Assembly: GCA_947853665.1 (NCBI GenBank)
Contig: CANTXF010000064.1
Location: forward strand, 1-48,848
Direction of reading: 5' to 3'
DNA from: an uncultured Deferribacterales bacterium
GTDB taxonomy: Bacteria; Chrysiogenota; Deferribacteres; Deferribacterales; Mucispirillaceae
DNA length: 48,848 nucleotides
The translations under genes and the position numbers were made by a program. The notes under the pieces were generated by a model. It was not told the origin of the DNA. It saw nothing but the letters and a program-made list of their open reading frames with translations, and did no database searches. Positions 1 to 48,848 of this stretch are shown here, one piece after another; the first letter of the stretch is position 1, and every line of letters begins with the position of its first letter.

Positions 1-541
1 CATCAACCAGCGCTGGCTGGGCGGCACCCTTACCAACTTCAACACCATAAAAAGCCGTGTGGCCCGCCTTAAAGAGCTGGAGGAAATGTTCGCCACGGAT
101 TTTATCAAGCGTTTTACCAAAAAAGAGGCTTCCCTCCTGAAAAAGGAATACGAGAAGCTCGAAAAAAACCTTGGCGGCATTAAGGAAATGAAAAATATCC
201 CGGACGTGATGTTCGTGATAGATATAAAAATGGAGCAGAACGCCGTGGCCGAAGCCCACAAGCTGGGAATACCCATAGTGGCCATAGTGGACACAAACTG
301 CGACCCCGAACAGGTGGACTTCCCCATACCGGGCAACGACGACGCAATAAGGGCATGCCAGCTTATAGCGGGACGCCTTGCGGACGCGGTAGAAGAAGGC
401 AGGCAGTCAAGAGAGGACGACCTTGTTCAGGAAGTGCGCTCCGCCGAAGCTCAGGAAGACGTGGAAGAAGTGGAAATAGTATCCATGGCCGACGCTGAAA
501 AAGCCGGGGCCGAAACCGAAGAAAAAGAAGAGGTGCAATAA
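1..541 (+). CDS. rpsB: 30S ribosomal protein S2, 5'-truncated
   Basis: Small-subunit ribosomal protein S2, which binds 16S rRNA near the head/platform junction and is needed for S1 to dock. The reading frame is open from base 2 and begins inside the protein at the conserved stretch with residues [10 protein letters not shown], so the N-terminal part lies outside the window. The family signatures for VDTNCDP and PGNDDAIRA are present around bases 290-350. The C-terminus carries a long acidic tail (rich in E, D and A) after the globular domain, which is common but variable in S2. The stop is three bases before tsf, the classic rpsB-tsf arrangement, so the two are surely co-transcribed. Confidence 0.97.
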
Positions 542-544
542 CTT

Positions 545-1432
545 ATGGCAGAAATAACAGCAAGCCTCGTTAAAGAACTCCGTGAAAAAACCGGCGCCGG
601 CATGATGGACTGCAAAAAAGCCCTGGCCGCCGTCGAATGCGATATAGAAAAAGCAATAGATTTTCTCCGCACAAAGGGCCTTGCAGACGCGGCCAAAAAA
701 TCCGGCAGGGTGGCGGCAGAAGGCATAGTGGCCGCCTATGTGTCCGATGACGCGAAAGCGGGCGCCATAGTCGAAGTAAACAGCGAAACGGACTTCGTGG
801 CTAAAAACGAGGAGTTCGTAGCTTTCGCCAACGGAATATGCAGATTCATATCGGAAAATAAACCCGCCGATCTGGACGCTCTCCTTGCCATGCCTTACGA
901 AGGCTCCACCGTGGAAAAAGTCCTGGCGGACAAGGTGGCTAAAATCGGCGAAAATATTAAAATACGCCGTTTCGCCCATTTCGACGTAAAAGGCGAAGGC
1001 TTTGTGGACGCCTACATACACATGGGCGGCAAAATAGGCGTTCTCGTGGAAGTGGAAGGCGCCTCCAAAAGCGACGCGGAAACCGTAAGGGACGTGGCTC
1101 TGCATATCTGCGCCGCCAATCCTCTCTGCGTATGCGAAAGCCAGCTCGACCCGGCCGTATTGGAGCACGAAAAAGGCATTTATCTGGAAAAAGCAAAAGA
1201 ATCCGGCAAACCGGCCCAGATAATAGAAAAAATCGTGGAAGGCCAGATAAACAAATTTAAGCAGGAAGTATGCCTCGTAAGCCAGAAGTTCGTTAAAAAC
1301 CCGGACGAAACCGTAGCGAGCGTGCTTTCCGGCAAAACAGTTACCCGCTTCGTACGTTTTCAGCTGGGCGAAGGAATCGAAAAGAAAACCGAGGATTTCG
1401 CCGAAGAAGTGCGCAAGCAGGCGGGCCTTTAA
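545..1432 (+). CDS. tsf: Elongation factor Ts
   Basis: Guanine-nucleotide exchange factor that releases GDP from EF-Tu during translation elongation. The 295-residue protein starts with the UBA-like domain that contacts EF-Tu (residues 1-50, with TGAGMMDCKKAL at 16-27). The signature TDFVAKNE follows at 82-89, and the dimerisation core makes up the rest. Length is normal for the family. The ATG at 545 is preceded by GAGGTG inside the end of rpsB. A strong terminator follows 30 bases after the stop. The usual downstream partners pyrH and frr are absent, and a repeat-bearing intergenic region comes instead. Confidence 0.97.
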   Translation: MAEITASLVKELREKTGAGMMDCKKALAAVECDIEKAIDFLRTKGLADAAKKSGRVAAEGIVAAYVSDDAKAGAIVEVNSETDFVAKNEEFVAFANGICRFISENKPADLDALLAMPYEGSTVEKVLADKVAKIGENIKIRRFAHFDVKGEGFVDAYIHMGGKIGVLVEVEGASKSDAETVRDVALHICAANPLCVCESQLDPAVLEHEKGIYLEKAKESGKPAQIIEKIVEGQINKFKQEVCLVSQKFVKNPDETVASVLSGKTVTRFVRFQLGEGIEKKTEDFAEEVRKQAGL

Positions 1433-1462
1433 TCAGAAGGCAGGACAACAAAAAAACGACGA

Positions 1463-1489
1463 GCCTCCCGGAAACGGGAGGCTTTTTTT
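1463..1489 (+). terminator. Intrinsic terminator of rpsB-tsf
   Basis: A perfect 8-bp stem, gcctcccg (1463-1470) and cgggaggc (1475-1482), with a GAAA tetraloop is followed at once by seven T residues (1483-1489). This is a textbook Rho-independent terminator ending the rpsB-tsf transcript. Confidence 0.93.
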
Positions 1490-1504
1490 ATTACGGCCAT
1501 ACCA

Positions 1505-1540
1505 TTATACAGATTTATGTAAAGTTATGGAAAATATTTA
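1505..1540 (+). repeat. Truncated copy (D) of dispersed inverted-repeat element
   Basis: This segment keeps only the inner part of the left arm of the element, including gttatggaaaatattta at 1524-1540. It is nearly identical to the copy at 34451-34467. It stops one base before the full copy A begins at 1542, so it looks like a broken tandem neighbour or an insertion next to an older copy. Confidence 0.7.
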
Positions 1541-1541
1541 C

Positions 1542-1769
1542 GCAACCATACCTTTACGTAGATTAACGAAGTTATGGGAAATATTTATAATACGGCGGCT
1601 TGCCCATATCGGCGAATAATAAAACGGAAGTGCCCGGCAAGGCGCCGCCCGAAGGGGCTTTTGCCTAAAGAACCCGCCTTGCTGAGCGGCCCTTATTATG
1701 AATATTTTTGGGGCGAAGGAACATTACTATAATTATTTGCCATAACTATCTGCGCCGGGCGATAGCCGC
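1542..1769 (+). repeat. Full-length copy (A) of dispersed inverted-repeat element
   Basis: A 228-bp unit with imperfect terminal inverted repeats. The left arm contains gttatgggaaatatttat (1571-1588); the right arm contains ataattatttgccataac (1729-1746), its near-perfect reverse complement. The outer ends run towards GCAACCAT on the left and ATAGCCGC on the right. The copy at 33228-33423 shares both arms plus internal blocks such as GAAGGGGCTT. No transposase is encoded. It could be a MITE-like non-autonomous element, a REP/BIME-type repeat or a structured RNA; the sequence alone does not decide. Confidence 0.75.
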
Positions 1770-1866
1770 CTTTTTTTATTTTACCGGCGGAAACTCGCTT
1801 TATATATTAAGCCCGTAAAAGAAAAACCCCTTTAATAAGCCGCCCGCAGATTATCCGCAAAGCCTG

Positions 1867-1923
1867 GCGCTTTACTTTAACGGCAAAAGATAGTAAAAGA
1901 GACCTTACCGTTAAAGCCGCGCC
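1867..1923 (+). promoter_or_regulatory. Long leader hairpin upstream of the membrane phosphotransferase gene
   Basis: A 9-bp perfect stem, ctttaacgg (1875-1883) with ccgttaaag (1908-1916), is extended outward by ggcgc (1867-1871) pairing with gcgcc (1919-1923). It encloses a 24-base A-rich loop. It lies 28 bases before the start codon at 1952 and has no T-run after it, so it does not look like a terminator. A role in mRNA stability or translation control is possible but is only inferred. Confidence 0.5.
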
Positions 1924-1951
1924 GCGGCGTCTTTGGAGAACGCGCCTTATA

Positions 1952-3817
1952 ATGACTACTACCCGTTCAAAAAAACTGCTTCTGCTCGCCCTTGCGGGGA
2001 TGGCCCTTTTTACCCTGGCAAGGCTGGCTCTTTTCATTGTTTACCGGGATACCTTCGGAAACTACCCCGCTTTCGACATAGCGGCCGCCTTTCTGCGGGG
2101 CCTGCGGTTCGACGGGGCCATATTCTTTACCTTTACCGCGGTTTTCTTCGCCCTGCTGCTATTCCCGGTAAAAAACGCCCTTTATCACAAAACCGTGGTA
2201 TGGCTCATGTTCCCCGTCTATGTGTTTATGGGGGGATTTCTCGCCGCCGATATAATATATTTCGGCTACGCCGGCCGCCACATGGCCAACGAACCTTTCG
2301 CACTGGGAGCTGATACGGGTTTTCTCCTCGATATGCTGCCTGTATATTGGGCGCAGACGGCCGCGGCAGTTCTTCTAGTAGCGGCGCTTACTTTCCTGTG
2401 GAAAAGAATAGCTAATATAAAAATAATCCCTGAAAAATCCTGGAAACGATACGCCGCCGTTTTTATCATCTGGTGCGGGGCCATATTCCTTATAATAAGG
2501 GGAACCGTATCGGATAAGCCCATAAGCACCATAGATGCCTTCGTTTCGGGAGATTCCAACATGGGGAACCTTACCCTGAACGGCCTTTTCAGCACGGCGA
2601 AATATTTTTCCCACCAGAGCACGGCTTCTTCAGGCGATTACACCTTTTTCGACGGCGAAACGGCAAAAGCGATTCTCGATTCCTACCGCTCCGCTCCCTG
2701 CTCTTACCCTGAGAAAATAGAAGGCGGGCGGCCTAATATTGTGTTTCTCCTGCTTGAAAGCTGGAGCGCCTATTACGCGGATTCCTACGGGGCGGGCGGG
2801 CTTGGCCTTACGCCGTCCCTCGACGCCCTGTCTGAAAAAGGCATAAAATTTACACGCCACTACGCTCCCGATAAACGCAGCATATCGGCCATACAGGCCA
2901 CCCTTACGGGTATTCCGCCCATAGGCGGCCTGCCGTCTCTGGGCTTCGGCCTTGAAACCATGGCTAAAGGCAACGTGGGCAGGCTGCTTACGGACGCAGG
3001 CTACGACACGGTTTTTATCCAGTCGTCCCGCAGGCGTTCCTTTTATATGGACGCGATAGCTAAAAGCCTGGGCTTTAAGGAATATTACGGCATGGAGGAC
3101 GCGGGCGCCGTCCTGGACTATCCAGATAAATCCGCCTCCAAATTCGGCTGGGATTACGAAACATATATGCTCCTGAAAGAAAAGCTCAAAAATAAAGGCG
3201 TGGAAAAGCCTTTCATGGCCTTCCTTTTTACCGGCACAACACACACGCCCTACGCCCCTCTGCCGGAAAAGTTTATGAGATTCCCCCATGATAAAGACGG
3301 AGAAAACGGCTTTAAAAACACCCTCATATACGCGGACTGGAGTCTGGGAGAATTTTTCAGAAGTATAGAGAACGAACCCTGGTTCCATAACACCATATTT
3401 ATAATAACCGCCGACCATAACGTGGGCAAATATGAAAAAACGGCCTTTCCCGAGGATTACCGCGTGCCGCTGCTTATATATTCGCCTATTTTCAAAGGCG
3501 GCATAACGGTCGACAACGTAACTTCCCACATAGACGTTACTCCTACCATACTGGGCCTTACGGGCACGGAAGGGGGAGACGGCTATCTGGGCCGCTCCGT
3601 ATTCTGCAAGGATAATTCCAGCTTTGCCGTAATGTCGGAATGGAACGTGGCGGGAATAGCCGCCAAAAACGCCGCGCTGAAAAGCTCCTTCAGCCGCGTT
3701 CTGGAATATACGCCCGAAAATCTGAGCCCGGAACTGGTAGAAAAACTGGAAAAGGCCCTGCTTGCCTACTATCAGGTGGAGTTTTCAAGAATATTCGGCG
3801 GAAAGGGCGGCAAATGA
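1952..3817 (+). CDS. LtaS/MdoB-type sulfatase-fold membrane phosphotransferase
   Basis: A 621-residue inner-membrane enzyme of the lipoteichoic acid synthase/phosphoglycerol transferase branch of the alkaline phosphatase superfamily. Five hydrophobic segments (about residues 9-31, 53-73, 81-107, 132-150 and 167-184) precede an extracytoplasmic domain from residue 260. There, NIVFLLLES gives the first metal-binding Glu (E269), and DKRS at 307-310 sits where LtaS has its catalytic Thr, so Ser310 is the probable nucleophile. THTPY, TADHN and the HIDVTPT block complete the metal site. Relatives move phosphoglycerol or phosphoethanolamine onto envelope glycans, LTA or lipid A; the substrate here is unknown. 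The ATG at 1952 has GGAGA 12 bases upstream. It overlaps thpR by an ATGA junction. Confidence 0.85.
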   Translation: MTTTRSKKLLLLALAGMALFTLARLALFIVYRDTFGNYPAFDIAAAFLRGLRFDGAIFFTFTAVFFALLLFPVKNALYHKTVVWLMFPVYVFMGGFLAADIIYFGYAGRHMANEPFALGADTGFLLDMLPVYWAQTAAAVLLVAALTFLWKRIANIKIIPEKSWKRYAAVFIIWCGAIFLIIRGTVSDKPISTIDAFVSGDSNMGNLTLNGLFSTAKYFSHQSTASSGDYTFFDGETAKAILDSYRSAPCSYPEKIEGGRPNIVFLLLESWSAYYADSYGAGGLGLTPSLDALSEKGIKFTRHYAPDKRSISAIQATLTGIPPIGGLPSLGFGLETMAKGNVGRLLTDAGYDTVFIQSSRRRSFYMDAIAKSLGFKEYYGMEDAGAVLDYPDKSASKFGWDYETYMLLKEKLKNKGVEKPFMAFLFTGTTHTPYAPLPEKFMRFPHDKDGENGFKNTLIYADWSLGEFFRSIENEPWFHNTIFIITADHNVGKYEKTAFPEDYRVPLLIYSPIFKGGITVDNVTSHIDVTPTILGLTGTEGGDGYLGRSVFCKDNSSFAVMSEWNVAGIAAKNAALKSSFSRVLEYTPENLSPELVEKLEKALLAYYQVEFSRIFGGKGGK

Positions 3818-4398
3818 GAGCCTTCGCCGCCATAACCGCGCCGGAAGAAATACGCCTGCTTTATTCAAAGCTCTGCCGGGGCATGAGGGAAGGGGCGGAA
3901 ATGTCCGTAGTGCGGCCGGAAAAAATGCACGTTACTCTGGCCTTTTTTCCGGAGCTTAAACCGGAGGAGGCGGAAAAGGCCCGCTCGTGCCTTACAGCCT
4001 TAAGGCTAGAGCCTTTCGAAATAAGATGCTCCGGCCTGGGCAGGTTCCGCAGGCGCGGGCTTACGTCCGTCGTTTATGTGGAAATAAAATCGGAAAAGCT
4101 GGCTTCCTTTGCCGCCGCTTTCAGAAAAAACCTTAAGAAAGCCGGCGTATATTTCGACGATAAGCCGTTTAAAGCCCACCTTACCCTTGCCCGCGTAAGG
4201 GAGATAAAGGACGAAGCCCTTTTCGAGCGTATGTTCAGGGGCGTTTCCCGCAATTTCCGGGAATCGGCTTTCACCGCGTCGTCCGTAACGCTTTTTTCAA
4301 GCGACACCCTTACTTATAAGGAAATTTTCAGGGAAGATTTCCCCCGGCCCGAAAGCCATGCCGGGGAATCAGACGAATACCGCCCGGAAACGGACTAA
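3814..4398 (+). CDS. thpR: RNA 2',3'-cyclic phosphodiesterase (2H family)
   Basis: Member of the 2'-5' RNA ligase/cyclic phosphodiesterase family (ThpR, formerly LigT), which opens 2',3'-cyclic phosphates on RNA. The 194-residue protein carries the two defining HxTx motifs: HVTL at 39-42 and HLTL at 122-125. Length is near the family norm, with a short polar C-terminal tail. The frame is open further upstream, but homology starts with MRAFAAI at 3814. There the ATG overlaps the stop of the preceding gene by four bases, implying translational coupling. Its stop overlaps the stop of copA on the other strand, and no terminator is seen between the convergent genes. Confidence 0.88.
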   Translation: MRAFAAITAPEEIRLLYSKLCRGMREGAEMSVVRPEKMHVTLAFFPELKPEEAEKARSCLTALRLEPFEIRCSGLGRFRRRGLTSVVYVEIKSEKLASFAAAFRKNLKKAGVYFDDKPFKAHLTLARVREIKDEALFERMFRGVSRNFRESAFTASSVTLFSSDTLTYKEIFREDFPRPESHAGESDEYRPETD

Positions 4399-6557
4399 AT
4401 TTTAAAGCTCCTTAACCGCAGTGAATTAGTTACCACGCTGACCGACGAAAAGGCCATAGCCATGCCTGCCACCGCCGGGTTGAGGAAGGTATGGAAAACG
4501 GGATAGAAAACTCCCGCCGCAAGGGGGATCGCAGCCGCGTTGTAAAAGAAGGCCCAGAAAAGGTTTTCCCTTATAATGCGCGAAGCCTTTCTGGCCAGCT
4601 TTACCGCCGTTATGAGCTTTGAAAGCTCGCCGCCTACTATCGTCATATCGCTTGAAGTAACCGCCACGTCCGTGCCTCCCGAAAGAGCCACGCCCAGGTC
4701 GGACGCGGCAAGCGCCGCCGCGTCGTTTACCCCGTCCCCCACCATGGCGGTTTTAAGCCCCTCGGCCTGAAAACTCCTTAATATCTCCAGCTTGCCTTCC
4801 GGCGTAACCCCGCCGTAAAACCTGCTTATGCCCAGGGCGGCGGCAGTTTCCCTTACGGCGTCGGGGTTGTCTCCAGACACCATTACAGGCTCTATGCCCA
4901 TATCTTTAAGCTCAGAAACGACTTTAGCCGCGTCCGGCCTGAGAACGTCCCCCATAAGGATAATGCCTGCGGCTTTGCCGTCCAGAGCCACGAAAACCTC
5001 CGTCATATTAGCGGAAGCGGACGCTCCGCCGGGAAACTCCACGCCGTTTTCTTTCATAAACCGGCCGTTTCCGGCCAGAACCTCCACGCCGTTTACAAGG
5101 CCCTTTACGCCGCCTCCCGTCTCGCTGTGAAAGCTCTCCGCCTCTGGTATGGCAAGGCCGTCCCTTTCTGCCCGTGAAATTATGCCCCTGCCTATAGGAT
5201 GCTCGGAGCGCTTTTCGAGAGCGGCGGCGCAGCTTAAAAGCTCCTCCGCGCTCGCTGCGCCGAAAGTTACCGTATCGGCCACTGCAAATTCGCCTTTAGT
5301 AAGGGTGCCAGTTTTATCGAAAATACATATATCAAGCCCGGAGGCACGCTCCAGAACCTCGCCGTTTTTTATGAGAACGCCCTCTTTCGCTCCGCGGCCC
5401 ACGCCGGATATTATGGCGGTGGGGGTAGCAAGGCCCAAAGCGCACGGGCAGGCTATTACGAGAACGGAAACGAAAGGCACCATGCTTTCAGCCGCGCTGC
5501 CGGTAATATAAAACCATACGAAAAATGACGCGGCGGCTATAATAAGCACCGCCGGGACGAACACGGAAGCCACCCTGTCCGCCAGCCTCTGTATTTTTGC
5601 CTTGCCGCTTGAGGCTTCAGTTACCATTTTTATGATTTCAGAAAGCACCGTCTCGCCGCCTGTTTTTTCCACCCGGTAGGAAACGGAGCCGTTAAGGACG
5701 GACGTTCCGGCGTAGACCTCCGCCCCGGGGATTTTTTTCATGGGCCTCGATTCGCCCGTAAGCATGGATTCGTCAACGAAACATTCTCCCGATAAAACCG
5801 CTCCGTCGGCCGCCACGGAAGAACCCGGCTTAAGAACGGCAGTGTCTCCCGGCTTGAGCCTCTCCGCCCTTATTACAAGCTCCTCCCCGTCCTCTATTAT
5901 CACGGCGGTTTTGGGAGCCAGGTCCATAAGCCTGTTGACGGCTTCGCTCACGTTTTTCTTGGCACGCTTTTCAAGAGTGCGGCCAAGCATTACGAAGGTA
6001 ATGATAACGGCGGTGGCTTCAAAATAAAGATGCCCCGTATGGCCTGAAACCATAAGCGCTATTGAATAAACCCACGAGGTAAACGTGCCCAAGGTCACGA
6101 GGGTGTTCATATCGGGATGGAGCGGGTCTTTCAGCGCCGGAACGTAAAACTGCCTGCCGCCCCAGAAAAGAACGGCGGTGGCAAGAACGAGCTGTATGTA
6201 GGGATTGGCTTTCCAGCCGCCTATAAACTCCAGCCCCGGAACCATAGGCCCCATGGAAAGGATAAAAACGACCAGCGTCATAAGCGCCGTTACCGCGAAA
6301 AGGCCGTTAAGCAGCCCGGGGTCGGGGGCGGATTCAGTTTTCCTCTCCAGCGAGGCGGTAAAACCGGCCCTTTCCACCGCCGCCATTATGGCATTAAGAT
6401 CCGTTGCCGCGCCGTCGAAATCGACGGAGGCGCTTTCGGAAGCAAGATTTACGGAAACGCTCTCCACTCCCGGCACTTTGGAGACAACCTTTTCTATCCG
6501 CGCAACGCACGCGGCGCAGCTCATGCCGCCCACGCATATACTTTTATGCTCTTTCAT
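4395..6557 (-). CDS. copA: Copper-exporting P1B-type ATPase
   Basis: Heavy-metal P-type ATPase that pumps Cu(I) out of the cytoplasm. The 720-residue protein has one N-terminal HMA domain with the metal-binding CAAC (C14, C17), then paired membrane helices. The actuator motif TGES lies near residue 267 and the intramembrane CPC at 370-372 in IACPCALGLATP. The phosphorylated Asp is D414 in DKTGTLT, the nucleotide-binding HP motif is in SEHPIG, and the hinge is GDGVNDAAAL. The CPC and HMA pattern fits Cu/Ag rather than Zn/Cd. No CopZ chaperone or CueR-type regulator is adjacent. It is transcribed alone, converging on thpR and diverging from the dnaE operon. Confidence 0.93.
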   Translation of the reverse strand: MKEHKSICVGGMSCAACVARIEKVVSKVPGVESVSVNLASESASVDFDGAATDLNAIMAAVERAGFTASLERKTESAPDPGLLNGLFAVTALMTLVVFILSMGPMVPGLEFIGGWKANPYIQLVLATAVLFWGGRQFYVPALKDPLHPDMNTLVTLGTFTSWVYSIALMVSGHTGHLYFEATAVIITFVMLGRTLEKRAKKNVSEAVNRLMDLAPKTAVIIEDGEELVIRAERLKPGDTAVLKPGSSVAADGAVLSGECFVDESMLTGESRPMKKIPGAEVYAGTSVLNGSVSYRVEKTGGETVLSEIIKMVTEASSGKAKIQRLADRVASVFVPAVLIIAAASFFVWFYITGSAAESMVPFVSVLVIACPCALGLATPTAIISGVGRGAKEGVLIKNGEVLERASGLDICIFDKTGTLTKGEFAVADTVTFGAASAEELLSCAAALEKRSEHPIGRGIISRAERDGLAIPEAESFHSETGGGVKGLVNGVEVLAGNGRFMKENGVEFPGGASASANMTEVFVALDGKAAGIILMGDVLRPDAAKVVSELKDMGIEPVMVSGDNPDAVRETAAALGISRFYGGVTPEGKLEILRSFQAEGLKTAMVGDGVNDAAALAASDLGVALSGGTDVAVTSSDMTIVGGELSKLITAVKLARKASRIIRENLFWAFFYNAAAIPLAAGVFYPVFHTFLNPAVAGMAMAFSSVSVVTNSLRLRSFKI

Positions 6558-6696
6558 AAGTTTTTTATCCCCGTTTATTTATTGATACGTTTTATCATAA
6601 TTTCATCAAAACAGGGTAGGACTTTTTGCGCCCGCTTAAAGGCCGGGCAGGAAAAGAGGCTCCGGCGCGGGCTTAACTCCCCGGCCTAACTATGCC

Positions 6697-6725
6697 TTGA
6701 CTGGCGGAACAGGAAATTTTAAAAT
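6697..6725 (+). promoter_or_regulatory. Sigma70-type promoter of the dnaE operon
   Basis: TTGACT (6697-6702) and TAAAAT (6720-6725) are separated by 17 bases, five of six matches at each hexamer to the sigma70 consensus. The predicted start of transcription, about seven bases after the -10 box, falls at about 6731-6733. That coincides with the ATG of the receiver-like ORF at 6732. It is the best promoter seen by eye in the window. Confidence 0.65.
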
Positions 6726-6731
6726 GAATCC

Positions 6732-6983
6732 ATGAAAATACTGATTATAGACGGCGACGAGGCCGTAAGGCTCGGAGCCGCCGAAATCCTCGCCATGAAA
6801 GGCCTTGAGGCCGATACGGCGGCAGACGGCAGAGAAGCCGCCGCACTTATGGCGTCGGGAAAAGTTTACGGCGCAGTTATGACCGCGGAAGATTTACGGC
6901 TCCCCGCAGGAACGAAGGTAATACGCCTGCCAAGGCCCTACACCGCCCGCGAGCTGACGGACGCCGCAACAAAAAGGAGATAA
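6732..6983 (+). CDS. Short degenerate response-regulator receiver-like protein
   Basis: An 83-residue protein whose N-terminus matches the first half of a CheY-like receiver (MKILIIDGDEAVR with the acidic pocket, then the helix AAEILAMKGLEA and AADGREA). At the third strand, where receivers read D-[IVL]-x-M-P, it has VMTAEDLRLP, so the phospho-accepting Asp is replaced by Ala. The end RLPRPYTARELTDA resembles the receiver's KPF loop with Arg for Lys. It is about 40 residues shorter than a full domain. It ends eight bases before dnaE. No convincing ribosome-binding site precedes the ATG, and the predicted transcription start lies on it, so it may be leaderless, or start elsewhere. Real but phosphorylation-independent, or a decaying remnant: undecided. 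Confidence 0.55.
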   Translation: MKILIIDGDEAVRLGAAEILAMKGLEADTAADGREAAALMASGKVYGAVMTAEDLRLPAGTKVIRLPRPYTARELTDAATKRR

Positions 6984-6991
6984 AGTTTCAG

Positions 6992-9900
6992 ATGCCCTCC
7001 GATATACAGGAAAAAGAAGAAAAATTCGTCCATCTTCATCTGCATACCCAATATTCGCCTCTGGACGGAGCCATAAAGATAAAAGAGCTTATCCCCCGCC
7101 TTAAAGAGCTGGGGATGAGTTCCTGCGCCATAACGGACCACGGCTCCATGTACGGGATAGTGGACTTTTATAAAAGCTGTAAAGCGGGCGGAATCCACCC
7201 GGTCATAGGCAGCGAGTTTTATATATCTCCCGGAAGCCTCAGCGACAGAAACTACGAAAGGGGGGAGGACTCCAACTATCACCTGGTGCTGCTTGCGGAA
7301 AACAACACCGGGCTGCACAACCTGTATCAGCTTTCCAGCATAGCTTTTCTGGACGGTTTTTACAGAAAGCCCCGGATAGATAAGGAAATACTCGCTAAAT
7401 ATTCGGAAGGAGTCATCGCTCTTTCCGCCTGTCTGGGCGGGGAAATAGCCAGAAAATTCCTAAAGCACGGCTACAAGGCGGCCCTTGAAGCCGCTCTGGA
7501 ATACGACAAAATAATGGGCCGCGGAAACTATTTTCTTGAAATTCAGGAAAACGGCATACCGGAACAGACCATAGTAAACCGCCAGCTCGTATCCATATCC
7601 AGGGAAACGGGAATACCCCTCGTCGCCACCTGCGACTGCCACTATCTGCGCCATGAGGACCATATATCCCATAATATACTTATGCAGGTTCAATACTCTC
7701 AAGGGGCAAATATGGAAAAGAGGGTAAAGCGCGTGCCGCCTCCCCAGCCGGGAGAGGAAAAGCTGGCCGAGCCCGCTCCGGCGCCTTCGGCGGATATATC
7801 CAACTTTATAGCCTCCGACTGCGGCCCGGAAGAAAGCCCCGCGGAAGAAGCCGCATCCCCGGCGGCCAGAAAAAATAAAAAAACGGAATATTCCGACCAG
7901 CTATACGTCAAATCTCCGGAGGAAATAGCCAGGGATTTCGCCTACGCTCCCGAAGCGGTGGAAAATACAGTAAAAATAGCAAGACGCTGCGACGTTTCAA
8001 TAAAATTCGGCGAGCTTCGGCTGCCGAAATACGACGTGCCGGAAGGCTACACCATAGAAACATACTTTACGACCCTGGCCAGAAACGGCCTTAAAAAACG
8101 CCTCGAACGGGTGCCGGAAGAAAAGCACCCCGTATACTGGCAGAGGCTTGAGGAGGAAATAAAGGTAATCACCCTGAAAGGGTTTGACGGATATTTCCTG
8201 ATAGTGTGGGATTTTATAAACTATTCAAGGCGCACGGGCATCCCCGTGGGGCCGGGACGCGGCTCCGGGGCCGGGTCTCTCGTCGCCTATTCTCTTGAAA
8301 TAACAGATATTGACCCTATACGCTTCAACCTGCTGTTCGAGCGTTTCCTTAACCCGGAAAGGGTAAGTATGCCGGATTTCGATATAGATTTCTGCATAAA
8401 CGGCCGGGACGAGGTGATAAAATACGTTACGGAGCGCTACGGCCACGACAGGGTGTGCCAGATAATAACTTTCGGCACCCTCAAGCCCAGAATGGCCGTA
8501 AGGGACGTGGGCAGGGTGTTCAACATACTGCTTGCCGACGTGGACAAAATGGCGAAAGCCATACCGGAAGGCCCGGCAATCACCTCTTTCAAGGTGGCTT
8601 TCGACACGGACCCGTCCCTTATAGACACCTTTAAAAAATATCCTCAGGGCATGGAGCTTCTGGAACACGCCAAAAATATAGAAGGCCTTATAAGAAATAT
8701 CGGCATGCACGCCGCGGGAGTGATAATAGCCGATAAACCCATACTAGAATACGCCCCCCTGTGCCGCGGGCCGAAGGGCGAGGTAATAACCCAGTTTGAA
8801 AAGGGCACCTCGGAAAAAATCGGCCTTATCAAGTTCGACTTTCTCGGCCTTAAAAACCTTACGATAATAGACGACGCCGTAAAGCGCATACGCCGCTCCG
8901 GTTTTCCCGATTTCGACATAAGCGCCGTCCCTCTGGACGACCCGGAGGTTTTCGACCTGCTCCAGCGGGGGGACACGATGGGAGTGTTCCAGCTTGAAAG
9001 CGACGGCATGAAATCCCTTCTGAAAAAACTGCGGCCCACCGTGTTCGAGGACATTATAGCCGTAAACGCCCTCTACCGTCCCGGCCCGATAAACAGCGGA
9101 ATGCTCGACGATTTCGTGGCGAGAAAGCACGGCGAGCAGGAAATCGTTTACGCTCTGCCGGAGCTTGCTGAAATACTGCGGGAAACGTACGGCATAATAG
9201 TATATCAGGAGCAGGTCATGCAGATAGCCTGCGCTCTCGGCGGATACACCCTGGGCTCCGCAGACATACTGCGCAGGGCCATGGGCAAAAAGGATAAAGA
9301 GGAAATGGCCCGCCAGCGGGTAATATTCCTCGAAGGGAACGAAAAAACGAAAAGCGAAAGCGATAAGCTGATACCGGGAGCCAGAGCCATGGGCTTCGAT
9401 ATGGAAAAGGCTTCCGCCGTTTTCGACCTTATGGCCCAGTTTGCCGAATACGGCTTTAATAAAAGCCACTCGGCGGCGTACGCGCTGATAGCCTATCAGA
9501 CGGCTTATATGAAGGTGAAATTCCCGCGCCAGTATATGTCCGCCCTCATATCGGGAGACCTTAACGCCACGGGCGACGTGGTAAAATATATTGCAGAAAG
9601 CGGCAGATTGGGGATAAAGGTGCTCCCGCCGGATATAAATAAAAGCCAGTGCGACTTCCGCACGGAGGGAGAGGGTATCCGTTTCGGCCTGGGAGCCATC
9701 AAAAGCGCGGGTATTGCGGTAATCGACGCTTTTATCAGGGAGCGGGATGAAAACGGCCCTTACAAGAGCATATACGATTTCACAAAACGGGTAGACTATA
9801 AAAACCTTAACAGAAAAGCCGTGGAATCGCTGATAAAGGCCGGAGCTTTCGACTCTTTCGGCAAAAACCGCCGCCAGCTGCTCCAGGTGTTTGACGGCTG

Positions 9901-10729
9901 CCTGGACGAAGGCTATAAAAAATCCAAAATGAAAGAAAAAGGCTTCTTCACTCTGGAAGATTTTATGACGGAGGAGGAGCAGGACAACGAATATTACCCG
10001 GACGTGGAAGAAATGCCCGAAAAAGAGCTTTTAAAAATGGAAAAAGAGGTTCTGGGCTTTTACTTTTCCAGCCATCCTTTAAGGGAAATAAGCGGATTTA
10101 TAGAAAAGATAGGCGTAAGCATAGACAAAATAAGGGCCATGCCGTCGGAATCCGGCGTCGTCGCGGCGGGCATGATCAAGGGCCTGCGCCATTACATAAC
10201 TAAAACAAAAAGGGAAAAAATGGCTTTCGTGACCCTGGAGGACCTGCACGGGGAGATAGACGTCGTAATATTTCCCAAACTTTACGCCGCGGTAGCCCAT
10301 CTTCTTGAGGAAGACAGCATTATAGCCGTGCGCGGCGTGTTCGTAAGGGACGGCGAGGACGAGGAAAAGGTATCCGTCCGGGCGGAAGAAGTGGTGGACC
10401 TGGGCGAAGCCATAGAGCGTTTTACCGCAGGGGTGACCATGCGTTTCGACGTGTCGAAATGCGCTCCCGACAATATGTTCCAGCTGCGCACGGTGCTTGC
10501 AAGGCACAGAGGTTCCCTGCCCGTAAGGGTATCGTTTGAAAGGCCGATGCAGTTCCGCGTAATGCTGAAAATGCCGGAAGATTACAGGATCAGGCCTACG
10601 GCGGATTTCCTTTCGGACGCCATGAGCATACCGGGCTTTATGGAAGCCTTCGCCGTGCCTTTAAGCGAACGGGTATTTGTGGCGGAGGATATGCCCGCAG
10701 ATTTCGACGATATGTCCGAAACCGCTTAA
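6992..10729 (+). CDS. dnaE: DNA polymerase III subunit alpha
   Basis: Replicative polymerase subunit of 1245 residues. The N-terminal PHP domain begins with [13 protein letters not shown] (residues 14-26). The C-family polymerase core holds the catalytic aspartates D464 and D466 in PDFDIDF, followed by the thumb/fingers, a helix-hairpin-helix region, and an OB-fold near residues 1065-1145 ([20 protein letters not shown]). Length is slightly above the usual 1150-1170. Part of this is explained by a Pro/Ala/Glu-rich insertion of roughly 65 residues (about 237-304) inside the PHP domain just before [10 protein letters not shown]. Start chosen at ATG 6992. It lies between the receiver-like ORF and thiD, 15 bases before the latter, so one transcript is likely. 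Confidence 0.96.
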
Positions 10730-10744
10730 GTACCGGGAGATATA

Positions 10745-11542
10745 ATGAAAAAAGTCCTTACCGTAGCCGGCTCCGATTCGGGAGGCTGCGCCGGAATACA
10801 GGCGGATATAAAAACCATGTCCGCCTGCGGGGTGTTCGCCATGAGCGCGATTACGGCCGTCACCTCCCAAAACACCCTGGGAGTCACATATGTGGAGGAG
10901 ATGAGCGGCAGATCCGTGGAAAGCCAGATAGACGCGGTGCTTTCCGATATGGGCGCCGACGCCGTGAAATCCGGTATGCTCTTTTCGGAAAACATAATAA
11001 AAGCCGCGGCTTCCGCTCTGGAGAGGCACAAGGCGGCCAACTACGTGCTGGACCCGGTAATGGTGGCTTCAAGCGGAGCCAGGCTTTTAAAAAGCGACGC
11101 CGTGCGGGCCCTTGTTTCCACGCTCTTTCCGCTGGCCTGCCTCGTAACGCCGAACGTGCCGGAGGCGGAAGTTCTGGCCGGCATAAAGATAACCGGCGGT
11201 AAGGACGCGGAGGAGGCCTGCCGCATCATTAAAAAAACAGGCCCCGGAGCCGTCCTTATAAAAGGCGGGCACTTTAATGGAGAAAGCTCCGACGACATCC
11301 TTTTCGACGGCGAAAACTACCGCGTATACCGGGCCGAAAGGATAGATACGAAAAACACCCACGGCACGGGGTGCACCTACTCCGCCGCCATAGCCTCCTT
11401 CCTCGCCCTGGGCTTCGGCCTTTACGACGCAGTCGGCCGGGCGAAAAAATACGTAAGCGCCGCCATAGAAAGCGGAGCGCACATGAACATAGGAAAAGGA
11501 GCCGGGCCGGTGGACCATTTTTTCGGGGCGCGGGGTTTATAA
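10745..11542 (+). CDS. thiD: Hydroxymethylpyrimidine/phosphomethylpyrimidine kinase
   Basis: Ribokinase-fold enzyme that phosphorylates HMP and HMP-P for thiamine pyrophosphate synthesis. The 265-residue length is typical. It shows the substrate motif [17 protein letters not shown] near the N-terminus, then [17 protein letters not shown] and the anion-hole/catalytic block [12 protein letters not shown] with the catalytic Asp replaced in context by the family's GTGC turn. GGGAGAT lies just before the ATG. No other thiamine genes and no TPP riboswitch are visible nearby; it appears to ride on the dnaE transcript. Its stop TAA overlaps the next ATG by one base. Confidence 0.93.
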
Positions 11543-12273
11543 TGGCTTACGACGTTTACGATTCTTTCGCCTTTTTCTATAACAAATACTGGACGGCGGC
11601 TGCGCCCTTCCTTATGGAAAAGGCTCTGGAGCCCCTGCTTTTTTCCGGCCTGCCGGAAGGCGCGGAAATACTGGATATATGCTGCGGCACCGGCAACAAC
11701 GCGGCCATGATGGCAAAAAGGGGATACAAGGTAACGGGAGCGGACGGCTCAAGGGCCATGCTTTCCTACGCCGCGGCGAACGCGCCGGAAGCGGAGCTTA
11801 TAGAGGCCGACGCAAGGGAAATAGACCTGGGCAGACAGTTCGACGCGGTAACGTGCCTTTTCGACAGCATAAACCATATAACCCGGCCTGACGACGTGAT
11901 AAAGGCCTTCGGACGCGCCCACGCCCATTTAAAGGACAACGGCCTGTTCGTTTTCGACGTTAATTCGGAGCGGGCTTCCGCGGAAGCCGGGGAAAGGGAC
12001 TTTTCCGCGGCGGACGAAAGGGACGCCATAATATCCTCCGCCGGGTACGATAAAAAAAGCCGCCTTACCTCCTACCATCTGACGATGTTCATGCTGGAAG
12101 AGGGAACCTGGAAGCGAAACGACCTGACGATAGAAGAAAAATACTACACGGAGCAGGAGCTTGTATCCATGCTCCATTTATCGGGATTTTCCGGCGTGCG
12201 GGTGTCGGAAGGCTGGGAAGATCTGGAAATAGAAAGTTTTGAAGGCCGCATATTTTTTACGGCGTGGAAATAA
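11542..12273 (+). CDS. Class I SAM-dependent methyltransferase
   Basis: A 243-residue cytosolic methyltransferase of the Rossmann-fold class I type. Motif I is ILDICCGTGNNAA (residues 43-55), followed by the acidic motif II at VTGADGS and motif post-I around EADAREI. FDAVTCLFDSINHI forms motif IV. The C-terminal part (EKYYTEQELVSMLHLSGFSGV) matches the small-molecule methyltransferase family that ends in a strand pair. The substrate cannot be told from sequence. The ATG at 11542 shares a base with the thiD stop (TAATG), so translation is probably coupled. A longer upstream frame exists but would run deep into thiD. Confidence 0.85.
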   Translation: MAYDVYDSFAFFYNKYWTAAAPFLMEKALEPLLFSGLPEGAEILDICCGTGNNAAMMAKRGYKVTGADGSRAMLSYAAANAPEAELIEADAREIDLGRQFDAVTCLFDSINHITRPDDVIKAFGRAHAHLKDNGLFVFDVNSERASAEAGERDFSAADERDAIISSAGYDKKSRLTSYHLTMFMLEEGTWKRNDLTIEEKYYTEQELVSMLHLSGFSGVRVSEGWEDLEIESFEGRIFFTAWK

Positions 12274-12287
12274 CCCCGGAGCAAGTT

Positions 12288-13673
12288 ATGAAAGTAAAAA
12301 TACCGTTCCTGACGCTTTTTTTTATAATAATTTCCATATACTCCCGCGCGGATACCGGCGCTCTTACCGGCATAGGATACGGAGCCACCGAGGACGAAGC
12401 TAAAAAAGAAGCCCTGGCCGACCTTTCATCCGCCGTAAAAGTGCGGGTATATTCCAAATACGAACAGCAGACGGCGGTAAAAAACGGCGGCGAAGCGTCC
12501 GTGGAATCTTCCAGATTTACCCGCCTGATATCGGATGTGCCCTTTATCAGCCCCGACGTATCGTATTTTAAGGAAAACGGCTCTATAAAGGCCGTTGCCG
12601 TCATAAACAACCCGGAAAGCTACGCGGCTAAGGCTAAAGAACTTTCCGGCAAAATAGACGCTCTTACCGATTTTCCGGAAAACGCCGGGAGAGACCTTAT
12701 ATACCGCCAGCTTGAAGCCGCCGCTCCTCTTTACGGCGAATACGAGGGCTACGAGACCGTTCTGACGGTTCTTGGAATTTCCGATTACGCCAGGCCGAAA
12801 ATATCCGGCTCTCAGGCAAGAGCCATGCTGCTTGATATGCAGAGCGCTCCGCCGAGCCTCGAAATTGCGGCGGAAATACTGACCGGGCCCATGAAGGGCA
12901 GACCAAACGTGTACGTTTCCGCGCCGCTGACTCCCGGCAACGACGAAGTAACGCCTTTCGCAGCTTTTTTCAGGGATATGCTTTCGGCCAAGCTGAAAGC
13001 CAATAAAAACAAGGACGCGGCCGATTATAACATGGCCTGCTCCTACACCGGTTCGGGAGGCGACGTGATAATGTCCTGCTCCCTGCTTTCCGGCGGCAGC
13101 GCCGTCGTGGCCTCCTCCATCGTAAAAATACCCGGGCACCTTCTTAAAGGCTCCGTGATACAGCCCTCCAGCAGCGACCTTATGGCCGTTATAAACGGGT
13201 ACGACAACACCGCCTCGTCCTTAAGGGCTTCCGTAAAAATATCTGCCGACGGCGACCCGTCCATGCTGAAAAGGGGAGACAGGATAACCCTGCTCGTTAA
13301 GGCCAACAAGCCGTCGTATATTTATATAGTGTGCTACACGAGAACGGCGGAGGCCGAAACGGCCAACGTTCTCCTGCTGGGCATAAACGGGGCCTTTATA
13401 CTGCCCGTAAAGGAAGATCAGGCGGATAAATGGATAAGTCTGGGGCAGTTTACGGTAAACAGTATGCCCGGCTCTGAAACACTGCAGGTTTTCGCCCTGG
13501 AAAACCCGCCGACAGCGTCAAAAATACTGCCGGATTACGCGGTGGATAATTTCGGGCCCCTTAAAGCAAGGCCTGAAAGGGTAGCGGAAGATTTTATGTA
13601 CCTTTTTTCAAGGCAGAAGGGCGAAAAATCCATATCCACGCTTACATATACCATAATAGGCGGGAAAGAATGA
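12288..13673 (+). CDS. Exported LPP20/DUF4384-like protein
   Basis: A 461-residue predicted exported protein. Residues 1-21 form a signal peptide (MKVKIPFLTLFFIIISIYSRA). Residues about 25-115 resemble the LPP20-like fold, with GIGYGATEDEAKKEALADLSS and a following AVINNPESY block. Towards the C-terminus, GDRITLLVKANKPSYIYIVCY and the later FTVNSMPGSETLQVFALE fit DUF4384, a domain of unknown function seen in envelope proteins. The ATG at 12288 is chosen because CCGGAG lies seven bases upstream and it places the signal peptide at the N-terminus; an in-frame GTG at 12264 is possible. It overlaps the WD40 gene by four bases. Function is unknown; an envelope role is inferred from export. Confidence 0.78.
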   Translation: MKVKIPFLTLFFIIISIYSRADTGALTGIGYGATEDEAKKEALADLSSAVKVRVYSKYEQQTAVKNGGEASVESSRFTRLISDVPFISPDVSYFKENGSIKAVAVINNPESYAAKAKELSGKIDALTDFPENAGRDLIYRQLEAAAPLYGEYEGYETVLTVLGISDYARPKISGSQARAMLLDMQSAPPSLEIAAEILTGPMKGRPNVYVSAPLTPGNDEVTPFAAFFRDMLSAKLKANKNKDAADYNMACSYTGSGGDVIMSCSLLSGGSAVVASSIVKIPGHLLKGSVIQPSSSDLMAVINGYDNTASSLRASVKISADGDPSMLKRGDRITLLVKANKPSYIYIVCYTRTAEAETANVLLLGINGAFILPVKEDQADKWISLGQFTVNSMPGSETLQVFALENPPTASKILPDYAVDNFGPLKARPERVAEDFMYLFSRQKGEKSISTLTYTIIGGKE

Positions 13674-14863
13674 AAAAACTCCTTATTATTGCCGTACTGC
13701 TGCCGTTTTTTTTACAGAAGGCGGACGCGGCCACTTTAGTGGATACGGACGGCTCTTACGCCGTTACGGCCCTGGCCGTTTCCGGCAATGATCTGGTAAT
13801 GGGACATTTTGACGGGAAAATAAGGATTTTCGACCCGTTTACATCTAAACTCGTCCGCGAGCTGGCGGGCCATACAAAGCCTGTAAACTCCATTTCCGCC
13901 GACCTTTTCGGCAGGTTTATACTTTCCTCCTCTCAGGACGGCAGCCTTATATTCTGGAACGCGGAAAACGGGCAGGCCATAAAACGTATATCCAGGCCGG
14001 GCATGGCTTTCGGGGCCTGCGCCCTCGCTCCCTCCGGCAAATACGCCCTGGCGGCCTTCGCCTCCACCGTTTATGTGTGGGATACTTCCACCTGGGAAAA
14101 CGTGGCGATATGGGAGAAGATAGACGGCGGGGTCATCAGCATATCCGTGGACGAAAAGGGAGAAAAAGCGGCTCTGGGCGGCAGGGACGGAAAAATAAAC
14201 ATATATTCCCTGCCTTCCGGAGACCTTATAAAAACCCTGAAAGCCGGCGGCGGCGTGGTTTCCTCCACGGCCTTCGCTCCCGATTCCGGCCTGCTTATTT
14301 CAGGCGGATACGATAAAACGGCCCGAGTGTGGGACACGGATAAGGGAGCGGTTATAAAGGAATTCTCCGGCCATACGGACACTGTAAGAGCAGTCGCCGC
14401 GGCGGCCGGCGGCAAAAATTTCGCCACGGCCGGGGACGACGGCAGCGTGGCCATGTGGAGCATAACGGGAGAATCCTCAAGCTACGCGCCCGCCGGGTCC
14501 CTTCCGGCCTCGGCCCTGGCTCTGGACCCGGCCATGCGTTTCATCGCGGCGGGAAGAGGAGCCCCTTTTCAGGATAACAAATACGTTACCCTGTGGTTTC
14601 CGTCGGACAGGCGGCAGTCGAGAAACATATACGTTTTCTCCGACGCTCTGGTCGTTCTCTCGCCTTTAGGCTATGTGGACGGCTCCGGAAGCTTCGCCGG
14701 GTACGTTTCCGTTTATGAAAACGGCAGACGGTACGCCCTTTCCCAGGCGGCGTCGAAATATAACAGGCCGGAAAGGCTCAAAATGCCTGAAACAAAAGCG
14801 TATCTGCCGAAAAATATAAAGCCTGCCGGGATAAAAAGCAGGAAAACAGGAGGAACATCTTGA
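13670..14863 (+). CDS. Exported WD40-repeat beta-propeller protein
   Basis: A 397-residue protein with a clear signal peptide (residues 1-20, ending ADA) and then repeated WD40 blades. Examples are GHFDGKIRIFDP, GHTKPVNSIS with SQDGSLIFWN, GGRDGKINIYS, GGYDKTARVWD, GHTDTVRAVA with GDDGSVAMWS. Five or six blades are easy to see, and a seventh may be formed by the C-terminal segment. The last 70 residues are basic and depart from the repeat. It presumably acts as a periplasmic protein-binding scaffold. Overlaps of four bases with the genes on both sides tie it to the DUF4384-like protein and the TIGR04076 protein. Its partners are not known. Confidence 0.85.
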   Translation: MKKLLIIAVLLPFFLQKADAATLVDTDGSYAVTALAVSGNDLVMGHFDGKIRIFDPFTSKLVRELAGHTKPVNSISADLFGRFILSSSQDGSLIFWNAENGQAIKRISRPGMAFGACALAPSGKYALAAFASTVYVWDTSTWENVAIWEKIDGGVISISVDEKGEKAALGGRDGKINIYSLPSGDLIKTLKAGGGVVSSTAFAPDSGLLISGGYDKTARVWDTDKGAVIKEFSGHTDTVRAVAAAAGGKNFATAGDDGSVAMWSITGESSSYAPAGSLPASALALDPAMRFIAAGRGAPFQDNKYVTLWFPSDRRQSRNIYVFSDALVVLSPLGYVDGSGSFAGYVSVYENGRRYALSQAASKYNRPERLKMPETKAYLPKNIKPAGIKSRKTGGTS

Positions 14864-15204
14864 AAAAGGTAAAAATAACCGTGCTTAAAACCACCCTCGA
14901 TAAGGAGCTGGCCGAGCAGTACGGGGCGCCCGGCCTTAAAGCCTGCCCCATGCTGAAAGAAGGGCAAACCTTTCTGGCCGATTACGCCAAACCCGAAGGC
15001 CTGTGCGACGAAGCGTGGAAAGCCATATATCAATACGCTTTCGCTCTGGCTCACGGAGCGGAAAAAGGCCTTTTTTATTATGGGGACTGGATAAGAAAGC
15101 CGGGCGTGGCGATATGCAGCTGCAACGACGGATTAAGGCCCGTCATATTTAAGCTGGAAGCCACGGATGAAGATTCCGTAATGGATTATTCTCCGGTAAG
15201 GTAA
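14860..15204 (+). CDS. TIGR04076 family small cysteine protein
   Basis: A 114-residue cytosolic protein matching the TIGR04076 family by its order of motifs: MKKVKITVLK, a CP pair at 29-30, GLCDEAW with C49, and the C-terminal C-x-C then DGLRPVIFKLE (C86, C88). The four conserved Cys suggest metal or redox chemistry, but the family has no assigned function. The start is TTG at 14860, supported by a perfect AGGAGGA at 14848-14854 and a four-base overlap with the WD40 gene stop. It is the last gene of the dnaE-thiD-led run. Confidence 0.82.
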   Translation: MKKVKITVLKTTLDKELAEQYGAPGLKACPMLKEGQTFLADYAKPEGLCDEAWKAIYQYAFALAHGAEKGLFYYGDWIRKPGVAICSCNDGLRPVIFKLEATDEDSVMDYSPVR

Positions 15205-15284
15205 CTGAAAAAATGCCCGCGCAAAACCGGGCCGGACGGCCTGACGCGCGCGCTGAACCGGAGCTTAGGCCGCCTGAAAAAGCG

Positions 15285-15308
15285 AAGCGGGAAAAGACCT
15301 TCCCGCTT
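15285..15308 (-). terminator. Hairpin terminator downstream of rpmB
   Basis: A 9-bp inverted repeat (aagcgggaa at 15285-15293 and ttcccgctt at 15300-15308) lies two bases after the rpmB stop. On the minus strand the stem is followed by CGCTTTTT. On the plus strand seven T residues follow after a gap, so it may also stop the TIGR04076 transcript. Confidence 0.65.
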
Positions 15309-15310
15309 TC

Positions 15311-15502
15311 CTAGGCTTTTTTTACTTTGCCCGCCTTAAGACATTTGGTGCATACTTTTTTCCTGACGACGCTTCCGTCGGTATCGAGAACGCGCATCTG
15401 GTGTATGTTGGGGTAGAATACCCTTTTCGTAACGTTATGGGCGTGGCTTATAAGGTTACCGCTCATGGGCCCCTTGCCGCAGATTTCGCAACGCTTGGAC
15501 AT
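15311..15502 (-). CDS. rpmB: 50S ribosomal protein L28
   Basis: Large-subunit ribosomal protein L28, 63 residues. It is the zinc-ribbon (C+) form: C5 and C8 in CEIC near the start and C51 and C54 in CTKC near the end. MSGNLISHAHNVTKRVFYPN is the typical L28 core. The frame is open ten codons further upstream, but the ATG at 15502 has GGAGG seven bases before it and gives the normal N-terminus MSKRCE. It is a single-gene transcript with its own promoter and terminator, divergent from the DUF1858 gene. Confidence 0.95.
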   Translation of the reverse strand: MSKRCEICGKGPMSGNLISHAHNVTKRVFYPNIHQMRVLDTDGSVVRKKVCTKCLKAGKVKKA

Positions 15503-15533
15503 ATCTATTCCTCCTTGCATTTCAAAGCTCAAA

Positions 15534-15563
15534 ATGATAGCCTAATTCAGACAGAAATATCAA
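15534..15563 (-). promoter_or_regulatory. Sigma70-type promoter of rpmB
   Basis: Read on the minus strand: TTGATA (15563-15558), an 18-base spacer, then TATCAT (15539-15534). Each hexamer matches consensus at five of six positions. The predicted transcript starts near 15527 and leaves a leader of about 25 bases holding the GGAGG site. Confidence 0.55.
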
Positions 15564-15584
15564 GTATTATTTTGCAGGTGGCCG

Positions 15585-15779
15585 ATGATTATTACCAAAG
15601 ATTCGATCATTGCCGATGTGCTCAAATCGGTTCCCGGTTCCGTCGATATTTTCGATAAGCATAAAATGGGCTGTTTCAGCTGCATGGGAGTCCAGAAGGA
15701 ATCCCTGGAAAAGGGCTGCCTTATGCACGGCATAGACGTAAACGAGCTTATAAAGGAACTGCAGAAAATAGCCGGGTAA
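15585..15779 (+). CDS. DUF1858 redox-disulfide domain protein
   Basis: A 64-residue stand-alone DUF1858 domain (the family called hybrid-cluster-protein-associated redox disulfide domain). The pattern MIITKDSIIADVLK, then DIFDKHKMGCFSC (C30, C33), then a third Cys (C45) before MHGIDVNELIKEL is diagnostic. The CxxC is proposed to be redox active or metal binding; the precise role is unknown. AGGTGG lies just upstream of the ATG. It is divergent from rpmB and 86 bases ahead of trmB. Confidence 0.85.
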   Translation: MIITKDSIIADVLKSVPGSVDIFDKHKMGCFSCMGVQKESLEKGCLMHGIDVNELIKELQKIAG

Positions 15780-15865
15780 TTTTTTAAGGATATTTCAAAG
15801 CCCGGCGCGGGATGGGCGAAACCGCCCGGAGCTGGGCTTCTACGCGGTATTTTTAAGGAAAGACG

Positions 15866-16606
15866 ATGGAAGAATGCGTTACCGCAAAAAAACCGCCCGT
15901 GCTTATGACATGGTGGCAGGGCGGCGAAAGATACGCGGATAATATTTCGGAAAACGGCAAAGAGCTTCTTTTCCCTTTCGAAGGGCCCGCCCTTTACGGC
16001 GCGCCTTTGTGGGAGCAGCTGGAGCCGGACGTAAAGCTGAAGCAGGTCGACTTCGGCGTTTTTTTTGATAAAAAGCGGCCCCTTAATTTTGAAATAGGCA
16101 TGGGCAACGGCGAATTTATCGTAAAATACGCCGCCGGCACGCCGGATGAAAACTGGCTTGGGGTGGAGGTATTCAGAAAGGTTTTCGCCAAGGCCGAAAG
16201 CCGCGCCGTGAGAAGCGGCCTTAAAAATATCAGAATGATACAGTTCGACGCGGCCCTTATACTGCGCCTTATTCCTGACGGAACGCTCAATTCCGTTTAC
16301 GTCAATTTCCCCGACCCCTGGCCCAAATCGGGGCATAAGCGCCGCAGGCTCCTGAAAACGCACTTTATTAACCTTATGGCCTCGAAACTGCGCCCCGGCG
16401 GGATTCTGCAAATGGTTACAGACCACGACGACTACGCCGAAGAAATATGCGAAAACCTGAAAGGTGCAGAAGGCATAAAATCACTTTTCGGAAGCCCTTA
16501 CAGCAGAGATACGGAAAACTGTTTCCACACTAAATATTACAGAAAATTCGCCGAAAAAGCCGGGGCTTATTTTTTCCGCTATGAAAAAATAAGCGGCGCG
16601 GATTAA
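15866..16606 (+). CDS. trmB: tRNA (guanine-N7-)-methyltransferase
   Basis: Makes m7G46 in the variable loop of tRNA using SAM. The 246-residue protein carries the SAM motif FEIGMGNGEF, then GVEVFRK, and the family signature VNFPDPWPKSGHKRRRL with the catalytic region, followed by MVTDHDDYAE. An N-terminal extension of about 55 residues precedes the usual start of homology, so the protein is a little longer than the E. coli enzyme. AAGGA lies before the ATG. It is nine bases ahead of the NfeD-type gene, suggesting co-transcription. Confidence 0.93.
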   Translation: MEECVTAKKPPVLMTWWQGGERYADNISENGKELLFPFEGPALYGAPLWEQLEPDVKLKQVDFGVFFDKKRPLNFEIGMGNGEFIVKYAAGTPDENWLGVEVFRKVFAKAESRAVRSGLKNIRMIQFDAALILRLIPDGTLNSVYVNFPDPWPKSGHKRRRLLKTHFINLMASKLRPGGILQMVTDHDDYAEEICENLKGAEGIKSLFGSPYSRDTENCFHTKYYRKFAEKAGAYFFRYEKISGAD

Positions 16607-16615
16607 GGAAAAACT

Positions 16616-17902
16616 ATGAAAAAACTGCTTATACCGGCGGCGCTGCTCCTGTCCGCCTTATCTCTATCCGTAAGCGCGGACAACGAAACGGCCGTGCCGG
16701 GCGCCGCGGTCACGAAGGTCTACTCCGTTAAAGCCGACGAAGTTATAACCTCCAGCACGGCAGACCTTATTAAGGACGCAATAAAAACCGCCGCGGCGGA
16801 TAATCTTTCCATGCTGATGATAGAGCTTAACACTCCCGGCGGAATACTGGACGCCACAAGAACAGCCGTGCAGCATATCATGGCAAGCCCAGTGCCCGTA
16901 ACGGTGTACGTCGGGCCATCCGGCGCGAGAGCCGCCTCGGCCGGGATATTTATTACCATGGCGGCCGATTTTGCCGTAATGGCTGAAGGCACCAATATCG
17001 GAGCCGCCCATCCCGTTGTGGCGGGAGGCGAGGATATAAAGGGCGATATGCGCAAAAAAGTCGAAAACGACACCGTTGCTTTTATACGCTCCATAGCGGA
17101 AAAACGCGGGCGCGACATGAAAACCGCCGAAAAAATGGTCATGGAATCCACAAGCTACACGGCTGCGGAAGCCCTTAAACTCAAAATAATAGACGCGGTA
17201 ACCTCGGAAAAAACCGGCATAGAGGATCTGCTCAAAAAACGCTTCGACATAAAGGGCGAAATAGAGATCGTGCCGGTGGAAGCCACCTTTATGCAGTCCG
17301 TATATAAATTTCTGGCAAATCCCGATATTCTGGCCGCCCTGCTTTTCCTGGGCATAGTGATGATAGCCCTCGAATTTAAAATGCCAGGCACCTTTATTTT
17401 CGCGGGGCTCGGCGGGCTGTGCCTTGTGGTTTTCGCCATAGGGGCGAACATAATACCCGTAAACTACCTGGCTTTTCTGCTTATATTGGGCGGTTTCGCC
17501 CTGCTTACTGCGGAGATTTTCGTTACCAGCTTCGGCCTGCTTACGATAGGCGGCATAGTATGCCTGCTTTTCGGCCTGCGTATGCTTTTCGACAGGGCGG
17601 GCAGCGCCGGAATAAGCGTATCCCTCTGGTTTATGATAGCTATAACCGCCATAGTGGCGGCGATAGCACTGCTGATAGGCCGCCTTGTGATAAAAGACTT
17701 TAAACGCAGGCCCGCAAGCGGCATGGAAACCATGCTGGATAAAAAGGCGAAAATCCTCGACTGGGAAAACGGCGAAGGCCATGTGGCGATCTACGGCGAA
17801 ATATGGAACGCCAGAGGCCGGGGCGATTTTGAGGAAGGCGAGGAAGTAATAATAGAAAATTACGGGGACATGGTCCTGACGGTGCGGAAAAAAGATAAAT
17901 GA
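16616..17902 (+). CDS. NfeD-type ClpP-class membrane serine protease
   Basis: A 428-residue full-length NfeD protein. A signal peptide (1-21) leads to a ClpP/crotonase-fold protease domain with the substrate-strand NTPGG and the probable nucleophile S108 in ARAASAG. The general base is probably Lys147 or Lys148 (KKVENDT), as in archaeal 1510-N. Four hydrophobic helices follow (about residues 225-365), then a cytoplasmic OB-fold C-terminal domain. Relatives cut membrane proteins of the stomatin/SPFH family and are usually encoded next to them. No SPFH gene is seen here. Instead it overlaps the radical SAM gene by four bases. Confidence 0.9.
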   Translation: MKKLLIPAALLLSALSLSVSADNETAVPGAAVTKVYSVKADEVITSSTADLIKDAIKTAAADNLSMLMIELNTPGGILDATRTAVQHIMASPVPVTVYVGPSGARAASAGIFITMAADFAVMAEGTNIGAAHPVVAGGEDIKGDMRKKVENDTVAFIRSIAEKRGRDMKTAEKMVMESTSYTAAEALKLKIIDAVTSEKTGIEDLLKKRFDIKGEIEIVPVEATFMQSVYKFLANPDILAALLFLGIVMIALEFKMPGTFIFAGLGGLCLVVFAIGANIIPVNYLAFLLILGGFALLTAEIFVTSFGLLTIGGIVCLLFGLRMLFDRAGSAGISVSLWFMIAITAIVAAIALLIGRLVIKDFKRRPASGMETMLDKKAKILDWENGEGHVAIYGEIWNARGRGDFEEGEEVIIENYGDMVLTVRKKDK

Positions 17903-19065
17903 GGCCCGTGGCCTTCGTCCGGGACAGGGTAAACAAACACTCCGTAAGGGCGCTTACCGCCGCCTTTGAAAAATGGTTTCCGGAAAGGGATTATAAAGTC
18001 CTTACCCCGGAGGAGGTTTTTTCCTCCGCGGATAAATCGAGCCTGGCTCTCGTATCCTACGCGACGGGAGCCGCGCCTTATTACAGAAATTTCGCGGAAA
18101 GGCTGAAAGAACTGCGCCCCGACATAAACACGGCCTGCGGAGGGCCGCATCCCAGCGCGAGGACGGCGGAGGCCCTTTCGCTTTTCCACGCCGTATGCGA
18201 AGGCGAGGGCGAAATATCGATAAAGGATATTGTGGAGCGGGCGGACGATTCCTCCGTTTCCGGCCTTATAAAAGGCGTCCGGGTGGAAAATCTGGACGAT
18301 TTTAACGTGTTTCCGCGCAGAATGATCTCTCTCGGCCCCATAGAGATAATAAGGGGCTGCCCTTCAAGATGCGCCTACTGCCAGACGCCCCAGCTTTTTC
18401 CCGGCAGGCTCCGCATGAGAAGCCCGGAAGTGGCGGCGGAAGAAATAAAATTCGCCCTGAGCCGCAAAGGCTTTGCAGACGCCAGATTTATCGCTCCGGA
18501 CGCTTCGTCTTATTATTACGATAAAGGCGTAAATATAGACGCCATAGAAAAATTTTTGACGACCGTAAGGGGCGTATTAGGCGGCAGGGGCAAGCTGTTT
18601 TTCGGCACGTTCCCATCCGAGCTGGACCCGGCGGGAGTAACCGGGGAGCTTGCCGACCTGCTTGTAAAATACTGCGACAACAAGATCATAGTTCTGGGGC
18701 TTCAAAGCGCCTCCGAAAGGATGAAAAAAGCAATGACCCGCCGCAGCGGTCTGGAGGATACGGAAAAAGCCATAGGCCTGCTTCTCGGAAAAGGCTTCGA
18801 AATAATAATAGACCTTATTTTCGGCCTTCCTTATGAGGACGAAGAAAGCTATAATGAAACTTATAAATTTATAGAACGCTGGCGCGGCCGCGTAACCATA
18901 CACGCCCACCCTTTCGACCCTCTGCCCGGAAGCAGATGGGAAAACGAAACGCCCACCAAAGTCCCGGAACGGCTCATAAAGCTGGTACGCTCCCTCGAAG
19001 GCATAGGGCGGGTATTCGGCAGAACGGAGAAAAGAGACGCCGCAAAAGCCTGCGCAAAGGGGTAA
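17899..19065 (+). CDS. B12-binding-like radical SAM protein, MJ_1487-like
   Basis: A 388-residue radical SAM enzyme. The N-terminal 130 residues form a Rossmann-like domain of the B12-binding type (ALVSYATGAAPYYRNF and GGPHPSAR), though the cobalamin DxHxxG ligand motif is not evident. The radical SAM cluster motif is GCPSRCAYC with C154, C158 and C161, followed by the SAM-binding strand and IDLIFGLPYEDEESY. It most resembles the TIGR04013 (MJ_1487) family of unknown function; that assignment is from memory of the pattern. The ATG overlaps the preceding stop (ATGA), so it is coupled to the NfeD-type protease gene. Confidence 0.8.
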   Translation: MRPVAFVRDRVNKHSVRALTAAFEKWFPERDYKVLTPEEVFSSADKSSLALVSYATGAAPYYRNFAERLKELRPDINTACGGPHPSARTAEALSLFHAVCEGEGEISIKDIVERADDSSVSGLIKGVRVENLDDFNVFPRRMISLGPIEIIRGCPSRCAYCQTPQLFPGRLRMRSPEVAAEEIKFALSRKGFADARFIAPDASSYYYDKGVNIDAIEKFLTTVRGVLGGRGKLFFGTFPSELDPAGVTGELADLLVKYCDNKIIVLGLQSASERMKKAMTRRSGLEDTEKAIGLLLGKGFEIIIDLIFGLPYEDEESYNETYKFIERWRGRVTIHAHPFDPLPGSRWENETPTKVPERLIKLVRSLEGIGRVFGRTEKRDAAKACAKG

Positions 19066-19069
19066 ATAA

Positions 19070-19327
19070 ATGTCCAAAATAAAAGAATTGCAGCAGTTCC
19101 CCACCATATTTACGTTTAAAATAGTCGTGGAATCCGGAGACGAATTTAAGGAACCGGTAAAAAAACTTTTCGATCTGCCGGATAAGGAAGTGGAGATAAA
19201 AGAAACGGAAAGCACCGGCGGAAAATACGTGAGCTTCTCCATAACCACCGTTATAATGGATTATGAGGAGCTGGAAAAATTTTATAAAGAAATAAGCATG
19301 CTGAAAGGGCTTAAATTTTACGTATAG
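19070..19327 (+). CDS. DUF493 (YbeD-like) protein
   Basis: An 85-residue ACT-like small protein of the DUF493/YbeD family, recognised from FPTIFTFKIVVESGDEF, the KETESTGGKYVSFSI strand and the closing YKEISMLKGLKFYV. In E. coli ybeD lies near lipB; the molecular role remains unclear. It begins four bases after the radical SAM gene and ends the run that starts at the DUF1858 gene. No clear terminator follows before the convergent comM gene. Confidence 0.85.
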   Translation: MSKIKELQQFPTIFTFKIVVESGDEFKEPVKKLFDLPDKEVEIKETESTGGKYVSFSITTVIMDYEELEKFYKEISMLKGLKFYV

Positions 19328-19455
19328 GCTGCGGACGGCAAAAGCCGGGCGGCTTTGGGGCCTTTACGGCATTAAGCCTCCGGTGAACGGGAACGGAGAA
19401 AGGGCCTTTAACGTGCTGCCATCATTTTTTAAGCCTTTTTTAAGCGGATGTCGGG

Positions 19456-20976
19456 CTACTCCCAGCCGGCCGTCCTTAACTGGAGGGCTTCCAGCAAATG
19501 GGCGGGCGCTATGCTTTCGCTTTCCCCAAGATCGGCTATGGTGCGGGCCGTTTTAAGAATCTTAGAGCAGGACCTGGCGGAAAGGCCGAATTTATCGAGA
19601 GCATTTTCAAGGAGCTTTTCGCATTTGCCGTCAAGGCGGCAGTAAAGGGCGGTTTGCTTTTCCGTCATGCGGGAGTTAAAGGCCGCTGCCCCGCCCGCGA
19701 ATCTGGCCCGCTGTATTTCATGGGCCGCCTCTACCCTCGAGCGCACCGCGGCGGAGCTTTCGCCTTCCTTCATACCCGTAAGGTCCTTATAATCCACGGC
19801 AGAAACGCGGACGTGCATATCTATCCTGTCCAGCATAGGGCCGGAAAGCCTGCCTCTGTATTTTTCTATCATGCCGGGCGTGCAGGTGCACTCCCTCTTT
19901 TTATCGCCGCTATATCCGCAGGGGCACGGGTTCATAGCGCCGACAAGCATAAAATCCGCAGGATAAGTTACCGTGCGGCTCGCCCGGGAGACGGTTACCT
20001 GCCTGTCCTCCAGGGGCTGGCGCAAAGCCTCCAGCACGTTCCTGCCGAATTCGAGCATTTCGTCCAGAAACAGCACGCCGCCGCTGGCTATGCTTACGTG
20101 GCCCGGCTTCGACAAAGCGCCACCGCCTATAACGGACGCTCCGCTGGCCGTATGGTGAGGGCTTACGAAGGGCCTTTTGGACACCAGCCGCCCCCGCTCC
20201 CTTAAAAGGCCTGCGGCGGAATGTATTTTAGTGGCGCGGAGAGCCTCCGCCATAGACATTGGAGGAAGTATAGTAGGCATACGGCGGGCGATCATGGTCT
20301 TGCCGCTTCCGGGAGAGCCTATAAATATTATATTGTGCATACCGGCGGCTGCGATCTCCGCGGCCCGGCGCACCGCCATTTGCCCGCGTATTTCGGAAAA
20401 ATCCGTATCATAGGAAGGATAAAGGGCCTTCGCCCCGTCTCTTTTTACAGGCTCCCTGTCCACGCCGCCGCGAAGAAAGGACACGGTTTCCCCCAGAGTG
20501 TCGAAGGAATAGACGTCCAGCCCTTCTATAAGGGCCGCTTCCGAAGCGTTGGCGGAAGGCACCAGAGCCCTTTTAAGCCCGGCCGCAGCTCCAGCCTCCG
20601 CCATGGAAATGACCCCGGAAACGCCCCTTAACCTGCCGTCAAGCGACAGTTCGCCAAGAATAAGCGTGTCATTAAGGCTTTCGGCGGGCAGGTTTTCCGT
20701 GGCGGCAAGAAGCCCCAAGGCTATGGGCAGGTCGAAATGAGTGCCCTCTTTCCTGAAATCGGCGGGAGCCAGATTTATGGTTATGGGCCGGGCAAAAATA
20801 TTATATTCCAGATTTTTAAGGGACGAACGCACCCTGTCGCGGCTTTCCTTAAGAGCGCCTTCGGCAAGGCCCACGACGGAAAAGGAAGGCAGACCGGCGG
20901 AGGCGGCGTCCGCCTCCACGTCCACTATTACGCCGTCTATACCCAAAAGGCTGGCGGAGGATACGCGGGCGAACAC
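19456..20976 (-). CDS. comM: YifB/ComM-family AAA+ ATPase
   Basis: Mg-chelatase-like AAA+ protein of 506 residues. An N-terminal ChlI-like/Lon-like S5 fold domain (1-170) precedes the ATPase core with Walker A GSPGSGKT (220-227) and Walker B VLFLDEM. The zinc-like CPCGYSGDKKRECTC block and the C-terminal helical Mg_chelatase_C domain follow. ComM of Vibrio is a branch-migration helicase that helps integrate transforming DNA. The start is GTG at 20976, placed directly after the sppA stop with GGAAG upstream. No other competence genes are visible in the window. Confidence 0.92.
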   Translation of the reverse strand: MFARVSSASLLGIDGVIVDVEADAASAGLPSFSVVGLAEGALKESRDRVRSSLKNLEYNIFARPITINLAPADFRKEGTHFDLPIALGLLAATENLPAESLNDTLILGELSLDGRLRGVSGVISMAEAGAAAGLKRALVPSANASEAALIEGLDVYSFDTLGETVSFLRGGVDREPVKRDGAKALYPSYDTDFSEIRGQMAVRRAAEIAAAGMHNIIFIGSPGSGKTMIARRMPTILPPMSMAEALRATKIHSAAGLLRERGRLVSKRPFVSPHHTASGASVIGGGALSKPGHVSIASGGVLFLDEMLEFGRNVLEALRQPLEDRQVTVSRASRTVTYPADFMLVGAMNPCPCGYSGDKKRECTCTPGMIEKYRGRLSGPMLDRIDMHVRVSAVDYKDLTGMKEGESSAAVRSRVEAAHEIQRARFAGGAAAFNSRMTEKQTALYCRLDGKCEKLLENALDKFGLSARSCSKILKTARTIADLGESESIAPAHLLEALQLRTAGWE

Positions 20977-21831
20977 TTAATATACTTCCGCCATATAGTA
21001 AAGACCGCCCCGGCTTCCTAAGATCCCATTAAGCCTGGAAGAAGCCTCGGCAAGCTTTTCCCACCATTTCTGCGGCTTAGGCACTTCATATATTTCAAGA
21101 TCCGGTATGTTAAGGACGGATTTCATATCCTGGAAAGCGTCCCGCCAGGAGCCGAGGCTGTCCACAAGGTTAAGCTCCTTTGCCATACGGCCGGTAAGTA
21201 TGCGGCCGTCGGCTATTTTGCGGACTTCCTCCTTGTCCATATTGCGCCTTGCGGCTACGGTAGTTATAAACTGGTCGTACATATCCATAACCACGGCCAT
21301 AAGGACTTCCCTTTCTTCCTCCGTCATGGGCCTGTCAGGGTTGCCCGCGTCTTTGAATTTGCCGCTTTTAAGCACCACGGATTTTATGCCCAGCATATCG
21401 AAAAGGCCTTCCGTATTCATCATGCTCATAATTACGCCGATGCTGCCGGTAACGGTGGAGGGCATGGCGTATATCTTATCGGCCCCGAGGCTCACAAGAT
21501 AACCGCCGGAAGCGGCCACCGGCCCCATAGCGGCGTAAACAGGCTTATCCACCGTAACTATATAGTCGTATATCTCGTTGCTGGGAGCCACGGCTCCGCC
21601 GGGAGAGTTTACCCTGATGATTATGCCCTTGACCCCGTCGTCCTTCTCAAGCTTCCGTATGCTTTCTATTACCGTCTGGCTGCCGAATATCTCGCCGTTA
21701 AAATCAAGAACGGCGACCCGGTTGCCGGAAACGGTATCGCCCTGCCCGAAGCCGGTCATAACGGCTATGGCTCTTGCGAATATTACCGCCAGTATAAGTA
21801 TCAATATTACCTTTAACGCTTTTTTAAACAT
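20977..21831 (-). CDS. sppA: Signal peptide peptidase SppA
   Basis: Membrane-bound serine protease that degrades cleaved signal peptides. The 284-residue short form has one N-terminal membrane anchor (residues 5-26), the strand IIIRVNSPGG, nucleophile S108 in AASGGYL, and a general-base Lys in SGKFKD (K158 or, more likely, K160). ATG at 21831 has CGGAGAA upstream. It lies directly ahead of comM with no gap, so the pair is probably one transcript, separated from rpsA by the terminator at 21969-22001. Confidence 0.93.
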   Translation of the reverse strand: MFKKALKVILILILAVIFARAIAVMTGFGQGDTVSGNRVAVLDFNGEIFGSQTVIESIRKLEKDDGVKGIIIRVNSPGGAVAPSNEIYDYIVTVDKPVYAAMGPVAASGGYLVSLGADKIYAMPSTVTGSIGVIMSMMNTEGLFDMLGIKSVVLKSGKFKDAGNPDRPMTEEEREVLMAVVMDMYDQFITTVAARRNMDKEEVRKIADGRILTGRMAKELNLVDSLGSWRDAFQDMKSVLNIPDLEIYEVPKPQKWWEKLAEASSRLNGILGSRGGLYYMAEVY

Positions 21832-21968
21832 TAAATTCTCCGGATAGTATCTTATCAGTTTTAATATTTAATCCTAAAGAACGCCGCCGCGCAAGGCAAA
21901 TCCCGCTTAAAAGACGTAATTTTTAAATAAGTCTCAAGGGGTATCCCTGCCCGCCGCCGTCATGCGGC

Positions 21969-22001
21969 AAAAAAAGCGGGGACGCTTTAAAACGTCCCCG
22001 C
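21969..22001 (-). terminator. Intrinsic terminator of the pheA-rpsA cluster
   Basis: On the minus strand a 9-bp stem (gcggggacg and its complement, 22001-21993 with 21984-21976) with an 8-base loop is followed by seven T residues (21975-21969). It lies 25 bases after the rpsA stop and separates it from sppA. Confidence 0.92.
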
Positions 22002-22026
22002 GGAAGATCTCTATCGGAAACTTAAA

Positions 22027-23700
22027 TTATTCCGGCTTGCCCAGCTTGTCTTTAAATATGGAGCCGAAGCTGAAAGCGTTGTCGTTATCCGCCAGCTTTT
22101 TCATATATTCCCTGGTTTCCCTTCTCTCGGAATCCTGAAGGTATTTTTTTATGGAAAGGATTACCTGCCTGTCCCTGCCGTCGGACTTTATAACGACCGC
22201 CGTTACGTTGTCGCCCGCCTTAAACTGCTCCAGCGAAGGATTGGCCGGGTCGAGATCCGCTATGGCGATAAAGCCTTTCATTTTAAGAGGCAGCTCCACT
22301 TCAAGGCCCTGCTTCGTAACGTTAGCTATCGGCGCTTCTATCACCTTGCCGGAAGGCAGGAGCTTGCCCAGCTCTTTCCAGGGGTTGGCTTCAAGCTGCT
22401 TTATGCCCAGGCTTACCCGCTCCCTTTCTTCGTCTATGTGGAGGATTTTAGCTTCCACCTGATCGCCCGCCTTGTAGGACTCGTTCAGATCGCCCGGTTC
22501 GTCCGTCCAGGAAATGTCCCCTTTGCGTATAAGGCCGTCTATAAAGCTGCCGAAATCCACAAAAAGGCCGAAATCCGTAACGTTCTTTATTACGCCCTTA
22601 ACCACGGAGCCTTCCGGCTGGGTGGCTTTAAGGGTATGCCACGGGTTTTCGCTCAAATCCTTTACGGACATAACGACGCGCTTATGTTCGTTGTCGTAAT
22701 CCAATACGCGGCCTTCGACCACGTCTTTAATATTGAGGGAGGAACGGGAGTTTTTAAGCCAGCTCAGCTCCTCGTTGGGAACGAAACCGTCTATCCCCGG
22801 CTCTATCTCAAGAACGTAGCCCGCCCGCTTGCGGGTAACTACCGTGCCTTTAACGCTTTCCCCTATGGGATATTTGGAAGCCGCCCCGTTCCACGGGTCC
22901 TCCGTAAGCTGCTTCATGCCCACGGCGATTTTATTTTCATCGTGCTTCACCTCAAGAACCACGACTTCCACCTGATCTCCCTCCGCGAGATATTTGGAAG
23001 GATTCCTTACGCGGCCCCAGCTTATCTCGTTTCTGTGGAGGAAACCGTCCACGGCTCCGAAGCTGACGAAAGCGCCGTAATCCTTTATGGTTTTTACCAC
23101 GCCCTTAAGCCTGTCTCCCGTCTGAACGGAGGCAAAAAACTCTCCCTTCTGTTTCTGGGCCTCGTCCAGCAGGTAAAGCCTGGGGGAAACCAGGGCGGAC
23201 CTTTTCCTTCCGCCGAATTTAAGAACCTTAGCCGGCATGGTCTTGCCGATATAGTCTTTAGGGTCCGCGTTTTTAACGCGCAGGTCTATATGGTTGTCCG
23301 GTATAAAGGCGTCGATCTCGCCGATCTTGCCTGTGTATCCCTTATCCACGTGGGCAAGGATCTTTACCTGGACGGGCTTTTCGTCGGTGGAAGCGTTTTT
23401 AATGCTGTCCCAGTCGGATTTTTCGTTAAGTGACCTGCGGGAAAGCTGAACGTAACCGCCCCCCGCGAAACTTACAACAGCCAGCTCGACAGTATCGTTT
23501 ACCTTCAAATCTTCGTCGAATTCGGACCTTGAAACGACGCCCTCGGTTTTATAGCCGAAATTTACAAGAACCTCGTCTCCGTTAATCTGCGCCACCGTAC
23601 CTTGGACAATCGACCCTCTCTGGGGCTGCTGGAGAGATTCTTCGATAAGGGCTTCAAAGTCCTCCATCATTTCTTCTCTGTTTTTGCTTTCTTCACTCAT
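22027..23700 (-). CDS. rpsA: 30S ribosomal protein S1
   Basis: Ribosomal protein S1, which binds mRNA leaders and feeds them to the 30S subunit. The 557-residue length and six consecutive S1 (OB-fold) domains match the long Gram-negative form. Repeating units are visible as GDRLKGVVKTIKDYGAFVSF, GSVVKGVIKNVTDFGLFVDF and similar starts about 85 residues apart, each ending in a V-x-V or I-x-V-G-[MI]-K strand. The ATG overlaps the ispH stop by four bases, so S1 is the last gene of the long aromatic cluster and is ended by a strong terminator. Confidence 0.96.
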   Translation of the reverse strand: MSEESKNREEMMEDFEALIEESLQQPQRGSIVQGTVAQINGDEVLVNFGYKTEGVVSRSEFDEDLKVNDTVELAVVSFAGGGYVQLSRRSLNEKSDWDSIKNASTDEKPVQVKILAHVDKGYTGKIGEIDAFIPDNHIDLRVKNADPKDYIGKTMPAKVLKFGGRKRSALVSPRLYLLDEAQKQKGEFFASVQTGDRLKGVVKTIKDYGAFVSFGAVDGFLHRNEISWGRVRNPSKYLAEGDQVEVVVLEVKHDENKIAVGMKQLTEDPWNGAASKYPIGESVKGTVVTRKRAGYVLEIEPGIDGFVPNEELSWLKNSRSSLNIKDVVEGRVLDYDNEHKRVVMSVKDLSENPWHTLKATQPEGSVVKGVIKNVTDFGLFVDFGSFIDGLIRKGDISWTDEPGDLNESYKAGDQVEAKILHIDEERERVSLGIKQLEANPWKELGKLLPSGKVIEAPIANVTKQGLEVELPLKMKGFIAIADLDPANPSLEQFKAGDNVTAVVIKSDGRDRQVILSIKKYLQDSERRETREYMKKLADNDNAFSFGSIFKDKLGKPE

Positions 23701-24536
23701 CTGCTGACCTCTAGTATGTATTCACGCACCCGGCATACGAAACTTTTGGGGGTGCTGGCCCCCGCGGTAAGCCCGACCTTTGAAACGCCGCGGAATATCT
23801 CCTTGTCCAGCTCTTCCGGCGTTTCTATATGGTAGGTTCTGCCGCAGATTTCTTTGCACAGGTGGTAGAGCCGTGTAGTGTTGGCGCTGTTCTTTCCGCC
23901 TACCACTACCATAACTTCAACCTGTTCCGCCAAAGCCGCCGACGCTTTCTGCCTGCGGGCCGTGGCGCTGCATATGGTGTTTGCCACCGTTAATTCTTCG
24001 CACTTGCCACGCAGTATAGCAGATATTTTTTCAAAAATCTCGTTATTTTGCGTGGTTTGGGCAAGAAATCCGTAAGATTTTCTGTAAGGCAGGTTTTCAG
24101 CTTCGGCGGCGCCCGCGATAACGAAGCACTCGCTCTCCGCGTAGCTTACTATGCCCTTTACCTCCGGGTGCCTTTCCTCTCCCAGCACCACTACGGAGCC
24201 GCACCTGACAGAAAGCTCCCTGGCCTGCTCCTGCGCCTTCAATACGAAAGGGCAGGTGGCGTCTATGACCTCGGCGGCCTTTCCGTTCAGAAGCTCCCTT
24301 ACGCCCTTTTCCACCCCGTGGGACCTTATTACGACGTTCATATCCGATTCCGCCTCATCCGGGGAGTTTATCACGGCGACGCCCTTTTTCTCCAGGTTTT
24401 CCACTACCTGAGGGTTATGTATTATAGGGCCGCATGTAACGACCCTCTCCTTTTCCCCGGCCGCCTTTATAACCACCTCTATGGCTCTTTCCACGCCGAA
24501 GCAGAAACCGGAAAAATCCGCCGTAAGCACTTCCAT
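23697..24536 (-). CDS. ispH: 4-hydroxy-3-methylbut-2-enyl diphosphate reductase
   Basis: Last enzyme of the MEP isoprenoid pathway, an iron-sulfur protein that makes IPP and DMAPP. The three cluster-ligating cysteines are C12 (FCFGVERAIE), C95 (DATCPFV) and C189 (NTICSAT). The HPQ-like IIHNPQVV and SHG motifs and the TTQN strand are present. At 279 residues it is a normal short-form IspH with no S1 fusion, although in some bacteria IspH is fused to S1 and here rpsA follows with a four-base overlap. It shares one base with cmk. Confidence 0.95.
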   Translation of the reverse strand: MEVLTADFSGFCFGVERAIEVVIKAAGEKERVVTCGPIIHNPQVVENLEKKGVAVINSPDEAESDMNVVIRSHGVEKGVRELLNGKAAEVIDATCPFVLKAQEQARELSVRCGSVVVLGEERHPEVKGIVSYAESECFVIAGAAEAENLPYRKSYGFLAQTTQNNEIFEKISAILRGKCEELTVANTICSATARRQKASAALAEQVEVMVVVGGKNSANTTRLYHLCKEICGRTYHIETPEELDKEIFRGVSKVGLTAGASTPKSFVCRVREYILEVSR

Positions 24537-25195
24537 CAGTTTCCGCCCCTTTCGGCCTCTATCATGCGGCCGATATGTTCCGCCACCTGCTCCAGAGTAA
24601 GGCCCGTGGTATCCAGCAGCGCGGCGTCATCAGCCCTTTTGAGGGGCGAGCATGGTCTTGAAGAATCGGCTTCGTCCCTGCGCTTTATGCTTTCAAGCAC
24701 TTCCTCGTAGGAAGGGGCCTCCGGCTTGCCCTCCCATTCGGCAAAGCGCCTTTTGGCGCGCTCCTCCGCCGTTGCGGTAAGGAACACCTTTATATCCGCT
24801 CCGGGAAGCACTACGGTGGTAATATCCCGGCCTTCCATGATAACGTCGTTTCCTTCCGCGTATTTTCTCTGCTTTTCCGTAAGCACGGCGCGCACCCGCG
24901 GGTTAGCCGCCACGCGGGAAACGGCCCCGGAAATGGCGGGCGTGCGGATAGCCGCCGTAACGTCCCAGGTTTCCCCGTCTTTGGAAAGGGCCAGCCTGCG
25001 GCCGTTTTCGGAAAAAATAAAATCAACCGCCTCAAGGCGGCGGGGCAGGTCCTCGTCGGTAAATTTTAGAGAGAACCAGGTGGCGGCCCTGTACATGGCC
25101 CCCGTGTCCAGATAAGTAAGGCCGTATCTGTTGGCCAGCATTTTGCAGACCGTGCTTTTGCCGCTGCCTGCCGGGCCGTCTATCGCTATCTGCAT
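24536..25195 (-). CDS. cmk: Cytidylate kinase
   Basis: Phosphorylates CMP and dCMP to the diphosphates. The 219-residue protein begins with the P-loop GPAGSGKS (7-14), followed by the family blocks YLDTGAMYRA, MEGRDITTVVLPGADIKVFLTA and RRDEADSSR. Length is normal. It starts 17 bases after aroA and overlaps ispH by one base. The cmk-rpsA neighbourhood is conserved in many Gram-negative bacteria, here with ispH between them. Confidence 0.95.
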   Translation of the reverse strand: MQIAIDGPAGSGKSTVCKMLANRYGLTYLDTGAMYRAATWFSLKFTDEDLPRRLEAVDFIFSENGRRLALSKDGETWDVTAAIRTPAISGAVSRVAANPRVRAVLTEKQRKYAEGNDVIMEGRDITTVVLPGADIKVFLTATAEERAKRRFAEWEGKPEAPSYEEVLESIKRRDEADSSRPCSPLKRADDAALLDTTGLTLEQVAEHIGRMIEAERGGN

Positions 25196-25211
25196 GAAAA
25201 TTCCCCCGGGA

Positions 25212-26498
25212 TCATTTTTGCTCCAGAGCCATAACCCAGCTTATAAAATCCGGAAAAGACACGTCAAGCGGGTCAACGTTGTCCAGCAGAGCCTTTACGC
25301 CGAATTTTTTGCCTAAAAGAATATTTATCATACATATTCTGTGGTCGTCGAAAGATTTAAGGATCCCTTTGCAAGCGTCTCCTTTAAAGGGCCACACCTT
25401 AAGGCCGTCGGGATATTCCTCCACCTCCGCCCCCAGGGCTCTGAAGTTCTCCGCCACGGCGGCGATCCTGTCAGACTCTTTAACGCGAAGCTCCGCCGCG
25501 TCCCTGATCTCAACCGGGTTCGAGGAAAAAAGGCCCAGCATGGCAAGAGATGGCACCTCGTCTATCATGTTGGCCACAATATCGCCGGAAACCCTGCCGC
25601 CGGAACATTCGGAATATTTGACCCGTATATCGCCTATAGGCTCAGGATCTGCGCGGGTGATTTCCGTCTCGATATCGGCGCCCATACCTTTAAGCACGGT
25701 AAGAAAGCCCGTTCGGGACGGGTTCAGCCCGCAGTTTTTAATTATTATTTCGGAGCCTTCGAAGGCCAGGGCGGCCGCTATAAAAAACGCCGCCGAAGAA
25801 AAATCTCCCGGCACGAAACACTCCGCCGGAGTCATCTCCCGGCCGCCGGACACGGTTATGACCCCATCGCGGGAAGACACGTCCGCGCCGAAGCCCGAGA
25901 GCATACGCTCCGTATGGTCTCTTGTGGGTGTTTTTTCCGAATATTCGGTTATCCCCTCTATCTGGGCGGCGGCAAGCAGAACGGCGCTTTTTACCTGGGC
26001 CGATTTCGTTTCCGCCATAATGCCCGCGGGGGCCATACGGGAGGAGGGCAGCACGCTTACGGGAAGCAGCGTGTCCCCGGCCCGGCCTCTTATCTCCGCT
26101 CCCAGTTTCGAAAGGGGCTTTATCACCCTGTCCATCGGCCTGCGCTTAAGGGAATTATCCCCCGTCATAACCGTGTAAAAAGGCTGCGGGGCGAACACCC
26201 CAGCAAGAAGGCGGGCTGTGGTGCCGGAATTTAGGCAGTCTATAACGTCCCGCGGTTCTTTGAAGGTTTTCCACCCGCCGGAGCTTATAAGGAACCTGTC
26301 GGACTCTTTAACGATATCGGCCCCGACGAGACGAAAAGCGTCCAGAGTGGCCATAGTGTCCCTTGAAATAAGCGGATTGCGGACGACGGAAACGCCGTTT
26401 GCCATGGCGGACATTATTATGGCCCTGTGAGTTATTGATTTATCCGAAGGGACGGTTATCTCCCCTTTAAAAGAACGGCATTGTTCGAAGGTTATCAA
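25212..26498 (-). CDS. aroA: 3-phosphoshikimate 1-carboxyvinyltransferase (EPSP synthase)
   Basis: Sixth step of the shikimate pathway: joins shikimate-3-phosphate and PEP. The 428-residue two-domain fold is complete, with the active-site Lys/Ser in PSDKSITHRA (K20, S21, R25), LNSGTTARLLAG, and the C-terminal RVKESDRI and DDHRICM motifs. The ATG overlaps the tyrA stop by four bases. The GTT stretch has NSGTTARL rather than NAGT, which suggests a class II-like type; that reading is inference. Confidence 0.95.
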   Translation of the reverse strand: MITFEQCRSFKGEITVPSDKSITHRAIIMSAMANGVSVVRNPLISRDTMATLDAFRLVGADIVKESDRFLISSGGWKTFKEPRDVIDCLNSGTTARLLAGVFAPQPFYTVMTGDNSLKRRPMDRVIKPLSKLGAEIRGRAGDTLLPVSVLPSSRMAPAGIMAETKSAQVKSAVLLAAAQIEGITEYSEKTPTRDHTERMLSGFGADVSSRDGVITVSGGREMTPAECFVPGDFSSAAFFIAAALAFEGSEIIIKNCGLNPSRTGFLTVLKGMGADIETEITRADPEPIGDIRVKYSECSGGRVSGDIVANMIDEVPSLAMLGLFSSNPVEIRDAAELRVKESDRIAAVAENFRALGAEVEEYPDGLKVWPFKGDACKGILKSFDDHRICMINILLGKKFGVKALLDNVDPLDVSFPDFISWVMALEQK

Positions 26499-27331
26499 AG
26501 GGTCCTCCTGAGGTCGCTTACTTTAAGTATGTTTTCCTTTAAGGCGGCGTGGTCGCCGGCCTCTACGAGAGAGCGCCATTTTTCCACCGTCAGGCGGAAT
26601 TTATCCACGCTTTCCAGAAGCGCGGAGGCGTTGTCGGTAAATATATCGGCCCACATAATGGGGTCGCTGGCGGCTATGCGGGTAAAATCCCTGAAACCGC
26701 CGCCTATAAATTCAAAAGCCTCCGGAATACTGCTTTCCACCATGTCCATAAGGCAGAAAGCCGCTATGTGGGGCAAATGGCTCACAGCGGCGAGAACTTT
26801 ATCGTGCTCCCCGGCTTCCATAAAGGACACTTTCATGCCTATGGCCTCGTGAAGCTCTTTAAGCCTGCCTGCAAGGGCGGCGTTTTTCCCCGGAGTAAGG
26901 ATATGGCGCGCTCCTTTAAAAAGGCCCGCCTCCGAGTTTTTAAAGCCGCTTGTTTCCTTGCCCCTTAACGGATGGCCCCCGCAGAAATCCAGGCCTGCCT
27001 TTTCCGCGGCGGCCATAACGGAGGCTTTAGTGCTTGCCCCGTCCGTCGCCGGGATTTTTAAGCCCGCCTCTCCCAGCGTTTTTATAAAAATCAGAGAAGC
27101 GTTAACGGGCAGGCATATATATACGAGGTCCAGCGGGAAACCTGCGAAAATGCCGAATTCGTCCGTAACGCCTTCAAACACTCCGGAAAGGCCGCAGGCT
27201 TTTACGACGGATACGTCCCCGTCGAAGCCGTAGGTTTTTATACCCAGCCCGTGAAAGGCCCTGGCAAGGGAACCGCCGATAAGGCCCAGCCCCGCCACGC
27301 CTATGGAGCCGAAGCCGCCGTTATTTCGCAA
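26495..27331 (-). CDS. tyrA: Prephenate dehydrogenase
   Basis: NAD(P)-dependent oxidative decarboxylation of prephenate to 4-hydroxyphenylpyruvate, for tyrosine. The Rossmann motif GVAGLGLIGGSLAR is close to the N-terminus, GGHPLRGKETSG marks the active-site His/Arg segment, and the helical dimerisation half follows. No ACT domain is fused, so feedback control is not obvious. Start is uncertain: TTG at 27331 has GGAAGGA just upstream, overlaps aroF by 11 bases and gives a normal N-terminus of 278 residues. Another TTG at 27364 would overlap aroF by 44 bases. No ATG is available ahead of the NAD-binding motif. Confidence 0.88.
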   Translation of the reverse strand: MRNNGGFGSIGVAGLGLIGGSLARAFHGLGIKTYGFDGDVSVVKACGLSGVFEGVTDEFGIFAGFPLDLVYICLPVNASLIFIKTLGEAGLKIPATDGASTKASVMAAAEKAGLDFCGGHPLRGKETSGFKNSEAGLFKGARHILTPGKNAALAGRLKELHEAIGMKVSFMEAGEHDKVLAAVSHLPHIAAFCLMDMVESSIPEAFEFIGGGFRDFTRIAASDPIMWADIFTDNASALLESVDKFRLTVEKWRSLVEAGDHAALKENILKVSDLRRTL

Positions 27332-28340
27332 CGGTCCTTCCCACGGCTCCGGCGATGACTTCAACCCGGTTCATCACTTCGTCGTATTCGTCCGGCGTAA
27401 GGGATTGGTCTCCGTCGGAAAGGGCCTCCTCGGGACACGGGTGAACCTCTATCATAAGGCCGTCGGCCCCGGCGGCGACCGCCGCAAGGGACATAGGCCC
27501 TATGCAGACCTTTTTCCCGGTGCCGTGGCTCGGGTCCGCGATAATGGGCAGATGGGAAACGCTTTTTATTATAGGTATGCAGGAAAGGTCGAGAGTGTTG
27601 CGCGTTTCCGTTTCAAAAGTCCTTATGCCTCTCTCGCAGAGGATGATATTCAGGTTGCCTTCGTTTGCTATATGCTCCGCCGCAAGGAGGAAATCCTTAA
27701 CGGTAGCGCTCATGCCCCTTTTCAAAAGGACGGGCTTTTCCTGACGGCCCACCTCGTGTAGCAGGCGGAAATTCTGCATATTGCGGGCCCCTATCTGGAG
27801 AATGTCCGCGTATTCGGAAACTATGTCGATATCCCTGGGGTCCGTAAGCTCCGTAACCACGACCATGCCGAATTCGTCCGCGGCTTTGCGCAGATAGATA
27901 AGGGCCTCCGGCCCCATGCCCTGAAAAGAGTAGGGGCTGGTTCTCGGCTTGAAGGCGCCTCCCCTTAATACCTTCGCCCCGTGGGCAGAAGCGCGCCGGG
28001 CGGCCTCGTGTATCATTTCGTAGCTTTCTATGGAGCAAGGCCCTGCCATTACAGAAAGCTCTTTGCCGCCTATCTTTACGCCTTTCACGTCTATTACCGT
28101 GTCCTCTTTCCTGAAATCCCGGCTTACGAGTTTATAGGGTTTAAGTATGGGTATTACGTCCTCCACGCCGGGCAGAGTTTTCACCGGCCTGTCCCGGAGG
28201 GCGTTTTCATCCCCGATAGCCCCTATTATTGTGCGCTCCACGCCTTTGGACACGTTTAATTTATATCCGTAGCTTTTAAGCTTTTCCGTGATAAAATCGA
28301 TTTGCTCGCCGGTGGCGTCCGGCCTGATCACTATAACCAT
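27321..28340 (-). CDS. aroF: DAHP synthase, type I-beta with N-terminal regulatory domain
   Basis: First enzyme of the shikimate pathway: 3-deoxy-7-phosphoheptulonate from PEP and erythrose-4-phosphate. The first 70 residues form the ferredoxin-like ACT-type domain (MVIVIRPDATGEQIDFI) that in relatives mediates tyrosine or phenylalanine inhibition. The catalytic barrel has MAGPCSIES, the RGGAFKPRTSPYSFQG block, and metal/substrate residues in DPSHGTGK and EVHPCPEEALSDG. The 339-residue length is normal for the Thermotoga/Bacillus-like type. It lies 51 bases after hisC and overlaps tyrA. Confidence 0.94.
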   Translation of the reverse strand: MVIVIRPDATGEQIDFITEKLKSYGYKLNVSKGVERTIIGAIGDENALRDRPVKTLPGVEDVIPILKPYKLVSRDFRKEDTVIDVKGVKIGGKELSVMAGPCSIESYEMIHEAARRASAHGAKVLRGGAFKPRTSPYSFQGMGPEALIYLRKAADEFGMVVVTELTDPRDIDIVSEYADILQIGARNMQNFRLLHEVGRQEKPVLLKRGMSATVKDFLLAAEHIANEGNLNIILCERGIRTFETETRNTLDLSCIPIIKSVSHLPIIADPSHGTGKKVCIGPMSLAAVAAGADGLMIEVHPCPEEALSDGDQSLTPDEYDEVMNRVEVIAGAVGRTVAK

Positions 28341-28391
28341 AAGGTTCTCCTACAAAAATATAAAAATGAAGGGGCGCAAGCCCCCCTGAAT

Positions 28392-29492
28392 TTACCTGCC
28401 CAGAACCTTCGCAAGTTTTTCCGCGAATATTCTGTTTTCCTCCGCCGTGCCTACGGACACGCGGATATAGCTTTCGAGCTGTTCTCCGCCGAGAAACCGC
28501 GTGATAACGCCCTCTTTCAGCAGCTCATCGAAGACCCTGCGCCCGTCGCCCACCTTTACGAGCATAAAGTTAGCCTCGGTAGGGACGTACTCGACGCCCA
28601 TTTTTTTAAGCTCGCCGTATATGTAGTTTCTGCCTTCGGCGTTCTGCGCGACTACTTTATCTATATGGGCGTCGTCTCCAAGGGCCGCCTCTGCCATTAC
28701 CTGGGCCGCCATGCTTACGTTGAAAGGCGGCCTTACGCGCTGCACCACGTCTATGCACTCCTTATCGGCAAGCAGAAAGCCGCACCTCATGGAAGCAAGG
28801 CCGTAGGCCTTTGAAAACGTCCTCATTACGAGGAGGTTTTTATATTTTTTCATCAGCTTTACGGAATCCGGCATATCCGGACGTTCCGCAAATTCTATAT
28901 AGGCTTCGTCCATAACCACCATAACGTCCGGCCGGAGCCTGTCCAGAAAATCCGTAAGCTCCTTTTCACCGAAGGCGAGGCCAGTCGGGTTATTGGGGTT
29001 TGCCAGAAACACGAACCGGGTGTTTTCGTCCACGGCTTTGAGCACGGCTCCAAAATCTATGGAAAAATCCTCCCGCACGGGCACCCATTTGCAGTCGGCC
29101 CGCAGGGATTTGGCAAAAATATAATATTCCGAAAAAGACGGAAAAGGGGCGACGGCGTTCGTGCCCTTAGGCAGAAACGCGATGTAGAGAAGCTGTATTA
29201 TTTCGTCGGAACCTGCGCCGCAGAGAATTTCGTCCATATCAACGCCGAATTTTTCGGAAACGGCACGGCGCAGATAGTAGCTGTCTCCGAGGGGATATCT
29301 GGAAACCTCCGGCAGAAACTCCTCCAGAGCCTTTAAAGCCTTCGGGCTGGGGCCTATGGGGTTTTCGTTGGAAGCGAGCTTTATCACGTTTTCAACGCCG
29401 CTTTCCCTCTGAACCTCTTTCATGGGTTTTCCCGGCTTATAGGGGTCGAGACGGAGAAGCTCCGGCCCGGCCAGTTTTTTATAATCTATCAT
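28392..29492 (-). CDS. hisC: Histidinol-phosphate/aromatic aminotransferase
   Basis: PLP-dependent class I/II aminotransferase, 366 residues. The PLP-binding Lys lies in MRTFSKAYGLASMRCGF; NPNNPTG and the DEAYIEF strand bind the cofactor, and YIRVSVGT near the end holds the substrate-phosphate Arg. By sequence it is HisC. Its place between pheA and aroF, without other his genes, suggests that it also or mainly transaminates phenylpyruvate, 4-hydroxyphenylpyruvate or prephenate; that is inference from context. It shares one base with the pheA stop. Confidence 0.93.
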   Translation of the reverse strand: MIDYKKLAGPELLRLDPYKPGKPMKEVQRESGVENVIKLASNENPIGPSPKALKALEEFLPEVSRYPLGDSYYLRRAVSEKFGVDMDEILCGAGSDEIIQLLYIAFLPKGTNAVAPFPSFSEYYIFAKSLRADCKWVPVREDFSIDFGAVLKAVDENTRFVFLANPNNPTGLAFGEKELTDFLDRLRPDVMVVMDEAYIEFAERPDMPDSVKLMKKYKNLLVMRTFSKAYGLASMRCGFLLADKECIDVVQRVRPPFNVSMAAQVMAEAALGDDAHIDKVVAQNAEGRNYIYGELKKMGVEYVPTEANFMLVKVGDGRRVFDELLKEGVITRFLGGEQLESYIRVSVGTAEENRIFAEKLAKVLGR

Positions 29493-30562
29493 TATTTGTC
29501 TCCTTTTGGATAAGAACCAAGTATCTTCATAAGAGGAACGCTTTTTTCAAATTCCGCAAGAACATCCTTGACCGGCAAAGTATCTTTGTGGCCCTCGATA
29601 TCTGTGTAAAACAGATACTCCCACGCCTTTATTTTAGATGGGCGGGATTCCAGCTTGGTCATATTTATGCCGCCCCTGCTGAATACTTCGAGAGCTTTGT
29701 AAAGAGCCCCGGAGGTATGGGACACGGCGAACATCAGGGACGTTTTATCCCGACCTGTGGCTTCCGTGGGCGTTTTGCCTATGATAAGGAAGCGGGTGAA
29801 ATTACCGGCGCCGTCCTCTATGCCGCGCTCTATGACCTTGAGGTTGTATACTATTTCCGCCGTTTCCGAGCCTATGGCGGCTATCGTTTCGTCGTTTTTA
29901 GCCATTTCGGCCGCCTTGGCGGTGGACTCTATCTCGAAAACCGGCGTGTCCGGCAGGTGCTTGGACAGCCACTGCCTGCACTGGCCTATGGCGTTGGGGT
30001 GGGAATATACCGCCGCCACGTCCTCCATACGGCCCGTAAGGTTCATAAGGTTCTGCACAATCTCCACATATATCTCGCCCATTATAACGAGATTAGAGTT
30101 CATAAACATATCGAGAGTGTGGTTTACCACGCCTTCGAGGCTGTTCTCCACAGGAATTATCCCGCAGGCGAAACGGCCCTTATCCACCCCTTCGAAAACC
30201 TCCGGTATGGTCCTTACGGGAATAAGCTTGGCGGAAAGGCCGAAATGCTTTATGCCCGCAAGGTTGGTAAAGGTGCCTTCCGGCCCCAGATAGGCGACTT
30301 TCTGCACTTCCTCAAGAGAAAGGGAGGCCGATATTATCTCCCGGAATATGGGCCTTATGGACGCTGTGGGAAACGGGCCGGTATTAAGGCTTTTGAGCCG
30401 CTCGAATATGGCCTGCTCCCTGGAGGGAACCCAGAGAGGGGAACCGTTTTTCTTTTTTATTTCGCCTACGGAAATAACGTGCTTCGCCCGCTCGTTTAAA
30501 AGGCGCAGGATCTCAGTGTCGATTTCGTCTATTTTTTCTCTGTAAAAGGAAAGTTCTTTCAT
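29492..30562 (-). CDS. pheA: Bifunctional chorismate mutase/prephenate dehydratase
   Basis: Converts chorismate to prephenate and then phenylpyruvate. An AroQ-type chorismate mutase occupies residues 1-85 (IDEIDTEILRLLNERAKH, then PSREQAIFERL). The prephenate dehydratase domain follows (YLGPEGTFTNLAG, PVENSLEGVV, NFTRFLIIGK), and a C-terminal ACT domain carries the phenylalanine-binding ESRPSK. It has 356 residues. The ATG at 30562 gives the normal N-terminus; a TTG twelve codons upstream is less likely. No good ribosome-binding site is seen before either. It is the first gene of the cluster and diverges from trmI. Confidence 0.95.
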   Translation of the reverse strand: MKELSFYREKIDEIDTEILRLLNERAKHVISVGEIKKKNGSPLWVPSREQAIFERLKSLNTGPFPTASIRPIFREIISASLSLEEVQKVAYLGPEGTFTNLAGIKHFGLSAKLIPVRTIPEVFEGVDKGRFACGIIPVENSLEGVVNHTLDMFMNSNLVIMGEIYVEIVQNLMNLTGRMEDVAAVYSHPNAIGQCRQWLSKHLPDTPVFEIESTAKAAEMAKNDETIAAIGSETAEIVYNLKVIERGIEDGAGNFTRFLIIGKTPTEATGRDKTSLMFAVSHTSGALYKALEVFSRGGINMTKLESRPSKIKAWEYLFYTDIEGHKDTLPVKDVLAEFEKSVPLMKILGSYPKGDK

Positions 30563-30664
30563 TTTATGAGTTTTATCAGAAGGAAGGCAAATATTCAATA
30601 TCTACGTTGTAAATCCCGCAAAAAAAATGTACCCTACGACCAGCAATTTTTTACCGAGGTATAA

Positions 30665-31450
30665 ATGAGCCAGGCGATAGGATACGCGCTCGTGATCATG
30701 AGCGACAAAAAAGAAAACAAACACATGATAACGCTGAAAGAGGGCGCGCGCTTCTCCACCCAGCACGGCTTTATAGAACACGACGAGATAGCGAAGCTAT
30801 GCCAGGGCGACACCATAAAAAGCAGTATGGGGCACCCTTACCGGGTGTATCTGCCCACATATATGGATTTCGTAATGAACATAAAGCGGCAGGCCCAGAT
30901 AATATATCCCAAAGACGCGGCCGCCATGCTTATGTGGGGCGATATAGCGCCACGCCAGAACGTGCTGGAATCGGGCGTGGGCCAGGGAGCCCTTTCCCTT
31001 GCCGTGCTGCGGGCCCTGGCCGGCACCGGAAAGCTGACATCCTATGAGCTGCGGGCGGATTTTGCCGAGCAGGCCGCAGGCTTTATAAAAAAATTCCTCG
31101 GCGAAACGCCCGCGAATCACGAAATACAGATACGCAACATATACGACGGGATAGAGGGCGTTTACGACAGGGCTCTGCTGGATCTTCCGGAACCCTGGCA
31201 CGTGGTGAAGCATTTTGAAACGGGGCTTATAGACGGAGGCATAGTCGTGGCCTATATACCTACGGTGCTTCAGGTAAAAACATACGTGGACGAGCTTAAA
31301 GCCTGCGGCTTTTTTTCGGAAATAGAAACGGCGGAGCTTATAAGAAGGCCCTGGAAGGTGGACGGCCTGTCCGTGCGCCCGGAAATGTGGATATACAACC
31401 ACAGCGCCTTTCTTGTAACGGCCAGAAAATTCAGAAAAAACGAAGGATAA
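30665..31450 (+). CDS. trmI: tRNA (adenine(58)-N1)-methyltransferase
   Basis: Makes m1A58 in the T-loop of tRNA. The 261-residue protein has an N-terminal beta domain (ARFSTQHGFIEHDEIA, GHPYRVYLPTYMDFVM) and the family signature QIIYPKDAAAMLMWGDI. The SAM motif ESGVGQGALSLAVLRALAG is followed by the acidic YELRADF and the catalytic-region LDLPEPW. The ATG at 30665 has GAGG seven bases before it. It is a single gene ended by the bidirectional terminator at 31594, and diverges from pheA across about 100 AT-rich bases. Confidence 0.93.
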   Translation: MSQAIGYALVIMSDKKENKHMITLKEGARFSTQHGFIEHDEIAKLCQGDTIKSSMGHPYRVYLPTYMDFVMNIKRQAQIIYPKDAAAMLMWGDIAPRQNVLESGVGQGALSLAVLRALAGTGKLTSYELRADFAEQAAGFIKKFLGETPANHEIQIRNIYDGIEGVYDRALLDLPEPWHVVKHFETGLIDGGIVVAYIPTVLQVKTYVDELKACGFFSEIETAELIRRPWKVDGLSVRPEMWIYNHSAFLVTARKFRKNEG

Positions 31451-31593
31451 AAGGGCGTGATGGCACGGCCTATGCGAAATTTAACGCGGCTTACACTCTT
31501 GATAATCCAGTATAAGCAGGCAAAAAAGAGGTGAAATCAGCAGGGTCTATTGCCAGAAAAATAACATAGAACGGCGAAGTGCCGGAATAATAT

Positions 31594-31624
31594 AAAAGGG
31601 GCAAAAATTATTTTGCCCCTTTTT
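31594..31624. terminator. Bidirectional intrinsic terminator
   Basis: A 13-bp perfect inverted repeat, aaaaggggcaaaa (31594-31606) and ttttgcccctttt (31611-31623), with a 4-base loop. It has A/T tracts on both sides, so it can end trmI on the plus strand and the metallopeptidase gene on the minus strand. It also marks the left edge of the AT-rich island. Confidence 0.9.
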
Positions 31625-31652
31625 AATGTATCAAAGCATTATATGATGTTTA

Positions 31653-33143
31653 TTACCATGCATAATAAAAGCCCGCAATTCCATTATTTCCAGTCAGCTC
31701 TATCGTATCGAATACGCCCTTCCATTTTGTAATAAAAAAGCCGTACATCCCAAGCTGCTTATCGCCGTATCCCGCGGATGTTATAAATGTGTTATCAGCA
31801 TTTCCGGAATTATAAACTTCGTCAATAATGCTTGCAAGGTTAAACCCGTTTCTAGTATAGCCATCCGTGCCTGCCGGATAATTAAATTCTTCAATATTAT
31901 ATACCGGGTCGTCCGTAACGCCTCTGCCCGTCACTAAAATCATTTTGACAAAATCTAAAAATAAAGTATTAAAATCAAGCCCTGTGGCCGCTTCTATAAT
32001 TTTAATACCATTATCCGGAGAAGTATATATCGTTTGTATAAAGCTATCGCCAAATCTTATTTGCAGGTATCTGGCAAAAAGATAGCTTAATCCATAGTTT
32101 TGAGAAGAATCGTCGGTAATTAACGATATGCCTTGTTCGCTATCGAAATATGCGCCGATATAGCGGTAATGGGGAGAGGTATATCCGCCATAATATTCTG
32201 CAAGCATGGAAAGGCCTTCATTTATCCATGCCGATACATAAGAGTTTAAATTAAGACGCGAGCGGCTGTCAAAAAGCGTCATATGCTGAAACTCGTGTAT
32301 AAAGGTAGCAAGAACATCCGTTTTGTTTATATCCCACCGGCTTTTTTCAAAATAATGATGGTTTACATAAAGCACATCCGCTTCATTGGATTTTTCTTCA
32401 TCAGGTAAATCCTGCTGCTTAAATTTATCGGCAGAATAGAAAAAACCCATTATATTTGGTGAAAAATCAGCGATTAAAAACGATACTTTACCATTACCGT
32501 CAGTATCTTCTTCTTTTCCATAATATTTGTGTATTATTTCATAATCTTTATCGAAGGCGTTTGTGATTTCACGTATCTGTTCGTCAGACGGCGGAGTTAA
32601 TCCGTCCCGGAGAAAGAAATAAGCATATTGAGAAACCGCAATACATGTGGCATCAATAGTGTTAAACGTTCCTGTTTCCACATCAAGAACATATACGTTA
32701 TCCCATTTCGTTCCCGCTTGAATATCCACAGGCATGGTTTTTTTGGAAATATTGCCCGCTTCGTTAATAGGGCGGATATTATTTAAATAAGTATATTCCT
32801 GCAGACGTTTATTTTTATCTTTAATTATTTCTTTAATACCTTTCGTTTTTGTAATAATTTTTTGCGATACAACGTCCGTATCAGGTACCTGCTGTCCGTT
32901 GCCGCTTATACTGTAACTGTTATTTAATTCATAATCGTCAACAGCGGGAGACTGCGCATAGTATATAAGCGTATTGAGAGATTTATTTACATCATAGTTT
33001 ATACGATTTGCGCCCGGTACAAGAGAATTTTCCGATACCAACGGCGCGGAGGGATAACTGTTAATATTATCATTGTGAGATTTATCATCATTTGCGCAGG
33101 CAGATAATGCGAACAAAAAAAGTATTATAAACAGTCTTTTCAT
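31653..33143 (-). CDS. M30 (hyicolysin)-like zinc metallopeptidase lipoprotein
   Basis: A 496-residue predicted lipoprotein. Residues 1-15 form a lipoprotein signal with lipobox LSAC, and a low-complexity linker follows. The zinc site is HEFQH at 283-287, with a third ligand probably E309 in WINEGLSMLAEYYGG. DTDGNGKVSFLIADF before it resembles the short Asp/Asn-Gly calcium-type motif of peptidase family M30. ATG at 33143 is preceded by GGAG; an in-frame ATG four codons earlier is possible. The gene is clearly more AT-rich than its neighbours, with many AAT, AAA and TTA codons, consistent with acquisition. It probably acts on proteins at the cell surface or in the periplasm; the target is unknown. 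Confidence 0.78.
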   Translation of the reverse strand: MKRLFIILFLFALSACANDDKSHNDNINSYPSAPLVSENSLVPGANRINYDVNKSLNTLIYYAQSPAVDDYELNNSYSISGNGQQVPDTDVVSQKIITKTKGIKEIIKDKNKRLQEYTYLNNIRPINEAGNISKKTMPVDIQAGTKWDNVYVLDVETGTFNTIDATCIAVSQYAYFFLRDGLTPPSDEQIREITNAFDKDYEIIHKYYGKEEDTDGNGKVSFLIADFSPNIMGFFYSADKFKQQDLPDEEKSNEADVLYVNHHYFEKSRWDINKTDVLATFIHEFQHMTLFDSRSRLNLNSYVSAWINEGLSMLAEYYGGYTSPHYRYIGAYFDSEQGISLITDDSSQNYGLSYLFARYLQIRFGDSFIQTIYTSPDNGIKIIEAATGLDFNTLFLDFVKMILVTGRGVTDDPVYNIEEFNYPAGTDGYTRNGFNLASIIDEVYNSGNADNTFITSAGYGDKQLGMYGFFITKWKGVFDTIELTGNNGIAGFYYAW

Positions 33144-33487
33144 ACAGCGCTCCATAAAAGTATATTTAACGGCACGATAACAGTTTTTATAAAATATTCA
33201 ACGCCGAATATTGATATACATTTCATCGCAGCTATACTCTTACGTAGGCTAATAAAGTTATGGGAAATATTTATGATAGGGCGGCTTGCTCATATCAATG
33301 GATAACAAGGCTAAAAGCCTTTGGCCATGTATTGTCTGAAGGGGCTTATCCCCGAAGTTTGCCTTGCCGCGCAGGCGTTATCATAATCATTTGCCATAAC
33401 TATCCGTGTCAGGGGATAGCCGCTGAAAATTATTACCACATTAACGATTCATCAAAAAAAATAATTTACAACAAACTTTCAATAGTT
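33144..33487. other. AT-rich intergenic stretch holding repeat copy B
   Basis: No credible gene is seen. Bases 33144-33227 are AT-rich upstream DNA of the metallopeptidase gene, in which no convincing promoter hexamers could be aligned. Bases 33228-33423 are a full copy of the inverted-repeat element. The remaining 64 bases lead to the 3' end of the DUF1848 gene and show no clear terminator. Confidence 0.6.
33228..33423 (+). repeat. Full-length copy (B) of dispersed inverted-repeat element
   Basis: A 196-bp unit whose ends read GCAGCTAT on the left and ATAGCCGC on the right, so it opens and closes with near-complementary 8-mers. Inside them lie gttatgggaaatatttat (33257-33274) and ataatcatttgccataac (33383-33400), which pair as an imperfect long stem. 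The small hairpin at the right end (ctatcc to ggatag, 33400-33418) has a counterpart in copy A at 1747-1765 with changed bases. It is about 32 bases shorter than copy A. Confidence 0.75.
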
Positions 33488-34411
33488 TTATATTTTTAAA
33501 CTTTTCATATTTTTTCTTTCTATAATTTTATCTTTTGCGCAATCGACACCGCCTATTAAAACGGGTGAAATGATATTGTGCTTTCCATAATTTTTAAATG
33601 CGGAATATTTATCGATATTCGCGTAGCAGTATAAACAATTATGCAGGCATGTATTATATTCGCCGATATCGACAGATTTTATGCAGCCGCATGCGGCCCG
33701 CTGGTTATCTTTATCTTTTTTTATATGTGAATCGGTTATTTTTTCAATCAGCACATCATCGATACATCTGCCGTGTTCTATGCCAAATTTTTCTAAATCG
33801 ATCTGCTCTGCACAGCTTTCTGTTATTAAGTTATATTTTTTTGCTATACTTGCAAAATTTTCGGCAAGTATCATCATTTCCCGTTTTGATATTTCTTTTA
33901 TATTTTGCTCTTTAATATTTTTTAATATTTTTCTGTAATTATCAAGAAAACTGACTATTACTTTTTCAGTATAAGATGAAAGTAAAAAGCATAGCTTTTC
34001 AAATGATTTTCTGTGGAAGTCTATCGTATATTTATTATTTAATATTACAGGGTCATATCTGAGTATTACTTTTTCTTTTCCTATTTTATCTGATAAAATC
34101 TTAAATGTTTCTATTATTTCTTTTTTATCATAAATATTTTCTTCCAGGTCCTTACCGTAAGGCGTAACGGTAAATTGGAAATAATATTTATACCCCATAT
34201 TGTCTATTTCATCTAAATATTTATGGACCGGTTTTGAGTTTTTAGTCCAGAATACGATGCAGTCTACATTTTCAGGAGTTAAATAGATTTTGGACACTTG
34301 ACGGGTATTAAAAGGATTGCGAACGAGCACATAATTTTCCCGTAGTCTGTTTATGAGCCACTCTGCGTAAAATGCGGGTATGTCAGTTCTTCTGCTGGCG
34401 CTTATTATCAT
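33488..34411 (-). CDS. DUF1848 family protein with Cys-rich C-terminus
   Basis: A 307-residue protein matching DUF1848: it opens with MIISASRRTDIPAFYAEW, contains VFWTKNSKP and QFTVTPYGKDLE, and ends with a Cys-rich block near residues 240-265 (C-x-C, then TCLHNCLYCYAN). The CxxxCxxC spacing is like a radical SAM or other iron-sulfur site, but at the C-terminus; the family function is unknown. It is the most AT-rich gene in the window. No Shine-Dalgarno sequence precedes the ATG at 34411; instead repeat copy C begins eight bases upstream. Copies B and C therefore bracket the gene, pointing to acquisition as a cassette. Confidence 0.8.
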   Translation of the reverse strand: MIISASRRTDIPAFYAEWLINRLRENYVLVRNPFNTRQVSKIYLTPENVDCIVFWTKNSKPVHKYLDEIDNMGYKYYFQFTVTPYGKDLEENIYDKKEIIETFKILSDKIGKEKVILRYDPVILNNKYTIDFHRKSFEKLCFLLSSYTEKVIVSFLDNYRKILKNIKEQNIKEISKREMMILAENFASIAKKYNLITESCAEQIDLEKFGIEHGRCIDDVLIEKITDSHIKKDKDNQRAACGCIKSVDIGEYNTCLHNCLYCYANIDKYSAFKNYGKHNIISPVLIGGVDCAKDKIIERKNMKSLKI

Positions 34412-34419
34412 AAATTATC

Positions 34420-34496
34420 GCAGCTATACCCTTACATAGATTAATGTAAAGTTATGGAAAATATCTATAATACGGCAGCTTGGTCTCCCCATAACG
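34420..34496 (+). repeat. Partial copy (C) of dispersed inverted-repeat element
   Basis: The left arm is intact: GCAGCTATACCCTTAC from 34420, then gttatggaaaatatctat at 34451-34468, through ACGGC and GCTTG near 34482. Similarity to copies A and B then stops, but ccataac at 34490-34496 matches the start of the right arm. This copy therefore looks like an internal deletion. It is in the same orientation as copy B, so the two form direct repeats around the DUF1848 gene. It sits at the right edge of the AT-rich island. Confidence 0.7.
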
Positions 34497-34511
34497 CCGC
34501 CCCTCTGTAAT

Positions 34512-34784
34512 TTATCCTTCCCCGCTTTTCGGCCTGTATTCCACAGTTTCGATATATTTATCCAGCTCCGCTTTGGGTATGGAGCCCCGCTCCGGCAGCG
34601 CGAGAACTCTGAGCTTTTTATAGTAGTTCCACATATCTATTTCCAGTATGTCGCCGGGTTTCAGCTTCAGGGCCGGTTTGGCGTCCCTGCCGTTTACCTT
34701 TATAAAGCCTTCGTCCGCCGCTTCGTTCGCAACCGTGCGCCGCTTTATTACCTGAGCCGTTTTTAAAAACTTATCTAGCCGCAC
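34512..34784 (-). CDS. RqcP/Hsp15-like S4-domain RNA-binding protein
   Basis: A 90-residue protein that is almost entirely an S4 RNA-binding domain: MRLDKFLKTAQVIKRRTVANEA, then GFIKVNGRDAKPALKLKPGD. This matches RqcP (YabO), which helps RqcH add Ala tails to stalled nascent chains, and also Hsp15 (HslR), which rescues stalled 50S-peptidyl-tRNA complexes. The short length and the IKRRT motif favour the RqcP type. It overlaps the surA-like gene by 14 bases and is the last gene of the mfd-led run. Confidence 0.85.
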   Translation of the reverse strand: MRLDKFLKTAQVIKRRTVANEAADEGFIKVNGRDAKPALKLKPGDILEIDMWNYYKKLRVLALPERGSIPKAELDKYIETVEYRPKSGEG

Positions 34785-35724
34785 CCGCTCTTTCTCCTTT
34801 TCTAAGCACTACTATCGTGCTTTTGTTTCTGTCAAGCCAGTTGGTGAAAACCTGCTCGAATATCTTTTCGGATGCCGCTTCCGTCAGCTTGGCTCTCGTA
34901 TCCTCGTCAAAATCGTACTTGCTTTTGAACCCGGTAACCTTGCACACCGTCCACTGGCCGTTTATTTCAAACGGGGCGGAAATTTTCCCGTCCCCGGCGG
35001 CTTCAACGGCAACGAGCATCTCCGGACTCATTATTTCCGTTTCCATCCAGCCCATTGCGCCTCCGTTCGCCGCGCTCCTGTCCACGGAGTATTTTTTTAC
35101 GGCCTCCTCGAAGCTCTCCCCCTTCTTTATTTCTTTAAGGGCTTTATCCATAGCGGCTCTGTCCGCAGTCATAAGTATGGATATTTCGTATTTATCATGC
35201 AGAGGATATTCGTCCGGCTTACTGTCGGCCATTTCCCGCAAATCCCTTTCCGCCACGACTATTTTGGGCATAAGCACCTGAGAGCGCACCCGGGCGTTCA
35301 GTATGTCGTTTTTAAGCTGATAGCGGTATTTGGAAAGGCTCGTGCCTTCCTTTTCCAGATATTCCTCCAGCTTGCTTCTGTCCAGGTTGTTTCTGGCGAG
35401 TATTTCGGATATGGCCGCGTCGACCTCCTTATCGCTTACGGATATGTTTTCCCGCTGGGCGGCTATGGCGACTATCTCCTGATTTATCAGATAATCCAGG
35501 GCGGATTTTGTATAATTTTCAAGCTGGGCGGCTCTGTACGTCTCGTCCTTTATGGACAAAATTTCGCGGTACTGGCGCGGGTCAAGATTCTGTACGTCGT
35601 ACTCGGTGATTATCCTGTTTCCCACATGGGCAAGAACGCTATTTACCACCTCCGCGCCCGCCGGCATAACCGCCAAGGTCAACGTCGTCAAGATACTTAA
35701 TATCGGCGTTTTTATAAAGCTCAT
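34771..35724 (-). CDS. SurA-like periplasmic peptidyl-prolyl isomerase/chaperone
   Basis: A 317-residue exported chaperone. A signal peptide (1-24, ending AGA) leads into the SurA N-terminal domain (VVNSVLAHVGNRIITEYDV, with the EIVAIAAQREN and later helices). One parvulin (PpiC) domain follows near residues 170-275 (KYEISILMTADRAAMDKAL, SVDRSAANGGAMGWM) and a C-terminal helix. E. coli SurA has two parvulin domains, so this is the short architecture. ATG 35724 has GAGGGA eight bases upstream. The whole signal peptide is encoded inside the 3' end of the upstream parvulin gene, an 86-base overlap in another frame. Confidence 0.88.
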   Translation of the reverse strand: MSFIKTPILSILTTLTLAVMPAGAEVVNSVLAHVGNRIITEYDVQNLDPRQYREILSIKDETYRAAQLENYTKSALDYLINQEIVAIAAQRENISVSDKEVDAAISEILARNNLDRSKLEEYLEKEGTSLSKYRYQLKNDILNARVRSQVLMPKIVVAERDLREMADSKPDEYPLHDKYEISILMTADRAAMDKALKEIKKGESFEEAVKKYSVDRSAANGGAMGWMETEIMSPEMLVAVEAAGDGKISAPFEINGQWTVCKVTGFKSKYDFDEDTRAKLTEAASEKIFEQVFTNWLDRNKSTIVVLRKGERAGAAR

Positions 35725-36622
35725 CGATAAATTCCCTCGTTTTGTCTTCCTGCTGCTGCGAATAAAGCTCCAGATATATTTTCGACTTTACGTCCTCGTA
35801 ATTTATTTTTTTCGGCCGCAGTATTTTTTTCACGAAAAATATATGATAGCCGTAGTCGGATTTCACTATGCCGCTGTATTTGCCTGCCGGCAGCTTGAAA
35901 GCCTCGGCAAATATTTCCGGAAAATCCCCGTCCGAAATAAAGCCCAGATCCCCGCCCTGCTTCTTCTCCGGCCCTTCGGAATAACGCTCGGCCACCTCGT
36001 TGAAGGAAAGGCCCTTCCGCAGCTCGTTCATAGCTTTTTCGGCGGTCTCTTCCTTTGTGGTGAATATGTGCAGGATGTGGGCCTTGGTCTCCGGCTTCTG
36101 TTTGGCCTCGTCCGTATTATAGCGGTCTTTAAGCTCCTTTTCCGTAATTACTATCTGCGAATTTACCACGCCGTTCAAAAGGGATTCCACAAGGAGCCTT
36201 TCCTGCATGAGCTTGGCCAGCTTGGTATGGTCCGTATCGTAGGAGCCGGAATACACTTTCAGGTCCTGAGCCCCTTCCTCCGTGTGAAAACTGTCCAGAA
36301 TACGGTTTATGCGCTCGTCGTTTATAGATATGCCGCGCCTGCGGGCTTCGGAGAGAAGCATATTATGCTCGGTAAAGTCTTTAAGCAGCTTGTCCTTTAC
36401 CTCCGGGTTGTCCATATTCTCTCCGCCCATTTCTTTCAGGACCGTTCCCGCAAAATCGTAAAAATCGTCCTCGTACAGCAGGCGGCCGTTTATCTCCATA
36501 ATGGCTTTTCTTACCGGCTCCTGCTTCGTCTCGGCTCCGGCGGAGCTCTTATTTTCCCCGCAGCCTGCGACGGCAGCCGCTATAATGATAAAAAGAACCG
36601 TCATTTTAAAGGATCTAAGCAT
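35639..36622 (-). CDS. Parvulin-type peptidyl-prolyl isomerase lipoprotein
   Basis: A 327-residue periplasmic PPIase. The signal peptide ends in lipobox VAGC (Cys21), which predicts a lipid anchor. A SurA_N-like helical part (ILDSFHTEEG, MQERLLVESLL) is followed by a parvulin domain at about 185-275: KAHILHIFTTKEETAEKAM, RYSEGPEKKQGGDLGFI, SDYGYHIFFV. It resembles PrsA/PpiC foldases. The ATG at 36622 has GGAGAG upstream and lies 11 bases after mfd. Its C-terminus KYLDDVDLGGYAGG overlaps the start of the surA-like gene. Confidence 0.9.
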   Translation of the reverse strand: MLRSFKMTVLFIIIAAAVAGCGENKSSAGAETKQEPVRKAIMEINGRLLYEDDFYDFAGTVLKEMGGENMDNPEVKDKLLKDFTEHNMLLSEARRRGISINDERINRILDSFHTEEGAQDLKVYSGSYDTDHTKLAKLMQERLLVESLLNGVVNSQIVITEKELKDRYNTDEAKQKPETKAHILHIFTTKEETAEKAMNELRKGLSFNEVAERYSEGPEKKQGGDLGFISDGDFPEIFAEAFKLPAGKYSGIVKSDYGYHIFFVKKILRPKKINYEDVKSKIYLELYSQQQEDKTREFIDELYKNADIKYLDDVDLGGYAGGRGGGK

Positions 36623-36633
36623 AAGCTCTCCGT

Positions 36634-39600
36634 TTATCCGTTTTCAGGGCCGGCGGTAAGGCCGCACAGCCTGACGAAAAATTCCGCAAGCATCCGGGGC
36701 GGGTTAGGGTCGTCCACAGCCATGGAAAGCTCGTATTCGGAGGAAAAGCGATACACGGTCTTCCCCTGGATTACGGCTTTTCCCACCGTCAGCGGGTCAA
36801 GGCGGGTCTCCGGGGCAAATTCGATTTTTGCGCCGGACCTGCTTATCGCCACTTTCAGAGCGCCCAGCCTGCCCGCCAGGTTTTTAATAAGCATTATATA
36901 TCCGAGACTTATTACTTCCGGTCTTAGTTCGCCGTAACCGGCCTCCAGCTCGTTTAAAATATCCGTCATGGCTTCCGTATCGTAAACGGAAGCGAACCGC
37001 CGGTAAAAATCGAAACGCACCCGCGGATTTTCCACATAATCCGCCGGTATGAAATAAGGGATATTGGAATTTATCTCCGCATCCGTCAGATTGGCGAATT
37101 CGCCCTTCATTTCGTTTACGGCTTCTTCTATCATGCTTACGTAAAGCTCGTAGCCCACCCGCACCACAAAGCCGGACTGCTCCGCGCCCAGAATATTGCC
37201 CGCGCCCCGCAGCTGCAAATCGTACATGGCTATCTTAAAGCCGCTGCCCAGATCCGAAAGCTGCTGAATTATGGAAAGGCGCTTCCTGGCGATAGGCGTA
37301 AGGGCGGAAAAATTCTCCACGGCCAGATAGCAGTACCCACGCCTGCTGGATCTGCCGACCCGCCCTTTAAGCTGGTAAAGCTGGGCAAGGCCGAAATGGG
37401 ACGCGTTATTTATTATAATCGTGTTTACGTTCGGTATGTCTATGCCGTTTTCTATTATCGTGGTGGATATAAGTATGTCTATATCCCCGGAATAAAAGGA
37501 CTGCAATATGTTTTCAAGGCTTTTAGAATCCATTTGCCCGTGGGCGTAGTCTATGCGGGCGTGGGGCACCATTTCCTTAACCTTTGCAGCCACCTCGTGT
37601 ATATCCATAACCTTATTGTGCAGGAAAAACACCTGACCGCCTCTTTCAAGCTCCGTGGTTATGGCTTTGGCCACGCCTTCCTCCCGCTTTATGACCTTTA
37701 CTACTACCGGCAGGCGGTTTTCCGGCGGGGTCTCTATTATGCTCATATCCCTGATGCCGGAAAGCGAAAGCTGCAGAGTTCTGGGTATAGGCGTGGCGCT
37801 TAACGTAAGCGTATCCACATTGCGCTTCATGGCCGCTATCTTTTCCTTGTGGGACACGCCGAAGCGCTGCTCCTCGTCGATTATGAGAAGGCCTAGATCC
37901 TTAAAGGCAAGCTCCTTGGAAAGCAGTTTGTGGGTGCCTATCAGTATGTCCAGCCTGCCGGAAGAGGCGCGCTCAAAAATCTCCCTTACGTCCTTCCCCG
38001 TGCGGAAGCGGGAAACAAAATCCACAGTAACGGGCAGTTTGGAAAATCTGCGCTTAAAGGTCTCGTAATGCTGGCGCGCGAGAATAGTGGTAGGCACGAG
38101 CACCGCTATCTGTTTGCCGCAGGAGGCGGCCTTGCAGGCGGCGCGCATGGCCACCTCGGTTTTGCCGAAGCCCACGTCCCCGCATACCAGCCGCTCCATA
38201 GGCGTGTCGCTTTCCATATCGTTGTAAACGTCTATTATGGCCGAAAGCTGATCCTCCGTTTCGTCGTACTCGAAATCCCGCTCGAAATCGCCCAGCATCA
38301 CGCCGTCATCCCGGAAGGCGAAGCCTTTTTTCGCCTTGCGCTCCGCGTACAGCCTGAGCAGATCCTCGGCTATGCTTCTGGCGCTTTCCCGGGCGTTTTT
38401 TTTCAGCTTGGCCCAGGCGGAGCTTTTAAGGCTGTTCAGCTTAGGCTTCTGATCCTGAAGGCCGACGTATTTCTGTATCTGGGATATGCCCTGCAGCGGC
38501 ACGTAGAGTATGTCGTCCCCGTCGTAGAGAATATCCAGAAAATCGCCTTCCACACCGGCTATGGTAAGGTGCTTTATGCCCCTGTATATACCTATGCCGT
38601 GATTTACGTGGACGACGTAATCGCCTTCCTCCAAATCGGAAAGGCTTGTATTGAACACTTCCTTTTTACGCGTTTTCGGCTTGCGTTTCGAAAAGCCGAA
38701 AATATCCGAATCGGACACTAAAGCCAGCTTTTCCTTTACGTCTATAAAACCGCCGGATATCCGCCTTCTGTAAAGGGTAACGGGCCGGGCCTCCGTTTCC
38801 TCAAGGGAAGCGACCTCGCCGGGGAATATTTCAAAATCCCTGGCGAATTCTTTAAAGATAGACGCGAATTTATCGCTTTCCACGCTGACGGTGACCCGCA
38901 GGCCTTCCTTTAAAAGGGAGTTTATGGCTTCCATAGCGTTTGTCATGGATTGGTAAAGGTTTTTCTTTTCAAAGGCGAAGCTGCTTTTCGTGCCCCGAAA
39001 CGGCAGGCCCTCGCTGTCCGGATCCTCCGCCATTTCTGAAATTACGGTAAGCCCCCTTTCCGTAATTTTGAGCATAGCCTCCTGGGCCGTCAGGAAGTTT
39101 TCCAGCATAAGACGCTGGGGGCCGGTGCTGGGCGCCGTATCCCAGATATTTTTGGAAAAGGCTTCAAAATCTTCCTTCCAGCCGGGAGAAAAGCATACAA
39201 CGGAGCAGTTTTCCGGCAGATAGTCGAAAATATCGCCCTGCTCGTAACCGGCAAGCGGGGCGTACCAGTGGAAACCAGCGAATTTGCCGTAAGTTTCGGC
39301 TCTGTCCTTAGTGTCTGCGTCCGTTAGGCGGGAGGCGAACTCCTCCGTGGAAAGAAGCACGTCGGAGCAGGGCAGCACGCGCACATTATCTGCGGTCTTT
39401 ACCTTCGCCTGGCTTTCAGGGTTATAGAAAAAAAGCTGCTCTATCTCGTCGTCAAAATATTCTATTCTTACGGGATTTTCCGCGTCTATGGGGAAAATAT
39501 CCGCCAGGCCGCCTCGTATGTTGTATTCTCCGGGGCCGGTAACGAACTCCACCTGTATGTAGCCGAGAATATCCAGAGTATATACCAGCTCGTCCCTGGG

Positions 39601-39972
39601 CAGGACGGCGTTTTTCTCCAGCAAAAGCTCGCTGGAAAGGTAATCTTTTTTGCGGGGCAGCTTTTTAAGCACGGAGTAGGGCGCGGCCACGGCTATAAAA
39701 TCCTCGAGATGGAGCATTTTGTAAAGGGCTTCCGCACGCTTTGCCATTATGCCGGTAAGAGGCCTGGCCTCCTCGAAAGGGCTTTGGGTAAAAGGCGGGA
39801 ACTCCAGCACGGGAATACCGCCGGAGAAAAAGGAAAGCTCCGACACGGCGCTTTCCAGCGCCTTTCCGTCGGGGGCGATCACAAGAAGCGGAACGCCCTT
39901 TTTTTTATTTTTAACGGCAAAGAAAGACCTTGCCGCGCCCCATGCGTTATGGAACTCCTTATATGTTCCCAT
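36634..39972 (-). CDS. mfd: Transcription-repair coupling factor
   Basis: Superfamily 2 DNA translocase that removes stalled RNA polymerase and recruits UvrA. The 1112-residue protein has the UvrB-homology module at the N-terminus (EFPPFTQSPFEEARP and EFVTGPGEYNIRGGLADIFP). The RNA polymerase-interacting domain is near 450-510 (YVVHVNHGIGIYRG). The helicase core has Walker A GDVGFGKTEVA, DEEQ box IIDEEQRFGV, LTLSATPIPRTLQLSL and GRVGRSSRRGYCYL, and the TRCF C-terminal domain follows. Length is normal. It is followed 11 bases later by the parvulin lipoprotein gene and preceded by gmhA. Confidence 0.96.
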   Translation of the reverse strand: MGTYKEFHNAWGAARSFFAVKNKKKGVPLLVIAPDGKALESAVSELSFFSGGIPVLEFPPFTQSPFEEARPLTGIMAKRAEALYKMLHLEDFIAVAAPYSVLKKLPRKKDYLSSELLLEKNAVLPRDELVYTLDILGYIQVEFVTGPGEYNIRGGLADIFPIDAENPVRIEYFDDEIEQLFFYNPESQAKVKTADNVRVLPCSDVLLSTEEFASRLTDADTKDRAETYGKFAGFHWYAPLAGYEQGDIFDYLPENCSVVCFSPGWKEDFEAFSKNIWDTAPSTGPQRLMLENFLTAQEAMLKITERGLTVISEMAEDPDSEGLPFRGTKSSFAFEKKNLYQSMTNAMEAINSLLKEGLRVTVSVESDKFASIFKEFARDFEIFPGEVASLEETEARPVTLYRRRISGGFIDVKEKLALVSDSDIFGFSKRKPKTRKKEVFNTSLSDLEEGDYVVHVNHGIGIYRGIKHLTIAGVEGDFLDILYDGDDILYVPLQGISQIQKYVGLQDQKPKLNSLKSSAWAKLKKNARESARSIAEDLLRLYAERKAKKGFAFRDDGVMLGDFERDFEYDETEDQLSAIIDVYNDMESDTPMERLVCGDVGFGKTEVAMRAACKAASCGKQIAVLVPTTILARQHYETFKRRFSKLPVTVDFVSRFRTGKDVREIFERASSGRLDILIGTHKLLSKELAFKDLGLLIIDEEQRFGVSHKEKIAAMKRNVDTLTLSATPIPRTLQLSLSGIRDMSIIETPPENRLPVVVKVIKREEGVAKAITTELERGGQVFFLHNKVMDIHEVAAKVKEMVPHARIDYAHGQMDSKSLENILQSFYSGDIDILISTTIIENGIDIPNVNTIIINNASHFGLAQLYQLKGRVGRSSRRGYCYLAVENFSALTPIARKRLSIIQQLSDLGSGFKIAMYDLQLRGAGNILGAEQSGFVVRVGYELYVSMIEEAVNEMKGEFANLTDAEINSNIPYFIPADYVENPRVRFDFYRRFASVYDTEAMTDILNELEAGYGELRPEVISLGYIMLIKNLAGRLGALKVAISRSGAKIEFAPETRLDPLTVGKAVIQGKTVYRFSSEYELSMAVDDPNPPRMLAEFFVRLCGLTAGPENG

Positions 39973-39984
39973 TATCCCACGGTT

Positions 39985-40569
39985 TTAAAGCCCGGCGAAT
40001 TTGCCGAACATTATTTCGTCCACAAGGCCGCATATTATATGGGCGGACATTATGTGAAGCTCCTGTATGCGGGCAGTCGCCATGTTATCCACCACCAGCA
40101 GCTTATCGCAGAGTCCCTTCATGCGGCCGCCGTCACGGCCGGAAAAGCCCAGCGTCACGGCCCCGTTTTTAGCCGCCCGGTGCAGGGCTTTTATCACGTT
40201 TTCCGAATTGCCGCTTGTGGATATGCCCCACACTATGTCCCCGGGGTTTGCGAAGGCGGACACCTGCTTTTCAAAAACGTCGCTGAAATCGTAATCGTTG
40301 CCCACGGCGGTAAGAAGGGAGGTATCGGTAGTTAACGCCATAGCCGGAAGGGGCGGCCTTTCCATAACGAAGCGGCTCGCAAATTCCGCCGCTATATGCT
40401 GGGCGTCAGCGGCGGAGCCGCCGTTGCCGCATATCATGACCTTGCCTCCCCCGGCAAAGCAATCGGCCACGGCCTGGGCAAAATCCACAAGTATCTGGGC
40501 GTTTGCCGCAGCGAATTTTTTATGAGCGTTTATGGAATCTTCGAATATGGAATTAACGTATTCTATCAT
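39985..40569 (-). CDS. gmhA: Phosphoheptose isomerase (SIS domain)
   Basis: Converts sedoheptulose-7-phosphate to D-glycero-D-manno-heptose-7-phosphate for LPS inner core. The 194-residue SIS protein has MICGNGGSAADAQHIAAEFASRF, ALTTDTSLLTAVGNDY, WGISTSGNSENV and the C-terminal IQELHIMSAHIICGLVDE helix with the active-site His/Glu. AAGGAG precedes the ATG. It implies a heptose-containing LPS, hence a Gram-negative envelope. No other heptose genes are in view. It lies 12 bases before mfd. Confidence 0.94.
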   Translation of the reverse strand: MIEYVNSIFEDSINAHKKFAAANAQILVDFAQAVADCFAGGGKVMICGNGGSAADAQHIAAEFASRFVMERPPLPAMALTTDTSLLTAVGNDYDFSDVFEKQVSAFANPGDIVWGISTSGNSENVIKALHRAAKNGAVTLGFSGRDGGRMKGLCDKLLVVDNMATARIQELHIMSAHIICGLVDEIMFGKFAGL

Positions 40570-40598
40570 CTGGAACTCCTTATGGATTATATATATTA

Positions 40599-40946
40599 CT
40601 ATAAGCCAAAGGCATTTTCAATATGGTTTATAATAGGGCCGTCTATGGACACTACGTCGAACCGGCAGGCTCTCTCGCCTCCCGTAAGGGAAAGGTATAT
40701 GCCCGCCGCCTTTATTATGCGGGAACGCTTCCTTGCATCCACGGCTTCAAAACCGGCTCCGAACGCCTGCGATGAGCGCTTTTTGACCTCGGCGAACACG
40801 GTTACGCCTTTTTTAAAGGCTATTATGTCTATTTCCCCGGCGGGCGTGCGGTAGTTGCGCTCAAGTATTCCGTAGCCTTTTTTAACGAGAAAAGCCGCGG
40901 CCTCGTCCTCCCCCTTGTTCCCCGTCTTTTTTAAAAGCCCTTTCAT
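40599..40946 (-). CDS. YraN family (UPF0102) endonuclease-like protein
   Basis: A 115-residue Holliday-junction-resolvase-fold protein of the UPF0102/YraN family. The nuclease-like motif is seen as GEDEAAAFLVKKGYGILERN, then GEIDIIA and VFAEVKKRSS, the E...D...ExK pattern of the PD-(D/E)xK fold. Activity of the family is not firmly established. The ATG overlaps the rnhB stop by four bases (ATGA), so it follows rnhB in one transcript; yraN next to rnhB is a common arrangement. Confidence 0.9.
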   Translation of the reverse strand: MKGLLKKTGNKGEDEAAAFLVKKGYGILERNYRTPAGEIDIIAFKKGVTVFAEVKKRSSQAFGAGFEAVDARKRSRIIKAAGIYLSLTGGERACRFDVVSIDGPIINHIENAFGL

Positions 40947-41494
40947 AGGCCTTTCACGTAAAAGGACCTTCTGTGAACGGGAGTCCAGCCCTGCCTGCGT
41001 ATCGCTTCAAGATGGGCAGCCGTGCCGTAGCCCGCGTTTTTCTCCCAGCCGTAGCCTTCCCACACGGTGGAAAGGTACTCCATCAGCCTGTCCCGGTAGA
41101 CCTTGGCTACGACGGAAGCGGCGGAAACCTCTATAAAATCCGCGTCAGCTTTATTCGGATGTTCCTCGGGAACGGGCAGGTTTTTAAGGCCCACAGCGTC
41201 TACTATTATTTTGCCGTAGCACGGCGAAAGGCGGGATAAGGCTATCTGCATGGCCTGCCTGGTGGCGTTGAGAATATTTATTTTATCTATAAGGCGGCTG
41301 CATACCACCCCGAGGCCCCAGGTTACGGAATTTTCAATGATATATGGGTAGAGTTTCTCCCGCGCTTTGCGGGAAAGCTTTTTGGAATCTTTTATCCGCG
41401 GGTCCGAAAAACCTTCCGGCAGCACCACGGCGCAGGCGACGACTGGCCCGGCCAGACATCCGCGGCCTACCTCGTCCACCCCGGCTATGAGCAT
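40943..41494 (-). CDS. rnhB: Ribonuclease HII
   Basis: Removes ribonucleotides from RNA/DNA hybrids, including single misincorporated ribonucleotides. The 183-residue protein begins with the metal-binding IAGVDEVGRGCLAGPV (D7, E8). The next acidic residue is in IIVDAVGLKN, and the C-terminal Asp is in EVSAASVVAKVYRDRLM. All family motifs and the usual length are present. The ATG lies ten bases inside the end of hypB. It is transcribed with yraN. Confidence 0.94.
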   Translation of the reverse strand: MLIAGVDEVGRGCLAGPVVACAVVLPEGFSDPRIKDSKKLSRKAREKLYPYIIENSVTWGLGVVCSRLIDKINILNATRQAMQIALSRLSPCYGKIIVDAVGLKNLPVPEEHPNKADADFIEVSAASVVAKVYRDRLMEYLSTVWEGYGWEKNAGYGTAAHLEAIRRQGWTPVHRRSFYVKGL

Positions 41495-42150
41495 TTCTTT
41501 TTGGAAAGGATTTTTTTTTCAAACCAAGCGCATATTTCGTCCAGCCCTTCCCCCGTGCGGCATGATATGCGGAAATGCTCCATACCCGGCTTTATGCTCC
41601 TGGCGTTTTCCTCCGCCTTATCCGCGTCGAAATCGACATAAGGCAGAAGGTCCGTTTTATTAAGCACAAAAACGTCCGAAACGAAAAACATTGTGGGATA
41701 TTTCAGCGGCTTATCCTCCCCCTCCGTCACGGAAAGCAGCACCATGTTAACGTCCTGCCCCAGGTCGTATTCGGATGGACACACGAGATTTCCCACGTTT
41801 TCTATTATGAGGAGGTCCAGGCTGTCTCCGTCTATAAGCGGCAGCCGTTTTTCGATTTCCGCCGCTTCCAGATGGCAGGCACCTCCCGTCTGTATCTGGC
41901 AGGCCTTTACCCCGGCCTTTTCTATGCGTTCCTTGTCGTTATCCGTCTGCAAGTCCCCCTCTATAACGGCCACCCTGTATTTTTCCGCCAGACGGCCAAG
42001 GGTTTTTTCAAGAAGGGAGGTTTTGCCGCTTCCCGGAGAAGACATGATATTGACGGCAAAGGTGCCGTTCCTGGCGAAACGTTCCCGCAGGTTTGCCGCA
42101 TCCATATCGTTTTTGGAAAGTATTTTCTGATTTATGCTTATTTTATCCAT
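41485..42150 (-). CDS. hypB: Hydrogenase/urease nickel incorporation GTPase HypB
   Basis: SIMIBI-class GTPase that helps insert nickel into [NiFe]-hydrogenase. The 221-residue protein has the P-loop NIMSSPGSGKTSLLEKT (GSGKTS at 40-45), EGDLQTDNDKERI, and the shared metal-site motif GGACHLEA. ENVGNLVCPSEYDLG provides the second cysteine of the nickel/zinc site, and NKTDLLPYV is the guanine-specificity motif. It lacks the N-terminal CxxCGC and His-rich tail of some HypB proteins. hypA lies upstream, but no hydrogenase structural genes or hypCDEF are in the window. Confidence 0.94.
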   Translation of the reverse strand: MDKISINQKILSKNDMDAANLRERFARNGTFAVNIMSSPGSGKTSLLEKTLGRLAEKYRVAVIEGDLQTDNDKERIEKAGVKACQIQTGGACHLEAAEIEKRLPLIDGDSLDLLIIENVGNLVCPSEYDLGQDVNMVLLSVTEGEDKPLKYPTMFFVSDVFVLNKTDLLPYVDFDADKAEENARSIKPGMEHFRISCRTGEGLDEICAWFEKKILSKKKCS

Positions 42151-42301
42151 TATCTTCTCCTTTTAGGCAAACGCCGCCGCCCGGAAGGCGGGAGCTGGCG
42201 CGGGCGGCATTTGAAACGGAATAATAAAGGCCCCCGTCAGTTTCCGGCCGCGTCTGAAAGAGGCCTTCGCCCCGCGGGTTATTACCCCTTCGGCCGCGCC
42301 T

Positions 42302-42643
42302 TTATTCCACCTCTATGTGGGATACCTCAAGCTCGCTGCCCGATATAAGGGAAACTTTAGAGGAACCGCACCCGGGGCAGTTCATAAAATAGCCTTCAAA
42401 CTCCTTTTCCGCGCCGCAGTCCAGGCATTTGCCCCTTAAGGGAACCTCCGTGTAATCGAAAGCGGCGTTTTCGGCTATGGTGCCCGCTTTCAGTGCGTCG
42501 AAAGCAAACCTCAGGGACGCTTCGTCCACTGCGGACATTTTGCCGATACGCACCGCAACCAGAGTTATCCTGCCGGCGGAATTATTTTTCGCCGTGTTTA
42601 CCGCTATGTCTAATATACTTTGAGCTATGCCCGCTTCGTGCAT
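42302..42643 (-). CDS. hypA: Hydrogenase maturation nickel metallochaperone HypA
   Basis: Binds nickel through the N-terminal MHE (His2) and zinc through two CxxC pairs: C73/C76 in KCLDCG and C89/C92 in NCPGCG. At 113 residues it is the normal length, with the family end LEVSHIEVE. GGAG lies before the ATG. It follows rpsU and is separated from hypB by 151 GC-rich bases in which no gene is seen. It would hand nickel to HypB for hydrogenase (or urease) maturation. Confidence 0.93.
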   Translation of the reverse strand: MHEAGIAQSILDIAVNTAKNNSAGRITLVAVRIGKMSAVDEASLRFAFDALKAGTIAENAAFDYTEVPLRGKCLDCGAEKEFEGYFMNCPGCGSSKVSLISGSELEVSHIEVE

Positions 42644-42675
42644 GAGGAACTCCCGACGGGTTTAAGGGCGGAAAC

Positions 42676-42706
42676 GAAACCGGGAGCCGCTAAGCTCCCT
42701 CGTTTC
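42676..42706 (-). terminator. Hairpin after rpsU, probable terminator
   Basis: Directly after the rpsU stop, gaaac and gggagc on one arm pair with gctccc and gtttc on the other (42676-42687 with 42694-42706), with a small bulge. The following minus-strand tract GTTTCC is a poor U-run, so read-through into hypA is possible. Confidence 0.5.
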
Positions 42707-42925
42707 TTAATAATACTTGTACTTTTCCTGCAGCTTTCTCTGCAGTTTCTGCTGCTTGCGGCGCGCTTTGAGAAGCTTTTTACGGCGTACCTCGGTGGGT
42801 TTCTCGTAATAGGCGTGTTTCTTGATCTCGCGAATGAGACCCTCACGCTCTATTTTCTTCTTCAGAAGCTTCAGCGCCTGGTCGACGTTGTCGCCGTCCA
42901 CTCTTACGATTGCATTAACCGCCAA
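42707..42925 (-). CDS. rpsU: 30S ribosomal protein S21
   Basis: Small-subunit protein S21, 72 residues, needed for initiation-competent 30S subunits. The sequence VRVDGDNVDQALKLLKKKIEREG followed by the very basic C-terminus (RRKKLLKARRKQQKLQRK) is typical, with KKHAYYEKPTEVRR in the centre. The start is TTG at 42925, giving MAVNAIVRV. AGGTGAG lies four bases upstream and it overlaps the lon stop by 11 bases. A GTG at 42934 is an alternative with a poorer site. It is co-transcribed behind lon. Confidence 0.92.
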   Translation of the reverse strand: MAVNAIVRVDGDNVDQALKLLKKKIEREGLIREIKKHAYYEKPTEVRRKKLLKARRKQQKLQRKLQEKYKYY

Positions 42926-45275
42926 GTGGCTCACCTTCTTTCTGGTTTATTTTCAGCACCAGCCCGCAGACCTCGTCGAAAGAGGAAACGAACCGGAACT
43001 GTATTTCTTTTCTAACATCCTCGGGTATTTCCGTCAAGTCCTTTTCATTGTCGGCCGGGGCTATCACGGTGCGTATGCCGGCCCTGTGGGCGGCAAGAAC
43101 CTTCTCTTTAAGGCCGCCTATCTGGAGGACCTTGCCCCGGAGGGTTATCTCGCCCGTCATGGCTATGCGGCAGTTCACAGGCTTTTCAGACACGGCGGAA
43201 AGTATGGCCGTGGCCATGGTTATCCCCGCCGACGGGCCGTCCTTGGGAACGGCCCCTTCCGGCACGTGCAGATGCACGTCAAAATCCTTAAACCGGTAAG
43301 CAGGCACGCCCATTTTCGTTGCCACGCTTTTAACAACCGAATAGGCGATTTTTGCCGACTCCTGCATAACGTCGCCCAGATGCCCCGTTACCATCAGCTT
43401 GCCGGTGCCTTCGAAAAGAGCCACCTCTATCTGGAGCAGGTCGCCACCGTAGGGAGTCCAGGCAAGGCCCGTGGCCACGCCTATTTCCTCGTCCTCATAA
43501 ACGCCGCCTACGCGGAATTTACGCGGCCCCAGATACTCGCGCACAAGCTCCGAATCAACATATACCGCGCCGCCCCCGTTGTCATCCGAAAGCAGCTTCC
43601 TTACGGATTTGCGTATAAGGGAGGCTATCTCCCTTTCAAGATTCCTTACGCCGGCTTCCTTGGTGTAATACTGTATAAGCTCCAGCACGGCGCCGTCGCT
43701 TATCGTTATGCGCTCCGAATCGACGTGGTGTTCCTTCATCTGCTTGGGGATAAGGAAGCTTTTTGCGATATTGAGCTTTTCCTGCTCCGTGTAGCCGGGA
43801 ATCCTTATTACCTCCATCCTATCCAGCAGAGGCGCCGGTATGGATTCGAGGCTGTTGGCCGTGGTTATGAAAAACACCTTCGAAAGGTCGAACTCCGCTT
43901 CAAGGTAATGGTCCATAAAAGCTTTGTTCTGCTCCGGGTCGAGGGCTTCCAGCAGGGCGGAAGCCGGGTCTCCCCGATAGTCGGTGCCGAGCTTGTCTAT
44001 CTCGTCCAGCAGGAACACGGGGTTCATGCTGCCAGCCTTTTTCATGGATTGAATTATCTTGCCGGGCAGAGCGCCTATATAGGTGCGTCTGTGGCCCCTT
44101 ATTTCCGCCTCGTCCCGCACGCCGCCCATGCTGGCGCGGACGAATTTGCGGCCCATAGCGTCCGCTATCGAGCGCGCAAGGGAGGTTTTGCCCACTCCCG
44201 GAGGCCCTACAAAGCATAAAATAGGGCCTTTCATATCTTCGGAGAGCTTCCTTACCGCCAGAAATTCCAGTATCCTTTCCTTGGGCTTTTCAAGGCCGTA
44301 ATGGTCGCGGTTAAGTATCTCCTCCGCCTTTTCCATGTCCAGGCTGTCTTTAGTGCTTAAGCCCCAGGGCAGGGAGGCAAGCCAGTCCAGATAATTGCGC
44401 ACGACGGTCGTCTCGGCGCTCATGGGAGGCATCAGCTTCATTTTTTTAAGCTCCCTGTCGGCCCGCTCCTTAACGGCTTCCGGCAGGGTAAGGGAGGACA
44501 ACTTCTGGGATATTTCGTCTATATCCGCCTTATATTCGTCGTCCTTGCCCATTTCCTTCTGGATGGCCTTCATCTGCTCGTTAAGATAATACTCCCGCTG
44601 GGATTTGGACATCTGGGTCTTTACCCGCTGCTTTATCTTATCGTCCAGCTTCAGAATCTCCATTTCCGTTTCTATAAGCTCTATTATCTTTTCTATTCTT
44701 ACGGCCACGTCGTCCGTATCAAGAACGGACTGGAGATCCGCCGTCTTTAAAGTGAGGTTAGACGCCACGGTATAGGAAAGACGCGCCAGGTCTTCCGTCT
44801 GGACTATATTTTTAAGCATATCGGGGGCGATGCGCTTAGTCATGCCCGCGTAGGCTTCAAAGGTTTTCAGAAGTATTCTTTTGACCGCCTGGGCCTTTTC
44901 CGGGTCGGATATTTCGTCGTCCACCGCCCGGACGTCGGCGAAATAGCAGTCGTCCTCAAGGCGGAAATCCTGTATGCGAGCCCTCGTTTTGCCTTCCACC
45001 AGCACCTTTACCGTGCCGTCGGGCAGTTTGAGCACCTGAAGAATATCCGCCACCACGCCTACCGGATTAAGGTCTTTAAGGGCCGGGTCGTCCGTGGAGG
45101 CGTCCTGCTGAAGGGTGAGAAAAAGCTTTTTATCGGTGCCCTCGGCTATCTGGAGGGCCTTTACGGAGCGGGGCCGCCCGACGAATATGGGCACTATCAT
45201 ATACGGGAAAACCACCACGTCCCGCAGAGGTATCACGGTGTATTGTTCTATATTGTTCAAATTATCAGGCTCCAA
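42915..45275 (-). CDS. lon: ATP-dependent Lon protease
   Basis: LonA-type AAA+ protease of 786 residues. The N-terminal substrate domain starts with IPLRDVVVFPYMIVPIFVGR, then the coiled region. The ATPase has Walker A GPPGVGKTSLARSIA and Walker B VFLLDEIDKLG. The serine/lysine protease domain has the nucleophile Ser in PKDGPSAGITMATA and the Lys in LRGKVLQIGGLKEK. Length is normal. Only one base separates it from clpX, so both come from one transcript with clpP and tig. It degrades misfolded and regulatory proteins in the cytosol. Confidence 0.96.
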   Translation of the reverse strand: MEPDNLNNIEQYTVIPLRDVVVFPYMIVPIFVGRPRSVKALQIAEGTDKKLFLTLQQDASTDDPALKDLNPVGVVADILQVLKLPDGTVKVLVEGKTRARIQDFRLEDDCYFADVRAVDDEISDPEKAQAVKRILLKTFEAYAGMTKRIAPDMLKNIVQTEDLARLSYTVASNLTLKTADLQSVLDTDDVAVRIEKIIELIETEMEILKLDDKIKQRVKTQMSKSQREYYLNEQMKAIQKEMGKDDEYKADIDEISQKLSSLTLPEAVKERADRELKKMKLMPPMSAETTVVRNYLDWLASLPWGLSTKDSLDMEKAEEILNRDHYGLEKPKERILEFLAVRKLSEDMKGPILCFVGPPGVGKTSLARSIADAMGRKFVRASMGGVRDEAEIRGHRRTYIGALPGKIIQSMKKAGSMNPVFLLDEIDKLGTDYRGDPASALLEALDPEQNKAFMDHYLEAEFDLSKVFFITTANSLESIPAPLLDRMEVIRIPGYTEQEKLNIAKSFLIPKQMKEHHVDSERITISDGAVLELIQYYTKEAGVRNLEREIASLIRKSVRKLLSDDNGGGAVYVDSELVREYLGPRKFRVGGVYEDEEIGVATGLAWTPYGGDLLQIEVALFEGTGKLMVTGHLGDVMQESAKIAYSVVKSVATKMGVPAYRFKDFDVHLHVPEGAVPKDGPSAGITMATAILSAVSEKPVNCRIAMTGEITLRGKVLQIGGLKEKVLAAHRAGIRTVIAPADNEKDLTEIPEDVRKEIQFRFVSSFDEVCGLVLKINQKEGEPLGG

Positions 45276-45276
45276 A

Positions 45277-46527
45277 TCAAGCTGTTTCTTTTTTCTCCTC
45301 GCGGATAAGTATCGGCTCCGCGCCGGAGTTGATCACTTCTTCGTTCACTATACATTCTTTTACGTCCGTCAGGGAGGGTATGCGGTACATTACGTCGAGC
45401 ATGGCGTTTTCAAGAATGGACCTTAACCCCCTCGCTCCCGTTTTGCGCTTTATGGCGAGCCTTGCCACGGCCCGCAGCGCCCCCGGCGTAAAGGTGAGCT
45501 TCACGTCGTCGAAGCCCAGCATGGCTTCATACTGCTTCACTAGGGAATTATTGGGCTCCACCAGTATTCTGACGAGAGATTCCTCGTCCAGCTCCTCCAA
45601 GGGGGCGGTTATGGGCAGCCTGCCAACGAACTCCGGTATAAGGCCGAATTTTACGAAATCGTCCGGCTCAAGAGCCTGCAAGGTTTCAAAGCGGTTCATT
45701 TTGGAAGCCGTCTTGCCCTCGCCGCCGCTGCCGAAGCCCAGGGTTTTCTTGCCTATGCGCCTTTTTATAACGTCCTCTATGCCGTCGAACGCACCGCCGC
45801 ATATAAACAGGATATTGGTCGTATCGACCTGTATATATTCCTGCTGAGGGTGCTTTCTGCCTCCCTGGGGCGGGATGTTGGCCACTGTGCCCTCTATTAT
45901 TTTGAGCAGAGCCTGCTGGACGCCTTCGCCGGATACGTCCCTCGTAATGGAGGGGCTGTCGCCCTTTTTGGCTATTTTATCTATTTCGTCTATAAATATT
46001 ATGCCTTTTTCGGTACGGTCTATGTCGTTTGACGCGTTCTGAAAGAGCTTTAGAACCACGTTCTCCACGTCCTCGCCCACATATCCTGCCTCCGTAAGGG
46101 TGGTGGCGTCGGCTATGGCGAAAGGCACGTTGAGAAGGCGGGCCAGAGTCCTTGCCAGCAGGGTCTTGCCCGTGCCGGTGGGGCCTACGAGGAGGATATT
46201 GCTTTTCTCAAGCTCCACGTCGCCTTTTTTCGCGTACTGTATGCGCTTATAGTGGTTATAAACGGCCACGCTCAGAACACGCTTAGCCTGATCCTGGCCG
46301 ATGACGTATTCGTCCAGCTTTTTATGCAACATTTCCGGGGTGGGCAGGGCCTCCTTGGGAACGGAGACGGCTTCCCCGTCCATAGCTTCTTCGTTTATTA
46401 TTTCGTTGCAGAGGGCTACGCAGGAATCGCATATATAGGAATCCTCCCCTCCCGCGATAAGTTTCTTAACCTCGTCCTGCCCCTTTCCGCAGAAAGAGCA
46501 GTAAAGCTCGCCTTTCTTTTTTGACAT
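45277..46527 (-). CDS. clpX: ATP-dependent Clp protease ATP-binding subunit ClpX
   Basis: Hexameric unfoldase that feeds substrates to ClpP. The 416-residue protein has the N-terminal four-Cys zinc-binding domain (CSFCGKGQ and [12 protein letters not shown]), Walker [13 protein letters not shown], Walker [10 protein letters not shown], and the ClpP-contacting IGF-type loop represented by [12 protein letters not shown]. The pore GYVG loop is [10 protein letters not shown]. Length is normal. It lies between clpP and lon in the conserved order tig-clpP-clpX-lon. Confidence 0.96.
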
Positions 46528-46640
46528 TAATATCTCCTCACGCGTCCGATTGGTAAAATATAGGCTCCCGCCGGATTAAAATCAATATGCCGGCGAAATA
46601 TTATTTACCGGCGCGGATTTTTCGGACTCTGGAAAGCAAA

Positions 46641-46658
46641 GGCCGCCTTAAGGCGGCC
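46641..46658 (-). terminator. Palindromic hairpin between clpP and clpX, possible attenuator
   Basis: An 18-base perfect palindrome (46641-46658) lies just after the clpP stop. On the minus strand it is followed by TTTGCTTTCC, a weak U-rich tract. It may partly terminate or protect the clpP message and set the clpP to clpX ratio; full termination is unlikely because clpX shows no clear promoter of its own. Confidence 0.5.
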
Positions 46659-46664
46659 GCAAAA

Positions 46665-47255
46665 TTATTTCTTAACGATCACACCGTCAATGAGGCCGTA
46701 ACTTTTGGCCTCCTCGCTGCTCATAAAGTAATCGCGCTCGGTATCCTGAGCGACCTTTTCCACCGGCTGCCCGGTCCTTTCGGCAAGGATTCTGTTCAAA
46801 TCCTCCTTCATGCGCAGTATTTCTTTAGTCTGGATAAGTATATCCGTGGCCTGGCCCCGGAAGCCGCCCGACGGCTGGTGAATCATAATGCGGGCGTTTG
46901 GCACCGCGAAACGCTTGCCCTTAGCTCCGGCCGCAAGGAGGAAAGCCCCCATGCTGGCCGCCTGCCCCAGGCATATCGTAGACACGTCCGGCTTGATATA
47001 GTTCATGGTGTCGAATATGGCCATACCGGCGGTTATTACGCCGCCTGGAGAGTTTATATATATGGATACGTCCTTTTCCGGGTCTTCCGCCTCGAGAAAA
47101 AGAAGCTGGGCGCAGACCACGTTGGCCACCTGATCGTCTATTTCCGTGCCTAGAAATATTATCCTGTCCTTCAGCAGGCGGGAATATATATCATAAGACC
47201 TTTCCCCGCGGCCGGTCTGCTCTATCACATACGGAACATAGTAGCTCATGCTCAT
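46665..47255 (-). CDS. clpP: ATP-dependent Clp protease proteolytic subunit ClpP
   Basis: Serine protease forming the 14-mer chamber used by ClpX. The 196-residue protein has the complete catalytic triad: S101 in GQAASMGA, H126 in IMIHQPSGG and D175 in [24 protein letters not shown] and [14 protein letters not shown] are typical. ATG at 47255 shares one base with the tig stop (TAATG) and has GAAGG upstream; an ATG two codons later is an alternative. It is transcribed after tig. Confidence 0.96.
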
Positions 47256-48751
47256 TATTTACCTTCTTCCGGTTCGGCGGCTTTTTTAGCCCTGGGCGCC
47301 TTCGGTTTAGCCTCTTTTTTAGGCTTTTCGGCGGGGGCGTCCCCGGAAGCCGTTTCTTTTTTGGCTTTGGCGGCGGTTTTCTTAGGCTTGGCCGCCTTTT
47401 CTCCGCCTTCGGCCTCTTTGCGCTGATCGGGGAGTTTCGATTTTTCAAACTCCTCCTTGGTCATTTTATTTTCTTTTATCTTATTTACGGAAAGAAGATA
47501 CTCGAAAACCTTGTCGCCCAGAACGTCGTTTTTTATGCCTTCAAGCTGCTGGTTGGCTTCAAGGTCTTTTTTAAGGTCTTCCACGGAGCGGTTCTGAATA
47601 TCGGCGTGGTAGGCGAGGAATTTATCCACGTCCGCGTCCTCCACCGTGATGTTTTCGATTCTGGCAAGCTCGTTTATCACAAGGGCCTGCTTAACCTGCT
47701 GGGCCGCCTGGCCGATATGCCGCTGAACCATCATTTCAAAGTTTATGCCCACCTTTTCCGGGTCCAGCCCCATCTGATAAAACTGGGTCATGCTGTTGTA
47801 GGCAAGCCTTTCGGCCTGTTCCTTAACGAAAGAATAAGGCACGTCGAAAGGGTTTTCGTCGACGATCTTACCCAGCATAGCTCCGAAAGTCTCGAATTTA
47901 GTGCTGCCGTCTGCCTCCGCTTTAAGGCCTTTTTTAATGGTCTCCTTCAGCTGGTCCAGAGTTTCGCAGTTGGGGTTTACGTCCTTGGCGAATTCGTCGT
48001 CCAGTTTGGGAGCGACTTTTTCCTTTATTTCGTGCACCGTAACGGTAAATACCGCCGGTTTGCCCGCCAGATCGGCCTGGCCGTAGTCGGCGGGGAAGGT
48101 TACCTCTATGTCCCTGGTCTCGCCGGTTTTCATGCCCACCACTCCGTCCTCGAAGCCTGGGATGAACTGGCCGCTGCCGATATTAAGGGAAAATTTCTCC
48201 GCGGAGCCGCCCTGGAAAGGAGTTCCGTCCATTTTGCCCACGAAATCTATAACGGCCACGTCGCCGTTTTTAACCGTGTCTCTGTCCTTCACGGGCTCGT
48301 AGGTCATCTGGCGTTCCCTGATGGCCTCAAGGGCGCCGTCCACGTCCTTGCCGGTTATCTCCACGATTTTGCGCTCGAAATCGAAATCTTTATATTTTTC
48401 TATTTTCATGGTGGGGAAAACGTCCACGAGGGCCTTGAAAGTTATGGGTTTATTTTCCTCAAAAACCACGTCTTTCACGTTTGCCTGGGAGAGAGGACGC
48501 ACGCCGTTTACCGTAAGGCCTTCCTGTATGGCGTCGTTTATGACTCTTTCAACGGCGTTGGCTTTTATTTTATGGGCGTACTGCTTTTTTACGATGTCTT
48601 TAGGCGCCTTGCCCGGGCGGAAGCCCGGTATCTTGACTTCCGGCAGAATTTTATCCAGTTCCCTGTCGGCGGCTTTTTCAAAAACTTCGTAAGGCAGTTC
48701 GAATGCCAGCTCTTTCTGAGAATGTTCTGCGTCGTTTACCTGAACCTTCAT
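47255..48751 (-). CDS. tig: Trigger factor with extended Lys/Ala/Glu-rich tail
   Basis: Ribosome-bound chaperone and prolyl isomerase. The N-terminal domain carries the ribosome-binding GFRPGKAP (43-50). The FKBP-type PPIase domain lies near 150-240 ([40 protein letters not shown]), followed by the helical SurA-like C domain. At 498 residues it is about 60 longer than usual: from about residue 430 the tail is made of Lys, Ala, Pro and Glu ([14 protein letters not shown] and similar). ATG at 48751 has AAGGAG upstream. It is the first gene of the tig-clpP-clpX-lon-rpsU run, just after a tRNA-Gly gene. Confidence 0.95.
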
Positions 48752-48789
48752 TAAAAAATCTCCTTATAACATGGAAAACTTGAAAAAAG

Positions 48790-48848
48790 AGCGGGTGACG
48801 GGACTCGAACCCGCGACCTCAACCTTGGCAAGGTCACGCTCTACCAGC
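48790..48848 (-). tRNA. tRNA-Gly(GCC), truncated by window end
   Basis: Read on the minus strand, the D-arm remnant (gctggtagagc) is followed by an anticodon arm whose loop TTGCCAA gives anticodon GCC. The T-arm has TTCGAGT, and the acceptor strand is CACCCGC with U73, the glycine discriminator. CCA is not encoded; a T-run follows. The 5' acceptor strand lies beyond the window. It is 38 bases upstream of tig on the same strand. Confidence 0.93.

Follow-up and report, generated by a model that had tools for sequence, protein, structure and literature searches.

How did a gene of the DUF1848 family come to lie between two copies of a short repeat, and did the repeats carry it there? We investigated these questions in the window (the whole stretch of DNA analyzed, 48,848 nucleotides), for which a preliminary description had read the arrangement as a cassette moved by recombination between the repeats. 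The layout behind that reading held: copies B and C flank the DUF1848 gene, both in + orientation, and C starts eight bases from the ATG (Table 1). The preliminary description did not record that copy C is only a left-end fragment. B and C share 79% identity across 85 bp.

Table 1. Features of the window that bear on the DUF1848 locus
Feature	Position	Strand	Remarks
Extra left-end fragment (A0), directly before copy A	1488..1540	+	left flank TTTTTTTA = right flank of A, 8/8
Copy A, full-length MITE, in the gap that separates tsf from the gene at 1952	1541..1770	+	
trmI, flanking the empty site on the left	30665..31450	+
trmI–rqcP interval, 3061 bp	31451..34511	.	190–225 bp in three sister-genus genomes
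Gene for a 500-aa predicted secreted/lipoprotein-like protein; HEFQH (HExxH) motif; GC 0.374	31653..33155	-	extra relative to the sister genus
Copy B, full length minus an internal deletion of ~30 bp; no matching target duplication	33227..33424	+	model positions 2–230
DUF1848 gene, 307 aa; GC 0.311, GC3 0.296	33488..34411	-	ATG at 34409–34411
Copy C, MITE truncated to its left 67 bp; right end lost, followed by unassigned sequence up to the rqcP stop codon	34419..34485	+	model positions 1–67
rqcP-like gene with an S4 domain, flanking the empty site on the right	34512..34784	-

The DUF1848 gene and its neighbor

The product of the DUF1848 gene matched PF08902 (DUF1848) in Pfam over residues 2–264 (E 8.5e-107). 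Its start codon is secure because the family N-terminus, MI[IL]S.SRRTDIP in the alignment with Mucispirillum homologues, begins exactly at the ATG. The protein resembles the family in its full-length domain and in its conserved cysteines, and we noted no difference from it; the seven cysteines (C200, C216, C241, C243, C255, C259, and C262) are invariant, which suggests a putative metal or Fe–S site. The predicted structure (pLDDT 94) was of an alternating strand–helix type, for which comparison with the PDB gave weak, mostly barrel-type matches (TM about 0.2–0.36), and a search of solved structures with the sequence gave no match. The literature available contained no paper on DUF1848 and none on Mucispirillum MITEs.

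As the preliminary description stated, this is the AT-richest gene of the window; we found the neighboring gene at 31653–33155 to come next. Its GC content lies 4.3 SD under the mean of 198 ORFs from stretches of the same genome (mean GC 0.50, mean GC3 0.57; window GC 0.52), an atypical composition of the kind used to recognize horizontally acquired genes. The neighboring gene product, predicted to be metalloprotease-like, had no Pfam match and a weak similarity to flagellinolysin. Among 44 relatives, its homologues were found in Mucispirillum only, often several per genome.

The trmI–rqcP site in relatives and the origin of the DUF1848 gene

In three sister-genus genomes, trmI adjoins rqcP, which makes this an exact empty site that has neither of the two extra genes and no repeat; gene order is kept beyond it on both sides (pheA side and surA–mfd side). 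In a fourth, each flank has a contig of its own. The sister genus yielded no DUF1848 gene and no counterpart of the 500-aa neighbor gene. The empty site is, like the composition, a sign by which horizontally acquired genes are recognized. The preliminary description had named two observations as contrary to its reading, relatives with the DUF1848 gene at the same site without the repeats and synteny across the whole family, and neither was found. The empty site with a single repeat copy that it proposed to look for does not occur among these relatives either, as they are without the repeat family. In Mucispirillum, the trmI–rqcP link is broken, the interval being itself a rearrangement breakpoint; in one genome, trmI and rqcP lie about 100 kb apart.

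All ten Mucispirillum genomes carry a DUF1848 gene, at other sites and often near leuC, with a GC content of 0.27–0.29. The gene studied here grouped with them in the tree (support 99/98), and its protein is 63–71% identical to theirs, about as much as the deepest of those among themselves. Since the tree does not separate a position inside Mucispirillum from one beside it (p-AU 0.416), it is compatible with vertical descent followed by relocation, in which the gene would have been present in the common ancestor with Mucispirillum, as its occurrence in 10/10 genomes might suggest, and would have kept an AT-rich composition at its new site. We consider such an old resident gene improbable: it would have escaped the genome-wide rise in GC (GC3 0.30 vs. 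mean 0.57), and, unlike TrmI, the protein is as near to the Mucispirillum copies as the deepest of those are mutually. The DUF1848 gene was probably acquired horizontally, in AT-rich DNA from what would have been a Mucispirillum-like donor.

The repeat family

We built a 231-position repeat profile from stretches fetched around repeat places in the 2.43-Mb genome to which the window belongs. Searching those stretches with the profile identified at least 115 copies, of which 72 are near full length. In the assembly of the same genome, a half-site pattern search gave 189 matches, compared with 1 for a reversed control, and copy B as a query matched dozens of places. The left terminus has the sequence CGCAGCTATACCC, and the right terminus, when reversed, GGCGGCTATCCCC; this inverted pairing runs on imperfectly inward, the two halves are largely complementary, and a single long hairpin forms when the consensus is folded. 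When 32 copies were aligned and folded together, mainly the outer stem was recovered, with little covariation.

The flanks of full copies were duplicated well beyond chance (mean score 5.81 vs. 4.32 ± 0.15 in shuffled flanks; top of 500 shuffles, 4.78). An 8-bp direct repeat, with 7 or 8 of 8 bases matching, flanked 30/48 copies, and the duplicated 8-mers were 92% A/T. Target duplication was missing in 11 of 66 copies, including copy B, whose left and right flanks do not match (score 3.7). The TTTTTTTA flanks on both sides of the A0–A tandem indicate that it probably arose within a single insertion. The repeat thus shows defining features of a MITE (length below 500 bp and multiple copies, terminal inverted repeats, and target site duplication). 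By its sequence, it is a non-coding, near-palindromic MITE of 231 bp with A/T-rich target duplications of ~8 bp.

The family was absent from 14 same-family genomes and 30 further genomes of the order, except for one 27-bp match, which was also the only trace of it in the ten Mucispirillum genomes. Plasmid, phage, and viral-contig collections gave no match, and neither did Rfam. The repeat family is therefore new in that it was unmatched in the sources searched, while MITEs as a kind are well known, and it appears to be confined to a single lineage within the Mucispirillum family. No transposase, such as a related autonomous element would supply to a MITE, was seen between widely spaced repeat termini in the stretches examined around copies. 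We considered one such pair, 1.15 kb apart on contig C26, as an autonomous element and rejected it because it encloses a cytochrome b561 gene. Another copy adjoins a 195-aa ORF (contig C35, 1731–2318) that had the lowest GC content examined (0.259) and no Pfam match.

Did the repeats carry the gene?

A MITE copy occurs about every 21 kb in this genome, so two repeats around a gene are no evidence of a cassette. Six pairs of copies 700–1500 bp apart were seen where 2.6 are expected at random, a count that just reaches the limit of the 95% range (0–6); copy pairs spaced like B and C (~1.2 kb) are within chance. Elsewhere in the genome, copies about 1 kb apart enclose genes of ordinary GC.

What stands of the cassette reading is that the DUF1848 gene is extra here, as the empty site in three genomes indicates, and looks foreign in composition; its arrival by recombination between the repeats does not follow. 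The extra block extends beyond what the repeats enclose, with the protease-like gene outside the repeat pair. Moreover, copy C is without its outer (right) end, and no outer target duplication was seen. Taken together, the evidence does not favor the repeats as the carrier of the DUF1848 gene.

One form of this reading has the DUF1848 gene and one adjoining MITE, for example as a circle, entering through homologous recombination at a copy already in place. The shared orientation of B and C agrees with it, as does the A0–A tandem, which suggests recombination or slippage between copies; additionally, the left flank of C and the right flank of B agree at 7/8 bases, yet the own flanks of B are unmatched. 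However, 5.6% of random flank pairs reach as much agreement, the 11 of 66 copies without duplication show that the unmatched flanks of B are not exceptional, and no recombination partner stood out from chance when the flanks of B and C were cross-matched with those of all copies. The gene outside the repeat pair belongs to the extra block, B–C identity is just ~79%, and the donor would need to be a close congener, since the repeat was not found outside its own genome. We therefore regard this route as unlikely. The broader proposal, that the MITE family promotes gene capture through recombination between dispersed copies, with DUF1848 so captured and its start region supplied by the repeat, seems doubtful to us.

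Alternatively, B, C, and the DUF1848 gene could have transposed as a single composite unit, for which MITE-flanked Acinetobacter integrons with 5-bp direct repeats (PMC3934969) offer a precedent. Copy C has no right terminus, so the required outer end is missing, and the left flank of B and the right side of C show no 8-bp duplication (best 6/8 over 25 offsets). Such a transposition is very improbable.

Misassembly of the trmI–rqcP interval is unlikely. Repeat copies lie on at least 22 contig ends of this genome (e.g., C1, C5, C10, C16, C24, C34, and C55), which means that the MITE family breaks the assembly and could make a misjoin at the repeats conceivable. Against this, the longest exact run that B and C share with the other copies examined is 25–27 bp, compared with at least 56 for the contig-end copies tested, and the AT-rich block meets trmI without a repeat at that end. 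We give a contig misjoined at the repeats almost no credence.

We find it likely that the locus is explained by the independent gain of an AT-rich block and later insertions of the MITE copies B and C. On this account, the AT-rich block, comprising the metalloprotease-like gene and the DUF1848 gene, would have been gained independently in the trmI–rqcP interval on this organism's own lineage, with horizontal transfer from a Mucispirillum-like relative as the most likely route. The lineage-specific MITE, presumably moved in trans by a transposase and preferring A/T-rich 8-bp targets, would afterwards have inserted as copies B and C into A/T-rich intergenic stretches of the block, and the right half of C would have been lost later. 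Although it makes up 6% of the window, the interval contains 25% of all A/T 8-mers found there, a fourfold enrichment; with intergenic 8-mers alone, the enrichment is weaker (31/137). Because these 8-mers are the preferred targets of the MITE, such richness alone would draw insertions. Weighing against this account are the missing target duplication of copy B, the lost right side of C, the weaker intergenic enrichment, the lack of an autonomous partner element in the stretches examined, and the compatibility of the tree with vertical descent and relocation.

The start region of the DUF1848 gene

The preliminary description reported no Shine-Dalgarno sequence before the DUF1848 gene, and we likewise found none at normal spacing; the best duplex (-4.0 kcal/mol) lies 22 nt upstream. 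As a sign of a cassette, this is not diagnostic: a Shine-Dalgarno sequence, judged by eye, is also missing in ~5/10 Mucispirillum DUF1848 genes, where no repeat is present, as well as at the neighboring gene and a few other genes of the window. The repeat end may possibly have replaced the native leader; alternatively, transcription may read through from rqcP. The AT-rich interval has more promoter-like matches than shuffled sequences do, and we give them no weight.

Comparison with known systems

The gain from this locus is the description of a high-copy MITE family together with two AT-rich genes whose site is cleanly empty in a sister genus. MITE-flanked composites (Acinetobacter integrons, PMC3934969; TIME-COMPs, PMC13367494) resemble the locus in having a gene between same-direction MITE copies. 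In the Acinetobacter composites, both copies are complete and identical and a target duplication lies at the outer ends (PMC3934969), whereas B and C have diverged from each other, C is truncated, and an outer duplication was not seen. Enterobacterial palindromes of the ERIC and RU type (PMC2229807) are likewise intergenic near-palindromes of 100–250 bp in many copies; no sequence relation to them was found through Rfam, the one source used for this comparison, which gave no repeat match. QMITE2 of Coxiella burnetii is a bacterial MITE with 7–9 bp direct repeats at its target (PMC10969869), and the present repeat resembles MITEs of this type in being shorter than 500 bp and non-coding, in its inverted termini and many copies, and in its A/T-rich intergenic targets, 7–9 bp target direct repeats, and one long stable hairpin. 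It differs from them in sequence, as judged from Rfam and the searched collections, and in having longer imperfect inverted repeats (~50 bp).
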